Source: Rickettsia endosymbiont of Cantharis rufa (GTDB taxonomy: Bacteria > Pseudomonadota > Alphaproteobacteria > Rickettsiales > Rickettsiaceae). From it: 64,000 nucleotides of DNA. Shown here piece after piece: positions 1 to 64,000 of this stretch (position 1 is its first letter; the number at the start of each line of letters is the position of its first letter). Where the stretch lies: the NCBI RefSeq assembly GCF_964026445.1, contig NZ_OZ032150.1:1116001-1180000 (forward strand). The letters run 5' to 3'. The position numbers and the translations under genes are program-made. The notes under the pieces are model-generated. The model was not told the origin of the DNA and ran no database searches. It saw only the letters and a list, made by a program, of their open reading frames with translations.

Positions 1-951
1 GAAAGATTTGGTGCCAAGTATTATTGCTCTTTTATGATCTTGCAAAGCTCCGGCAACTATTTCCGAGGCAGAGGCAGAATTACCGTTTATTAAAACTATC
101 ATAGGTACTTTGGGAGCTTTTAACGAAAACTCATTTGCTTTAGTTTCGCTATTACTTGACGAGGTTCTACCTTTTGTTGTTACAATTACACCGGAATCAA
201 TAAAATAATCACTAACAGCAATAGCTTGATCGAGTATACCACCGGCATTATTACGTAAATCTAGAATTATACCTTTAAGATTATCTTTACTTTCAGCTTT
301 TAACTTCTTTACTGCTGCCTTCAGCTCAGAAATTGTTGATTCATTAAAAGTAGTTATACGTATATATGCAATATTATTCTTTTCTAAATGTGCTTTTATC
401 GGCTTGATTTTTACTATTTCACGAGTAAGTTCTATTTCTTGCGGTTTTACCTCTTCTTCCTTAATTATCAACAATTTAACCTTAGTACCAGGGGTACCAC
501 GCATTTCTTTTATAGCTTTATTAGGACCAAGCGTAGAAACCAACTCGTCATTCACCCCTACTATGTAATCTCCGCCTTTAAGCCCTGCTTTGAAAGCCGG
601 TAAATCATCAATAGGGGATATTATCTTAATTACTCCACTATCATACATTATTTCAACACCGATTCCGCCAAACTCACCTTTTGTAAAAGTAAAAATATCT
701 TCTAAATCTTCATCGGTATAATAACTTGAATGGGGATCAAGTGAATTTAACATGCCGTTAATTGCTTCATCTATCATTTTTTGCTTATCGGGTACCTGTA
801 CGTAATCCTTTTCAATACGTTCAAATACTTCTTGAAATTGCTTATAAGCTTCCTGATTTGATATTTTATTCTCGGGTTCTTTTTCTTCTTCTGCAAATGC
901 ACAAATAGAATTTATAATAAAAAATAGTGCTATAATTAAACGTAATAACAT
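1..951 (-). CDS. ctp: Carboxyl-terminal processing protease Ctp (S41 family), 3' end beyond window
   Basis: Periplasmic serine protease that trims or degrades proteins from their C-terminus. The first ~317 residues are visible. Residues 1-20 form a signal peptide (MLLRLIIALFFIINSICAFA). A PDZ domain lies at about 85-170 (FGGIGVE, GLKAGDYIVGVND). The S41 core carries the nucleophile motif NGNSASASEIVAG near residues 288-300, and the general-base Lys is expected in 'GTKSF' right at the window edge (about residue 315). The start ATG at 951 has GGAG a few bases upstream. The gene reads out of the window, so its length and C-terminus are unknown. An A-type palindromic repeat separates it from parE. 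Confidence 0.93.
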   Translation of the reverse strand, partial: MLLRLIIALFFIINSICAFAEEEKEPENKISNQEAYKQFQEVFERIEKDYVQVPDKQKMIDEAINGMLNSLDPHSSYYTDEDLEDIFTFTKGEFGGIGVEIMYDSGVIKIISPIDDLPAFKAGLKGGDYIVGVNDELVSTLGPNKAIKEMRGTPGTKVKLLIIKEEEVKPQEIELTREIVKIKPIKAHLEKNNIAYIRITTFNESTISELKAAVKKLKAESKDNLKGIILDLRNNAGGILDQAIAVSDYFIDSGVIVTTKGRTSSSNSETKANEFSLKAPKVPMIVLINGNSASASEIVAGALQDHKRAIILGTKSF

Positions 952-990
952 AATACTCCAAGTATGTGTGTTTTTAAATTTTCAGTAAAA

Positions 991-1075
991 CGTCATTGCG
1001 AGGAGCGAAGCGACGCGGCAATCTTGTCAAACTTCCTGAGATTGCCACGCTTCTTGCAGTCGCTCGTAATAACGA

Positions 1076-1076
<1 letters not shown>
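991..1076. repeat. Palindromic repeat, type A
   Basis: The arms cgtcattgcgaggagcg and the degenerate cgctcgtaataacgac are inverted copies. Between them are the inner pair gcggcaatct / agattgccacgc. The repeat fills the gap between ctp and parE and its last base is the first base of the parE stop triplet. The same arms recur at many sites in this window. Confidence 0.8.
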
Positions 1077-3067
<1,991 letters not shown>

Positions 3068-3175
3068 TTAGAGATTCAATTAATTATTTTCTTTCCTAAA
3101 TTAAACTATTTAACTCAAGAAAGCAATTAAGCTTTAAAGAAATTGTTTGTATTGTTGTATGGAGCGAATTACCTA

Positions 3176-3364
3176 TGTCACCCCGTGGCTTGACCTATAG
3201 TACCGGACGATTTTTATTCTGTGTCATTCCCGCGGAAGCGGGATCCATTATTTTAAAGCCATTTTAAAGCTTAATTTGAAAAGTAAAAAATCTTTGAAAT
3301 TAAGCTTTGTTAAAAGCTCGATTTATTTCGCTTTACCCCGGATTCCGCTTTCGCGGGAATGACA
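3176..3364. repeat. Half of a type C repeat followed by a full type B palindromic repeat
   Basis: Positions 3176-3196 match one arm of the type C repeat (tgtcaccccgtggcttgacc) with no partner arm. Positions 3222-3364 form a type B palindrome: tgtcattcccgcggaagcgg at the left and ccgctttcgcgggaatgaca at the right, with an AT-rich centre. It ends 3 bases from the stop codon of the next gene. Confidence 0.75.
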
Positions 3365-3367
3365 TAA

Positions 3368-5275
3368 TTAATTATATCCCTTAGCTTTGCTTAACATGCA
3401 TGCTATATTACTACTACCTCTTGCTAAGGCAATATCTAATGGATATTGGCATTCATCATTTAGAGTAGAAATTTTAATGCCTCGTATTACTAAATATTTT
3501 GCTAAATAGTAATTATCATTGTAAGTAGCAGCAGTTAGTAATGTTTCACCTAGTCCACTCTTTTCTTGCAATATCGGATAAACGTCAAGTAACGCACGCA
3601 ACCCAAAAAGATTATTTTTATCAACTGCTCTAAAAGCATTATCTACTGCCTTACAATAAGATAGATTGGCATAAATATCTTTCTTTTTATTTATATCATT
3701 ATCATATTTAATAAAGCTATCTACAACTTTTCTTCTTTCGGCACTTGCTATCCACTCTTCTTTCTTTTGGAATAGCCCTATATATGCATACATATCCATT
3801 TGCTCTAAAGTCGCCTGCTCTGTCAGTTTACCAAGAACTATATCATCATCAGGTAAAAGTAACATTTGCGTTTCATCTTTAACAAATTTTGTTGCTGATT
3901 CCGATGTTTCATTATTTACGTTATTATCTTGCTCTTGAATTGTAACGTTTGGAGAGCTTACCGGCGGTGCTTTCTCTTGATTATTTGTAGTTTGGCTATT
4001 CTTAACTTGCTTCTCTAAAGACTGAGATTGATTCGGTTTTACTACAACAACAGGTATAAGCGGAGTATTCCAATCTTGTTTTTTTGGAACATCTGAAACA
4101 GCAACAAATGCCTCTTTCGAGTTATTTATTTCTGCCGAAGAATCGGTTGTAGGAACTACTTTAGGCGGAGTACTAACAGGTGCATTCGGGCTAATCGGCG
4201 TTATCAGCTGTGTAGAAGGTTGATTAGTCGGCATTACCGGAGGTGGAGGTACATTACTAGGTACTACTGAAGTTTCTGCAATAGGTACTGTTACCGGCAT
4301 GGTACTTGGATTAGTGTCTTGGGTTATAGGTAGGCTAGCAGGTGGAGAAACAGCAGGCATATTAGGTATAGACGGTGTTGCCGGCGATTCTACCGGTGTT
4401 ACACTTTCTTCCTCTTTATTAGCATCAAGAGGTGGATTAAGCGGGATAGGCTTATGCACGGGCGGTAAATTTGCAGGTTTATATATTTGTACCGGTCGCT
4501 GCGGAGGTACTACATAACTTCCTGCTTGAGCCGGAGGCATAGATACCAGCGGCCTTGGTACGTTAGGAGTTATAATATTGGAAGATAGATTTGTATCATC
4601 ATGTGCATTAGAAGCAATTTTATCATCACGCATTTCATTACTTGTAGCACTAGGTAACTTTGTATTACCAATATCTATAAAGGATTCAGATGTTTCTGAT
4701 TCATTAGGTTCTTGTTGCGTAACTTGCCTATCTGGCGTGTTGTCATTAGAAACTAAATTTGTACTATTTTCATGATCCGTATTTGTATGAGCATCATTAC
4801 TTGCAGCACTAGGTAACTTTGCATTACCAATATCTATAAAAGGTTCAGATGCCTCGGTTTCATTAGATTCATGAATGTCATGAGAAACTAAATTTGTACT
4901 ATTTTCATGATCCGTATTTGTATGAGCATCATTACTTGCAGCACTAGGCAATGCTGCATTACCGACATCTATAAACGGCTCAGCATGTTCATTTTCATTA
5001 GGCTCTTGTGAAGCTAGCTTTGGTTCTTCTTGATTAGCTACTTTAGTTTGTTCATTCGCCTGTTTAGGAGGTATATCTTTCTTTTTTGGTTTACTAAAAA
5101 ATTGTTTAAATTTATCAAAAATAGAGACATCAGAATTAGAACTAACTTTCTTATCGTCGGTATTTACTTCGGTAGCCGGTAATGAGGGGGGTAATGGGGG
5201 AGGTGAAGCATAGCTTTGCACTGCAACCAATAGCAGATTGATAAAAAATAATATCTTATATAATTTATTTAACAT
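3368..5275 (-). CDS. Secreted proline-rich protein with tandem repeats and ankyrin-like C-terminus
   Basis: About 635 residues of unknown function. The start is placed at MLNKLYKILFFINLLL because AAGGA lies 8 bases upstream and a signal peptide follows directly (cleavage near QSYA-S); the frame stays open about 20 codons further upstream but that part is repeat-derived DNA. Residues 80-220 contain three copies of a ~45-residue unit centred on 'FIDIGNxKLPSA'. Residues 230-430 are very rich in Pro, Ser and Thr. The C-terminal ~110 residues resemble two ankyrin repeats (GETLLTAATYNDNYYLAKYLV, YPLDIALARGS). A signal peptide plus ankyrin repeats fits an exported host-interaction protein, but that is inference. 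Confidence 0.7.
   Translation of the reverse strand: MLNKLYKILFFINLLLVAVQSYASPPPLPPSLPATEVNTDDKKVSSNSDVSIFDKFKQFFSKPKKKDIPPKQANEQTKVANQEEPKLASQEPNENEHAEPFIDVGNAALPSAASNDAHTNTDHENSTNLVSHDIHESNETEASEPFIDIGNAKLPSAASNDAHTNTDHENSTNLVSNDNTPDRQVTQQEPNESETSESFIDIGNTKLPSATSNEMRDDKIASNAHDDTNLSSNIITPNVPRPLVSMPPAQAGSYVVPPQRPVQIYKPANLPPVHKPIPLNPPLDANKEEESVTPVESPATPSIPNMPAVSPPASLPITQDTNPSTMPVTVPIAETSVVPSNVPPPPVMPTNQPSTQLITPISPNAPVSTPPKVVPTTDSSAEINNSKEAFVAVSDVPKKQDWNTPLIPVVVVKPNQSQSLEKQVKNSQTTNNQEKAPPVSSPNVTIQEQDNNVNNETSESATKFVKDETQMLLLPDDDIVLGKLTEQATLEQMDMYAYIGLFQKKEEWIASAERRKVVDSFIKYDNDINKKKDIYANLSYCKAVDNAFRAVDKNNLFGLRALLDVYPILQEKSGLGETLLTAATYNDNYYLAKYLVIRGIKISTLNDECQYPLDIALARGSSNIACMLSKAKGYN
4640..4985. 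repeat. Intragenic tandem repeat, 135-bp unit
   Basis: Inside the secreted protein gene. The motif catgatccgtatttgtatga occurs at 4771 and again at 4906, exactly 135 bases (45 codons) apart, and a third, more diverged unit lies on the 4640-4690 side. The unit length is a multiple of three, so gain or loss of a unit would keep the frame. Such arrays often vary in copy number between strains. Confidence 0.7.
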
Positions 5276-5303
5276 ATAATTCCTTATTAAATAATTACAA
5301 ACA

Positions 5304-5479
5304 GATGCCATTCCCGCATGGCGTTGTTGCGTGTACACTTGATGTTATCCCCGCGTAGACGGGGATCCAGAAAAATAACTTCAATATTGATATAAAAGTT
5401 ACATATTTGATAAAATAAACATACAAAGAACTAAGTTTTTTATATGTTTTACTGAATTTCCGCCTACGCGGGAATGACA
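5304..5479. repeat. Type B palindromic repeat plus a repeat remnant
   Basis: A full element runs from ttatccccgcgtagacgggg (about 5344) to cgcctacgcgggaatgaca (ending 5479). A broken half, ccattcccgcatgg, sits just before it at 5307-5320. It lies between popZ and the secreted protein gene. Confidence 0.75.
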
Positions 5480-5484
5480 TCTAC

Positions 5485-5883
5485 CTACCTCCTACTATTC
5501 TGCACCAATTTCTTTATTTCAATCTCTACTAACTCTTTAACAAGTAAAGGTAGATTTTTATCGAGCCAAACTTTAAGTTCTGGTTTTAACATCTGGGTGA
5601 CTAATTCTTCAAGTGCATTTTTAGATGAAATATTGCTATCCAGCTTTTTATCTTTAATGGTATCGGTAAAATTTTTAAAAATATCACCTACCTCTTCAGC
5701 AGATTTAGTTGATATTAGCTTTTCTTCTTTCTCTTGATTTACTATTTCCGTTAGCTCTAATATATCTTCATCTTCACTATCATTTTCATAAATAGGATTT
5801 TTACGCTCGTTAATTACTCCTTTGATCGATTTTAATATGTCTTCTATAGACATATCTTGATTTTTCTTACTTTCTGTACTCAC
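5485..5883 (-). CDS. PopZ-like polar organizing protein (DUF2497 family)
   Basis: 132 residues. The N-terminal helix MSIEDILKSIKGVI and the C-terminal block LVTQMLKPELKVWLDKNLP...LVEIEIKKL are the two conserved parts of the alphaproteobacterial DUF2497/PopZ family; an acidic, low-complexity linker joins them, as in PopZ. In Caulobacter PopZ self-assembles at cell poles and tethers the chromosome origin through the ParB complex. Here the role is inferred from family only. It starts one base from the end of tolC on the same strand, so the two are probably cotranscribed. The short linker compared with Caulobacter is a visible difference. Confidence 0.75.
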   Translation of the reverse strand: MSTESKKNQDMSIEDILKSIKGVINERKNPIYENDSEDEDILELTEIVNQEKEEKLISTKSAEEVGDIFKNFTDTIKDKKLDSNISSKNALEELVTQMLKPELKVWLDKNLPLLVKELVEIEIKKLVQNSRR

Positions 5884-5884
5884 G

Positions 5885-7249
5885 TTAGAAACCTATAAAC
5901 ATTTTCTTTTTAATAGTCTTAAACTCTTCTTCAGGACTAAAATATTTTACTTTAAGTTTTAAACTTTGAGCCGTTAGCTCACCGGTTAACAATTTCATTT
6001 GATATGCCGTAAGTACTGAGGCTTTATACGCATCCACACGAGTTATTTTCGCTTCATATAATTTTTCTTCAGCAGTTAAAACATCTAATATTGTTTTAGA
6101 CCCGACAATTTCTTCTTGCACCGTACCGTCATATGATATTTGAGCAGCATCCACTCCTTGATTAGCTGCAACAATACGAGATTTTGCCGCTTCAAACCCC
6201 TCCCATACACTTACAACGCCTGCTTGTGTTTGTTTTATCGTACTATCAAGCTGAACTGCACTATTTCTCGTTTGGTTTTTAGCCGATCTGATTTTTGAAT
6301 ATTGAGCTCCTCCATCTGGATAAATAGGTATATTTACCGAAAGAATAGTAGTATAGCTTTTATTGTTTATATTTTGAACAGCTGCATCTTGTGGATTATA
6401 GTTAGTTCTACCTGATTGCAACTTTACGCTTACTTGTGGCAATAATTTTCCTTTCTGCACCATTTCCAAAGCTTTCGCCGAAGTTACGTTATGTCTTGCC
6501 GAATCAATATCAGGATTTAACTTAGCGGCTTTTTTTGTTAACTCATTCAATGAAGCAGGCAATTTATCAGGTAAATTAGGCATAGTTATATCAGTAGCCT
6601 CTATTCCGAATACTTTAATAAAATTTGCTTTTTTTCCTTGAAAATCGGCATAGGCAGCTAGTTTATTTGTTTCTGCTGCTGCAAGCCCTGCTCTTGCAGT
6701 TGCTATATCTATTACCGTTGCTTCCCCTAGTTTTAATTTCTCTTCAACAGTGTTAACTTGTTGTATGTTAGTACGAACCCTACTTTCAGAAATATCATAT
6801 TTCTCTTTGCTCTCAAAACAATCAAGATAAGCAGTTATTAAATTTAATAATATTTTTTGTTCACCGGCATAATATTCGCCTCGTGACGCTCTAAACCCTG
6901 ATTGAGCAGCTTTAAGAGCCGCAACACTAGAACCACCGCTAAATAATGATTGCTCAATTGTTAATGCACCTTGATTGCTATCCGTCTCTCTTGGAGTAAG
7001 ACCAAGCCTATCAGCATATTTTTTATTATATTTAGTCTTGCTATTTTGTCTATTAATCTGCAATCCGGCATTAGGCATGAACCCTGAGAAAGCTTGAGGG
7101 AACTGCTCAATCGCGTTTAAAAACTTAATTCTAGCAATTTTCAGCTCCTCATTATTCTTATACCCTTCAGTTAAAGCTTCCTGCAAATCAACAGCAGCAA
7201 CCGAGCCGGTTAGTAATAATGTAATAATAAATGTAGTGAATTTACGCAT
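5885..7249 (-). CDS. tolC: TolC-family outer membrane efflux protein
   Basis: 454 residues with a signal peptide (MRKFTTFIITLLLTGSVAA) and two OEP repeats, the layout of the trimeric TolC channel: residues ~20-215 (VDLQEALTEGYKNNEELKIA...) and ~230-430 (LNPDIDSARHNV...). The exit duct would connect inner-membrane type I secretion or efflux pumps to the outside. In Rickettsia TolC is linked to secretion of ankyrin proteins (family knowledge), which is suggestive beside the ankyrin-like secreted protein two genes downstream. The next gene, popZ-like, follows after 1 base. The ~210-bp gap at its 5' side separates it from a divergent gene and must hold both promoters. Confidence 0.9.
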   Translation of the reverse strand: MRKFTTFIITLLLTGSVAAVDLQEALTEGYKNNEELKIARIKFLNAIEQFPQAFSGFMPNAGLQINRQNSKTKYNKKYADRLGLTPRETDSNQGALTIEQSLFSGGSSVAALKAAQSGFRASRGEYYAGEQKILLNLITAYLDCFESKEKYDISESRVRTNIQQVNTVEEKLKLGEATVIDIATARAGLAAAETNKLAAYADFQGKKANFIKVFGIEATDITMPNLPDKLPASLNELTKKAAKLNPDIDSARHNVTSAKALEMVQKGKLLPQVSVKLQSGRTNYNPQDAAVQNINNKSYTTILSVNIPIYPDGGAQYSKIRSAKNQTRNSAVQLDSTIKQTQAGVVSVWEGFEAAKSRIVAANQGVDAAQISYDGTVQEEIVGSKTILDVLTAEEKLYEAKITRVDAYKASVLTAYQMKLLTGELTAQSLKLKVKYFSPEEEFKTIKKKMFIGF

Positions 7250-7466
7250 AAATTTTTTGAATAATTGATAATATGTTAGTTAGATTAGTTTAATCTCTCA
7301 AGAATATAGCTATTTCTTAGTAAAACAATATAAATCTATTGTAGTAATATTAGCACGTAATATAACAAAAATTAATCTTAAGGGCAATGATAACTATTTT
7401 ACATTTTATTTTATGGTTATAAAGCTTTAAGTTTAATTAGCATTTAGTAACAAAATAATAATTTTT

Positions 7467-8657
7467 ATGTCTATAATTGATTTTTCTCGTTTCAGTGGAT
7501 TAAATAGAGAGCAGCAAGAAGAGCTACGAAGACTTTTAATAAAATTAAATAGTTTTACGAAATCTTTAAAAATAAACGTGAAGGATTTAGAAGATCATTT
7601 ATTTAATATTTTGAAAAACTCCTTAAACGAATTATCTCACACTAAAAATATAGATGTAGAGGAAATAGAAAGACTTTTTAATAGCACAATCCAAGAATCT
7701 CTAACTACTTTATCTGAAGCACTCGAGAAAGCATATCAAGAACAGTTAAAAACAAAAGATATCTTTTTATTTGACGGGATTATTGTAGAAAAATGTTTAA
7801 ACGTTTTAGAACAAGTTTTAAAATTTCAGCAAGAATTAGATAAACTCTATCCAGGAGCTTCTAAAAAAATTATAGGATCGTTAGAAAATATATTAGTCGC
7901 GGTTATTTCAACTCAAATGCCGATTCTTGGGATATTTATACAAACAAGCGGTATATTTGAGAAAGTAAATAACCTTATTGATCATGAAAAATTATTACCA
8001 AAAGTAACAAAATTGCATAATGACATAAAAGAAATGAGGGAAGAGGCTAAATCTAATGAGAAGCTTGAAAGCATCTATGAAAAAGCCAAAAAAGTTGCCG
8101 CAATTTCAGAAATATCAAAAGAACCACCTCGAAAAATTATTGAAATAACAAAAAAAAACCTTAGTAATAAAGCTTCCTTAGAGAATGTTGTAGAGGCTGT
8201 TAAATATATACCAAAAAGTAAAAATGCAGTAGAAGAAAAAATAGCAGAACTAAGAAACAATATTGAAGGTGCAATTCCGAAAGATATAAATATTGACAAA
8301 TTGAACTCCGTGAAGAATACTATTTCCGGTAATCTAAATGAAACTAAAACAGAATTGTTAGAAGTACTAAATCCGGAAACTTCTTTTGCTGAAAAGATAA
8401 CTTCTTTATATAAAGCAGCAGAAAAAACTGCGGAAATTGCAAGTGATGTAAAAAAAATAGTAGGAGCAATACCGGGAAGTAAAGAACTTGAAAATGTTAT
8501 AAGTTTAGCAATAAAAACTAACTTATTACCGACTCCGGTCTTAGCGGTTGCAAAGTTAACTCCTGATATAGCTAACTTAGTTAATATAGGTAAAGCAGTG
8601 GTTACGATCCTTTCTAAAACACAAAACTTAACTCAACAACAAGGAAGAGCAAAATAG
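7467..8657 (+). CDS. Hypothetical helical protein
   Basis: 396 residues, family not recognised. There is no signal peptide. The sequence is almost wholly predicted helix with many Lys/Glu heptads (for example 60-125 and 180-330), suggesting coiled coils. Residues ~130-165 (ENILVAVISTQMPILGIFIQ) and ~355-385 (TNLLPTPVLAVAKLTPDIAN) are the only hydrophobic stretches and could sit at a membrane. Its stop overlaps the GTG start of the next gene by one base (TAGTG), so the two form a translationally coupled pair. Divergent from tolC. Confidence 0.65.
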   Translation: MSIIDFSRFSGLNREQQEELRRLLIKLNSFTKSLKINVKDLEDHLFNILKNSLNELSHTKNIDVEEIERLFNSTIQESLTTLSEALEKAYQEQLKTKDIFLFDGIIVEKCLNVLEQVLKFQQELDKLYPGASKKIIGSLENILVAVISTQMPILGIFIQTSGIFEKVNNLIDHEKLLPKVTKLHNDIKEMREEAKSNEKLESIYEKAKKVAAISEISKEPPRKIIEITKKNLSNKASLENVVEAVKYIPKSKNAVEEKIAELRNNIEGAIPKDINIDKLNSVKNTISGNLNETKTELLEVLNPETSFAEKITSLYKAAEKTAEIASDVKKIVGAIPGSKELENVISLAIKTNLLPTPVLAVAKLTPDIANLVNIGKAVVTILSKTQNLTQQQGRAK

Positions 8658-9064
8658 TGTCTAATTCTAATACTTTAATTGCCTTAGGCTGCTTAGCATT
8701 ACTAGTAATATTTTTAATATACCAGAAAATAGCGGCACGTAAAAAAAATATATTACCTACTGAAGGAGGTAATTTTGACGACTCGCCAAATATTGCTCTT
8801 AATAATAACAAACCGAAAAATAAGAAACTAACATTACAAGAAAGGATAGAATTATCTTGGAAATTCCTTTATGACATCACAGAAATTATTTTAAATAAAT
8901 TCTCTAAAGAAGATGTTATTCAAGTGAACAAATGCGGTCAGGTTTTACTTGATAACGGTGTTAGATATGAACATGTAGTCGACCTTGCAATCCCTCAAGT
9001 TAAGTCTCATACTCAAGCAGCTGAACAAGAACAATCTAAGGGCAAAAAAGCTCTAGGGGTGTAA
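8657..9064 (+). CDS. Hypothetical single-pass membrane protein
   Basis: 135 residues from a GTG start that shares its G with the stop codon of the preceding gene. Residues ~7-24 (LIALGCLALLVIFLIYQK) form one transmembrane helix with a positive flank (KIAARKK), so the C-terminal ~110 residues are probably cytoplasmic. The soluble part has a conserved-looking block (LTLQERIELSWKFLYDITEIIL). No family recognised. Coupling to the upstream helical protein suggests a complex, for example a membrane anchor for it (inference). Confidence 0.65.
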   Translation: MSNSNTLIALGCLALLVIFLIYQKIAARKKNILPTEGGNFDDSPNIALNNNKPKNKKLTLQERIELSWKFLYDITEIILNKFSKEDVIQVNKCGQVLLDNGVRYEHVVDLAIPQVKSHTQAAEQEQSKGKKALGV

Positions 9065-9261
9065 TACCTTTTTTTTGAAGAGTAGTATTTTATACTTCTC
9101 CGTAGGTTTAAAATCAATTATGTTTTTTATCTTTTACTTATATAAAATATAATTTTTTAGCAGCTTATTCCTAAATAGTGAGCTTTTTTAGGAATACACT
9201 CCGATTAAGTTAGATTATAAAAGGCAGCATTCTTAGCTAAATAAGTAAATTTTATTAAATT

Positions 9262-10066
9262 ATGTCTAATATATATCTTATTACTATATCGTTTAACAAA
9301 AGTAAGTAATTCTTATTAAGGGATTATGGGAAGGCTTGGCATTTACTTTGTAGTTTTATCGGTGCTTTATACCAAAACGGTAATATATTAAATAATGGAG
9401 AATTTTTTAGTCCAACAAAAAATAAATTGATCTTTTGTGCAGTAATTCCTAATAACGATGCTTTGCATGATTCACATTTAAGCTATCCTGCATTGAAAGA
9501 TAAAGATGAATTAGAGCAATTGGATGTGGTAATTAGTTATAAAATAACAGCAGACTATGTTAGTGAAACACCTATTGATATCAAAAAAAATATTGAAAAT
9601 GTAAAATTTCTTTATTTATATCCTATTTCATGGTCAAAAGCTTATGAGGAGCAACTTGTATTACGTACAGATGAGAGGAAATATCTACCTTTATATATAA
9701 TAAATGATAAGGACCGATATCTTGGAGGAACAATTACTTCTTGGAAAAATGATTATGCGGCGACTCGCAGATTATGGCTTTCAAGCTATAAAAAATTAGA
9801 ACCGTTAATGGAAGGACAATTAGCAGAATTAGATAGTGATATTTCTATAGAAGGAAGAAAAATTAGTAGGCGAGTACAAAAATGTTTAAAAAAAGAAAGT
9901 TTTTTATCTTATAGCAGAACCGGCATCAGGAAACTCATATGCACGTTCTAATTATTCAAATTGCCCATCTTGTGAAAAAGATTGGCAATTAAAAATAACG
10001 TTTCATGGAATATTTGATTATAAATGTAATAAATGCCTTTTGTTAGGTTATGAACTTCATAGTTAA
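9262..10066 (+). pseudogene. DUF2310 zinc-ribbon protein, broken by a stop and a frameshift
   Basis: Reading the three segments together gives a ~268-residue protein. It starts with ATG at 9262 (MSNIYLITISFNKSK), meets an in-frame TAA at 9307, continues in the same frame (YGKAWHLLCSFIGALYQNG...) and, at the T6 run near 9900, shifts into the +2 frame. There the C-terminus reads FYLIAEPASG...NCPSCEKDW...GIFDYKCNKC and ends with TAA at 10064-10066. Two CxxC pairs form the zinc ribbon typical of the DUF2310 family of possible nucleic-acid-binding proteins. Removing one T restores the frame. An open frame from TTG at 9427 to 9951 is only the middle part. Confidence 0.8.
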
Positions 10067-10110
10067 TTTTGTTTTCTAGAGGTATCTTACATATTCCTAA
10101 TTACGCCTGT

Positions 10111-11444
10111 TTAAACAAATCCGTTAACTTGATGTTCCCAAAGCTCTTTAAACTTACCATTTTGCTTGCGGACTAGTTCCTTAAAATTACCACCTTCCAC
10201 GAGCTCACCTTTATCCATAACAATAGTCCTATCCATATGTTTAATGGTAGATAATCTATAAGCTATAGCAATTATAGTTACATTATCAATATCAAGCATA
10301 GTATTAATAGATTTTTGTATTTCTTGCTCGGTATGACTATCAAGGCTTGAAGTTGCTTCATCTAGAATCAAGATTGGGGCGTTTTTAAGAATAGCACGAG
10401 CAATTGCTATACGTTGCCTCTGTTCACCGCTTAGCTTTACTCCTCTCTCGCCGACAATTGCGTTATATTTATCCGGTAAACTTTCGATAAATTCATGGAT
10501 ATTTGCAGCTTTGGCGGCATTTTCTATTTCATCTAGCGAAGCATTTTTTAGCATAACCGATATTCTCACCGATGGAGCGATGGAAAAGCATAATATCTTG
10601 AGGGATTAACGATACCTACTCCCGCAAGCTGTCAGTGGAAATATCGTAAATAGTTTGGTTATCGATTATAATATCTCCGATTCCGGTTTTAAAATTTTTC
10701 AGCAATAATGCAATTAGAGTAGATTTACCGCTACATAAATGCCCTACAATATCAACCTTTTCACCGACTTTAATATGTAAGCTAGGGGATTGAAATATAC
10801 TACTACCTTCGTTATAAGCAAAAGATATATCCTTAAATATAATCTCACCTTTAGAAATTTTTAATTTGACTGCATTTTCTTTATCTATGTTATCTTGCGG
10901 GATTTGCATTATCGTAAAGCTCGATCGAAAAGCGGCTACATCTTCTAAAAAGTCCTTAACTGCCATAATAGCATGCCAAGAATTTTCAGCAAATAGAAAC
11001 GTTAGTGACATAATAAAAGCAATGTCACCAATGCTAATCTCCCCTAGATTACGCAAATGAATCACATATATAAGTACCACTATCACATATACCCAATATA
11101 CTAAAGATAATATTTATAATATTTAATCGTTAAAGGGTTGTGTACGTTACGATTATAATCTTGTACTTTATTTAATTCTCGTTTTTTTTGTTGCAAATGA
11201 GAAAATTATAAAGATGTTTGTAATGCAATCAGCTACTATACCAAATAAATTATACCACGAATCCTGCTTATCCTGCTCCATTTTGGCAAGCTTGGTAAAA
11301 AACCTTAATGCAAGCGGTAAATAAACAGCAGTAAAGCCAATAATAACGGTAAATATTTTAATATTAGTATAGGCAAGAGTAATCCCTGAAAATAGTGTAA
11401 TGAGTAGAGGGTTGCTTAATTTCCACTCAATAGATTGATACATT
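10111..11444 (-). pseudogene. ABC exporter (MsbA-like) remnant, N-terminus lost at an IS1 insertion
   Basis: Three open segments (10111-10569, 10616-11086, and 11168 up to the IS edge) together cover the back of the membrane domain and the whole ATPase of a half-size exporter. They resemble the intact exporter at 23031-24800: compare SAHIHEVIDNLPD with KAANIHEFIESLPD. Frames break near 10600 and 11100-11160. Even in the open parts active-site motifs have changed: Walker A reads GHLCSGKST, the signature LSGEQ instead of LSGGQ, and the switch His is Tyr (AIAYRLST). The missing N-terminal third would lie beyond the IS1 copy but is not there, so a rearrangement removed it. Confidence 0.85.
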
Positions 11445-12277
11445 GGCCGCGCCCCCGTATTGCAGCTTAGCATGAATAGTCTATAATCCTCAAACAGTAA
11501 TAAGAGAGAATTATAGTTAAGGAGTTATGACAAGAATATATGTTAAGTGTAGATCAAGAATAGATGTTAAGTGTAGATATTATAACGACACAGAAAAAGT
11601 AGTAAAGGCGGGATATTCAATTTCAAAACAACAGAGATATCAATGCAAGCAGTGTAATCGATATTTTTAACTGTAATATATTAATAATGCCTCTAAGCCT
11701 GGAGTCAAGACTCAGATAGTAGATATGTCAATCAATGGCTCTGGAGTTAGGGATACAGTAAGAGTATTAAAAGTGGGTATCAATACGGTTATCCGTGTTT
11801 TAAAAAAAATCTAGCGTTAAAAAAGATAAATCATTCTATCAATACGATAGAAGTAATTATTGCTCCTGAAATAGATGAACAATGGCCTTATGTACAGAAT
11901 AAATCCAAACAAAGATGGCTTTGGTATTCTTTGGATAAGATTTTGTTAAAAGTAGTTGCTTATACTTTTGGTACAAGATGTGATAGCACATCAGAATCAT
12001 TACTGAAAAAAACCGGAGGATTTTAAGGTTACTTTTTACTTTACAGATGGATGGGGCAGTTATGCTAGGTTATTAGATCCCAAAAAACACATTGTTAGTA
12101 AAAAAATATACTCAACGGATAGAACGGGGTAACTTAAATCTTAGAACAAGATGCAAAAGACTGGCACGTAAAACAATTTGTTTTTCCAAGTCATTGGATA
12201 TTCATGATAAAGTCATCGGAACTCTTATTGAACGTATAGCCTTTTAATATCCACATCTGTAAAATGGAGGTGCGATC
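11445..12277 (+). mobile_element. IS1-family element, copy A (defective insA-insB)
   Basis: The ends are GGCCGCGCCCCCGTATTGCA at the left and a degenerate copy of ...GGAGGTGCGACC at the right, imperfect inverted repeats that start with GG as in IS1. Within it, InsA reads QRYQCKQCNRYF...SKPGVKTQIVDMSINGSGVRDTVRVL, and InsB reads DEQWPYVQNKSKQRWLWYSLDK, TDGWGSYARLL and [26 protein letters not shown], both close to IS1 InsA/InsB. Several stops and frameshifts make it inactive. Possible degraded 8-bp target repeat: gatacatt at 11437-11444 and ggtacgtt at 12278-12285 (6 of 8 match). Confidence 0.85.
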
Positions 12278-12583
12278 GGTACGTTCATTGGGATAATTTA
12301 ATGATTTTCTTAGGATACCCTGAAGAAATACGAAAAATAATTTACACAACTAATGCTGTGGAATCCGTTAATAGTCAACTCCAAAAAGTCACTAAAAATA
12401 AACGTGTTTTTCAAATGATAATGCTGTTTTTAAAAGCTTGTATTTAGCAATTGATTACATGACCAAGAAATGGTCCATGCCTATATCAAATTGGAATGCG
12501 GCTATGGCTCATTTTTTAATAAAATTAAAAGATATAATCTAGGCCTTTGAAAAAAAGTTTACACACTTAATTGGGAAGGCTCA
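12278..12583 (+). pseudogene. IS256-family transposase tail and right end
   Basis: Translation gives WDNLMIFLGYPEEIRKIIYT, then TNAVESVNSQLQKVTKNKRV, and, after a one-base frameshift near 12415, SLYLAIDYMTKKWSMPISNW...KLKDII with a stop at 12540-12542. This is the conserved C-terminus of mutator-type (IS256) transposases. The following gtttacacacttaattggga...ggctc is a candidate terminal repeat. The N-terminal part is missing, cut off at the IS1 copy. Confidence 0.75.
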
Positions 12584-12601
12584 TTCCAAATTTTATATAT
12601 A

Positions 12602-14509
12602 CTATAAATACTTCTCATTTTCTTCCTTAACTAAGGCTACCAATTGCTCTACCGATAATACTTCCTGCTCAGTAGTTCCGAACCTTCTAATCGTTACTTG
12701 TTTATTTTCTTTTTCCTGTTTACCAATTACGGCAATCATCGGTACTTTTTGGTTAGAAAACTCACGAATTTTATAATTAATTTTATCGGGAGAAATATTA
12801 ATATCCGTCCTTACACCATTATCAATTAAAGCTTTTTGTACTTCCGAAGCGTAATCATTTAAATCACTGGTGATGGTTGCGATGGCAACCTGCCTAGGTG
12901 CAAGCCAAAGCGGAAACTTACCTGCATATTCTTCGATCAATATACCGATAAAACGCTCAAGCGAGCCAAGTATCGCTCTATGAAGCATTACGGGTCTTTT
13001 TTTCTCACCGCTTGCTGCAATATAGCTAGCACCGAGTCGCTCCGGCAATACAAAATCCATCTGCAATGTACCGCATTGCCATTGCCGCCCTATCGCATCA
13101 GTTAGCACAAACTCAAGCTTCGGTCCATAAAATGCTCCCTCACCTGGGTTTAGCGTATAGGTAAACCCAGCTTTTTCTACAGCTTCTTTTAAAGCATTCT
13201 CAGCTTTATCCCAAACTTCATCATTTCCTGCTCGAGTTTCAGGACGATCAGAGAATTTTATCTTTATATCGGTAAAGCCAAAATCCTTATAAACTTCAGT
13301 AAGTAACTTACAAAAGCTAACTGTTTCCTCGGTAATTTGTTCCTCAGTACAAAATATATGAGCATCATCTTGTACTAAACTTCGTACCCTCATTAAACCA
13401 TGTAATGCACCAGATACCTCATTACGGTGGCACAACCCAAACTCCGACATACGAAGCGGTAAATCACGGTAACTCTTGATACCTTGTTTGAATATCTGCA
13501 CGTGGCAAGGGCAATTCATCGGCTTCAAAGCAAGCGTCTTGTCATCTGTTTCTAACGCAAACATATCATCACGAAATTTTTCCCAATGTCCTGAAGCCTC
13601 CCACAGGCTCTTATCAACTAAAACAGGTGTCTTAACTTCGGTATAACCGTTTTTACGAATCTTTTTCCTAATATACTGCTCAATTGTATTATATATACTC
13701 CAGCCTTTATCATGCCAAAATACCATTCCTTGGGCTTCTTCTTGGAAGTGGAATAAATCAAGCTCTTTCCCTAGTTTTCTATGATCACGTTTTTCAGCTT
13801 CTTCAAGCATAAATAGGTAATTATCTAGCTGCTCTTTCGTAGCCCACGCAGTACCGTATATACGCTGTAACATCTCATTACGACTATCACCTCGCCAATA
13901 AGCTCCCGCAACTTTCATCAACTTAAAATGCTTAACAAAACCTGTGGAAGGAACATGCGGACCTCGGCATAAATCAATAAAATTACCTTGCTTGTATAAA
14001 GTAATCGGTTCACCTGCCGGAATTGACGCAATAATTTCGGCTTTATAATGTTCTCCTATCGATTTAAAAAATTCTACAGCCTCATCACGATCCCATAGCT
14101 CCCTAGTAATTTTTTCATTTCGCTTGACTATTTCATACATTCTTGCTTCTATCATTGCCACATCATCCGGCGTAAATGGCTTATCCTTAGCAAAATCGTA
14201 AAAGAAGCCGTTTTCAATTGCAGGACCAATAGTTACCTGAATATCAGGAAATAATTCTTTAGCAGCTTCAGCTATAATATGAGCTGCATCATGCCTTATT
14301 ATCTCAAGACATTCGGGATCTTTTGCAGTTAAAATACGAAGCTTGCAATCATTCTCAATTACGGTACTTAGGTCTTTAAGCTCGCCGTTTATTTCGGCAA
14401 CCATTGCTGCTTTAGCAAGTGACATTGAAATTGCATTTGCTACTTCAAAAGCTGTAACATTTTTTTCAAACTGTTTTACACTCCCATCGGGAAAGAAGAT
14501 ATTAATCAT
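12602..14509 (-). CDS. thrS: Threonyl-tRNA synthetase
   Basis: 635 residues, full length for bacterial ThrRS. Domain order: TGS domain (1-60, [20 protein letters not shown]), SAD editing domain with [16 protein letters not shown], class II catalytic core with motif 2 ([29 protein letters not shown]) and motif 3 ([23 protein letters not shown]), then the anticodon-binding domain ([13 protein letters not shown]). Zinc ligands are visible: Cys in MNCPCH, His in RMSEFG region and a C-terminal His in VMLHR. It charges tRNA-Thr in the cytoplasm. It lies right beside the decayed IS256 end but is itself intact. Confidence 0.97.
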
Positions 14510-14561
14510 TTTTTATTCTAACTTATTTTTTCTTCAAATTTTTTACTTGTATACCTTAATA

Positions 14562-14660
14562 TGTCATTCCCGCGTAGGCTAGAACCCATTGCTTCAAAGC
14601 TTTTTAAAAGCTCGATTTATCTCTCTTTATTCTGGATTCCTGCTTTCGCAGGAATGGCAT
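14562..14660. repeat. Type B palindromic repeat overlapping the end of the next gene
   Basis: Left arm tgtcattcccgcgtaggct, right arm attcctgctttcgcaggaat, AT-rich centre. The right half is translated as the last ~15 codons of the gene at 14617-16236. Confidence 0.75.
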
Positions 14661-16236
14661 CTAGGTCTATTTGAGCCATGGCATTCATAAATTCTAATAC
14701 TCTTGCATCACTGAAAATCTGACCTATAGTTTTATCATTAACGGTTAGTTCATCATCTTTACCTTTTATATCAACTACTAAAGATTCACCGTCTTTTAAT
14801 TCAGAATTTTTACTAAAAGCTTCTATTACTCCAAAACCGTATTGCTTTATTACTGAAGTTTGTTTTCCTAGATTTAAAGCAAATTCCTTAGAATTTTCTA
14901 TTTTATTAAGCACCGGTACAATAGCATTATTAGTATAATTCACAAAATTATTTATAAACGCATTTGGATCCGATAATTTTATTACGCTTTCTATATTCAT
15001 AGGATTCTCTAAATTAGGCATATCAATATCAATAGAGAAATTGAAATCATCCATTATAAGATTAGTTTCACCGGTTAATTTTTTTGCTTCAGGGTCAAAC
15101 TCACCTTTTAAATTAAATTCAGAATTATTTATTTTTGCAAAAACACCCATTACTTTTTCCCCATCTTCTTGAGTAATAGGGCTAGTTAGTTTAAAAATTT
15201 TGTCTAACTCGGCTCTTTTGTTTAAACCATTACTAAAGTTGCTTCCTAAAGCTTCAATCGCCGTCTTTTGATATATCTCCGAAAGTTCTATAGTAGATTT
15301 AATATTTAAAGCAAAGTCAAAAACTTTATCTTTTTCTATATTTAATTTGTATAAATTACTTTCTATTTTCCCTTTTCTTTCAATATCGCAAGCAAATAAA
15401 AACGGCTTACCTTTTACTAATTCGCCTAATATTTGCATAAAAATAACAGCATTCATATTCTCATCTTGCTTTTGATCTAGAGAAAAATTTTGAATTAATA
15501 ATTTTCCAAGAGCCACTAACTCATCGCTATATTTAAGTTTTAATTGGCTACTATAAGTAGTAGGTACATTTAATATTTCCAACTTTGCTAAATCATATTC
15601 AAACGAATCAAAAATAGCATCTTCTTCTATTTTATCTCTTAAAAATTTAAAAACTTTATCGGATAAATTTTTACTATAGTTTTCAGAAATAAAATAAGCT
15701 GTGCTTTTCCCATCCAAGGTTAACAAATTAAGATTATCAGATGTTTTAGTGTTAGTGATTATAGCATTACTAACATCATTCTCTGATAATTTTTCTGCAT
15801 CTTTAGAACTGTAATAAGCTGATTTATTATCATTCACGCTTAATTTCCAATAATCAGGTTCTATATTAAGCAAAGACTTTCTAAACCAAATTGTTGTATG
15901 ATGATCGGGAGAATAAAAAATATCTTCTTCATCTTGAGCGGTAGTAATTTTTACATTATTTCCGTAAGAATCAATTTTTGTAATATTTAAAAACGGTATG
16001 CGCCTAATAACTACTTCATCATAATAAAAATCTACAGGTTTTAGTATTACTTTATTTAAAGTAATACTAAAACTATATTTATTAAATTTAATTGTATCAT
16101 AAGTTATATATTCTTCATATTTATCAAGGATAGGGATAATATTCTCTTTACTTTGATGTTCAAATTTATAGGCAGCATATCCCCACCCTACTAAGATTAA
16201 AACTAAAAAGATTATTATAATAAAACGTATTTTCAT
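14617..16236 (-). CDS. Membrane-anchored protein of unknown function with repeat-encoded C-terminus
   Basis: 539 residues. Residues 5-24 (FIIIIFLVLILVGWGYAAYK) form an uncleaved N-terminal anchor, and the rest should be periplasmic. The layout (short anchor, then ITLNKVILKP-like early block, then long beta-rich region) resembles the DUF2125-like protein at 50253-51323, so they may be distant relatives. No catalytic motif is visible. The last residues, AIPAKAGIQNKER, are encoded by a type B palindromic repeat that has overrun the original stop codon. The original C-terminus probably ended near AQIDL. Confidence 0.65.
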   Translation of the reverse strand: MKIRFIIIIFLVLILVGWGYAAYKFEHQSKENIIPILDKYEEYITYDTIKFNKYSFSITLNKVILKPVDFYYDEVVIRRIPFLNITKIDSYGNNVKITTAQDEEDIFYSPDHHTTIWFRKSLLNIEPDYWKLSVNDNKSAYYSSKDAEKLSENDVSNAIITNTKTSDNLNLLTLDGKSTAYFISENYSKNLSDKVFKFLRDKIEEDAIFDSFEYDLAKLEILNVPTTYSSQLKLKYSDELVALGKLLIQNFSLDQKQDENMNAVIFMQILGELVKGKPFLFACDIERKGKIESNLYKLNIEKDKVFDFALNIKSTIELSEIYQKTAIEALGSNFSNGLNKRAELDKIFKLTSPITQEDGEKVMGVFAKINNSEFNLKGEFDPEAKKLTGETNLIMDDFNFSIDIDMPNLENPMNIESVIKLSDPNAFINNFVNYTNNAIVPVLNKIENSKEFALNLGKQTSVIKQYGFGVIEAFSKNSELKDGESLVVDIKGKDDELTVNDKTIGQIFSDARVLEFMNAMAQIDLDAIPAKAGIQNKER

Positions 16237-16299
16237 CTTTTCTACTGTAAAAAATTATTAAAAATTAAAATGTTGTTCCTGCGTGGGTAAGTTTTCCGA

Positions 16300-16367
16300 T
16301 GTCACCCCGTGGCTTGACCACGGAGTCTAGTCTTTTTAAATTTTTTTGGATACCGTGATCAAGCTAC
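16300..16367. repeat. Type C palindromic repeat
   Basis: Left arm gtcaccccgtggcttgaccac, right arm ggataccgtgatcaagctac, imperfect. Lies between the 14.6 kb gene and purC. Confidence 0.6.
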
Positions 16368-16427
16368 TAGATAACACCAAGCGCGTTTTTCAAGTCCAAA
16401 ATAACATATGCCACTTAAAAAATATAT

Positions 16428-17138
16428 TTATTTTTCTTTTAAACGATCAGCTATTAACTGATATGATTCAAAAGCTTTATTCGGCTCGTTTTCAAGCAAT
16501 TCAAAACCCAGCTTCTCATTACTATTAATATGCCACAATCTACAATTATCCGGACTAATTTCATCAGTTAACATAATGATAGATTCTTCACCGTTAAATA
16601 CACGTCCAAATTCTAATTTACACTCAACAAGCCGAATCCCGACACCGATAAATAACCCGCTTAAGAAACCATATATACGCAAAGCTTGTTCTTTTACCGC
16701 TTTAATTTCGTCATTAGTTAACCATCCGAAATTTAATATTTGGTACTCATTAACTATCGGATATTTAAATTCACGACTCCGGACTCTAAAATCAATGATC
16801 GGCTTATCAAATACATACCCTTCGTCCATCCCAAATTCTTTTACAAATCTACCGCACGCTACCGATGATATTATTACTTGCACCGGGAATACTTCTACAT
16901 ACTGAATTAATTGCTCTCTCATATTTATTTTTTCGATAAAATGATTTTCAATACCAATCATTTCTAGTTTATCCATTAGGAAAGAAGAAATATTATTATT
17001 AAGCACCCCCTTGCCTGATACCTCAATAATTTCACCGCTTTCTAAGGTTACATTATCGAAAAAAGCCATTATAAGTAAAAAATCTTCTTCGGCAGAATAT
17101 AAGATTTTACTCGAACCTTTGTAAAGTTGTGTTTTCAT
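16428..17138 (-). CDS. purC: PurC-like protein (SAICAR synthetase family), divergent active site
   Basis: 236 residues aligning along the whole SAICAR synthetase fold: LYKGSSKILYSAEED, KGVLNNNISS, FKYPIVNEYQIL, VECKLEFGRV and TDEISPDNCRLW. SAICAR synthetase joins CAIR and aspartate in de novo purine synthesis. No other pur gene is present in the window, and Rickettsia are generally regarded as unable to make purines de novo. Two substrate sites differ from E. coli PurC: the RNRAAGS segment is replaced by SSVACGR, and the D-R before the KG of the KGMVNN motif is S-G. ATP-site and C-terminal acidic motifs are kept. It may have a changed role. Start at MKTQLYKG. Confidence 0.85.
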   Translation of the reverse strand: MKTQLYKGSSKILYSAEEDFLLIMAFFDNVTLESGEIIEVSGKGVLNNNISSFLMDKLEMIGIENHFIEKINMREQLIQYVEVFPVQVIISSVACGRFVKEFGMDEGYVFDKPIIDFRVRSREFKYPIVNEYQILNFGWLTNDEIKAVKEQALRIYGFLSGLFIGVGIRLVECKLEFGRVFNGEESIIMLTDEISPDNCRLWHINSNEKLGFELLENEPNKAFESYQLIADRLKEK

Positions 17139-17179
17139 TTGTTATTTTCTCAAAATTCATTTTTCTCGTCATAGGCTAT

Positions 17180-17271
17180 CGTCATTGCGAGCAGCCGTAG
17201 GCTGCGTGGCAGTCTTGCCAAATATCCTGAGATTGCTTCGTCAATTACTATGCAATTTCCTCACAATGACG
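17180..17271. repeat. Type A palindromic repeat
   Basis: cgtcattgcgag at the left and ctcacaatgacg at the right; inner gcagtctt / gagattgc. Between purC and the M16 peptidase gene. Confidence 0.8.
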
Positions 17272-17287
17272 GTATCAAAACATATCA

Positions 17288-18526
17288 TTAAAATCCCTGA
17301 AGATTATTCGGACCTATAATTGCCGAGGTAGTCGTACCGCTAAATATTTTATTTGCCATATTAATAATATCCTCGGCCTGTATATTCATAATAATTTCCA
17401 TAATTTCATCGGGGGAAATATATTTGCCGAAAACAGAATAATTTTTACCTATTTCTTCTGATTTATAAGTATTTTTTTCTTGAGCCATTTGCAAATTACT
17501 TCGGAGCTGCGTCTTAGCTCTAATAATCTCTTCGGTATTTACTCTTTCAGTCATTTTTGTTATTTCGTTTTTAATTTCTTTACATAATAATTCTAATTTA
17601 TCATGTGCAGTGGAGGCATAAATTGTAAACACTCCACTATCAAAATAAGCACTAATATAACTACCTACGGAATATGCTAAACCTAATTTCTCGCGAATGC
17701 TTTGAAATAAACGAGATGACATACCGCCACCGAATATTATAGAAAGTAGATGGATTTGATAAAGCTTTTCTAAATTAACATATGGCGTACCTTCAAACCC
17801 TAGTATTAAACTAGTTTGCTCTAACTTCTTATTAATAAATCCACTCCCACCTATATATTTTGCAGGTAAAAAACTACTCCTCTCTCCTTGCTTCAAGGAA
17901 GAAAATAACTGTTCTGCTATAGTTACTATTTTATCATGATCAATATTACCCGCAACCGATAAATAGAGATTTCCGGCATTATAATGCTTATCTATAAACT
18001 TAGAAAAATGCTCTTTTGTAAAAGTCACAAGGGTTTTAGTCGTACCTAAGATTGACTTACCTAAAGGTTGATCTTTATAAACTTTATTATAAAATTTCTC
18101 ATATACTAGATCATCAGGATTATCCTGATGATGAGCAATTTCCTGCATTATCACCTGATATTCCTTAGCTATTTCTTCGTCGGCAAAAATGGAATTTTGA
18201 ATTATATCAGCAAGTATATTAAGTGCTTTATCACAATTTTCAGACAAGACTCGTGCATAATATACCGTGTTCTCATGACCGGTATAGGCATTAAAATGTC
18301 CACCTATAGAGTCAAACTCTTCTGCTATCTGTTTTGCCGTTCTAGTTTTTGTACCTTTGAAAGCCATATGCTCGAGAAAGTGAGATATGCCCTCCTCTTC
18401 TGCATTTTCATAACGTGCCCCAACTTTAGCAATTAAATTTATTGCTACCGAATTAACATAAGGCATATTATAGGTTAAGACCGTCAAACCGTTTTTTAAT
18501 TTACTAGCGTTAAAATTTTCTTTCAT
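17288..18526 (-). CDS. M16-family zinc peptidase (mitochondrial processing peptidase-like)
   Basis: 412 residues, a single-chain M16B peptidase. The inverted zinc motif HxxEH is present as [11 protein letters not shown] near residues 46-56, with the downstream Glu in the [20 protein letters not shown] helix. The C-terminal half has the inactive-lobe features [21 protein letters not shown], matching the beta-subunit of mitochondrial processing peptidase and Rickettsia homologues. Bacterial members cleave short peptides or signal remnants. Start at [14 protein letters not shown], the usual family beginning. A type A repeat lies on each side. Confidence 0.9.
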
Positions 18527-18549
18527 AATCTACTTTTTATTTTCTAAAT

Positions 18550-18716
18550 CGTCATTGCGAGAAGAATTACATAGTAATAAAGACGAAACAATCCAGTAAA
18601 AAATTCTGTAAATCAGAATTTTTTTTAATTATTTTTCTGAATTCCCGCGTCGCTTCGCTCCTCGCAATGACGATTTGGTATCCATGCAGTAATTCCTACA
18701 GTCGCTCACAATGACG
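18550..18716. repeat. Type A palindromic repeats, one entering a reading frame
   Basis: A full element runs from cgtcattgcgag (18550) to ctcgcaatgacg (18672), followed by an extra arm, gtcgctcacaatgacg, ending at 18716. An internal hairpin aattctg...cagaatt sits in the middle. The right part is translated as the C-terminus of the glycosyltransferase at 18629-19504. Confidence 0.75.
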
Positions 18717-19504
18717 TTTTTTGATTTAAGCAACGACTCTCTTAATTTTGCAAGACGTAAAAACTTTGCGAAAGCAAATATCATTGAATCTACAAACCCG
18801 TCAAAACCGAATACAAAATATCTTCTAATAAAAAATGCTTTGAAAAACCACCATAACATTTCAAAAGCTATTCGGATATTTGAAAGCTTTTTACCTTGCG
18901 CTTTTAAGTCTTTTGCTTGCTCACTAGAGTAAAAATTTGCTTTGGTTACCAACTGATCAATTGAAGTACCTGAATAATGATAAGCAGCTTCATTTAATAG
19001 ATAAATTTTACCTACAAAATCAACATTTTTGTTAAATACCACCGAATCATGAGTAGTACTATTTACAGTATTTGCAAAGCTTGCAAACTTTTTATTATAC
19101 AACCGAGTACATTTATTAAATGGTGCAAACATCCGTGGCTTTCGGTCATTACGATGTATTATTAAAAGCTTTATTTGATAAGCTACATAACGATCTTGAT
19201 TATGAGAAGCAAAAATATACTCTATTTCGTCTTGTAACTCTTTAGATAGCTCCTCATCAGCATCAATATTAAGAACCCAATCATTAGTGCAAAGGCTTTC
19301 GGCAAAAGATTTCTGCCCTACATAACCAAGCCATGGTTTTGCTATTACCTTAGCTCCTAATTTTTCGGCTATTGCTACTGTATCATCAGTACTTTCACTA
19401 TCTACTACTATCACTTCATCAACAATATTTTTTACACTATTTACAGCTCGTGCTATCCTTGCAGCTTCGTTTTTAGTAATAATAAATGCTGAGATTTTTT
19501 TCAT
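18629..19504 (-). CDS. Family 2 glycosyltransferase, LPS-core type, repeat-encoded tail
   Basis: GT-A fold transferase: ISAFIITKNEAARIARAVNS at the N-terminus, VIVVDSESTDDT for nucleotide-sugar binding, and the acidic motif NIDADEEL for the metal. The central block (YAYQIKLL-like, FNKCTRLYNKKF, DHDSVVF-like) resembles the WaaE/KdtX group that adds a sugar to the lipopolysaccharide inner core, so surface-sugar synthesis is likely (inference). A hydrophobic patch, FKAFFIRRYFVFGFDGFVDS, suits membrane association. The last ~25 residues (DTKSSLRGAKRRGNSEK) come from a palindromic repeat, not the ancestral gene. Confidence 0.8.
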   Translation of the reverse strand: MKKISAFIITKNEAARIARAVNSVKNIVDEVIVVDSESTDDTVAIAEKLGAKVIAKPWLGYVGQKSFAESLCTNDWVLNIDADEELSKELQDEIEYIFASHNQDRYVAYQIKLLIIHRNDRKPRMFAPFNKCTRLYNKKFASFANTVNSTTHDSVVFNKNVDFVGKIYLLNEAAYHYSGTSIDQLVTKANFYSSEQAKDLKAQGKKLSNIRIAFEMLWWFFKAFFIRRYFVFGFDGFVDSMIFAFAKFLRLAKLRESLLKSKNVIVSDCRNYCMDTKSSLRGAKRRGNSEK

Positions 19505-19518
19505 ATATTTTATAATAG

Positions 19519-19610
19519 GTCATTGCGAGGAAAAATTGAAAATTTTGACGAAACAATCTTGGGCCAAAATCTTGAGATTGCCACGCTCCTTTCAGTCGCT
19601 CGCAATGACG
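19519..19610. repeat. Type A palindromic repeat
   Basis: gtcattgcgagg at the left, cgctcgcaatgacg at the right, inner gcaatct-like and gagattgccacgc segments. Between the glycosyltransferase gene and the cyd operon. Confidence 0.8.
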
Positions 19611-19619
19611 ATGACAATT

Positions 19620-19802
19620 TTACTCTATCATCCTAAACACCAGCTTAATTACATAAGTTAAAAGTAGCGTAGATAATAATCCACTAAGCCATAGAATAAT
19701 AAACCATTGCCACCCTTTTAGACAAGAAGTTATTTTTTTAATATAACGGATGATGAGATGATTTGCCACGGAATATATAATAACAATAAAAAGTATAGCC
19801 AA
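19620..19802 (-). CDS. Small membrane protein of the cyd operon (DUF2474-like)
   Basis: Up to 60 residues, one to two membrane helices. The core CLKGWQWFIILWLSGLLSTL followed by a second hydrophobic run matches the pattern of DUF2474, a family of very short proteins encoded just after cydAB in many bacteria and, like CydX, thought to help assemble or stabilise the bd oxidase. The open frame begins at TTG 19802, but a GTG at 19769 (VANHLIIRY) gives a shorter 49-residue product; either overlaps the end of cydB in another frame. Position and overlap support cotranslation with cydB. Confidence 0.6.
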   Translation of the reverse strand: MAILFIVIIYSVANHLIIRYIKKITSCLKGWQWFIILWLSGLLSTLLLTYVIKLVFRMIE

Positions 19803-20757
19803 GTATGACAGGTAGGAATATCACTGCTCCTATCAGCAGTAAAGACTGCGACTCCGGTGCTGCTGCTGCTGTTTCAAGCGTAACTTTATAAGGAACGATA
19901 TATGGCCATATACTTATAGCTAGCCCTAAATATCCTAATAAAAATAATGAAATCGTATAAATAAAAGGTTTTACTTCTTTTTTTTGCTTAATAGCTTTAA
20001 TTAATTTGATAAGTATTAAGGCAGTTATAATAGGTACAATCGATAAATAGTAAATATTCGGTATACTAAACCAACGATGATTTATGTGGTTATTTAAAAA
20101 AGGCACCCATAAGCTTACAAGCCCCATAAACAGGGCGACATAAAATAAAATATACAAAGCGGATTTATAAGCCCATTCTTGTGTTTCTTTTTCTGTTTTC
20201 ATAATAAGCCAAGTAGCTCCTAAAAGAGCATAACCGAATATTAACGCTATCCCGGTCATCACAGAAAAAGGAGTAAGAAAATCAAAGCTTCCACCTGCAA
20301 ATTCTCGTCCTTGCACTTCTATTCCTTGGACAAAATTACCAAGCGTTAAACCTTGACAAAAAACAGCAAGCATAGAGCCGGAATGAAAAGCATAGTCCCA
20401 AATATAACGATGACCTATATGAGCTTTAAAACGAAATTCAAAAGCTACACCACGAAATATTAAGCCAAGTAACATTAATGTAATAGGGATATATGAAGCT
20501 GGCATTAAAAGCGAATACGCAAGCGGGAAAGCTGCAAATAAACCACTGCCGCCAAGTACTAACCAAGTTTCGTTACCATCCCAAAAAGGAGCAATAGAAT
20601 TGATCATTCTATGACGACAATCATCGGTAGGTGCAAACGGAAATAATATCCCTACTCCTAAATCAAAACCGTCTAATAAAACATATAAACAAATAGCGGT
20701 AGCTATAAGTCCACCCCAAACAAGCGGTAAATCTATATAAGGTGCAAAATTTAACAT
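19738..20757 (-). CDS. cydB: Cytochrome bd-type quinol oxidase subunit II
   Basis: 339 residues with about nine membrane helices. The family opening is clear: LPLVWGGLIATAICLYVLLDGFDLG, then NSIAPFWDGNETWLVLGGSG and FRGVAFEFRFK. With CydA it forms a high-affinity quinol:oxygen oxidoreductase in the inner membrane that does not pump protons. It follows cydA on the same strand across a ~130-bp gap that holds a strong palindrome. The stop overlaps the small DUF2474-like gene. Confidence 0.95.
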   Translation of the reverse strand: MLNFAPYIDLPLVWGGLIATAICLYVLLDGFDLGVGILFPFAPTDDCRHRMINSIAPFWDGNETWLVLGGSGLFAAFPLAYSLLMPASYIPITLMLLGLIFRGVAFEFRFKAHIGHRYIWDYAFHSGSMLAVFCQGLTLGNFVQGIEVQGREFAGGSFDFLTPFSVMTGIALIFGYALLGATWLIMKTEKETQEWAYKSALYILFYVALFMGLVSLWVPFLNNHINHRWFSIPNIYYLSIVPIITALILIKLIKAIKQKKEVKPFIYTISLFLLGYLGLAISIWPYIVPYKVTLETAAAAPESQSLLLIGAVIFLPVILGYTFYCYYIFRGKSSHHPLY

Positions 20758-20772
20758 AAATTACCTACATTG

Positions 20773-20845
20773 TCATACCGCGACTTGATCGCGATATCCA
20801 CCAAAAATTTAATTCAAAAGATACCGCGATCAAGTCGCGGTATGA
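20773..20845. repeat. Type C palindromic repeat inside the cyd operon
   Basis: Arms 20773-20797 and 20821-20845 are inverted copies matching at 24 of 25 positions (tcataccgcgacttgatcgc and partner), with a 23-base AT-rich loop. In RNA this would be a very stable hairpin between the cydA and cydB messages. No T-run follows on either strand, so it is not a standard terminator. Confidence 0.85.
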
Positions 20846-20888
20846 TATAAATTACAACCGATTACTTAAACCCATGCTCTCCGTACAT

Positions 20889-22214
20889 TTATTTATTATC
20901 TATCACCTCTATACCTTTCTTTATCAAATGCATTATATAATATATACCTGCTCCGAAAATTATCACATACACCACTACAAAGGCAATTAGAGAAATAAAT
21001 ACATACTTGCCAAGTACCGGCGATACCATATCAGCCGTTTTTAAAATATTATATACTATGTAAGGTTGTCTACCTACCTCGGTTACGAACCAACCGGCAA
21101 GTACTGCAATAAAACCCGAAGGTGACATTAGCATATACCAATATTGAAACCAATGCGTAGTATATAATCTTTTTTTCAAATAAAGATATAAGCCCGCTAC
21201 ACCTGTAAATATCATTAAGAAACCGATGCCTATCATAATACGGAAGCTAAAAAATACTACTGCAACCGGCGGACGCTCTTCTTTTGTCCATTCTTTTAAT
21301 CCTTTCACTTCACCTTCTAAGCTATGCGTTAAGATTAAACTACTGACATAAGGTATTTCTATAGCATATTTTGTTTTTTCTTCTTCCCCGTCAGGAAAGC
21401 CAATAAGATTAAAAGCCGCTCCTTTTTCCGTGTTCCAAATACCTTCCATAGCTGAGACCTTGACCGGTTGATATTTAAGGGTATTTAAACCATGTAGATC
21501 ACCGATAAATATTTGAATAGGCGCAACGATTAATGCCATTAATACCGCCATAAAAAGCATAATTTTAGCATGTTCTTTATAACGATAATTTAGTAAATAA
21601 AAACTACCGACGCCACCGATAACAAAAGAAGTAGTTAAATAAGCCGCTGTAATCATATGGAAAAAGCGATAAGGAAAAGATGGATTAAAAATAATTTCCA
21701 GCCAATTTAAAGGATAAAAGAACCCTTCGCCTCGCAATTCAAAACCCGCAGGCGTATGCATCCAGCTACTAGCTGCAAGTATCCAAAAAGCTGAGATTAC
21801 AGTACCGATAGCAACTATTAACGTAGAAATAAAATGCACTTTTTTACTGACTTTATTAAAGCCAAATAACATTATACCTAAAAAAGAGGATTCGAAAAAA
21901 AAAGCAGTAAATACTTCAAAACCGAAAAGCGGACCGAGGACATTTCCAACCTTATCTGAAAAATTTGACCAATTAGTACCGAATTGATAAGACATTACAA
22001 CGCCTGAAACTACCCCCATACCGAAAGTAATGGCAAAAATCTTCACCCAAAATTTGTATATTTCTTGATAAACTTGACGATTTGTTTTTAACCATAACCC
22101 TTCAATTACCGCTAAAAAGCTTGCAAGCCCTATAGTAAAAGCAGGGAATATTATATGAAAGCTTATAGTAAAAGCAAATAGAATCCTTGATAATAATACT
22201 TGATCAAATTCCAT
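20889..22214 (-). CDS. cydA: Cytochrome bd-type quinol oxidase subunit I (CIO-like, short Q-loop)
   Basis: 441 residues. Haem ligands can be placed at His in FTISFHIIFPAFTIG, His in PYRFFHMITAAYL and Met in the FSFRIMIGIGF segment. The quinol-site GRQP motif reads TEVGRQPYIVYNILKT. It is ~80 residues shorter than E. coli CydA because the Q-loop insertion is missing, the form seen in cyanide-insensitive oxidases. It is the first gene of cydA-cydB-DUF2474; the upstream 370 bp hold two palindromic repeats and no gene. Confidence 0.95.
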   Translation of the reverse strand: MEFDQVLLSRILFAFTISFHIIFPAFTIGLASFLAVIEGLWLKTNRQVYQEIYKFWVKIFAITFGMGVVSGVVMSYQFGTNWSNFSDKVGNVLGPLFGFEVFTAFFFESSFLGIMLFGFNKVSKKVHFISTLIVAIGTVISAFWILAASSWMHTPAGFELRGEGFFYPLNWLEIIFNPSFPYRFFHMITAAYLTTSFVIGGVGSFYLLNYRYKEHAKIMLFMAVLMALIVAPIQIFIGDLHGLNTLKYQPVKVSAMEGIWNTEKGAAFNLIGFPDGEEEKTKYAIEIPYVSSLILTHSLEGEVKGLKEWTKEERPPVAVVFFSFRIMIGIGFLMIFTGVAGLYLYLKKRLYTTHWFQYWYMLMSPSGFIAVLAGWFVTEVGRQPYIVYNILKTADMVSPVLGKYVFISLIAFVVVYVIIFGAGIYYIMHLIKKGIEVIDNK

Positions 22215-22240
22215 GTTTAAGCTGCTGCTTTAAGATTCAA

Positions 22241-22364
22241 CGTCATTGCGAGGAAAAATTGAAAATTTTGACGAAGCAATCTAGTTAAAAATTCCGATTT
22301 ATAGTAATTTTTTATTATTTTCTGGATTGCCACGCTCCTTGCAGTCGCAACCTTATTGCATGAC
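22241..22364. repeat. Type A palindromic repeat, diverged right arm
   Basis: cgtcattgcgaggaaaaatt at the left; right side gattgccacgctccttgcag followed by a degenerate ttattgcatgac. Upstream of cydA. Confidence 0.65.
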
Positions 22365-22381
22365 TCAAGAAAAATGTTCGA

Positions 22382-22497
22382 TGTCATTCCTGTGAAAGCA
22401 GGAATCCAGCGTAAAGCGAGATAAATCGAGCTTTTAATTTCAAAAGTTTGCTGTATTTACACTTTTTTTTGGATTCCTGCTTTCGCAGGAATGACAT
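22382..22497. repeat. Type B palindromic repeat
   Basis: Left arm tgtcattcctgtgaaagcag, right arm ctgctttcgcaggaatgaca. The inner segment cagcgtaaagcgagataaat is shared with the elements at 40971 and 47446. Together with the preceding repeat it fills the ~370 bp between cydA and the DUF2671-like gene. Confidence 0.8.
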
Positions 22498-22584
22498 AAA
22501 ACGAGCTGTACAACAACACCTGTAGTCGCTTAGCTAATGACGAAAAAACTGAGGTGTACAATAATCAATACAATATTGATTTAA

Positions 22585-22857
22585 TTAGCCGCCTTTGCTA
22601 TTATTAAATTCTATCTGGTTAGTTTTAGCAAATTTTCCTTTTTCGAAACTCCAATTATAATGAACATTTACTATTCTTACTTCTGTGACATTAATATCAC
22701 CATTGGGCAATTGCGTTACATCATACCCTTTTCGGATAGAGTCCGTAATTAATAAACTTGCTTGACAAATATATTTTACATCAAAGAACGGGGAATCGTC
22801 CTCCTTAGACTTTTCTTGTTCTTCTAAAAAATTATTAGATAATTCTTTTTCTTGCAT
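22585..22857 (-). CDS. Small protein, DUF2671-like
   Basis: 90 residues. An acidic, disordered N-terminus (MQEKELSNNFLEEQEKSKED) is followed by a compact domain, FFDVKYICQASLLITDSIRK, then VRIVNVHYNWSFEKGKF. It fits what I recall of DUF2671, a family largely restricted to Rickettsia, with no known function. No signal peptide or membrane helix. Divergent from the ABC exporter gene, with which it shares a ~170-bp intergenic region. Confidence 0.6.
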   Translation of the reverse strand: MQEKELSNNFLEEQEKSKEDDSPFFDVKYICQASLLITDSIRKGYDVTQLPNGDINVTEVRIVNVHYNWSFEKGKFAKTNQIEFNNSKGG

Positions 22858-23030
22858 TTCTATTGATTTTGAAGTTATTTCCTGAATTTTGTAGCATTAT
22901 TTAAAGTAAGAAGCAAGGTTTGTTTATTATTTTTCCATACATTTAATATTTTTAGGTATATTTTTGCAAAATAATTAAATTGAATATATGCTCTAAAATA
23001 ATAGTAAAAAATATATTGAGGTCCATTATC

Positions 23031-24800
23031 GTGATAAAATACCCTACTTTATCCAAATCAACATTTAGCTTAGGTATTTATTTTTTAAAATTCGATAAAG
23101 TTAAAATTACTTTATTGACCGTGATCTGTATTTTACTCGGCATGATTCCAGCAATTGATAGTATATTACTTCAGAAAATTATTGATTTAATTGAATCTTT
23201 CAGTGATGAGAATGCAGATAACCTTTTATCTTCGATGATTTACTGGGCAGTATTTTATGCTCTTTGGTGGGAGAGTATTAATATAGCATATCGTTCATAT
23301 GATTATTTATATCTAAAGACTATGCCTGTAATAAAAGGGAAGATATTAAATGAACTTTATAATTATACACAGTATCATAGTCATAAATTCTTTCAGGATA
23401 ATCTAGCGGGGCATATTAGCAATCGTATTACCGAAACCGCAAGATCGTTCGAGATGATCATTTCGATATTCGGTGAAAAAATTCTTCGTAAACTCGCTAT
23501 TATTGTATTTGCATTAGTTGCTTTATATTCGGTACATTACGTTTTTGCTACAATATTTATCTTATGGATTACGGTCTTTTTAGGACTTAGTGTTCTTTTC
23601 TCGAATAAAATCAATAAATACTCATTAAATTATGCTAGAAGCCAATCTTTTGTTGCCGGTAGTGTTGTAGATGCAATTAGTAACATTAATGCGGTTAGAA
23701 TGTTTACAGCCCATAAATTTGAACGTCAGCATTTAGAAACAAGAGTAGAAAATGCCGTAGCCGATGAGCAAACTATGCAATTTTTCATGTTCAAATTACG
23801 CTATGCTCTTGGAACTTCTTGCTCAATAATGATCTTTATAATGATCTATTACTTATCTAAACTTCGTAGCGAACTATCTATAACAATAGGTGATTGCGTA
23901 TTAGTACTAACATTATGTATAAATGTAGCAGACGATATTTGGGATTTAACGCAAGAAATCGGCGATATGTTCGAGCAGGTCGGTGCATTTAATCAAGGCC
24001 TATCCCTAATGGCACCACATATTATAACGGATATTGAGAATGCTACTCCTCTAGATATAAAAGAAGGAGTTATTGAATTTAGAAACGTTACATTTAATTA
24101 TCATCGCAACAATAATCTATTTTATAATAAGTCGGTATTAATACCAAGTAAACAAAAAGTAGGGCTAGTCGGATTTTCCGGTTCAGGGAAAACCACTTTT
24201 ATTAGTTTACTTACTAGGTTGCACGATATAGAAGAAGGGATGATTTTAATAGATAATCAAAATATCAAACATGTAACTCAAGACTCTCTAAGAAAAGCTA
24301 TTAGCCTTATACCGCAAGAACCGGTACTTTTTCATCGTACTATTTTGGAAAATATCAGATATGGGAAAAAAGATGCTACTCTTGAGGAAGTTATAGAGGC
24401 GGCAAAATCTGCACATATCCATGAGGTTATCGATAATTTACCTGACGGTTACGATACTATGTGCGGTGAGCGGGGGAATAACTTATCAGGCGGTCAGCGC
24501 CAAAGAATTATTATAGCAAGAGCTATCTTAAAAAATGCTCCTATTTTAATTCTCGATGAAGCAACAAGTGGTTTAGATAGCGAAACGGAAAGCCTAATTC
24601 AAGAATCCATGGGATATTTAATGCAAAATAAAACCGTGATAGTTATTGCTCACAGATTATCTACTTTACTAAACATGGATAGAATTTTAGTTTTTGAAAA
24701 AGGTAGCATAGTCGATGACGGTAGCCACACCGAATTACTAAAAAATAGTAAGCTATATCAAAAATTATGGAACTCTCAAGTTAAAGGATTGATAGTGTGA
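23031..24800 (+). CDS. ABC exporter, half-size (MsbA-like)
   Basis: 589 residues: six-helix membrane domain (~20-310) followed by an ATPase domain. ATPase motifs: Walker A GFSGSGKTT, Q-loop LIPQEPVLF, signature LSGGQRQR, Walker B APILILDEATSGLDS, switch His IAHRLST. Start is set at GTG 23031 because TGAGG lies at 23017-23021; an upstream TTG at 22980 would add 17 residues with no ribosome site. The substrate is unknown. Close to the ABC pseudogene at 10111-11444, so the genome once carried at least two such exporters. The stop codon overlaps the queA start region. Confidence 0.9.
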   Translation: MIKYPTLSKSTFSLGIYFLKFDKVKITLLTVICILLGMIPAIDSILLQKIIDLIESFSDENADNLLSSMIYWAVFYALWWESINIAYRSYDYLYLKTMPVIKGKILNELYNYTQYHSHKFFQDNLAGHISNRITETARSFEMIISIFGEKILRKLAIIVFALVALYSVHYVFATIFILWITVFLGLSVLFSNKINKYSLNYARSQSFVAGSVVDAISNINAVRMFTAHKFERQHLETRVENAVADEQTMQFFMFKLRYALGTSCSIMIFIMIYYLSKLRSELSITIGDCVLVLTLCINVADDIWDLTQEIGDMFEQVGAFNQGLSLMAPHIITDIENATPLDIKEGVIEFRNVTFNYHRNNNLFYNKSVLIPSKQKVGLVGFSGSGKTTFISLLTRLHDIEEGMILIDNQNIKHVTQDSLRKAISLIPQEPVLFHRTILENIRYGKKDATLEEVIEAAKSAHIHEVIDNLPDGYDTMCGERGNNLSGGQRQRIIIARAILKNAPILILDEATSGLDSETESLIQESMGYLMQNKTVIVIAHRLSTLLNMDRILVFEKGSIVDDGSHTELLKNSKLYQKLWNSQVKGLIV

Positions 24801-26011
24801 GTTTTATGAAACTATCTGATTTTGACTTTGATTTACCAAGCGAGCTTATTGCACAACACCCATCTGATAAACGTGACCACTCAGATTTATTAATTGCTGC
24901 TACAACACCTATTAAAACTAAATTTTATAATATAATTGATTACTTAAATGAAGGGGATTTATTAGTTTTTAATAATAGTAAAGTGATAAAAGCAAAGTTA
25001 TATTTGGGAGAAAATATTACAATAAATTTGAATCAAAAATTATCAGATATAGTAAATTCAGTTGGATTCGGATACAAGGAGCGAGGAGCAAATCCTATAA
25101 TAGGTGAGACGACGAGTAACGCAGTAGGCGAGTCCAAATCAATTGACTATGATTGTTGGACGGCTTTTGCGAAGCCTGCTAGAAAGTTGCATGTGGATGA
25201 TGAATTTTATTTTGATAATCACAAGGTAATAATTACTGAAAAGCTTGCGATGGGTGAGATTAAAGTAAAATTTGTACTTGATGATATTTCGGTATTTGAA
25301 TTTTTGGATAAATATGGTGAGATGCCTTTGCCGGTTTATATTAGACGCTCTAAACGTCATTGTGAGGAAGGGCGCAGTCCTGACGCGGCAATCTCATTAC
25401 AAAATCCTAAGATTGCCACGGCATCCCAAAGGATGCCTCGCAATGACGATAGACTAGACAACGAACGCTATCAAACTGTCTATAGTCAAATAGAAGGCTC
25501 AGTTGCAGCCCCGACAGCAGGGTTGCATTTTACTAAGGGTATACTTGATAAGCTTGAAGCAAAAGGCATACAGACTGCATTTTTAACATTACATGTGGGA
25601 GCGGGAACTTTTTTACCTGTAAAAACCGAAAATATTCACGAGCATAAAATGCATACCGAGTATTGCTCCATTACTCCTGAAACTGCCAAAATCATCAATA
25701 AAGTAAAACAAAGGGGGGGGCGCATTATTGCAGTCGGCACTACGACACTTAGAACACTTGAGAGTTCTTGCAGTAACGGCATCGTAAAAGCAGGTGATTT
25801 TGAAACCGATATCTTCATAACCCCGGGTTTTAAATTTCAAACGGCAGACATGCTACTTACTAATTTCCATTTTCCGAAATCTACTTTATTTATGCTCATA
25901 TGTGCTTTTGCCGGATTTAAAGAGATGCATGAATTATATAAATATGCTATAAAAGAAAAAATGTGTTTTTTTAGCTACGGCGATGCAACACTTTTATATA
26001 GAAAAATATGA
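24797..26011 (+). CDS. queA: tRNA preQ1(34) ribosyltransferase-isomerase, with two repeat insertions
   Basis: Transfers the ribosyl part of SAM to preQ1 at tRNA position 34 to form epoxyqueuosine. Family motifs: SDFDFDLPSELIAQHPSDKRD, LVFNNSKVIKA, YGEMPLPVYI, SVAAPTAGLHF, HVGAGTFLPV, TTLRTLES, TNFHFPKSTLFML. At 404 residues it is ~50 longer than usual. The excess is two in-frame palindromic repeat insertions, 25061-25143 and 25355-25448, adding e.g. RHCEEGRSPDAAIS. Start: GTG 24797 has AGGA 7 bases upstream and overlaps the ABC stop (GTGTGA), while homologues usually begin at ATG 24806 (MKLSDFD); both are possible. Confidence 0.9.
   Translation: MSFMKLSDFDFDLPSELIAQHPSDKRDHSDLLIAATTPIKTKFYNIIDYLNEGDLLVFNNSKVIKAKLYLGENITINLNQKLSDIVNSVGFGYKERGANPIIGETTSNAVGESKSIDYDCWTAFAKPARKLHVDDEFYFDNHKVIITEKLAMGEIKVKFVLDDISVFEFLDKYGEMPLPVYIRRSKRHCEEGRSPDAAISLQNPKIATASQRMPRNDDRLDNERYQTVYSQIEGSVAAPTAGLHFTKGILDKLEAKGIQTAFLTLHVGAGTFLPVKTENIHEHKMHTEYCSITPETAKIINKVKQRGGRIIAVGTTTLRTLESSCSNGIVKAGDFETDIFITPGFKFQTADMLLTNFHFPKSTLFMLICAFAGFKEMHELYKYAIKEKMCFFSYGDATLLYRKI
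25061..25143. repeat. Repeat insertion 1 inside queA (palindromic, unassigned type)
   Basis: Adds ~28 residues (GFGYKERGANPIIGETTSN...) where QueA homologues have a short loop before WTAFAKPARKL. The outer parts ttggattcgg...agcgagg and cgagtaacgcagtaggcgag...ccaa are loosely inverted copies. Boundaries approximate. Confidence 0.6.
25355..25448. repeat. Type A repeat insertion 2 inside queA
   Basis: cgtcattgtgagg at the left and cctcgcaatgacg at the right, inner gcggcaatct / agattgccacgg. Read through in frame, it adds ~32 residues between PVYIRRSK and NERYQTVY of QueA. Confidence 0.85.
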
Positions 26012-26336
26012 ATAGTATTAAAGGGTATTCTTTTTTGTAAATCTAGCCAAATTACCCTTTATAGAAGAAATTTGGCTTTTTGGTTCACGCGTGCGAGGTG
26101 ATAATCGTGAACGTTCTGATATTGATATTGCCATCCTCTGTCCTAATGCAAGTAAAGATGACTGGCAACAAGTTTTAGAAAAAATATATGATGCAGATAC
26201 ACTTTTAAAAATAGATTGTGTACGATTTGATACATTAAATGATGATGATAAATTTAAACAAAATATCATTAATTTTAAAAAAATTCTTTATAAAGAAGGA
26301 GAAGTTCTAATGGGAAAAATATTTTGGCAAGATTAA
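26009..26336 (+). pseudogene. MNT nucleotidyltransferase (MNT-HEPN pair), N-terminus disrupted
   Basis: Minimal nucleotidyltransferase: LAKLPFIEEIWLFGSRVRGD, then NRERSDIDIAILCPN with the GSx(n)DxD metal motif. An ATG overlapping the queA stop (26009) reads MNSIKGYSFL and stops at once, while the conserved frame is open from 26022 without an ATG; a frameshift near 26030 probably separated them. Initiation at GTG 26091 would lose the catalytic GS. In intact pairs MNT is the antitoxin that AMPylates the HEPN toxin. The frame now runs into the HEPN start (LMGKIFWQD) and ends at TAA 26334. Confidence 0.75.
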
Positions 26337-26690
26337 TTTAAAACACTAGGGCAAGTTATACAACGCTTACATGAGGTTATAGAGAGAACTAAACTAGATA
26401 AAGATCCTATTTTTTTAGATGCTGCTATTCAACGATTTGAATTCGTAATAGAACTATTTTGGAAAGTATTAAAGAAAATACTAGCTTATGAAAAAATTGA
26501 TAGTACTACTCTGAAAGATGTCTTAAGTAAAGCTTTTCAATTTAGCATGATCGATGATGAAAAAATGTGGCTCGAAATGCTTGATGATCGTAATATTACT
26601 TCACATGCTTATAAATATGAAGATGCAAAACGAGTTTTTGGGAATATAAAGTTATACCTACCGATTTTAAAAAAACCTATAACAAACTAG
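26310..26690 (+). pseudogene. HEPN partner (nucleotidyltransferase substrate-binding type), early stop
   Basis: From ATG 26310: MGKIFWQD, in-frame TAA at 26334-26336, then the same frame continues FKTLGQVIQRLHEVIERTKL, AAIQRFEFVIELFWKVLKKI, DRNITSHAYKYEDAKRV to TAG at 26688. This is the four-helix HI0074/HEPN fold. The HEPN RxxxxH motif is represented by RNITSH, so the RNase-type centre survives in sequence. No start codon lies soon after the stop, so the full protein cannot be made without readthrough. It sits 16 bases before zapE. Confidence 0.75.
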
Positions 26691-26706
26691 AGAAAAAATA
26701 TTTTGG

Positions 26707-27759
26707 ATGATTAAATCCTCTACTTCATTAATACTGGATGAAAAACAGATCGCTTTATTAAAGGAATTAAAACAACTAGCAGCAGAACTTAATAAGCCTA
26801 GAAGTTTATTTAAATTCTTTAATCAAAACAATTTAAAAAGCGGTATTTATTTATACGGTCCGGTGGGTAGTGGTAAGACTATGCTGATGAATTCTTTTTT
26901 TGAAGAATTAACCACGCCTAAAATAATAATACATTACCAGAACTTTATGCAGGAAATTCATAAAATAATGCATAAATTACAAACAGAAAATCAAAAGGAT
27001 ATTATTCCAAAAATTGCTAAAGATTGTGCTAAAAAAGTCAGAATTCTTTGTATAGATGAATTTGAAATTAAAGACATAACCGATGCAATGATAATCGGCA
27101 GATTATTTAGTGAATTAATAAAGCAAAATATTTTTATTTTTATCACCTCTAATACAATACCTAATAATCTTTACAAAGATGGACTACAACGAGAATCTTT
27201 CTTGCCTTTTATAGAGATCATTAATAACAGATTTTATGTTAAGTGTCTTGATAATCACCACGATTATCGATTTGATAAGGCTTTAGGAGTTAAAGGGGAT
27301 AGAATCATTTATCCCTTAACTTTAGAAAACCAAAACAAACTTAAAAAAATTATCACGGATATTAGCGATAATAACCTTGTTTCTCAAAATATTGAGGTTC
27401 TAGGTAGAGAAATATCATTTCAAAAAGTTCATAAAAAAATATTAGTAACAGATTATAATGAATTATTTACACGCGACCTTAGTTATATTGATTACGTTAA
27501 TATTTGCCAAAATTTTAACGTTATTATAACGAGGAATGTTCAAATTATTGAGGCTAATGATACGAACACGGCCGTAAGATTCATTAATTTTATCGATAAT
27601 GCCTATTTCTACAAAATCCTATTATTTATGACTCTTCAAGATAAACCTACTAAAATATATCAAGGTTCTAATCGGAGCGAAGAATTCAAGCGTACAATAT
27701 CAAGACTAAATGAAATGAATAGTGAATCATATTTATTAAATAATGATTTTAGGAATTAG
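26707..27759 (+). CDS. zapE: AFG1/ZapE-family AAA ATPase
   Basis: 350 residues. Walker A YLYGPVGSGKTMLMNSFF, Walker B VRILCIDEFEIKDITDAMII, and sensor FIFITSNTIPNNLYKDGLQR, with the family block HYQNFMQEIHK between them. ZapE binds the division machinery in E. coli; AFG1/LACE1 in mitochondria helps degrade unassembled respiratory subunits. The C-terminal domain (residues ~180-350) contains the typical RFYVKCLDNHHDYR. The ATG overlaps the sequence GGATGA after the HEPN remnant. Confidence 0.92.
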   Translation: MIKSSTSLILDEKQIALLKELKQLAAELNKPRSLFKFFNQNNLKSGIYLYGPVGSGKTMLMNSFFEELTTPKIIIHYQNFMQEIHKIMHKLQTENQKDIIPKIAKDCAKKVRILCIDEFEIKDITDAMIIGRLFSELIKQNIFIFITSNTIPNNLYKDGLQRESFLPFIEIINNRFYVKCLDNHHDYRFDKALGVKGDRIIYPLTLENQNKLKKIITDISDNNLVSQNIEVLGREISFQKVHKKILVTDYNELFTRDLSYIDYVNICQNFNVIITRNVQIIEANDTNTAVRFINFIDNAYFYKILLFMTLQDKPTKIYQGSNRSEEFKRTISRLNEMNSESYLLNNDFRN

Positions 27760-27791
27760 TTTCCTTGGGAGGCTATCTGTAAATAAACTTT

Positions 27792-27868
27792 AACCGATAA
27801 TTTAATTTTTTTCGGTTAGCAATTATAAGATTTTTTGAAATATGGATAACTATTCCTTCAAAAATCTT
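27792..27868 (+). terminator. Possible hairpin terminator after zapE
   Basis: Two inverted pairs: aaccga (27792) with tcggtt (27812), and aagattttttgaa (27827-27839) with ttcaaaaatctt (27857-27868). The T-rich tail is weak, so termination is uncertain. Confidence 0.3.
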
Positions 27869-27910
27869 ATCAATTTTCGCTAAAAAAGCTCTTTAATTAC
27901 TAATTAAAAT

Positions 27911-28001
27911 TTATTTATAACCTCTAAGAAATTTAATAAATTCATCAGTATTGATCTTTATATCGTCTTCTAAATGTTCTTCTGTTGTCTTATCTACATA
28001 A
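27911..28001 (-). pseudogene. 3' end of the GT61 glycosyltransferase gene, cut off by IS21
   Basis: On the minus strand this reads VDKTTEEHLEDDIKINTDEF then IKFLRGYK and a stop (TAA at 27911-27913). It is the missing C-terminus of the glycosyltransferase at 30450-31360: deleting the IS21 element and one copy of the 4-bp target repeat joins ...YYPFY directly to VDKTTEE in the same frame. Confidence 0.8.
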
Positions 28002-28023
28002 TGTCAACAGCGGTCGAAAAATG

Positions 28024-28854
28024 GGTCGCACCTCCATTTTACAGATGTGGATATTAAAAGGCTATACGTTCAATAAGAGTTCCGATGACTTTATCATGAA
28101 TATCCAATGACTTGGAAAAACAAATTGTTTTACGTGTCAGTCTTTTGCATCTTGTTCTAAGATTTAAGTTACCCCGTTCTATCCGTTGAGTATATTTTTT
28201 ACTAACAATGTGTTTTTTGGGATCTAATAACCTAGCATAACTTCCCCATCCATCTGTAAAGTAAAAAGTAACCTTAAAATCCTCCGGTTTTTTTCAGTAA
28301 TGATTCTGATGTGCTATCACATCTCGTACCAAAAGTATAAGCAACTACTTTTAACAAAATCTTATCCAAAGAATACCAAAGCCATCTTTGTTTGGATTTA
28401 TTCTGTACATAAGGCCATTGTTCATCTATTTCAGGAGCAATAATTACTTCTATCGTATTGATAGAATGATTTATCTTTTTTAACGCTAGATTTTTTTAAA
28501 ACACGGATAACCGTATTGATACCCACTTTTAATACTCTTACTGTATCCCTAACTCCAGAGCCATTGATTGACATATCTACTATCTGAGCCTTGACTCCAG
28601 GCTTAGAGGCATTATTAATATATTACAGTTGAAAATATCGATTACACTGCTTGCATTGATATCTCTGTTGTTTTGAAATTGAATATCCCGCCTTTACTAC
28701 TTTTTCTGTGTCGTTATAATATCTACACTTAACATCTATTCTTGATCTACACTTAACATATATTCTTGTCATAACTCCTTAACTATAATTCTCTCTTATT
28801 ACTGTTTGAGGATTATAGACTATTCATGCTAAGCTGCAATACGGGGGCGCGGCC
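28024..28854 (-). mobile_element. IS1-family element, copy B (defective)
   Basis: 831 bp, nearly identical to copy C and similar to copy A, in reverse orientation. Ends: GGTCGCACCTCCATTTTACA at 28024 and ...CGGGGGCGCGGCC at 28854. It keeps the InsA stop after RYFQL and the InsB frame breaks seen in the other copies. It abuts the IS21 terminal repeat on the left and cuts istB on the right with no shared target repeat, pointing to an adjacent deletion. Confidence 0.87.
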
Positions 28855-29334
28855 ACTTTTTTAAGTATAGCGCCTAGATTTCCCTGATTTAGTCCTGCAT
28901 TAAGTACGAGCATTAAATCCGCAGCTGTTATAAATTTAGTCTTGATTCCACATTGCGTAGCTGCATAACCAAGGGCAATAGCTATATGTGTTTTTCCTAC
29001 TCCAGAAGGATCAAGCAAAATAATGTTTTCTTGTCTTTCTACAAAAGATAGGGAACTTAGATTTTCCAGAACCTTGCGTTTGACTCCTGTAGCAAAATCA
29101 TAGTCAAAATCATCCAGCGTTTTTATAGCAGGAAAGTCTGCCATTCTTGTGAGTATTGATTTACTCCTATTTTGTCGCGCCAACAACTCTGTTTTTAATA
29201 TTGACTCAAGGAAATCCGTATAACTTGAGTCTTCTTTACTAGAAGGACTGTGCGATATCAAAATAATTTTCAGCTACCTGAACAAGATTTAATGAGTGGC
29301 ACATCTCTGCTATACGTTGGTGCTGCAGGTTCAT
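28855..29334 (-). pseudogene. istB: IstB ATP-binding helper of IS21, truncated and frameshifted
   Basis: The true start is ATG at 29334: MNLQHQRIAEMCHSLNLVQV, then AENYFDIAQS and a frameshift near 29250 into SKEDSSYTDFLESILKTELL. Walker A reads LLDPSGVGKTHI (the first Gly of the usual GPPGVGKT is Asp). The protein is cut after GAILKKV by IS1 copy B, which supplies a false tail. IstB is an AAA+ protein that directs the IstA transposase; this one cannot work. Confidence 0.85.
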
Positions 29335-29350
29335 AATGCCTCCAATATAT

Positions 29351-30358
29351 CTAGTATACGCATAGGGAATGCTGCAAAGAAACTGTAGAAAATCGTTCTT
29401 CTTTACCTTCCATAATCTCTAATACCGCAGGATGACTACCGCTATAATCCAATGGTAGTGGTTGAGGAGTACTCCTCTCAGACTTTAATCTTTTTACAGG
29501 TATTTCACCTGTGGTGCCATGCACACGCATATTCGCTATATCTCGCAGCCATTTTAGCACCTCTGAATTTGCAGTATCCACATCCAACACTAGCTCTGCT
29601 GTTTTTAATTTTGTCACTAATGGGTTATAAAAGCTTTCTCTGAGATATCTATTAAATCGCTCAACCTTGCTCTTGGTTTTTGCTTGATAAGGTCTACACA
29701 CTCTTAAGCGGAAACCATAATGTTTTGCAAAATCTAGCATTCCTTTATTAAAAAGATGTATGTCAAGACCATACGTATCTCTACCCAGTATTACTGTTTT
29801 CATATTGTCATAAAGCACTTCTTTTGGTACTCCGCCAAAATATTCAAATGCACGCTTATGGCATTCTATTAACGTTACAAGCTTCTCATTAGTAACAAAT
29901 TCCACATAACTTGCTCGACTATATCCTAATGTAGCTACAAAAGCTGATAAAGTGTTCTTGCCTTTACGAAATTCAATCCAATCAACTTGCATCTGTTTAC
30001 CGGATGCAGTCTCGAATCTTACCATATCCTCCTGCTTAGCTGCTGGCTTTATGCTTTTTAAATAATCTCTGAGTTGGGTCATCTTGCCCGTGTAACCCAT
30101 CTCCTTTATCTCTTGAAACAATACAGTGCCGGGTAGCGATATAGGATAGGCTGATTTTATTCTTTCGCTCAAGTACTCCTTATACGGGGCTAGCTTTGTT
30201 ATCAACTTCCTCCCATCCTTATATTTAGGGCTACCATCATATTTTAAATATTTACGTACTGTATTTACTGAAACACTTACTTCTCTTGATATACTTCTTA
30301 GGCTTGTGTCTTGTTTATTTAATATTTTTATTTCCATTATTTGCTCCAGTATTATCAT
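29351..30358 (-). CDS. istA: IS21-family transposase IstA
   Basis: 335 residues, open throughout. The N-terminal helix-turn-helix is SLRSISREVSVSVNTVRKYL. The DDE catalytic core has QMQVDWIEFR (first Asp), KEVLYDNMKTVIL (second Asp) and KTKSKVERFNRYLRESF (Glu). It cuts and joins the IS21 ends with IstB help. The length fits the shorter IstA subgroup, though some IstA proteins are longer, so a C-terminal loss is possible. The partner istB is destroyed, so this copy is probably immobile. Confidence 0.85.
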   Translation of the reverse strand: MIILEQIMEIKILNKQDTSLRSISREVSVSVNTVRKYLKYDGSPKYKDGRKLITKLAPYKEYLSERIKSAYPISLPGTVLFQEIKEMGYTGKMTQLRDYLKSIKPAAKQEDMVRFETASGKQMQVDWIEFRKGKNTLSAFVATLGYSRASYVEFVTNEKLVTLIECHKRAFEYFGGVPKEVLYDNMKTVILGRDTYGLDIHLFNKGMLDFAKHYGFRLRVCRPYQAKTKSKVERFNRYLRESFYNPLVTKLKTAELVLDVDTANSEVLKWLRDIANMRVHGTTGEIPVKRLKSERSTPQPLPLDYSGSHPAVLEIMEGKEERFSTVSLQHSLCVY

Positions 30359-30449
30359 TATTTTTTACCTCCTTACCCAGAAGATATTACTTTAATACTG
30401 TATCAATTTTTATCCATTGTGCTGTATCATTTTACTTCCGTTGCTAACA

Positions 30450-31360
30450 ATAAAAAGGATAATAATCGCATGACATATAATTTGCCATTCTTTTATAAAA
30501 ACTTCTAGGGGGAGTTGCGCCGTGATCAATCTCTATTACTTTACATTTCGGAGTTGAAAAAATAAGGTTAGCAAACCCTGATCCGTGCGGCCTAACTATT
30601 ATTTTTGCTTTATTAAAAAGCTGGATCTGTTCATACGGAGAGGATAACTCTAGGTATATTACCATAAAACCGATTTTTTCAATTTTTTCTATTAATTCTT
30701 CTTCATTAACTATTTTTCGTGTAGAAGCGTATTTACGAGAAATATATATTTTATCGTATGCTTTACTATTGCCTTTAATAAAAATATTTCTTAAATCTTT
30801 TTTTAACCATAAAGGTAGAGATGTACCTTTTACCGGAATGAACGGTACAGATGGAACAATTAGTCTAGTAGTTTGAATTATACAATCGCTATTTGCCACA
30901 AAAAGCTTATCTTCCGGTATATTTAAATAATTTAATACTATTTTAATGACTTAATTTGCCATGGATATTTTAAATTATTAATGTAGATACGATCATATTC
31001 AAAATTTGATTCTTTTAATATAATTAATCTAGGCAAAATTTGTAACAGCCAATGATACCAATTTTCAGAACCTGGAGATGAAATTACTGCTAATTTTCAA
31101 TTAGAATATAAAGGACTTTCTGTATTAATATCTCGTTTTTATTTAATAAACGATGTCGATCACCTAAGCTCGTTTGAGTGTCTTGTAAAATATAACCTTC
31201 TTGAGTTAAAATTCCACCTTCATTAATTGCTGTTCCATTTGGTAACACCAAAATAAATTGATCAGTATTTTTTTAAACAGCTTTTTAATTTCTACGTTAG
31301 ATTTTAATGATTCTGTGGAAATAAATTGATGTTTATTCTTTAATGCGTAAGTATTACTAA
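30450..31360 (-). pseudogene. GT61 (DUF563) glycosyltransferase, multiply broken, main part
   Basis: Reassembled minus-strand reading: SNTYALKNKHQFISTESLKS, [shift near 31273] DQFILVLPNGTAINEGGILT, [shift, then TGA near 31100] AVISSPGSENWYHWLLQILP, [shift near 30945] IPEDKLFVANSDCIIQTTRL, ...IIVRPHGSGFANLIFSTPKC...MSCDYYPFY, then the IS21 target site. NWYHWLLQILPR and RPHGSG are typical of GT61 transferases that modify surface sugars. An open frame from GTG 30899 to 30444 is only its C-terminal half plus two codons of IS21 end. Confidence 0.8.
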
Positions 31361-31423
31361 AATAAAAAAGTGAAAATTATGGATATAGGGTATTTCATAA
31401 AGAGAAAGAAAGACGATTAAAAA

Positions 31424-31563
31424 TTTGTATTGCAAGCTTGGCAGCGACTTACTCTCCCATGTCTTATGACATAGTACCATTAGCGCTATAAGGTTTCACG
31501 TTCGAGTTCGGGATGGGATCGTGTGTTTCACTCATGCTATAACCACCAAGCTAGCAATACAAA
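31424..31563 (-). other. Processing/terminator stem around 5S rRNA
   Basis: Positions 31424-31441 and 31546-31563 are inverted copies (17 of 18 match; tttgtattgcaagcttgg and its partner). They bring the two ends of 5S together and the minus-strand 3' side runs into TTTTTAATC, so the stem may serve both in processing and in ending transcription. Confidence 0.65.
31435..31551 (-). rRNA. rrf: 5S ribosomal RNA
   Basis: About 117 nt. The minus strand starts GCTTGGTGGTTATAGCATGA and contains CACACGATCCCATCCCGAAC and the GGGAGAGTAAGTCGCTGCCA end, all standard 5S features. It follows 23S by ~215 bp. Ends are set by the terminal stem and could shift by a few bases. Confidence 0.93.
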
Positions 31564-31742
31564 CTTTTAAAAAGATAGATTTGTATTAGTCCGCTGTTAA
31601 CATTGTTGCATGACCTTTCCAGATTTCTACTTTCACAAAAATAACATAGAAAGAGACATGTAACAACATCTTTATTGGTTGATAAAGCTAATTTAACCTA
31701 ATAACTTTGTGAGTTGATACTTACATATTTATAAAATTAACA

Positions 31743-31763
31743 CTATATGCATGTGTAATCTCA
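31743..31763 (-). other. Right half of 23S precursor processing stem
   Basis: ctatatgcatgtgtaatctca is the inverted copy of 34539-34560 (tgagattacacgatgcatac...), with one extra base in the partner. The two flank mature 23S and would form a long double helix, the usual RNase III substrate. Confidence 0.75.
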
Positions 31764-31766
31764 CAG

Positions 31767-34540
<2,774 letters not shown>

Positions 34541-34691
34541 AGATTACACGATGCATACAGAATTAATTTCACAATTATTTTCAGTATCTACTCACGATAT
34601 AAATTTTTATTATCGCGGTGTATTTAGTTTTTAGCTTTATCAACTTTTTAAACAGCTACAAAGTTTTACGTTTCAAACTTTGTGTGATGAT

Positions 34692-34720
34692 TTTATATCT
34701 ATATTTTTAAAGCTTGTCAA
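34692..34720 (-). promoter_or_regulatory. 23S-5S rRNA promoter
   Basis: On the minus strand TTGACA (34720-34715), a 17-base spacer and TATAAA (34697-34692), a near-perfect sigma-70 promoter ~150 bp before 23S. It explains how 23S-5S is transcribed without 16S. The ~310 bp between 23S and fmt hold this promoter, the processing stem and no gene. Confidence 0.75.
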
Positions 34721-34850
34721 ACACTAATTTCAAATAATTTTAATTTTATTTTTTATGAAGGGTTCTAAAGTTATTTTAACCTCTTTTTAGAGTAGGCTTT
34801 GCCGGCTTTTTATTAAGGTTTGCAGTCTCTAATTTTATACCATCTATCTA

Positions 34851-35762
34851 TTATTTTAATATTACCCCCATTAAAATATTTGTACCGCGCAAGAACTCGG
34901 AAATAAGTAAAGCTCGTTTTCCTTCTTGCTGCAAAACTTTAACTCGTAATATACCATTTCCGCAAGCTATTTCTAACTTATCACTAATAACGATACCTGG
35001 AGTAAAGTCATGAGATTTATTAACATATTCTGCTTCAATAATTTTAATTATTTTATCGTTATAACTAAAATACACTCCCGGCCAAGGATTCATTCCCTTT
35101 ATTTTACAATCAATAGAATAAGCTGAATCCTGCCAATTAATTCTCCCTTCTTCTTTAGTTAGCTTATGAGCATACGTAACACCCTCACTTGACTGCTTCA
35201 TCGGTACTATATTATCGATATTTGCAAGTGTTTTAATTAATAGCTCCGCTCCGAGATTTGCGCATTTATTGTGTAATTCTTCCAATGTTGTTCTTTCCTC
35301 TAAATCAAAATCTTCTTTCATCAATATATCACCTGTATCAAGCCCTGCATCCATACGCATAATACATACACTACTTTTTAAATCACCCTCAATAATAGTA
35401 CGCTGCAGAGGAGCCGCTCCTCTATGACGGGGCAAATCGGACGGATGGACATTAAGGCAACCGTATTTTTTAGCCTCCAATATAGCTTTTGGTACAATAA
35501 AACCATATGCAATAACAACTATAATATCAGCATTAACTTTATTAATTAGATTTATTGTTTCATCATTACGAAGAGTAGAAGGAGTATAAACAGGAATTTG
35601 ATGCTCAAAGGCTAATTGATGTATAGGGGATTTAGCTAAGTTGAGTCCTCTGCCCTTAGCTTTAGGTCGCTGTGTAAAAACAGCCATAACTTCGTGATGA
35701 GCTACAAGTTTTTTAAGAGCGGGAACTGCAAATTCAGGCGTTCCCATAAAGATTACTTTCAC
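34851..35762 (-). CDS. fmt: Methionyl-tRNA formyltransferase
   Basis: 303 residues. [19 protein letters not shown] starts the formyl-transfer domain; [20 protein letters not shown] carries the 10-formyl-THF site with Asn, His and the SLLPRyRGaaP motif, and [13 protein letters not shown] holds the catalytic Asp. The C-terminal OB domain ([10 protein letters not shown]...) binds tRNA. Formylates initiator Met-tRNA. Its first codons overlap def by 4 bases (ATGA), giving the usual def-fmt operon. The 23S promoter lies after its stop. Confidence 0.96.
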
Positions 35763-36286
35763 ACTATATTATTTTTATGTTTCTTGAGCTTACGAAGTGC
35801 TACATCTCGTTTCAGGCTACTTAAATAATCAATCATGAGCTTACCTTCTAAATGATCATACTCATGCTGGATAACTCTTGCAAGCCAATCATTTGCCTCA
35901 AGCTCTTGCGATTTACCATGATAGTCTAAATACCTAATCTTTATAGATTCCGGTCTTGCTACATCAACACGTTGCTCTGGTAATGAAATACAGCCTTCAT
36001 TAGCTATAACTAGCTCATCTGATTTTTCTATTATTTCAGGATTTACTATAAATAGAGGGTAGAAATCTTTTGGTCTTTCTACCTTATCATGATCCTTTAT
36101 ATCGACTATTAAAATACGTTTTAACACCCCTACTTGTACCGCTGCAAGACCTCCACCATCCTCATGGTACATAGTTTTAACCATATCATCCATAAATTTC
36201 CGTGTTTGGTCAGTAACTTCTAAAAGCCACTGGGATTTCTGTTTTAACCTTTCATCCGGTGCCGTTACTATCGGTAATATTGACAT
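35759..36286 (-). CDS. def: Peptide deformylase
   Basis: 175 residues. All three metal-site motifs are present: [20 protein letters not shown] (Cys ligand) and [13 protein letters not shown] (HExxH). It removes the N-formyl group from new proteins, undoing the action of the fmt product. Start at [17 protein letters not shown], standard for the family. First gene of def-fmt; the ~200 bp upstream separates it from the divergent iscX-like gene. Confidence 0.96.
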
Positions 36287-36495
36287 AATTAAATCTTAAT
36301 GTTTCATTTTAATATATTATAAAAACGCCTGAATGTAAAGAAAGAAACTTTGAATTAAAAAACACAGTAGTTGCATAATAAACTCACCTAATAATAATAA
36401 TTTATTGGGTTAATGATATTTAGTAAAAAATAATGGTAAATATCAGATAACATGTTAATAAATAAGGCTTGCATAAAAATTAAGGAGGAATAATA

Positions 36496-36711
36496 ATGCA
36501 TTGGGGTGATATTGAAGAAATTGCCGCACAACTCGAAGAGCATTGTAGCGATCAGTATAACGAAAAAAAAATTTCATTATCAAAATTAGAAAAACTAGTT
36601 AGGGATTTAAAAGACTTTGAGGATGAAGATAAAAAAGTCGGGGAAGTTACGTTAGAAGAAATTCTAGATAAATGGGAAGAGATACACGAAGAAATGAGAG
36701 AAATTGATTAA
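36496..36711 (+). CDS. IscX-like iron-sulfur assembly protein
   Basis: 71 residues, very acidic. MHWGDIEEIAAQLEEH, ISLSKLEKLVRDLKDFEDED and LEEILDKWEEI match the three-helix pattern of IscX (YfhJ): W-x-D at the start, L-x-D-F-x-D-D in the centre, a Trp in the last helix. IscX binds the cysteine desulfurase IscS and iron. In E. coli iscX ends the isc operon; here it is alone, ~11 kb from hscB-hscA-fdx. AAGGAGG lies 7 bases before the ATG, an unusually strong ribosome site for this window. Confidence 0.7.
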   Translation: MHWGDIEEIAAQLEEHCSDQYNEKKISLSKLEKLVRDLKDFEDEDKKVGEVTLEEILDKWEEIHEEMREID

Positions 36712-36878
36712 GCAGTTATTTTCAGGCATTGATAGTAAGAGAGGCTGAATTATATACAATTTATACATTATCTTTTAATTTTTTAAAAACATACCTCATA
36801 TCGTAAATAGGTTAGCTATTCGCCGACATTCGCTATGCCTTTAAAAAAATAAAATCTTCCCTATAGATAATACATAAT

Positions 36879-37079
36879 TCAACTTCTTTTACTATATAAA
36901 TTAACTTTATAAAAATATATTATAGATAACAATAATATAGCAACTGCCTGAAAAAAAACTCTCAAAGTCATTAGCTTTGAACTAAATTTCTTATCAAACT
37001 TTCCCCCGATAGCCATCGACATTACCCCTATAACAAGAACCGCAACAGTTAAACCAATCGCAATTAATAACCATATCAT
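36879..37079 (-). CDS. HIG1-domain small membrane protein
   Basis: 66 residues from ATG 37079 (MIWLLIAIGLTVAVLVIGVM). Two helices flank SMAIGGKFDKKFSSKLMTLRVFFQ, the HIG1 signature (SMAxGG-x-NKK-x-S-N-K-LM-x-x-RV-x-x-Q). HIG1 proteins bind and stabilise cytochrome oxidase or bc1 complexes in mitochondria and alphaproteobacteria. The frame stays open ~51 codons further upstream, but that part is a translated type A repeat (KIENFDEAISCQNPEIA), so the inner ATG is chosen. Confidence 0.75.
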   Translation of the reverse strand: MIWLLIAIGLTVAVLVIGVMSMAIGGKFDKKFSSKLMTLRVFFQAVAILLLSIIYFYKVNLYSKRS

Positions 37080-37144
37080 AATTATACTTAAATATATTAA
37101 TTTCCTGCACAAAGATTGTGACCTTGTCGGCGTGAATACTAAAT

Positions 37145-37237
37145 CGTCATTGCGAGAAGCTGTAGGCGACGCGGCAATCTCAGGATTTTGGCACGAGATT
37201 GCTTCGTCAAAATTTTCAATTTTTCCTCGCAATGACG
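37145..37237. repeat. Type A palindromic repeat
   Basis: cgtcattgcgagaag at the left, cctcgcaatgacg at the right, inner gcggcaatct / gagattgc. It lies between gyrA and the HIG1 gene and extends the latter's open frame upstream. Confidence 0.85.
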
Positions 37238-37261
37238 ACTTGGGTATCCATCTAACTACTA

Positions 37262-39979
37262 CTACACCTCTTCAGGCTGATCTAAATTCTCTTCCCATGA
37301 CTCACTATCCTCTTCGCCCTCAGCACTTTCAGCAATGAGAGAGACAGATACGACTTTTTCACCGTCATCTAGTTTAAACAGGATTACACCGCTAGTGTTA
37401 CGTCCCGTAATACGCACGGTCTCAAGTTTACAGCGAATTAACTTACCGCTATTGGTGATCAGCATTAACTCATTATCCATTTTAACCGGCATCACACCGA
37501 CGACTAAACCGGTTTTATCGTTAATATCCATATTAATTACACCGCTACCGCCTCTATCGGTAATTCTATAACCATATGCCGAGCTTCTTTTACCAAAACC
37601 ATTCTCTGTAACTGTTAGGATAAATTCTTCGGAATTTGCCATTTCTAAAATAGAATCTGCAGTCAGATTTACGCCTAACTCTTCAGGATTAAACGTCTCA
37701 CCTTTAGCAATCTCAAGCCTCTGCTCCCATGGAACTGACAAATAAGCGCCTCTATCTTCTTTTGTACTCTTGATACCTTTAAGCACAGTCATAGAAATCA
37801 CGAAATCATTTTTGGCAAGTCTCATACCACGTACACCATCGGAAGTACGACTTTTGATAACACGAAGTGACTCGACAGGGAATCTTAAAGCTTTACCGGC
37901 TTTAGTGGCAAGTAAAATATGCTCGTCTTCCTTACATGGTTTTACGTCTATTAATTTATCGTCCTCATCAAGCCTAATAGCGATTTTACCGTTTGACTGA
38001 ACCTTTTTAAAGTCTAATAAATCACTTCTTCTAATATTACCTTTAGCAGTCGCAAACATAATATTTAAATTATCCCACTCATCCTGATTTTCAGGTAACG
38101 GCATGATATTTGTAATATGTTCATTTTCTTTCAGCGGCAATATATTAACCATCGGTCTACCCTTACCTTGTGGATTGCTTAAAGGTAATTTATACAGTTT
38201 TAAACTATAAACCTGACCGATATTTGAGAAGAACAACATTGGGGTATGAGTGCTGCCGACAAAAACTTGCGTGGTAATATCCTCATCACGCATTGAAAGT
38301 CCTGATCTACCTTTACCGCCGCGTCTTTGTGCACGATAGCTACTTAGAGGTACTCGTTTTATATACCCACCAAGCGTTACGGTTACTACCATTTCTTCAC
38401 GCTGAATTAGATCCTCTATATCTTGATCAAATTCGCCAAATTCAATTGAAGTAAGGCGATCCGTGGCAAATTCTTCTTTAACTTTAATTAGCTCTTCTTT
38501 TAAAATCTCAAGTAAACGTTCGCGTGAACCGAGTATATTAAGATATTCGGCAATTTCCGTAGCAAGATTCTTTAAATCATCTTCAAGCTTGTTTTTTTCC
38601 ATAGCGGTTAGACGTTGCAGTCTCATCTCTAAGATGGCCTTAGCTTGCACTTCGGTAAAGCTACATTTGCCATGCTCATTTAACATTGCTTTATCATCAA
38701 CCAGCTTTACAAGAGGCAAAATATTTAACGCATCCCAGCTACGTGTCATTAATTCTTGTTTAGCGGCATTAGGATCAGTCGAGGCTTTTATAATACGGAT
38801 TATTTCATCGATATTACTAACGGCAATAGTTAGTCCTAGTAAAATATGAGCTCTATCTCTTGCTTTATTTAGCAAATATATAGTACGGTTAGTAATTACT
38901 ACTTCCCTAAAACTAACGAAAGCAGCAATTACTTCTTTCAAATTCATAACTTTCGGTAGCCCGTCTTTAAGAGCAAGCATAATAACACCGAAGCTAGTTT
39001 GTAGTTGCGTACAGGCATATATTTGGTTTAATACTACTTCAGCGACAACATCTTTCTTTAACTCAATAAAAATCCTTACGCCCTTTTTATTTGATTCGTC
39101 ACGTAAATCACTTATACCTTCTACACGTTTTTCCTTAACCATTTCAGCGATTTTCTCAACGAGCCTTGCTTTATTTACCATATACGGTATTTCGGTAATA
39201 ATAATTGCCTGACGCCCGCTACCGATAGTTTCGATCTCAACCCGACCTCGCATAATGATACTACCTCTACCGGTGAGATATGCCGATTTAATACCGTTAG
39301 TACCTAAAATCATTCCACTTGTAGGAAAATCAGGCCCTTTAAAAACTTCAAGCAGGTCTAATATTTCTATATCATTATTATCTACATATAAACAACAAGC
39401 ATCGATAACTTCTCCAAGATTATGAGGGGGGATATTAGTTGCCATACCAACAGCAATACCACCACTACCGTTAACTAATAAATTTGGGAACATCGCAGGA
39501 AGTACCGTCGGCTCTTCCTCTGAACCGTCGTAATTTGGATTAAAGCTGACTGTCTCTTTATCAATATCCTCTATAAGCTTATGCGAAACTTTAGACATCC
39601 GAGATTCGGTATATCTCATTGCTGCCGCCGCGTCACCATCCATCGAACCGAAATTACCCTGCCCGTCTACCAGTGGCAAACGCAAGGAAAAATCTTGGGC
39701 CATACGTACTAACGAGTCGTAAATAGCACTATCCCCGTGCGGATGGTATTTACCCATCACGTCACCGACTATTCTAGCGGATTTTCTATAAGGTTTGTTA
39801 GCATGATTACCGGCTTCATGCATGGAATAGATAATTCGGCGATGTACCGGCTTTAAGCCGTCTCGAACATCCGGTATAGCTCTACTTACTATAACGCTCA
39901 TAGCATAATCAAGATAAGATACTTTCATCTCATCTTCGATATTTACCGGTACTAAATTAGGAGAATATTTATCAGTCAC
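37262..39979 (-). CDS. gyrA: DNA gyrase subunit A
   Basis: 905 residues. Cleavage core: [40 protein letters not shown] and [14 protein letters not shown] with the active Tyr. The gyrase-specific box reads QRRGGKG, which separates it from ParC and allows DNA wrapping. Six-bladed C-terminal domain ends in an acidic tail ([15 protein letters not shown]). The quinolone-determining positions equal to E. coli Ser83 and Asp87 are the wild-type residues in HGDSAIYD. Introduces negative supercoils with GyrB (elsewhere). Confidence 0.97.
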
Positions 39980-40082
39980 GATTACTTAGCCTTAAATTCA
40001 ATGTAATTATATTTAATTATAGAGACATTATGAATTGCTTTCAAGGATTGCTTGTATTTATAATCGAGATGTTGCAAAATAA

Positions 40083-40254
40083 TTATTTTATACTTTCTAA
40101 ATATAATGAATGCTGCTCTATTCTTTTTAGCTGATCTACTGTTACCCGCTCTTCTAACGTTTGTTTAAAATTTAGATCTCAATTTTTCTAAATCTTTGTT
40201 TTTCTTAGAAATCGGTAATATTTTAGATAATAATTTATTATTTTTGTTGAACAT
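40083..40254 (-). pseudogene. Small gene, one-base frameshift, unknown product
   Basis: ATG 40254 with GGGAG 8 bases upstream reads MFNKNNKLLSKILPISKKNK then DLEKLRSK; one base over near 40170 shifts it to FKQTLEERVTVDQLKRIEQH then SLYLESIK and a stop at 40083. The joined ~56-residue product is basic then helical. Family not recognised. The gap 39980-40082 holds only the gyrA upstream region. Confidence 0.5.
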
Positions 40255-40640
40255 GTAATTACTCCCGATTAATTAAACTCAAATTGCTCAAGTTTTAACC
40301 ACCGAAGATTTTAACTTTGGTGGCCGAGGAGTTCAAAGAACCGCCTAAGACAGTTATAATAGCTTTTAGGTTTAAAGTTCACACTTTAAACTCTGTACAT
40401 AGCCACTATCTTCCCGACCATGAAATCGAGGATTATACCATTTATACGACTGATAATACCGCTTAGGATAGAGGCTTTGAAACCCCGGAATAATGCTAAC
40501 GCTATTCCTGCAAGAGATTTTACTCAATTTTTTAAAAATGTCAATTGCCTTCCGGCCCCACCTCTGCACCAAGGGGAGCTATTGTCTCATCATTTGAAAA
40601 AGAAACAGGAGTCCTATTAGTATAAGAAGTAATCCAGGCA

Positions 40641-40808
40641 TTATATAATAACAGGTGCTCCACCTAAATTATTAGAATTTATGTCGAAAGAACTTCTAAA
40701 TGTAAGTGTATCTCCTACTACTGTACTTGCATTATTGAATGTAGAACCTGCCGACATACTGTCTTCCTAGTTAAATTTAACTATACCTCTTGCAGCACTT
40801 TCCAGCAT
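40641..40808 (-). pseudogene. Possible autotransporter passenger fragment
   Basis: MLESAARGIVKFN, an in-frame TAG, then EDSMSAGSTFNNASTVVGDT, LTFRSSFDINSNNLGGAPVI and a stop. The small, Asn/Ser/Gly-rich beta-strand style resembles Rickettsia Sca/Omp passenger domains, but it is too short to place. The rest of 40255-40970 (about 700 bp) contains one 9-bp hairpin (ccaccgaag / ctttggtgg near 40310) and no convincing gene. Confidence 0.35.
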
Positions 40809-40970
40809 AATTTTCACCTTTATTAATTATTGAAAGATTATTGTACTTAGAATTTATAGATACATAACTAATTTATTAATATTTTGTTTACTTACTTATT
40901 ATTGCGAGTGGCTAAAAATTGTGTTGTATGGGTCGGGAATAGTGTTCGATGTCATCCTCGCACTTCACTA

Positions 40971-41018
40971 TGTCATTCCCGCGAAAGCGGGAATCCAGCA
41001 TAAAGCGAGATATAGCTA
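40971..41018. repeat. Left half of a type B repeat split by IS630
   Basis: tgtcattcccgcgaaagcgg followed by gaatccagcataaagcgaga. The right half, ending cctacgcgggaatgaca, lies at 41919-41977 beyond the IS. Confidence 0.75.
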
Positions 41019-41914
41019 AGCCTCTATAAAACAGTTACGTCATGTACTTTTCGAAAAGCGTGTCTACATCACAGAGATATTTTCTTCTCCTAGATTTAGC
41101 TTAAAACTATTCTGGTTCAATGGGATTTAGATCAGGGGAATAAGGCGGTAAGTACTCTAATATATGACCGACTTTTTCTATCATAATTTTTAAATTTGGA
41201 CTTTTATGAAAACTTGCATTATCCATTACAACTACTGAATTATGGGGTAATTTAGGTATTAAATCCTGTTCTACCCAAGCGTTAAAAATAGCAGTATTAA
41301 CATTGCATTCAAAAATTGACACAGTCAGCAATGATTTATCTATTAACGCCCCTATAACATTAGTTCTTTTTGACGGATGCCAATCATGGATACCATAACA
41401 TCTCTGACCTTTTACTGAATACCCATGGGTCCTAGGAGCACTACGGACAAAACAGCTCTCATCGGTAAATACGATCACTTTCTCTTCCGCTTTATACTTT
41501 TTGATCTTATGCTGAAATTCTAGCCTCTCTTCTTCTTTTGCCTTCGGATGTCTTAAAGCTTTTTTTATACGTAATATTTAACTTATTTAATGCTTTATGT
41601 ATCCCTGATTTACTAACTCCTAACCGCTCAGCCCTTTCATATTGGTATGCATCACTATATTGCTCTACGCCTACCTTCAATCTATCAAGCGGTATTTTTG
41701 TTGAATCTTTATTTCTACTTCTTAAGGGCGATATTCTTTTTGTCCATACAAATACTCTATTCTTTCCTATTCCAAAACGTTTTGATATTGATGCAAAACT
41801 CATCTTCTTTTTTTTCTTGATTGCTGAAACTTTCTTTCTAAAGTCTACTGAATATGTTATTACAATGATTTATTTTAATTACTCCATCTTATTGTAACTG
41901 CTTTATAGAGGTTT
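41019..41914 (-). mobile_element. IS630-family element, frameshifted transposase
   Basis: Terminal repeats agcctctataaaacagttac (41019) and gtaactgctttatagaggtt (to 41913) are inverted copies. The transposase frame is split: 41507-41803 holds the helix-turn-helix part (MSFASISKRFGIGKNRVFVW) and 41107-41478 the DDE part (VFTDESCF, VVMDNASFHKS, YLPPYSPDLNPIEP). A run of seven T (41560-41566; A7 on the coding strand) has one base too many: with six, ITYKKALRHPKAKEEERLEF continues into the second part. The likely original start upstream of 41803 (ITYSVDFRKKVSAIKKK) has lost its ATG. Confidence 0.87.
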
Positions 41915-41918
41915 GGTT

Positions 41919-41977
41919 ATAAATTGAACTTTCAAAAAGCTTTAGGGTAATGGATTCCCGCCTACGCGGGAATGACA
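41919..41977. repeat. Right half of the type B repeat split by IS630
   Basis: Contains ttcaaaaagctttagggtaa and ends in the arm ggattcccgcctacgcgggaatgaca, partner of 40971-41018. Confidence 0.75.
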
Positions 41978-42024
41978 TAAACGAGCCATGCAATAACACC
42001 TAGGATGACAGGGAATGACAAATT

Positions 42025-43791
42025 TTAAGAGTTCTCCTCTTCCTGTTGTTTATACCAAAGTTCTGCGTAATAACCCTTTTGCTTTAGTAAGGTTTTATGG
42101 TTGCCTCGCTCAACTATATAGCCTTTATCTAGAACGATAATCTCGTCTGCTTCGATAATAGTTGATAGTCTATGAGCAATAATAAGAGTAGTATGATATG
42201 CCGATATTTCCTTAAGGCTTGCTTGAATTAGCTTTTCAGTTTTAGTATCAAGCGAGCTAGTAGCCTCATCAAAAACATATATTGACGGATTTTTTAAGAT
42301 GGTTCTTGCAATCGCAATACGCTGTTTTTCACCGCCTGAAAGCTTTAAGCCTCTTTCGCCTACCTGCGTCTCATACCCTTCGGGTAGCGCGCTAATAAAC
42401 TCATGGATGTGAGCGTTTTTTGAAGCTGCTATAACTTCGTCATAACTAGCTGCATTATTACCGTATGCAATATTGTAATATATCGTATCGTTAAACAATA
42501 CTGTATCTTGCGGGACAATTCCTATGGATTTACGAAGCGATTGTTGCGTGACTTCTCTTATATCTTGATCGTCTATAGTAATACTACCGCTATTAATATC
42601 GTAAAACCTAAAAAGCAAACGTGATATCGTCGACTTACCTGCCCCACTACTACCTACTATTGCAAGGGTCTTACCGCTCTTGATCGTAAAACTTATGTTA
42701 TGCAAAATCGAACGCTCGTTATTATAAGCAAAGCTTACATTATCGAAACTAACTTCGCCTTTTGATATAATTAGCTCCTTAACATCTGCAGCATCCTGCA
42801 CTTCTGCCGGTATATCGAGTAGCTTAAACATATCTTCCATGCTAACTAGAGCGTTCTTAATTTCTCTAAAAGCAAAACCAAGTATTGAAAGCGGAATTGA
42901 TAACTGAAGCAGGTAAGCATTTACCATGATTAAATCACCTACCGTCATTTTATTCTGACTTATGGCGTTTGCCGAAAGTATCATCAAAGCCACAAGCCCT
43001 AGGGATATAATAACATCCTGCCCAATATTTAAAATTGATAGGCTATTAGTAGTTTTAGTTGAGGCTTTTTCATAAATTTGCATCGCTTCATCAAATTTCC
43101 TTGCCTCATATTCTTCATTACCGAAATATTTAACGGTCTCAAAATTCAGCAAACTATCGATTGCCCTATTATTGGCAGTGTTATCGCTTTGGTTCATTTC
43201 TCTTGCAAAAGAAATACGCCAAGTGCTGATTAGGAAAGTATAACCGACATAAACTATCATGGTTATTAGGATAGTCAGGGCAAACCAAATACCATAAACA
43301 TACCATAACATCCCACTTACAAGTATTATTTCTATGCTTGTCGGAAAAATATTAAATAATGAAAACCGCAGAGCCGCTTCAATACCTTTAGTACCACGCT
43401 CTATTGACCTACTTAAGCCCCCTGTTTTTCGGGTAATATGGAAACGCATACTTAAATTATGCATATGCTTAAAGACATTTAGAGCAACCAAACGAGTCGC
43501 TCCATGCCCTACTTTTGAAAAAATAATATTTCGTACTTCACTAAAAATTTGAACAAGTATTTTAGTTCCGCCATATGCAACAATAATCCCGATAATAACC
43601 GAAAGAGCAAAATTTTTATTTAGCCCGTCTATGATATATTTATAAACAATCGGGACGAAAATATTTATTATTTTAGCTATGACTAGACAAATAAGAGACG
43701 TAACAATACGCAAGCGTATGTCAAAATCCTTCGACCATAAATACGGTAGAAGTAAATAGAATGAATTTTTGTGATTGTTGTTTTTGGACAT
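42025..43791 (-). CDS. ABC exporter of the Atm1/HMT1 type
   Basis: 588 residues: six membrane helices then ATPase. Atm1 hallmarks are RFHITRKTGGLSRSIERGTK, NFETVKYFGNEEYE and YGIWFALTILITM. ATPase motifs: VGSSGAGKST, LSGGEKQRIAIART, NPSIYVFDEATSSLD, LIIAHRLSTI. Mitochondrial Atm1, which exports a glutathione-sulfur compound for cytosolic iron-sulfur assembly, is thought to derive from this alphaproteobacterial group. A link with the isc genes and glutaredoxin nearby is reasonable but inferred. Confidence 0.92.
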   Translation of the reverse strand: MSKNNNHKNSFYLLLPYLWSKDFDIRLRIVTSLICLVIAKIINIFVPIVYKYIIDGLNKNFALSVIIGIIVAYGGTKILVQIFSEVRNIIFSKVGHGATRLVALNVFKHMHNLSMRFHITRKTGGLSRSIERGTKGIEAALRFSLFNIFPTSIEIILVSGMLWYVYGIWFALTILITMIVYVGYTFLISTWRISFAREMNQSDNTANNRAIDSLLNFETVKYFGNEEYEARKFDEAMQIYEKASTKTTNSLSILNIGQDVIISLGLVALMILSANAISQNKMTVGDLIMVNAYLLQLSIPLSILGFAFREIKNALVSMEDMFKLLDIPAEVQDAADVKELIISKGEVSFDNVSFAYNNERSILHNISFTIKSGKTLAIVGSSGAGKSTISRLLFRFYDINSGSITIDDQDIREVTQQSLRKSIGIVPQDTVLFNDTIYYNIAYGNNAASYDEVIAASKNAHIHEFISALPEGYETQVGERGLKLSGGEKQRIAIARTILKNPSIYVFDEATSSLDTKTEKLIQASLKEISAYHTTLIIAHRLSTIIEADEIIVLDKGYIVERGNHKTLLKQKGYYAELWYKQQEEENS

Positions 43792-43852
43792 TTTGAAGTC
43801 TTTGTGAATTTGTATGGCTTTGTAATCCAGGAAGCTTGTAGGTGTGGTTCGA

Positions 43853-43880
43853 TGTCATTCCCGCGTAGGAGAGAATCCAG
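43853..43880. repeat. Left arm of a type B repeat at the 3' end of the GIY-YIG gene
   Basis: tgtcattcccgcgtaggaga followed by gaatccag. Its partner arm is at 44176-44203, with the nuclease gene between them. Confidence 0.75.
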
Positions 43881-44157
43881 AAATACACTTACCTAAATCT
43901 TCCCAATTAGGATTAAGTTTTTCTATTAATTTTATTTTCCAACTACGATTCCACTTTTTTAATGCTTTTTCTCTAACAAGTGCTTCTTTAATATCAGCAA
44001 ATTCTTCTGTATAAACAAGTTTTATAGCATTATATTTTGTCGTAAAACCCTTGATTATTTTTTGTTTATGTTCATAAGTACGACATAGTATATTATTAGT
44101 AACACCAATATATAGAGTGCCGTTGCGATCAGAGCATAATATATATACCCAATACAT
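43855..44157 (-). CDS. GIY-YIG nuclease, small stand-alone type
   Basis: 100 residues. MYWVYILCSDRNGTLYIGVT supplies the Y-x-Y...YIG pair, NNILCRTYEHK the catalytic Arg-Tyr/His region, and VREKALKKWNRSWKIKLIEK the end of the domain with a Glu. One domain, no DNA-binding extension, as in the YhbQ/UPF0213 group. The last residues (GKCISGFSPTRE) are translated from the palindromic repeat arm 43853-43880; the other arm lies 18 bp upstream of the ATG. The gene therefore occupies the centre of a repeat element. Function in cells is unknown. Confidence 0.88.
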   Translation of the reverse strand: MYWVYILCSDRNGTLYIGVTNNILCRTYEHKQKIIKGFTTKYNAIKLVYTEEFADIKEALVREKALKKWNRSWKIKLIEKLNPNWEDLGKCISGFSPTRE

Positions 44158-44175
44158 TTTTATTATTTATTTTTT

Positions 44176-44203
44176 CTGGATTCCCGCCTGCGCGGGAATG
44201 ACA
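44176..44203. repeat. Right arm of a type B repeat upstream of the GIY-YIG gene
   Basis: ctggattcccgcctgcgcgg gaatgaca, inverted partner of 43853-43880. Confidence 0.75.
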
Positions 44204-44245
44204 TATGGTTTTGTCTACGTTCGCTCACAATGGCGTTTTTATTAA

Positions 44246-44554
44246 TTACGCTCCAGCAGCAGGTAAAGTCTTCTTCGGTTGATTTTCTAACAACTTATCA
44301 AGTCTACCTTCTTCATTAAGCTTCTGTAAATCATCATTACCGCCAATATGCATATTATCTATAAATATCTGCGGAACAGTTCTTTTGCCACCGGATTTCT
44401 TAATAAATTTTTCTTTCTCTTCCTGAGTAAAATTACTTACTTCAATTTCCTCATAAACAACATTTTTCTCATCAAGCAATGCTTTAGCTTTAATACAATA
44501 AGAACAACTAGCAAGAGTATAAATAATAATCGTATGTAATATAGTTTTATTCAT
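44246..44554 (-). CDS. grxC: Glutaredoxin 3
   Basis: 102 residues. Dithiol active site CSYC in IIIYTLASCSYCIKAKALL, cis-Pro motif KRTVPQIFIDN, and glutathione-binding GGNDDLQKL. Reduces disulfides and protein-glutathione mixed disulfides with glutathione. The C-terminus (NQPKKTLPAAGA) is a short extension beyond the usual end. Divergent from uvrB with a ~60-bp shared promoter region. Confidence 0.93.
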   Translation of the reverse strand: MNKTILHTIIIYTLASCSYCIKAKALLDEKNVVYEEIEVSNFTQEEKEKFIKKSGGKRTVPQIFIDNMHIGGNDDLQKLNEEGRLDKLLENQPKKTLPAAGA

Positions 44555-44616
44555 AATGTTATATTTTTTTAGTTAATTTTAAGTTATTATAACTCTAATT
44601 TAAGATAAGTAAATAA

Positions 44617-46602
44617 ATGAATAATTTTTCTATTATATCGGATTATAAACCAGCAGGCGATCAACCAACAGCAATAAATGAAATTATAACAGGGTTAAAT
44701 AACAAAAAACGCTCACAAATGTTGCTTGGTATTACGGGATCGGGCAAAACTTTTACTATGGCTAATATTATAGAGAGAACTAATCGCCCTACTCTTATTA
44801 TGGCACATAATAAAACTTTAGCCGCTCAAATTTATTCAGAAATGAAGTCGATTTTTCCGAAGAATGCCGTTGAGTATTTTGTCTCATATTATGATTATTA
44901 CCAGCCTGAAGCTTATATAGCACGCACCGATACTTTTATAGAAAAAGATTCATCAATTAATGAACGGATTGATTTAATGCGTCATTCCGCTACAAGATCA
45001 CTATTAGAGCGTCGTGATGTTATAGTAGTTTCTTCCGTTTCATGCATTTACGGGCTTGGCTCACCTGATTTATATTATCAGATGACAGTTAATCTAGAGC
45101 CAGGACAAAGCTATCCTCGTGATAAACTACTAAATGATTTGGTAAATCTGCAGTATGAGCGTAACGATATCGGGTTTGAACGTGGTTGCTTTAGAGTTAA
45201 AGGTGACAACATCGATATTTTTCCCTCACATTACAGCGATAAAGCTTGGCGTTTATCGTTTTTCGGTAATGAGTTAGAATCTATTCATGAATTTGATCCC
45301 CTAACAGGTGAAAAACTCGCTAAACTCGATAAAGCTATGGTCTTTGGTAATTCACACTTTGTGATGCCAAGAGAAGCCGTAAATAAAGCTATATCAGGCA
45401 TTGAAGAAGAGTTACAAAGACGCTTAGAGTTCTTAAAGTCGCAAGATAAACCACTTGAAACGCAAAGGCTAAATCAACGTACTCAATATGATCTTGAAAT
45501 GTTAACGGAAACAGGTAGTTGTAAAGGCGTTGAAAATTATTCTAGATTCTTTACAGGGCGTAATGCCGGTGAGCCGCCGCCGACATTATTCGAGTACCTA
45601 CCGGAAGATGCGTTATTATTTGTTGATGAAAGCCACGTATCTGTTCCGCAAATTAGAGCGATGTATAACGGTGATCGAGCAAGGAAAGAAGTTTTGGTAG
45701 AGCATGGGTTTCGTCTACCCTCCGCTCTTGATAATAGACCTTTAAAATTTGAAGAATGGGAAAAATTCAGACCACAAACCGTTTTTGTATCTGCAACTCC
45801 GGGACCGTTTGAGTTAGAAGAAACCGGCGGTACTGTAGTAGAGCTGATTATCAGACCTACGGGATTGCTTGATCCTGAATGTATTATCAAACCTGCTACT
45901 AACCAAGTTGAGGATTTAATTAGCGAGATCCAAAACACTATCGCTAAAGGTTTTCGTGTCTTAGTCACTACTTTAACTAAGAAAATGACAGAAGATTTAA
46001 CCGCCTATTTGCAGGAGTTAAAATACAAAACATCTTATTTACATTCCAATGTTCATACTCTAGAACGTATTGAAATATTAAGAGATTTGAGACAAGGTAC
46101 TATCGATATTTTAGTCGGTATTAATCTATTAAGGGAGGGGCTTGATATCCCTGAATGTGCTTTGGTGGCTATACTTGACGCTGATAAGGAAGGATTTTTG
46201 CGGTCAGAAGTATCGCTAATACAAACTATAGGAAGAGCTGCAAGAAATAGTGAAGGCAGAGTAATACTTTATGCCGATAAAATGACTAAATCTATTGATA
46301 AAGCCATTAGTGAAACGGCACGTAGACGACAGATTCAGCAGAAATATAATGAAAAACACGGCATAATTCCAACAACCATCAATCGTGCTATTCACGCTTT
46401 AACAGAACTTGAAAAAATCAATAATAAGCTTGATAAGAAACAAGTTCACACTCTATTTGACAATCCGGCTAAGTTAAAAGCTCATATTGATAAATTAAAA
46501 ATAGAAATGCTTAAAGCTGCAAGTAATCTTGAATTTGAACAAGCCGCTAAACTTCGTGATCAGCTAAAAATGCTTGAAGGAGCAGCACTTGAATTGAGTT
46601 AG
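44617..46602 (+). CDS. uvrB: Excinuclease ABC subunit B
   Basis: 661 residues, full length. DEAD-like helicase motifs: [15 protein letters not shown] (Walker A), beta-hairpin [34 protein letters not shown] (Walker B), [24 protein letters not shown] and QTIGRAARN. The C-terminal UVR domain for UvrC binding is present ([20 protein letters not shown]). Loads on damaged DNA with UvrA and prepares it for UvrC incision. Start at [17 protein letters not shown]. Confidence 0.97.
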
Positions 46603-46607
46603 ATCGA

Positions 46608-46784
46608 TGTCATTCCTGCGTGGATCGAAAAATCCGTTCGGTGTCATACCGTGGCTTGACCACGGTATCCAACAAAACAACTGAAATACTAATAATTTTA
46701 GTATTTTAAACTGGATCCCGCGGTCAGGTCGCGGGATGACAGAGGTGAAATTGATCCACACAACAATGCCCCGCGGGAATGACA
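46608..46784. repeat. Type C repeat nested inside a type B repeat
   Basis: Outer type B arms: tgtcattcctgcg (46608) and ccgcgggaatgaca (to 46784). Inner type C element 46642-46741: tgtcataccgtggcttgacc to ggtcaggtcgcgggatgaca. One repeat seems to have inserted into another between uvrB and rnhB. Confidence 0.75.
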
Positions 46785-46809
46785 TCGATCACCACACAGG
46801 TAATACTCA

Positions 46810-47390
46810 TTAACAACGCTTAAAACTCCCTCTATGATACGGTGATAAGCCGTGTTTATTAATAGCTTCGATATGCTCTTTGGTACCGTAGCCGGAATTT
46901 TTATGCCATAAATACTGCGGAAATTTAGTACTTAAATCTAACATCAAACGATCCCTAGTAACTTTTGCGATAATAGAAGCCGCAGCAATCGATAATGATA
47001 AATTATCTCCGTTTATGATGCTAACAAACCTTTCATCATTGAACCGCATATTGCCATCAATTAAAACTATTTCCGGTTTAACGGTAAGATTTGCCGCAGC
47101 AATAGCACAAGCTTTTTTAGTTGCTTCTAATATATTAATCTCATCAATTTCAGTATGGGAAATAATAGCGGTTGACCAAACATAGTTACTAGTTATTTGC
47201 TCATATAATAATTCTCTTTTTTTTTAGAAAGCTTTTTGGAATCCTTAATACCCGGTATAATATTGGCGCTATCTATTATAACGGCACTTGCTACTACTGG
47301 ACCTGCGAGAGGTCCTCTACCTGCTTCATCTATACCTGCTACAATATAGTTATGATATTTCTTCTCAAACTGTAATTGATCTACTTCCAT
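46810..47390 (-). pseudogene. rnhB: Ribonuclease HII, one-base frameshift in an A9 run
   Basis: Start ATG 47390: [20 protein letters not shown] then [12 protein letters not shown], with the catalytic Asp-Glu and GRGPLAG motif. After DSKKLSKKK the frame ends at a premature stop. With a tenth A the reading continues [33 protein letters not shown] (second Asp), ASIIAKVTRDRLM (Asp) to the normal end SPYHRGSFKRC. The only lesion is nine instead of ten A (plus-strand T run 47217-47225). RNase HII removes ribonucleotides from DNA. Slippage on the run, a sequencing error or true inactivation are all possible. Confidence 0.88.
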
Positions 47391-47411
47391 AATTGTATTT
47401 TTTTAATTTTT

Positions 47412-47440
47412 AATGTATACTCGTTTAATTTGAAAAATTG
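47412..47440. repeat. Half of a type D repeat
   Basis: The 28-30 bases taatgtatactcgtttaatt...tgaaaaattg are identical to the left end of the element at 61636-61766 and are joined here directly to a type B repeat. Confidence 0.65.
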
Positions 47441-47445
47441 GATTA

Positions 47446-47561
47446 TGTCATTCCTGCGTAGGCGGGAATCCAGCGTAAAGCGAGATAACCTAAGTTTTTA
47501 ATTTTAAAAATTTGCTGTATTTTATACTTTTTTCTGGATTCCCGCCTACGCGGGAATGACG
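47446..47561. repeat. Type B palindromic repeat, complete
   Basis: Left arm tgtcattcctgcgtaggcgg, right arm ccgcctacgcgggaatgac. Inner cagcgtaaagcgagataa is shared with other type B copies. It lies between rnhB and hscB. Confidence 0.85.
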
Positions 47562-47606
47562 TGAACGAGCCATGCAACAAAACCTAAAACAATATAAAAT
47601 TATAAA

Positions 47607-48107
47607 GTGCAAAATTATTTTCAATTACTAGGGCTTCCGCAAAATTATAATATTGATTTAAAGATATTAGAAAAGCAATATTTTGCTATGCAGGTGAAAT
47701 ATCATCCTGACAAAGCAAAAAATTTGCAAGAAAAGGAACAAAATCTAATTATTGCAGCTGAATTAAATAACGCTTACTCTACTCTTAAAGATACTTTGAA
47801 ACGTGCCGAATATATGCTGCTTTTACAAGATATAAACTTAAATGACAAAAAAGTACGTAGTTCACTTTCTAGTTCAGAATTAAGTATATTTTGGGATGAA
47901 ATGGAAATAATTGAAAATACTAACTTATTAAGTGATTTAGAAAAAATAAAAGATAGGTATGAATTAATGAAGAAGCAAGAAATTGATTCTTTAAACCAAG
48001 CGTTTGAAGAGCAGAATTTATCAGATGCAACCATAAAAACTAGCAAACTTAAATATATTGGGACATTGCTTTGTAAGCTGCAAGAAAAAATAAAATCATG
48101 CAAATAA
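47607..48107 (+). CDS. hscB: Co-chaperone HscB
   Basis: 166 residues from GTG 47607. J domain with [15 protein letters not shown] and the essential HPD in [10 protein letters not shown]; the C-terminal three-helix domain (residues ~85-165) that binds the scaffold IscU follows. Brings IscU to HscA and stimulates its ATPase. Its last 10 bases overlap the hscA start, so the two are translationally coupled. The usual upstream partners iscS, iscU and iscA are not in this window; a type B repeat sits right before the gene. Confidence 0.93.
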
Positions 48108-49885
48108 TAGAAATTAGGGAACCGGAACAAGCTGACATTAAGTGCGAGCCTCAAATAGCAGTAGGTATCGATTTCGGCACTACTAACTCACTAATAGCCA
48201 TTTCAGCTAATAGAGAAGTTAAAGTTATTAATACTATAGACGATAAAGAATTAATTCCGACTACTATAGAATTTACAAATGAAAGTTTTACGATAGGTAA
48301 TAATAAGGGTCTTCGTTCCATTAAAAGACTATTCGGTAAAACATTAAAGGAGATTCTAAATACCCAAACACTTTTTTCGATAGTTAAAGATTATCTAGAT
48401 ACAAATAGCGGGCAGCTTAAACTAAATTTTGCCAATAAAAAGATGCGAATCCCTGAAATTGCAGCGGAAGTTTTTATTTACCTAAAAAATCAAGCAGAAG
48501 AGCAATTGAAGATTAGTATAACTAAAGCCGTTATAACAGTACCTGCACATTTTAACGATGCAGCAAGAGGGGAAGTAATGCTTGCAGCTAAAATAGCAGG
48601 TTTTGAAGTGTTAAGGCTAATTGCCGAACCTACTGCAGCTGCCTATGCTTACGGCTTAAACAAAAACCAAAATGGTTGTTATTTAGTATATGACCTAGGC
48701 GGCGGCACTTTTGACGTATCTATTCTTAATATACAAGAAGGTATTTTTCAAGTTATAGCAACAAACGGCGATAACATGCTTGGGGGCGATGATATAGATG
48801 TAGTAATTACACAATATCTTTGTAATAAATTTGATTTACCTGATTCTATAGATACTTTACAACTTGCAAAAAAAGCAAAAGAAACTTTAACATATAAAGA
48901 TAGTTTTAATAACGATAATATATCAATTAATAAGCAATCATTAGAGCAATTAATTTTACCTTTAATAGAACGTACTATCAATATAGCCAAAGAATGCTTA
49001 GAGCAAGCAGGAAATCCAAATATAGACGGGGTTATTTTAGTTGGCGGCGCAACCCGTACTCCTTTAATAAAAAAAGAATTATATAAAGCGTTTACCGTAG
49101 ATATTTTATCTGATATTGATCCTGATAAAGCAGTTGTATGGGGAGCTGCATTACAAGCAGAAAATTTAACAACCCCCAATATAGATTCATTATTGATTGA
49201 TGTAGTACCTTTATCGCTGGGTATGGAATTATATGGCGGTATAGTTGAAAAAATCATCATGCGTAATACTCCGATTCCTATTTCGGTAGTAAAAGAATTT
49301 ACGACTTATGCCGATAATCAAACCGGTATACAATTTCATATACTGCAAGGTGAACGTGAAATGGCTGCTGATTGCCGCAGTTTAGCAAGGTTTGAGTTAA
49401 AGGGACTTCCTCCTATGAAAGCAGGAAGTATTAGAGCAGAAGTTACTTTTGCTATTGATGCAGACGGAATATTATCCGTTTCCGCTTATGAAAAAATCAG
49501 TAATACATCACATACTATAGAAGTAAAGCCAAATCACGGTATTGATAAAACAGAGATTGATATTATATTAGAAAACGCTTATAAAAATGCTAAAATAGAT
49601 TATACTACAAGATTATTACAAGAAGCAGTAATTGGGGCAGAGGCTTTAATCTTTAACATAGAAAGTGCTATAGCAGAATTAACAACTTTATTATCGGAAA
49701 GTGAGATATCTATAATTAATTCTTTATTAGATAATATAAAAGAAGCCGCATGCGCTAGAGATCGGCTCTTAATTAATAATTCTATTAAAGATTTTAAATC
49801 CAAAATAAAAAAATCTATGGGTACAAAGTTTAATATAATAATTAATGATTTGCTAAAAGGCAAAAATATCAATCAAATAAGATAA
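48098..49885 (+). CDS. hscA: Fe-S assembly chaperone HscA
   Basis: 595 residues, Hsp70 fold. Nucleotide-binding domain: [41 protein letters not shown]. Substrate domain from ~380 ([20 protein letters not shown]). Within that region it lacks the longer C-terminal lid tail of DnaK, typical of HscA. It releases clusters from IscU with HscB. Third position in hscB-hscA-fdx, same strand, with fdx starting 15 bases on. Confidence 0.95.
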
Positions 49886-49900
49886 GGAAGAATAAGAAGA

Positions 49901-50239
49901 ATGTCGGGAAAAATAAAAGTAACATTTATTATAAATGGTGGGGAAGAAAAAATAGTAGAAGCACCTATAGGGCTTTCTATTTTAGAAATTGCCCATAGTA
50001 ACGATATAGACCTTGAAGGAGCTTGTGAAGGATCGCTTGCTTGTGCTACTTGTCACGTTATTTTAGAAGAAGAATTTTACAACAAATTAAAAAAACCTAC
50101 GGAAGCAGAAGAAGATATGCTTGACTTAGCTTTCGGTCTTACGGATACTTCTAGATTAGGGTGTCAAATTATTTTAACCGAAGAATTAGATGGTATAAAA
50201 GCACGCCTTCCTTCTGCTACTCGTAATATAAAATTATAA
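49901..50239 (+). CDS. fdx: Adrenodoxin-type [2Fe-2S] ferredoxin
   Basis: 112 residues. Cluster ligands are [10 protein letters not shown] (C-x5-C-x2-C) with the fourth Cys in [17 protein letters not shown]. Donates electrons in iron-sulfur cluster assembly and, in mitochondria, in the related adrenodoxin system. GGAAGAATAAGAAG precedes the ATG. Ends 13 bp before the DUF2125-like gene. Confidence 0.95.
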
Positions 50240-50252
50240 AGGGTTAAATAAA

Positions 50253-51323
50253 GTGATACGTAAAATACTTCTTTTTGTGTTTTTAGCATTTACTATAGCA
50301 TGGTTTGCAATCGCATATACTATAAAAAACAATGTTGTAAGTTTAATTAAAAATTCTGAATCCGATAATCTTAAAATATCTTATAATGCGGTTAGGTTTT
50401 CAGGCTATCCTTTTAATTGGAAAATCATCGTAACTGATCCTAAACTAAAATTAATTGATCATGTAAATTCTAAAGAATTTATTAGCAAAAATATTGTCCT
50501 AGATATAGCTTTTAGTACCAAAAAAGCTACTCTTAATTTTGGTCCTTTTATTAGAGAGGCTGATAATTATGGCGATAAAACATTTACTTATGATGTACGC
50601 AGTAATGACGACATAAATGGTATAGGAAAATTTAATAAACCTTTATACAAAATATCAAAAAATGATAATTTAAAAGATGTATTGAAATCAATTCAGTTAA
50701 ATAATAAAGCATTATTGATATTTAAAGATGATCAAGAAATCTTTAAAATTAATGATTTAGCCCTTTTTATAAGAAAACAGAATTTAGCAAGTGAAGAAAA
50801 TATCTCCCTATTTTTAAATGTGAATTACGCTTCTAAAAAAGATATTTTTAATTTTAAAAATGCTGATTTAGATATTGCTGCTTTTTTAAAATTTGTTGAA
50901 GATGGGGAAGATTCAGCTCTTTTACAAAATTTTACCGTAGAAAGATTCATTTTTACTTGTGATAATGATTCTAAAGTTAACTTAAACGGTGCTTTACAAT
51001 TCTTTGCTAATAAATTACCGGAAGGTAAACTATCTTTTGAACTGGAAAATTATAATTCTATAGTTGATAAATTATTACCGAATAACATTATTTTTTCTAA
51101 AAAAATAATTAAAACAATCATTACTAAAGCAATTCATAAAGCTTCCGATGAGGGCTTAAATATAGATCAAACTGATGTAAATTCAGCTTACAACAATATA
51201 GAAAAAGCTAAGTTTGATATTGAGTTTTCAGATAAAGGAATAAATATCGGTTCTATTAATTTATTGGAACTAAAACTTGGTGAACATAAGGAAGAACAAA
51301 GTACTGAAAATAATCTAAATTAA
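50253..51323 (+). CDS. DUF2125-like membrane-anchored periplasmic protein
   Basis: 356 residues from GTG 50253. An N-terminal helix ([19 protein letters not shown]) then [20 protein letters not shown], the 'GYPF...l.dP' opening block of DUF2125, an alphaproteobacterial family of unknown function. The rest is beta-rich with no catalytic motif. Probably cotranscribed after fdx and before the TAXI protein. Shares its layout with the 539-residue protein at 14617-16236. Confidence 0.65.
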
Positions 51324-51327
51324 TTGT

Positions 51328-52272
51328 ATGAATAATTTTATTTTTAAAATATACGGCATTATTATATTTCTTATTTGCAGTAATATTTATGCTTCTCCAA
51401 AAGTTGTTAAAATCGGTACCGGTTCTATTTTAAAAGGGTATTATTCTATAGGTCTTGATTTATGTAAAACAATTACAAACGACGATAAAAATAATGAAAG
51501 TATTAAATGCGAAGTTGTTGCAACAAGCGGAAGTATAGAAAATTTAGAATTATTACAACAAGGGAAAATTGATTTAGCCTTAGTGCAAGCCAATATTGCA
51601 GTAGAAGCATATGAGGGTATAGGATATTATCACGATCAAGAAAAAATGCAAAATTTACGTCAGGTGCTTAATCTACATGATGAATTTTTTACGGTTATTG
51701 TAAAAGATGAGGATAAAATAAAAGTTTTTGCTGATATTGACGAAAAAAAAATAACTAATGGTCCGGCATTTTCCGGTAGTAATATTACTTATAATGCTGT
51801 ACGCTCTTTATATAAATTTTCTAAAGAACCTGAAGAGCTACACATTAATTATGAGGATTCTATTGATAAATTCTGTAATAAGGAAATAGACGCTATAATA
51901 ATGATGGTTGGACACTCTAACCCCTTAGTAAAATTAATAGCTAATAAGTGTGAAGTTGATTTTGTTTCAATTGAAAATGATAAAATAGCAGAATTAATAA
52001 AACAAAATAGAGCTTTTCATAAAACGATACTTCACAAGGGCTTGTATCAAGGGATTACCGATGATCAAACTACAGTAAAAGTATCGGCAATCCTAGTGAC
52101 TAGGGATGAGGTGAATCGCGATACTTTAGATAAATTTATCGGAGCTTTTCATAGAAACGTAGCGAATTTTAAGCTTTCTAATGACTTATTAAATAAACTC
52201 GACATTAACTATTTTGCCGGTACTAAAAATTTTGTTCTACCAAAACATGATTCAGTAAGAAACAAAAACTAA
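51328..52272 (+). CDS. TRAP-type solute-binding protein, TAXI family
   Basis: 314 residues with signal peptide (FKIYGIIIFLICSNIYAS). TAXI-family blocks: KIGTGSILKGYYSIGLDLCK, EVVATSGSIENLELLQQGKIDLALVQANIA, and NGPAFSGSNITYNAV. Such proteins capture a small acid (for example glutamate or 2-oxoglutarate in characterised cases) and pass it to a TRAP membrane permease. No DctQ/DctM permease gene is nearby. The gene starts 4 bases after the DUF2125-like gene and is followed by a universal stress protein, a partner seen in other TRAP operons. Confidence 0.85.
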   Translation: MNNFIFKIYGIIIFLICSNIYASPKVVKIGTGSILKGYYSIGLDLCKTITNDDKNNESIKCEVVATSGSIENLELLQQGKIDLALVQANIAVEAYEGIGYYHDQEKMQNLRQVLNLHDEFFTVIVKDEDKIKVFADIDEKKITNGPAFSGSNITYNAVRSLYKFSKEPEELHINYEDSIDKFCNKEIDAIIMMVGHSNPLVKLIANKCEVDFVSIENDKIAELIKQNRAFHKTILHKGLYQGITDDQTTVKVSAILVTRDEVNRDTLDKFIGAFHRNVANFKLSNDLLNKLDINYFAGTKNFVLPKHDSVRNKN

Positions 52273-52281
52273 TAATATCTT

Positions 52282-52728
52282 ATGTCTGAAAATATTATAT
52301 TTAAAAATATACTTATACCTATAGATTTAAATGATAAAAAATCTATAAAAGGCATTCTTTCTAAGGCTTTAATGCTTGCGACGAACTTTCAAGCAAAATT
52401 ACATTTTATGTATGTAATTCCTGAATTCGGTACGAAAATGTTCGAAGATTATTTACCTAAAAATTGGAGAATAGAAAAAAAAGAAAAGTATCGAGCTCAA
52501 ATTAAAGAGCTTATCAAACGATATATTCCCGATGAAATTGAAACAGATTATTATATAGGTAGCGGCGCCGTTTATGATGAAATAATAAAGCGCTCTAATG
52601 AAATTAAAGCTGATTTAATAATAATATCTGCAGTCAGACTGCAATTAAAAGATTATATGCTTGGACCTAATGCTTCTAAAATTGTCCGCCATTCAGATAT
52701 ATCAGTTTTAGTAGTAAGAGATGAATAG
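52282..52728 (+). CDS. Universal stress protein (UspA family)
   Basis: 148 residues. KNILIPIDLNDKKS at the start; C-terminal nucleotide region DLIIISAVRLQLKDYMLGPN then ASKIVRHSDISVLVVRD, close to the UspA ATP-binding pattern G-x2-G-x9-G-(S/T). The Gly triad is partly replaced (A at the first Gly), so binding is uncertain. In some bacteria a UspA protein regulates a TRAP transporter (TeaD), which would suit its place 9 bp after the TAXI gene. Confidence 0.82.
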   Translation: MSENIIFKNILIPIDLNDKKSIKGILSKALMLATNFQAKLHFMYVIPEFGTKMFEDYLPKNWRIEKKEKYRAQIKELIKRYIPDEIETDYYIGSGAVYDEIIKRSNEIKADLIIISAVRLQLKDYMLGPNASKIVRHSDISVLVVRDE

Positions 52729-52754
52729 GTAGTATTGTACGACTTGTATTTTTC

Positions 52755-52870
52755 GCCATTGCGAGAAAAAACTTTAGGTTTTAACGAAGCAATTCAGTAA
52801 AAAATTCTGATTTACAGAATTTTTTATTTTTTTGGATTGCCACACGGTCTTTGGACCGCTCGCAATGACG
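52755..52870. repeat. Type A palindromic repeat
   Basis: cgccattgcgag at the left, ccgctcgcaatgacg at the right, central aaaattctg / cagaatttt hairpin. Closes the isc-TAXI-usp gene group. Confidence 0.75.
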
Positions 52871-52912
52871 ATTTACTCCGTACGTAAGTCAAAATTTGTA
52901 TAGCACAATAAC

Positions 52913-53359
52913 TTACAACTTCACTTTCAATTTTACAAAACTTTGGTGGCTTTGATATTTCTTTTGTAAGTGACAGTTATACTCAAGTAACATACTTGCA
53001 TTACCTTTTTCAGTTAAAACACTAGCGCCGATATTATAACCGACTTTAGGCTGTTTTGGTAATGCGATAGTTTTATTAACTTCTCTATCTTTCCATTTTA
53101 CTTTAGCATTAAATTTCTTGCTCTTATTGTTAAAGTAGTTTTCTACAGAAGCTTGAAGTGCAGGCGTAATACTGAAACCTTCAACTATCTTCTGCGGAGC
53201 TAACGCTACGCTACCGCCTAAAATACCGATCCATAAGTTTTGCTTCTTAGAAGAGATGCTTAAATGCTGTATACCTACATCGCTTTCTTGGTATAAACCG
53301 TCTTTAGAATGGTCATATCTTACACCAATATTTGGAGTAAGTGTGATACCGCCGTTCAT
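52913..53359 (-). pseudogene. C-terminal beta-barrel fragment of an autotransporter (Sca-like)
   Basis: 148 residues from ATG 53359: ITLTPNIGVRYDHSKDGLYQ, NLWIGILGGSVALAPQKI, FSITPALQASVENYFNNKSK, KVGYNIGASVLTEKGNASML, ending with QSFVKLKVKL. Alternating strand pattern and the final barrel strand match the end of a type V autotransporter translocator. Only about half a barrel is present; upstream the frame reads a few more codons (LSYFTKCKIKSQLLQLSYNH) and then stops near 53440, with no passenger. A remnant. Confidence 0.7.
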
Positions 53360-53443
53360 AAGATGATTATAACTTAATTGTAATAGTTGAGATTTAATCT
53401 TACATTTAGTAAAATAAGATAAATATTGAATGGGGTATTAGGG

Positions 53444-53554
53444 GTGAATCTAAATCAAAAAATAATGAAGCCGAAAATAGGATCACTAGAATTAGCTAGG
53501 AGTCTTGGAAGTATATCGTCAGCATGTAAAGCTATGGGTTACAGTCGGAACTGA
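53444..53554 (+). pseudogene. Transposase N-terminal HTH fragment (IS481-like) cut by IS3
   Basis: From GTG: NLNQKIMKPKIGSLELARSL then GSISSACKAMGYSRN, a typical 'L-x-x-A-K-x-x-G-N-V-S-x-A-C-R-x-M-G-x-S-R' helix-turn-helix. It stops where the IS3-family end TGATCTGTCAAC begins (53552). Confidence 0.55.
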
Positions 53555-54203
53555 TCTGTCAACACTTTTCCGGACAGTTGTTTAAGTGCAATTTTGTATC
53601 TCTTCATATCTTACTGGTGATAAATAATCGTTAGCAGAATACATTCTGATACGGTTATAAAATACCTCTATATATTCAAATATGGCATATTTTGCTTCCT
53701 CCTTAGTTTTAAATTTATATTGATACATTAATTCTGTTTTTATAGTATGAAAGAAACTTTCAGCAACAGCATTATCCAAGCAATTTCCTTTACGACCCAT
53801 ACTCTGTTTGATACCATGTTGTTTTATAATTTTTAAATGACTATCAGAACAATATTGACTACCTCTATCAGTATGCCAAATAAGCCCTTTTGCTGGTTTA
53901 CGTTGCCATATTGCCATTAATAAAGCATTATTAACCAAATCAGCTCTCATGTTATTACTCATAGACCATCCTATAATTTTTCTAGAAAATAGATCAATAA
54001 CAGTTGCTAAATATAGCCAGCCTTCACCAGTTGGCACATAGGTTATGTCTCCAACCCAATAACAATTAGCAGCATAAACTGTAAACTCTCTATTTAATAA
54101 ATTAGGAGCAATTTGCTTATTATGATTAGAGTCAGTAATGGCTTTAAATTTACGTTTAGTTTTACATAGCAAATTAGCTTCTTTTATTAGTCTTGCAATG
54201 CGT
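53552..54203 (-). mobile_element. IS3-family element, 3' half only (orfB integrase core)
   Basis: The end tgatctgtcaacacttttcc is followed by the orfB stop at 53582. The integrase core is intact: YWVGDITYVPTGEGWLYLAT (first Asp), LIWHTDRGSQYCS (second Asp) and NAVAESFFHTIKTEL (Glu). The N-terminal part, orfA and the other IS end are missing, replaced by IS1 copy C at 54204. An open frame running to 54286 fuses ~28 IS1 InsB residues ([17 protein letters not shown]...) to this core. Confidence 0.85.
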
Positions 54204-55035
54204 GGTCGCACCTCCATTTTGCAGATGTGGGTATTAAATGCTATACGTTCAATAAGAGTTCCGATGACTTTATCATGAATATCCAATGACTTGGAAAAAC
54301 AAATTGTTTTACGTGTCAGTCTTTTGCATCTTGTTCTAAGATTTAAGTTACCCCGTTCTATCCGTTGAGTATATTTTTTACTAACAATGTGTTTTTTGGG
54401 ATCTAATAACCTAGCATAACTTCCCTATCCATCTGTAAAGTAAAAAGTAACCTTAAAATCCTCCAGTTTTTTTCAGTAATGATTCTGATGTGCTATCACA
54501 TCTTGTACCAAAAGTATAAGCAACTACTTTTAACAAAATCTTATCCAAAGAATATCAAAGCCATCTTTGTTTGGATTTATTCTGTACATAAGACCATTGT
54601 TCATCTATTTCAGGAGCAATAATTACTTCTATCGTATTGATAGAATGATTTATCTTTTTTAACGCTAGATTTTTTTTAAAACACGGATAACCGTATTGAT
54701 ACCCACTTTTAATACTCTTACTGTATCCCTAACTCCAGAGCCATTGATTGACATATCTACTATCTGAGTCTTGACTCCAGGCTTAGAGGCATTATTAATA
54801 TATTACAGTTAAAAATATCGATTACACTGCTTGCATTGATATCTCTGTTGTTTTGAAATTGAATATCCCGCCTTTACTACTTTTTCTGTGTCGTTATAAT
54901 ATCTACACTTAACATCTATTCTTGATCTACACTTAACATATATTCTTGTCATAACTCCTTAACTATAATTCTCTCTTATTACTGTTTGAGGATTATAGAC
55001 TATTCATGCTAAGCTGCAATACGGGGGGCACGACC
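54204..55035 (-). mobile_element. IS1-family element, copy C (defective)
   Basis: 832 bp. Ends GGTCGCACCTCCATTTTGCA (54204) and ...CGGGGGGCACGACC (55035), inverted and both beginning GGTCG. Nearly identical to copy B; shares with copy A the TAA that replaces Gln in RYFQL. The left neighbour is IS3, the right neighbour the pbpC tail, and flanks show no target duplication, so it marks a rearrangement joint. Confidence 0.88.
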
Positions 55036-55257
55036 AAAAATTCCGTACATTTAATTAACAATAGTGATAATATTACTTTTAGTGCGATTAGTGATAATAC
55101 AACAAACAATATCTTTTGGTTTGTAGGTAATGAATTAATAACAACCGCAAAACCAAACGAAGCAGTAATATGAAAAGCAAAAGCCAGCGAGTTTATTATC
55201 AGAGCTATCAATGATAGCGGGGAAAGCGACAGTATAAAAATTTATATTAAACATTAG
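55036..55257 (+). pseudogene. pbpC: Penicillin-binding protein 1C, C-terminal domain fragment
   Basis: NSVHLINNSDNITFSAISDN, IFWFVGNELITTAKPNEAVI, an in-frame TGA (Trp expected), then KASEFIIRAINDSGESDSIK and a stop. The WFV-x-(G/N)...EIRAVDDSGRSDS pattern is the BiPBP_C domain at the end of PbpC peptidoglycan synthases. The glycosyltransferase and transpeptidase parts are missing beyond IS1. Confidence 0.7.
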
Positions 55258-55267
55258 TAATATAGCT

Positions 55268-57104
55268 ATGAAGTCTAGATTTTCAAAAATTGATTTTAAA
55301 GCTTTAACACAAAAATAGACTGATCTTGACTCTTTAAAAGAAAATATTCCGAAAGCATTGACTAAAGTTAATGATTCATTAGTACAAACAGGAAAAACAC
55401 ATGGAGCTACATTAATAATAGGGTTATCTTATAACGGGAAAAGTACCTTTTTAAACGCTCTTGTAAAAAACCTTAAAATTATCAAAAAAGGCGAAGAATT
55501 TGTATTCGATCAATCCGTAAAACATAACGAAGCACCTGGGATTAAGTATGAATATGAACCGGCTGTATATTACCCCGAAAATTTGTAATTGCAGGAAAAG
55601 TATTTTGAGAATGTTCTAGCAAAACTGGTACGACTGATGTTGTCATTCAAGAGTTAATTAGTGTATTTTTCATTAAAAACCTAATTAAAATTACCAATAA
55701 ATTAAACTTTATCCTCATATTGGAGGAAGGAGCAGTAGAAGCCCCCGTTGGCTTTAATAATATTCTAACAAGCTTTAAAAACATTTTTCCTACAAAAGAA
55801 CACACAAAATTAAAAGGAAATGTTATGTGTGTAATAACAAAATATCATGGAAGTAATCACGACAAAATTATACTGATATTACAAAATAGCCTTACTACTA
55901 ATAATGATATATTAGCATTGTCAGATATAAAATTTTTCTATAAACCTATTTCTCAAAATGGGGGAATAAACCTCACTCTAGAGTGGAAAGACTTGGAAGA
56001 AAGTGCAGGAGCGCAAAATCTAGAGATAAAGAAGCTAGGTTCATTTCTACATGAACAAGACATCCTTATGGCAAACTTACATGCACAAACACAGCTAAAT
56101 GTAGAAGGTATAATTAATACTATCTAATCAATTTTCAGAGATTTTAATATATCTACACCTATTAACTGTTCAAAATTTTTAGATAATAATAACTATGGGG
56201 ATTATGTTAAGTTGTATTTACCAAATGCTCAAATACAATATCCAGCTCTAGAAAAAACTTTTTCTTATTTTGATGGATTAACCCGACTATTAGAATTTCA
56301 AGCTATTATATCAAATAAACAAGATAGTAACCTCATAGCGGCAATACTTCAAATTTTAGACTGCATCGAGAAATTCGCGAGTAATCAACAGATTATTCAA
56401 AATTACAATTATGTATTAGACCTACAAATTAAAGAATTATTATTATTTGAAGAAATGTTATCTACAACATGGTCTCAATCTAATGAGTGCTATAGTTCTT
56501 TAATCGAAAAGTTAGAAGCATTTAAACAAACTAACTATCCATCTTCTATAAAAAATATAGAACCTAAAAATGATCAACTGGTGAAATATTATAAAGAAGC
56601 CTTAGACTGGTTAAATAAATATGATAAACCTCATCCTGCTGAAATAACTAAAACTAAAGCTGTCTGCTACTCTAAAATTGGCGATATATTAAGTGAAGAA
56701 GGAAATTACAAAAACGCTTTAGCTAATTATCACTTAACTCTTGTATACAATAAAGAACTTAAAGGAGTTAGTAATAAAGTCGGTGACATGCTATTTAAAT
56801 TAGAACATGGAAATTAGCTATCATATTTTATAAAGTTAATGATTCATTGAATTTGATATTAAAATGTTATAGAAGTCTTATCGATAAGGCTGAAAAAAAT
56901 CTCAGCTAGAATCAAGATTTAATACATGATTTATATATTGAGCAAGGAAAATATCTTTGCTCTCAGAAGCAACAAAAATCATATGCTATAGCATCATATT
57001 ATAAAGCTGCCGATTATGCATCTGGCCCGATAAAAGAACGTGATGCACTGTTGATGGTATATAATACCTCTCTAGAAACCTTAGATAATAACGAAATTCA
57101 GTAA
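55268..57104 (+). pseudogene. P-loop NTPase with TPR-like C-terminus, degraded
   Basis: ATG 55268 (MKSRFSKIDFKALTQK) meets TAG and continues in frame: ALTKVNDSLVQTGKTHGATL, IIGLSYNGKSTFLNALVKNL with a GxxxxGKST P-loop. A shift near 55590 leads to TGTTDVVIQELISVFFIKNL, then LILEEGAVEAPVGFNNILTS in another open segment (55720-56127). A TAA at 56125 interrupts the frame before 56212-56817, which ends in TPR-like helices (AVCYSKIGDILSEEGNYKNALANYHL). A last segment (YIEQGKYLCSQKQQKSYAIA) runs to 57104 with a TAG inside. At least four lesions. A GTPase- or NACHT-like signalling protein is possible, not provable. Confidence 0.6.
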
Positions 57105-57167
57105 ACGGATATGTTAGAACAGCAAAGAAAGGGGTGTCTTAGGGGTATAATAGGCGATATTGTTGAT

Positions 57168-58019
57168 TTAAATTCTTAACAGATCATTTACGGATACTTT
57201 AGCTCTAGTAGTTTTATCGACTTGTTTTACGATAACTACGCAATAAAGTCCAGGCTTGCCGACTTCCTTAGCAGGTAATACTCCAGGGACTACAACAGAA
57301 TAAGCCGGCACTCTACCATAAATAATTTCTCCTGTGTCTCTGTATACTATTTTTGTAGAGCTACCGATAAATACTCCCATACTAATGACTGCTCCCTCCT
57401 CTACTATTACACCCTCTGCTATTTCCGATCTTGCACCAATAAAACAATTATCTTCAATGATAACAGGCTTTGCTTGCAGCGGTTCAAGCACCCCGCCTAC
57501 TCCTGTGCCGCCTGAAATATGGCAATTCTTGCCAATTTGGGCACATGAACCGATAGTAGCCCATGTATCAATCATTGTCCCTTCATCTATATAAGCACCC
57601 ATATTAATGAAAGAAGGCATAATTACAACATTTTTAGCTATGTAAGTACCGGTTCTAACAAAAGCTCCAGGGACTTTGCGTATAGCTGCTTCTTTGAATA
57701 TATTTTTATCGATATCTGCAGAAAATTTAGGAGCAACTTTGTCATACCAACTATTATAATTATTATTATAAAGCTGCGATTCCGTAGTGATAAAATATAG
57801 CAATATAGCTTTTTTTGCCCATTCATTAACCTGCCAGTCTTGTTCTTTTTTTTCACAAACACGAATAACACCTTGGTTTAAGCCTTCTATAATGTCATTA
57901 AGGTTTTTCTTTAATGTTATAAGCTTTGTAGAATCCTGAAGAAGCTTGTCCTTAATTTGCCAAGCTTCTTCAATTTCTTTAATAAGAGAGGACATATCTT
58001 TTAACTGTTTTATTGCCAA
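57168..58019 (-). CDS. dapD: Tetrahydrodipicolinate N-succinyltransferase
   Basis: 283 residues. The left-handed beta-helix hexapeptide region runs ~100-230 ([56 protein letters not shown]), and the C-terminus is [18 protein letters not shown]. Transfers succinyl from succinyl-CoA in the lysine/meso-diaminopimelate pathway, supplying peptidoglycan cross-links. Start at [20 protein letters not shown]. Confidence 0.95.
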
Positions 58020-58070
58020 AAATAATAAATGAGATTATCATGAAGTCAAACATAATAATTATAATTAACT

Positions 58071-58703
58071 ATGTATATTACTTGCCCAAATTGCCAAACA
58101 AAATTTATTGTTACAAACAATCAAATAGGTATTAACGGGCGACGAGTAAAATGTTCCAAATGTAGCCATTTGTGGTATCAAAAATTAGACTATAATACTA
58201 GTGAATTAAATGACTTTAAAGATAAAGTAAGCACAGAAACTATTAAAACTCCTATTAAAAATCATTATAACGCTAATGTACCGGTTATTTTACCCTATAT
58301 TCCTCCTAAGAAAAAATACAATATATTTCCAATATTATGGACTAGCTTTATAATTTTTTGTTTAGTGATATTACTAGTAGATAGCTTTAAATTCTTAGGT
58401 AGATATGATCAATTAAAAATGGAGGAAATTAATTTAGGAAAATCTCGTCACATAGGCGGTATGAAGATATTTTATAAATTATCTAATGAATCAGATTATC
58501 TTATTTATGATCCTATAATTAAAGTTAGAGTAATGGATACTAATAATCAAGCTTTAGATGAACATGTATCAATTACAAAGCTGCAAACAAAAATTCCTGC
58601 AAAACAAGCAATATATCTAGAAATGGACATTGAAGGAATACCTGTTACGGCAAAATATATTGATATTGCTATAGGTAATAGATTGGGGCTTTTATTTATG
58701 TGA
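58071..58703 (+). CDS. Zinc-ribbon (MJ0042-type) membrane protein
   Basis: 210 residues. The N-terminal ribbon [20 protein letters not shown]...[11 protein letters not shown] has two CxxC pairs, the MJ0042 pattern. A basic linker follows, then one membrane helix at ~90-108 ([19 protein letters not shown]) and a C-terminal beta domain (residues 125-210, DUF3426-like: [35 protein letters not shown]). A cytoplasmic finger with a periplasmic domain suggests a sensor or regulator. Divergent from dapD. Confidence 0.75.
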
Positions 58704-58731
58704 AGATGGTTGCGCGGATCAATTTCATTTC

Positions 58732-58932
58732 TGTCATCCCGTGACTTGACCACGGGATCCAAAAAACAACTAAAAACATCAATAATATTGAGTATTGTAG
58801 GAATGTTGCTGTTAACCTGAAAGGCAATTTATGTGATTCCTGCGAAAGCAGGAATCCAACATAAAGCGAGATATATCGAGCTTTTAAAAAGCTTTGAAGT
58901 AGTATGGATTCCTGCTTTCGCAGGGATGACAT
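58732..58932. repeat. Type C half-element followed by a full type B repeat
   Basis: 58732-58760 is one type C arm (gtcatcccgtgacttgacca). 58832-58932 is a type B palindrome: tgtgattcctgcgaaagcag to ctgctttcgcagggatgaca, sharing the inner cataaagcgagatatatcga. This fills the 300 bp before the virB2 terminator. Confidence 0.75.
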
Positions 58933-59006
58933 AAGAGCCACGAAACAACACCGATGCCATGTGGGGATGACATAGAGGCTATGCAACAACGTCACTTAAA
59001 AATGAT

Positions 59007-59036
59007 AATACCCATAAGTCGAAACTTATGGGTATT
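59007..59036 (-). terminator. Intrinsic terminator of the virB2-like gene
   Basis: Perfect 13-bp stem (aatacccataagt / acttatgggtatt) with a 4-base loop at 59020-59023, 33 bp past the stop codon. On the minus strand ATCATTTTTAAG follows. The best terminator in the window. Confidence 0.75.
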
Positions 59037-59068
59037 ACTAAAGATACAATAATTTTTATTACAGAGTA

Positions 59069-59428
59069 TTAGGAAACACCACAAGTTGAGTTATTAGTAT
59101 CACTTGATACCATGTTAACAATATCAGGAGCTTTAAATAATATAATAATTGCAGTAACTACGACTAAAGCTACTTCCCACTGCAATTTTCCTCTTAAAGT
59201 TTGAATTCCTAGAACAATTATACCGACAACGGCTATACCTTTTGCAGTATTGCCTCTGAATACTTTAATTAACTTACATAATGCATCACCTATAGGATCG
59301 CCAACGCTACTACCTAAGCTATCAAAAGCTACCATGATAATAGCCACGCTTAGAATAGTAAATAATATACGCAATGATAGATTATAATCAATTAATTCTT
59401 CGTTTAATTTACGAATAGGAAAGTTCAT
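59069..59428 (-). CDS. VirB2-like type IV secretion pilin
   Basis: 119 residues. The C-terminal half is the TrbC/VirB2 fold: two helices, GNTAKGIAVVGIIVLGIQTL and LQWEVALVVVTAIIILFKAP, joined by a short polar turn. An N-terminal helix (LSLRILFTILSVAIIMVAFD) fits a long signal segment with cleavage near DSLGSS. Pilins of this family polymerise into the T4SS pilus. Rickettsia carry a scattered vir system (rvh); here virB2 stands alone with its own terminator. Cys near the end (STCGVS) may pair with Cys in DALCKLI. Confidence 0.8.
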   Translation of the reverse strand: MNFPIRKLNEELIDYNLSLRILFTILSVAIIMVAFDSLGSSVGDPIGDALCKLIKVFRGNTAKGIAVVGIIVLGIQTLRGKLQWEVALVVVTAIIILFKAPDIVNMVSSDTNNSTCGVS

Positions 59429-59583
59429 ATGTTTTACCTCAATAAAATAATTAGTATTTAAGAAATAATGTATAATTTATTTACATATAAATCAACTCCT
59501 AAATATATGCAATTTTAATTAATATGCAAAAATATTTCAAGAACCCTTGTTTTAAGTAACATTATAATCACATATAGTATAAC

Positions 59584-60435
59584 TTAACTCCCCAATATAT
59601 AAACAAACGTAAATAGAAATAACCAAACTACATCAACAAAATGCCAATACCATGCAGCAAATTCAAACCCTAAATGTCCATTACCTTCTGTAGTAAAATC
59701 CCCTCTTTTTGCTCTAAAGTAGCAAACTATTAGAAATATAGTACCTATAATTACATGAGCTCCATGAAAACCTGTGGCTAAATAAAAATTAGATGCATAT
59801 ATACCATCTGTAAATTTAAACGCCGCATGATAATATTCATATGCTTGCATAGTTGTAAAAAATATTCCGAGCAATATGGTCAGAGCGAGGGCAGTTACGC
59901 AATCTTTTTGATTTTTTTCCTCTAAGGCGTAGTGAGCCCAAGTAACGGTAGTGCCTGATAAGAGTAATATTAAAGTATTGATAAAAGGAATATCGAACGG
60001 ATCAAAAGTTTTGATGGTAGGCGGAGGCCAAATTCCTTGTTTTACAACCCATACACCATCTAAAAGACCTACAGGCGATAAACTTGATTTAAAAAAAGAA
60101 GTAAAAAATACGCAAAAAAATACTATTTCCGTTAAGATAAATAACGCCATACCTATTTGCAAACCTTTTCTAACCGGACTGGTATGTTGATGTTCAACTA
60201 TTCCTTCTTTCACTACATCCCGCCACCAAGAATATAAACAGCAGACTACTGAAATAACTCCTGCAGATAAAATGTATACATTAAATTTGTAGCCATGCAT
60301 GAACGAGACGCCGCCTATAACCGAAAGAAATAAAGCAAAAGATGTTAGGACAGGCCAAGGGCTTGGGCCTACTATATGGAATAAGTGCGATTTAGTAATA
60401 GGATGCGAATTATTTAAAATTATTTTTTGACTCAT
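59584..60435 (-). CDS. ctaE: Cytochrome c oxidase subunit III
   Basis: 283 residues, seven membrane helices. Conserved blocks: HPITKSHLFHIVGPSPWPVL, TEIVFFCVFFTSFF, LLLSGTTVTWAHYAL, FKFTDGIYASNFYLATGFHGAHVIIGTIFL and AAWYWHFVDVVWLFLFTFVY, with the conserved His and Glu residues. Structural subunit of the aa3 terminal oxidase. No other cox gene lies beside it. Confidence 0.96.
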   Translation of the reverse strand: MSQKIILNNSHPITKSHLFHIVGPSPWPVLTSFALFLSVIGGVSFMHGYKFNVYILSAGVISVVCCLYSWWRDVVKEGIVEHQHTSPVRKGLQIGMALFILTEIVFFCVFFTSFFKSSLSPVGLLDGVWVVKQGIWPPPTIKTFDPFDIPFINTLILLLSGTTVTWAHYALEEKNQKDCVTALALTILLGIFFTTMQAYEYYHAAFKFTDGIYASNFYLATGFHGAHVIIGTIFLIVCYFRAKRGDFTTEGNGHLGFEFAAWYWHFVDVVWLFLFTFVYILGS

Positions 60436-60751
60436 ATTTTTATTTTATATTTCCTAATTATCACCAATAACAAACTACAAAAGTAATCAGCTATTCGCGT
60501 GAATTAAAAATAAATATAAATTATTATTGATGTAAAAGCAAATTCTAGAAGCAGATTATATAGAAAATATACTTCGTAACTTAGAATTACATTATTTATT
60601 ATTAATGACAACTGAAATCTCTTGACTCTTTATATTATTCAACTAATATATAGACCGCTAATAATGTTTAAGCTTCATTATTGCAAGACCAATCTGTCAA
60701 AACTTAATATTAAGTTATGCCAGAGGTCTGTTATTATAAGTGAGTAAAATC

Positions 60752-60847
60752 ATGAAATATGATGGAGGTTGTTGTCTTACAGCAACGGAGCTTAATCACT
60801 GGCACCTTTATTTATTAATTTCTAGATTAGGTTTAGGTATAAATTAA
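60752..60847 (+). CDS. Very short ORF, unknown
   Basis: 31 codons: MKYDGGCCLTATELNHWHLY then LLISRLGLGIN and stop. It may be a remnant rather than a gene. The surrounding stretch 60436-60751 is AT-rich with no convincing gene; a TTGACT...TAATAT pair near 60623-60650 could be a promoter reading right. Confidence 0.25.
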   Translation: MKYDGGCCLTATELNHWHLYLLISRLGLGIN

Positions 60848-60877
60848 GTAAAGGAATTGCGAGTAGTAGTATTAGCT

Positions 60878-61054
60878 ATGTTTGATAAAAATAAAGATTT
60901 ATTAATTCTAAAAAATACAAAGGCCGAAAATAAAGAAAAAATTAAAAAAATTTTCCTTTCATTACCGTTTCTAATAATATTATTAATATTTTTTTATTAT
61001 CTTCTTAGCATCTTAGAAGTAAAATATTTCTATATTTTTCAATCAACTAAGTAA
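60878..61054 (+). CDS. Small single-pass membrane protein, unknown
   Basis: 58 residues from ATG 60878 (MFDKNKDLLILKNTKAENKE), with one helix at ~31-49 (LSLPFLIILLIFFYYLLSI) preceded by a basic stretch. A TTG 21 bases upstream would add seven residues. No family recognised. Confidence 0.35.
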   Translation: MFDKNKDLLILKNTKAENKEKIKKIFLSLPFLIILLIFFYYLLSILEVKYFYIFQSTK

Positions 61055-61093
61055 TTACTCAAAAATATATTTTTACTTATTAAACTATCTATT

Positions 61094-61633
61094 CTAAATT
61101 TTTTTGCTTAAACTTATAGAAATACGACAAATTATCTTCACTATTTTACTAGTTATATCTGCAAATATTGCCTCAGTGCTATCATTTGCTATAGCAATAG
61201 CTTTATGCTCAATCTCATCAATCCGAAATTTAATAATATTATTTAATAATTCCGGCTCAACATTTTTATTTTCTAAATAATTTATTTGCTGTTCATAATG
61301 TTTTTCTATTACTTCTTCTACACTCTCGGTAACAAGCATCGCTGTTTTTATTCCAGTCAAGGAAGATAAAGCGCCAAGTAGAAAGCCATAATGATGCCAA
61401 AAAAATAATAAAACCGTGGGTCTTACTTTCTTTTCTAATAATTTTTTTTCAAAATAATTTAAATGGATCTCTTCATGATCAAGCATTTCTTTAATCAAAA
61501 TATGGTCATTTTGAGATTTAATATATTTTAGCTGCCCTTGATAAATTCTTTTTGCACCATACTCTCCGGCATGATTAACTCTAATAATTTCATGAATTTG
61601 TTTGTCAGGGTCAGAAAAATCAGGTCTTGGCAT
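61094..61633 (-). CDS. coq7: Coq7-type 2-polyprenyl-3-methyl-6-methoxybenzoquinol hydroxylase
   Basis: 179 residues, di-iron carboxylate fold. Iron ligands: Glu in VNHAGEYGA, EMLDHEEIHLNYFE (ExxH), ESVEEVIEKHY and RIDEIEHKAIA (ExxH). Adds the hydroxyl group that precedes the last methylation of ubiquinone. Start at MPRPDFSDPDKQIHE. A type D palindromic element separates it from holA. Confidence 0.92.
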   Translation of the reverse strand: MPRPDFSDPDKQIHEIIRVNHAGEYGAKRIYQGQLKYIKSQNDHILIKEMLDHEEIHLNYFEKKLLEKKVRPTVLLFFWHHYGFLLGALSSLTGIKTAMLVTESVEEVIEKHYEQQINYLENKNVEPELLNNIIKFRIDEIEHKAIAIANDSTEAIFADITSKIVKIICRISISLSKKI

Positions 61634-61635
61634 AA

Positions 61636-61766
61636 TGTATACTCGTTTAATTTGAAAAATTGACTGCGTCGTCTTATAAGAACTGCGGTGCTCACGTATT
61701 AAGTATACGCCTCGCTCCTCGCCTTATAGTCTCCTTACTCTTTTCCAAATTAAACTTCGTCTACTC
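61636..61766. repeat. Type D palindromic repeat
   Basis: The left end gtatactcgtttaatttgaa and the right end ttttccaaattaaacttcgt are inverted copies around GTTTAATTTG; inner gtcttataag / ccttatagtc also pair. The left part recurs at 47412-47440. Ends approximate. Confidence 0.65.
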
Positions 61767-61776
61767 TTCATTTACT

Positions 61777-62742
61777 TTAGAGTATACTTTGGAGCAAATC
61801 AAAACCAGCGGGATTTAATTTGTAGTCTACTTCCGCTTGCTGTAGCAGTTTTAAAGTCTCTAAACATTCAGTTAGGCTAAGACCGTTTGCTATTTTTGTA
61901 AAATCATTAATATACTGATAAAAAATCAGTGGTGATAATGATTTTATTGCAAGGTCTAAACGCTCACCGTTTTTTACTTTCGATAAAACTATATATAAAT
62001 TTAAATAATGTCTTATTATGGCTCTGATAATTAATACTTCATTGATATTTTGTTTTTTTAATATATCAAGCTCTTGCAGAAAATTATTATAATCTTTTTT
62101 TGAAAAATACATTGCTAAATCACTGCCGTTTGCCGTAATTTCACTACTTATAACTTCTAGAACATCGTTTAAAGTAATTTCTTTTCGATCATGAACAAAA
62201 TATATCAATTTATTTATTTCACTACAAACTAAATCGTGATCACCTTTTAAATGAGCTTTTAAATAAGTAATAGCTTCTTTACTTATAATTTTATTAGTTT
62301 TGGTTGCTTTATCTAGAATAATTCTTTCAATTTTTGCTTCATTGTCATGATAACAAGCGACTGCCGCTAAATATTCTTCCGTCTCAAAAAATTTTCTAAA
62401 GCTCCCGCTAGAAGTAATTTCCTCACCTATAAATACAGGAAAATTTATATAATCACTACTTAAAATTGTTTTTAAATTCTTATCTATTGAGTTCCCGACT
62501 GATCTAATTTTAATTAATTCTTTTTGACCAAAAAAATTAGGTGAATTAAGCAATATTTCTAAAGATGAAATATTAAGGTCCGTGTATTCTATAGAAGTTT
62601 GTAGCATATTTAAGTTTTTTACTAAGTGCTTACAAATTTTATCTATATAGCCTTTATCTGGACCATATAATAACAGAGCTTTGACTTTGCCGGTTGTTAT
62701 TAGTTCAAATAATCGCTTAATTTGTGAAAAGTAAAATTTCAT
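61777..62742 (-). CDS. holA: DNA polymerase III delta subunit
   Basis: 321 residues, AAA+ clamp-loader fold without a working Walker A, as usual. The opening KALLLYGPDKGYIDKICKHLV and the C-terminal collar KKQNINEVLIIRAIIRHYLNLYIV are family features. Opens the beta clamp for loading. It starts 4 bp after lptE, matching the lptE-holA order of alphaproteobacteria. Confidence 0.9.
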   Translation of the reverse strand: MKFYFSQIKRLFELITTGKVKALLLYGPDKGYIDKICKHLVKNLNMLQTSIEYTDLNISSLEILLNSPNFFGQKELIKIRSVGNSIDKNLKTILSSDYINFPVFIGEEITSSGSFRKFFETEEYLAAVACYHDNEAKIERIILDKATKTNKIISKEAITYLKAHLKGDHDLVCSEINKLIYFVHDRKEITLNDVLEVISSEITANGSDLAMYFSKKDYNNFLQELDILKKQNINEVLIIRAIIRHYLNLYIVLSKVKNGERLDLAIKSLSPLIFYQYINDFTKIANGLSLTECLETLKLLQQAEVDYKLNPAGFDLLQSIL

Positions 62743-62746
62743 AAAC

Positions 62747-63217
62747 CTATTTCCGGTTAAAATATAAAATTAATCTGCTATGAATTTCTTCCGCTGCTTG
62801 ATACGCCAAATCTATTCCGGTATCTTCCCTTTCAACATTTGTTGCATATGGTGTAAAAATAGCATTATATGATGTGTTTTGGCAAAACTTCTCCTCACTT
62901 AGAACCTTTTGGCTTTCTATATCAATTAATTTATATCTAACTAATTGATTAATATATTCCCTTAAGACATTCGAGTTTTTCTCAATAGTAGCAGGTGAAG
63001 TTGTTGCTATAAGCTCTGCTTTAAGCAAGTATTTCACTTTTGCTTTTTGAGGTAAAATACTAGTTAAACGGTGATAAAATTCAGCTCCTTCAATTGTTTT
63101 GATCGGCTCAACTTCAATAGCTTCTAAATCGTTATTTCTATTGTATTCTTCTTTATATACGGGCTTTAAATTACAGCTACTTATTAGAAAGAATATTATT
63201 ATAAATGAGGAACGCAT
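62747..63217 (-). CDS. lptE: LPS-assembly lipoprotein LptE-like
   Basis: 156 residues. Signal II peptide MRSSFIIIFFLISSC places the lipid Cys at residue 15, followed by NLKPVYKEE. The C-terminal part, YRYKLIDIESQKVL-like (VRYKLIDIESQKVL) and AYQAAEEIHSRLILYFNRK, follows the LptE pattern, and it sits immediately before holA as in relatives. LptE plugs the LptD barrel that places lipopolysaccharide in the outer membrane. leuS, often next, is not seen. Confidence 0.75.
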   Translation of the reverse strand: MRSSFIIIFFLISSCNLKPVYKEEYNRNNDLEAIEVEPIKTIEGAEFYHRLTSILPQKAKVKYLLKAELIATTSPATIEKNSNVLREYINQLVRYKLIDIESQKVLSEEKFCQNTSYNAIFTPYATNVEREDTGIDLAYQAAEEIHSRLILYFNRK

Positions 63218-63308
63218 AATTTTTTATTTTTTATTATATCGGTTTATTTGAGTTTTGTGAAAGAAAATTATAATAATTAGCATTTATGATAATAATAGTT
63301 AATTTACG

Positions 63309-63337
63309 TTGACATCTAAAAATAAGGCTTGTATATT
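63309..63337 (+). promoter_or_regulatory. Strong promoter before the small-gene pair
   Basis: TTGACA (63309-63314), 17-base spacer, TATATT (63332-63337). Start would fall near 63344, inside a leader copy that recurs before the second gene. Confidence 0.65.
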
Positions 63338-63366
63338 GCCGCTTCAAAATAATTTTAAGGTATTAG
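63335..63366. repeat. Leader repeat, copy 1
   Basis: attgccgcttcaaaataatt...ttaaggtatta. The second copy at 63735-63766 differs by one extra T. Each lies upstream of a small ORF. Confidence 0.75.
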
Positions 63367-63387
63367 ACGTTATTAGATAAATTTATT

Positions 63388-63702
63388 ATGATTATTCCAA
63401 AAAAAATAAAAACAGCATTAGTAAAAATAAAAATTATTTTTCTTTCTCAAAAAAAAGTTACAAAAGATTTTGAAGTATCTAACAGAAGCATGGATGAAGT
63501 AGATAAAGCGGGACCTGCAAAGATTACAAGAAAAGATTTAGAAAAATCTTTTGAGTTATATGAAGAAAAATTGGCAATATTAGCACAAAAACTATCATCA
63601 CAAACATCAATTGGTAATTATGATTATGACACTGTAACAGAATATTATCCATTAATGGGAGATGATGGAATTATCCAGTATATTCCTACCACTGAGCTAT
63701 AA
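63388..63702 (+). CDS. Small hypothetical protein
   Basis: 104 residues. A basic amphipathic N-terminus (MIIPKKIKTALVKIKIIFLS), a charged helical middle (KDLEKSFELYEEKLAILAQK) and an acidic, Tyr-rich end (YDYDTVTEYYPLMGDDGIIQ). No signal peptide, no family recognised. A promoter lies at 63309-63337; the ATG has no clear ribosome site. Confidence 0.5.
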   Translation: MIIPKKIKTALVKIKIIFLSQKKVTKDFEVSNRSMDEVDKAGPAKITRKDLEKSFELYEEKLAILAQKLSSQTSIGNYDYDTVTEYYPLMGDDGIIQYIPTTEL

Positions 63703-63734
63703 TTTTTTAAGCAATATCTATAAATAATACTTAT

Positions 63735-63766
63735 TATTGCCGCTTCAAAATAATTTTTAAGGTATT
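63735..63766. repeat. Leader repeat, copy 2
   Basis: Same sequence as copy 1 with one extra T. Here the AAGG at its end is correctly spaced as a ribosome site for ATG 63772. Confidence 0.7.
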
Positions 63767-63771
63767 ATTAT

Positions 63772-64000
63772 ATGTTGGGTTTAACAACATTTTTACAACG
63801 TTCAACCACTTCATTAAATCAAATAAGCTCATTTGGTAAAAAATTATTACATAAATATACGGACACAATCAGTGCCGCAAAAAAACATGTATAATTTCTC
63901 TACAGAAAATAATAGAATGCCTTCAGAAATAGCAGATGATTCAACTCCCCTAGTAAAGCTAAATCAAATATTCCAAAAGGTTTATGGGCCTTGTTTTAGC
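63772..64000 (+). CDS. Small hypothetical gene, probable frameshift, runs out of window
   Basis: ATG 63772 gives MLGLTTFLQRSTTSLNQISS then FGKKLLHKYTDTISAAKKHV and a stop at 63892. In the next frame the sequence stays open to the window end: MYNFSTENNRMPSEIADDST, PLVKLNQIFQKVYGPCFS. An A7 run at 63879-63885 with one A too many would explain the break. The joined product, at least 75 residues, has no recognised family. Confidence 0.45.

Follow-up and report, generated by a model that had tools for sequence, protein, structure and literature searches.

A GIY-YIG nuclease gene between inverted REPs in Rickettsia is a candidate REPtron-like unit

A small nuclease gene lying between two inverted arms of a palindromic repeat raises the question of whether the enzyme is the agent that spreads the repeat. 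The locus examined here belongs to a stretch of 64,000 nucleotides (the window) from the Rickettsia endosymbiont of Cantharis rufa, and its features are collected in Table 1. The first-pass annotation had placed the nuclease ORF between the arms of an inverted palindrome and had read the C-terminus GFSPTRE as encoded by one of them, and both observations were confirmed. The arms, each of 32 nt, were 91% complementary at a spacing of 289 nt, bounded an ORF with a PF01541 match and formed the sole inverted pair reported between positions 43700 and 44350; the final codons of the ORF, reading ISGFSPTRE, lay inside the downstream arm. Residues 1–75 of the 100 matched the GIY-YIG family in Pfam. No second domain was identified in the protein, PF01541 being the sole Pfam family matched; NCBIfam returned no family for it, and neither database indicated a known transposase in the unit. 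The nearest solved chain was 1ywl, a UPF0213 protein, at a weak E value of 0.014. Folding of the upstream arm gave −8.9 kcal/mol (8-bp stem, 4-nt loop) versus −1.2 kcal/mol (z −0.09) for the downstream arm, which is decayed. The upstream arm carries the features that define CGTC REPs, namely a CGTC/TGTC tag, an 8-bp stem, a 4-nt loop and a CCA tail. We regard it as close to certain that the 349-nt stretch is a real unit, with well-supported specificity between nuclease and REP. On the sequence comparisons below it is probably a REPtron-like selfish unit, in which a GIY-YIG nuclease would replace the RAYT transposase and drive REP spread, and it is from these comparisons that we infer mobilisation of the REPs by the nuclease.

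Table 1. Coordinates of the nuclease unit and of short REP pairs in the window
Feature	Position	Strand	Remarks
Whole REP-GIY-YIG-REP unit	43854..44202	-	349 nt, tag GTC to tag GAC
GIY-YIG nuclease ORF, 100 aa, single domain	43855..44157	-	PF01541 E=2.8e-17
REP arm upstream of nuclease gene, intact	44173..44204	-	TGTC tag, 8-bp stem, 4-nt loop, CCAG tail
REP arm downstream of nuclease gene	43852..43883	+	inverted copy, stem lost, encodes C-terminal residues
Short A-type REP pair	3223..3363	.	presumed non-autonomous relative
Short mixed B/A REP pair	47447..47560	.	presumed non-autonomous relative
Short B-type REP pair	58833..58930	.	presumed non-autonomous relative

The repeat itself was abundant around the unit. 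The motif GTCATTCCCGCG occurred 21 times in the window at up to 2 mismatches, against 1.09 occurrences expected, and a census of five REP types (allowing up to one mismatch for three types and none for the other two) yielded 14 inward-facing pairs of less than 600 nt. Thirteen of these spanned 55–141 nt, which leaves no room for a nuclease gene, and the remaining one, of 349 nt, was the nuclease unit; judged by eye, the inner sequence of the short pairs bore no likeness to deleted units. Some REP pairs overlapped others or lay inside them, at 46651–46783 of the window and at loci L259 and L290. The window REP family was dispersed in many copies through its own genome (G000, a single contig of 1.46 Mb, of which the window spans 1116001–1180000), with 379 half sites at up to one mismatch. 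G000 contained eight PF01541 matches, of which the one within a 660-aa frame is presumed to be UvrC. Inverted GTCATTCC(C/T)GC arms were found on each of L001 (the window copy), L003, L004 and L005, whilst L008 had one such arm, L006 had arms of a different REP type and L007 had none near.

To place the window unit within its genus, genes were collected from 23 Rickettsia genomes with the Pfam model and inverted repeats were scored de novo in 170-nt flanks. Arm scores of ≥24 were obtained for 47 of 69 testable stand-alone GIY-YIG genes, compared with 0/22 for UvrC and 0/2739 control windows; at ≥20 the counts were 54/69, 0/22 and 27/2739 same-locus control windows. At least one gene scored ≥24 in 20 of the 21 genomes having a tabulated member. 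The count of 69 leaves out L127, L144, L151, L153 and L198, which are not small stand-alone genes and scored 10–14; the flank of L176 was too short for arm scoring, and the genus table leaves out six pieces in the grx spacer (G001, G002, G009, G019 twice and G021) together with a second G001 piece. One-sided arms, as at L008 and others, were not scored as arms in the inverted-repeat tests. When REPs were typed instead, the same type lay on both sides of 52/70 genes, compared with 1/1461 control windows and 0/21 UvrC genes, and an inward REP lay on at least one side of 69/70 genes, 157/1461 control windows and 6/21 UvrC genes. That REP-dense genomes simply place arms near any gene could draw on this last control figure and on the density of half sites in G000, but it is refuted by the two-sided same-locus controls and the UvrC genes, and we give it practically no weight.

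Nuclease relationships followed the type of REP. Five arm types were distinguished in Rickettsia: A (CATTCCCGCG), B (CATTCCTGCG), C (loop region ACTTGAT), D (GTGGCTTGTCCAC) and E (CATTGCGAG). The tag was GTC, preceded by T or C in most units. Left and right arms agreed in type in 52 of the 54 units where both could be typed, the best of 10000 permutations reaching 24; two units with unlike arms (L118 and L155) were left unlabelled. On a tree of the nuclease domain alone (76 columns; 60 of 70 rows, 57 of them labelled), the five types required 4 changes, which is the minimum, compared with at least 26 in 2000 shuffles. Types A, B, C and E grouped with support of 90 to 100 for most rows and type D formed a grade; of the 55 inner branches of this tree, 5 were starred and 35 open. 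Outside Rickettsia, the similarity of proteins and of arms was correlated across 70 units (Mantel rho 0.58; maximum of 2000 permutations 0.25), in a test that ignores kinship and includes a few poorly trimmed arms.

The first-pass annotation had linked small GIY-YIG genes with GTCATTCCCGCG-type repeats in other genomes, and this link was borne out in two further samples. Homologs at E≤1e-5 numbered 4991 among the 4995 candidates scored, and the nearest named ones were Rickettsia proteins. A collection of 80 related loci, 79 of which were scored with 130-nt flanks (L082 lying too near a contig end), gave arm scores of ≥24 at 37/79 loci versus 4/6921 control windows. Among its non-Rickettsia loci, 27/67 scored ≥24, 38/67 scored ≥20 and 40/67 fell below 24. 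By record title, the 27 armed loci included alpha-, beta-, gamma- and deltaproteobacteria and Lutibacter (Bacteroidota), as well as two Margulisiibacteriota, Calditrichaeota and candidate Moran-, Falkow- and Uhrbacteria. In L032, L075 and L087, and so in at least three of these loci, the inverted arms had tags pointing inward, opposite to the other units. Within a sample of 115 genomes of the window's class, a homolog was found in 37. With the window's own genome left out, the arm test covered 63 genes from 36 genomes, of which 21/63 genes (16/36 genomes) scored ≥24 versus 1/1821 control windows and 32/63 scored ≥20 versus 21/1821; 42/63 genes scored below 24. Because the queries for the collection and class samples extend into the C-terminal stretch that the arm encodes, these figures may slightly favour armed loci, a bias from which the Pfam-model search of the genus is free. 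In Rickettsia, other taxa and the class sample alike, inverted arms were far commoner at stand-alone GIY-YIG genes than at controls or UvrC, in the comparison that the first-pass annotation had proposed. Many arms in the class sample were other GTC-tagged stem-loops: L346, L332, L354, L351 and L355 had arms of other GTC-tagged families including GTCATTCCGAGCG, GTCATTTCGACCG and CGTCACTCAGAG. Arms such as those of L346 suggest that the association of nuclease and REP extends past the Rickettsia REP types.

Genomes with the repeat also tended to carry the gene. The A-type REP pattern was present in 24 of the 115 class genomes, the reversed control pattern in 0, and a homolog was found in 17/24 REP-positive versus 20/91 other genomes in a cross-tabulation compiled by hand (Fisher p=1.3e-5, or p=3.0e-5 with the own genome left out). 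No homolog at E≤1e-8 was found in 7 of the 24 genomes with the A-type pattern. G055 contained 61 A-type REPs, yet its homolog was without arms, and REPs of the type in G078 occurred without a homolog in G115 (17), G103 (4) and G109 (1). The arm sequence of G132 was confined to its own unit, in place of dispersed copies. All 25 REPs listed for G036, including both arms of its unit, were a CCCCGCG variant. Genomes that have REPs and lack a homolog would be expected if some other transposase moved the REP dimers and the nuclease gene had been captured by chance, a passenger role that would also suit the IS630-like element within another A-type pair of the window. That pair (40972–41976) encloses two ORFs resembling a transposase in two frames, which we take to be of IS630 type; an insertion sequence probably landed in a REP dimer there, and genes between such arms are accordingly not always GIY-YIG. 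Against a passenger stand the single gene family found between arms in many taxa, with clades matching REP types, and the statement, in excerpts of Di Nocera, De Gregorio and Rocco 2013 (PMC3733652), that transposase genes near CGTC REPs are only fortuitous; we consider this explanation very unlikely.

Comparison of spacers pointed to exchange of REP content between related genomes. Names for the genes bounding them (sdhC-sdhD, topA-gltX, recN, miaB-pheS, gyrB-murA, sucA-sucB and pyrE) were read from the flanking ORFs and are presumed. The window copy occupied a site common to other species: across the 22 of 23 Rickettsia genomes compared, this spacer contained whole or decayed A-type units, a C-type unit (G014; L152, in clade C on the tree; G001 and G002 have pieces resembling it), a unit with an internal deletion (G004), short dimers, or nothing of this kind. 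In this comparison a single unit with an internal deletion was observed, L097. The sdhC-sdhD spacer was 1 nt long in both G017 and G020; in other genomes its contents included units of type C, A or D, dimers of type E or D, and another ORF; by eye, five Rickettsia genomes (L209, L212, L214, L216 and L217) carried there a nucleotidyltransferase-like ORF or its remnants. At topA-gltX, where G022 had a B unit, G005 had between similar flanks a short dimer whose left arm was of type B and whose right arm was A-like. The pyrE spacer of another genus, which belongs to a different family within the same class, carried the gene-bearing form in G061, G138 and G141 (the right arm being displayed for G061 alone, the other two being recognized by left arm and gene start), a short dimer in G139 with the same REP type as the gene-bearing form, and, in G140 and G142, REPs of other kinds; no anchor was obtained for G137. 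Between G000 and G015, which were 94–97% identical over six stretch pairs, the G000 units at miaB-pheS and topA-gltX were missing from G015, and all 12 displayed differences of ≥40 nt, of 20 listed, involved REPs. At two sites (L291:7853 and L289:11341) G000 had a single hairpin, GTCATTCCCGCG..GGGAATGAC, where G015 (L292 and L290) had a full REP dimer, once with a further REP pair nested inside; the single hairpin is either a collapse scar or an excision footprint.

These comparisons bear in two ways on the proposal of the first-pass annotation that orthologous loci with and without the nuclease be compared for clean insertion of the whole unit. Loci with and without the unit do exist; no clean insertion was seen, contents having been exchanged instead, at the window, sdhC-sdhD, topA-gltX, recN, miaB-pheS, gyrB-murA, sucA-sucB and pyrE spacers. 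No base-exact empty site or target duplication was found at the compared spacers, which differ strongly, and the outer AT/AT of A and B units is compatible equally with an inverted repeat or a 2-bp duplication. A D unit lay inside another ORF in G016, with about 0.4 kb lost. A palindromic target was rejected as a general rule: the outer 60-nt flanks of 45 units had no common palindrome and only L173 scored ≥14, the mean score of 8.51 versus 7.61 after re-pairing being a small shift (p(mean) 0.003, 300 re-pairings). E-type units had flanks common to many Rickettsia species, so movement may be rare; two such units in G020 (L142 and L143) had an identical protein and matching flanks and therefore probably reflect a segmental duplication and not two insertions.

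Copying between sites appears to fit the exchanges at REP sites better than classical transposition, although deletion of the gene from the unit, or independent insertion, could possibly give the same pattern. In the likeliest mechanism the nuclease would recognize its cognate REP hairpin, in single-stranded or extruded form, and would cut beside the REP tag. Another copy's REP arms could then serve host repair as template or homology, so that either a REP dimer or a gene-bearing unit would be copied in. Gene-less dimers would thereby spread as non-autonomous partners, and gene-bearing and gene-less forms would be swapped at one site.

That one spacer can contain the gene-bearing unit in one species and a short dimer in a relative (topA-gltX and pyrE) would also be expected of a free-standing homing endonuclease that cut REPs as landing sites only, the REPs themselves being spread by other means. 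GIY-YIG homing endonucleases include the I-TevI type and the free-standing seg genes, and the unit resembles them in its GIY-YIG catalytic domain and in being a small selfish gene. It differs in that the window protein has no separate DNA-binding domain detectable by Pfam and in that the gene is bounded by REPs. The lack of a second domain speaks against homing, as do the congruence of clade and REP type and the co-occurrence of REPs and gene, which suggest that the REPs profit too; we judge homing unlikely, though it retains an appreciable share of the probability.

The gene itself showed both maintenance and decay. Median dN/dS was 0.13, 0.17, 0.14, 0.15 and 0.16 in clades A to E, respectively, calculated from 41 sequences without stops (6 in clade A), and stop-free copies of the nuclease evolve under purifying selection. 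Stops within the domain were present in 18/70 genes, and a genome contained up to 7 copies. The low dN/dS together with the interrupted copies indicates that some copies are maintained functional and others are decaying. Low dN/dS in all five clades and the retention of shared flanks by E-type units in many species would also suit a domesticated nuclease, part of a formerly mobile unit, which the host now employs in tasks such as the trimming of replication-blocking REP hairpins or cruciforms, another agent spreading the REPs; the GIY-YIG enzyme SLX1, according to excerpts of the literature, processes branched DNA. Such a housekeeping role would not require matched REPs flanking the gene, and it sits poorly with multiple and partly interrupted copies, with patchy presence across the class sample and with presence or absence differing between close genomes. 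Domestication therefore appears distinctly unlikely to us, and we continue to favour a selfish unit whose nuclease drives REP spread.

The broadest form of this proposal can be offered only tentatively, at somewhat less than an even chance: that such units constitute a bacterial mobile element of a new class, whose only enzyme, a GIY-YIG nuclease, spreads itself and REP dimers by hydrolytic hairpin cutting and host repair, independently of any recombinase, reverse transcriptase or HuH enzyme, and that they are the source of most GTC-tagged REPs (CGTC-1, CGTC-4, CATTGCGAG and related types) across phyla. As it stands we regard the unit as the REPtron idea with an unrelated enzyme; if the mechanism is true, it would be a new mobile-element class. 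The nuclease is a strong candidate for the missing agent spreading a long-known class of bacterial repeats. REP biology would gain a second enzyme chemistry, and the abundance and scatter of small GIY-YIG genes would become easier to explain. Among the matches listed in open-licence PubMed Central, as judged from titles, abstract starts and term counts, no paper joined GIY-YIG with bacterial REPs; the listed matches with both GIY-YIG and repeat terms concerned, by title, fungal mitochondria or organellar introns. The term GIY was absent from the 2018 HuH survey (PMC6006769), and the terms Rickettsia, palindrom and inverted repeat were absent from the 2006 GIY-YIG phylogenomics paper (PMC1564403). 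Term searches and excerpts of PMC12306157 and PMC2267715 showed neither nuclease nor transposase.

Among known systems, UPF0213/YhbQ-type proteins are likewise single-domain GIY-YIG proteins of similar size, with weak sequence similarity to the window nuclease; we know of no REP link for them. The closer parallel, drawn in the first-pass annotation, is with REP sequences and RAYT proteins, and it is sustained in layout and in nuclease-REP specificity. As excerpts of PMC6006769 describe it, a REPtron is a nuclease gene between REPs dispersed in the genome, each enzyme being tied to its own REP family. The window unit too is a nuclease gene flanked by inverted REPs that are dispersed in the genome, and the GIY-YIG clades are each tied to one REP family. 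The differences lie in the enzyme, a Y1 HuH transposase there and a GIY-YIG protein with PF01541 as its sole Pfam match here, and in the repeat, which has a GTAG foot there and a GTC (CGTC/TGTC) tag here. The repeats themselves match the CGTC-tagged REPs defined by Di Nocera, De Gregorio and Rocco 2013 (PMC3733652), excerpts of which identify CGTC-1 with RPE-6 and CGTC-4 with RPE-4 of R. conorii, count dRS3 of Neisseria among these REPs and place them in five phyla. Judged by stem and loop lengths, the consensus figure aside, types A and B would correspond to CGTC-1 and types C and D to CGTC-4; E-type arms and other arms of the class sample have the CGTC-REP tag and were placed in none of the four families. 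Window-type arms share with the CGTC REPs of those excerpts the CGTC, often TGTC, tag, the stem and loop lengths and the CCA tail. The same excerpts portray CGTC REPs as having no dedicated transposase, with parent REPtrons perhaps lost early; no transposase is reported there, whereas here a nuclease gene lies between the arms. A GIY-YIG family whose clades match REP types offers a direct candidate agent, and an assay, for the CGTC REPs.
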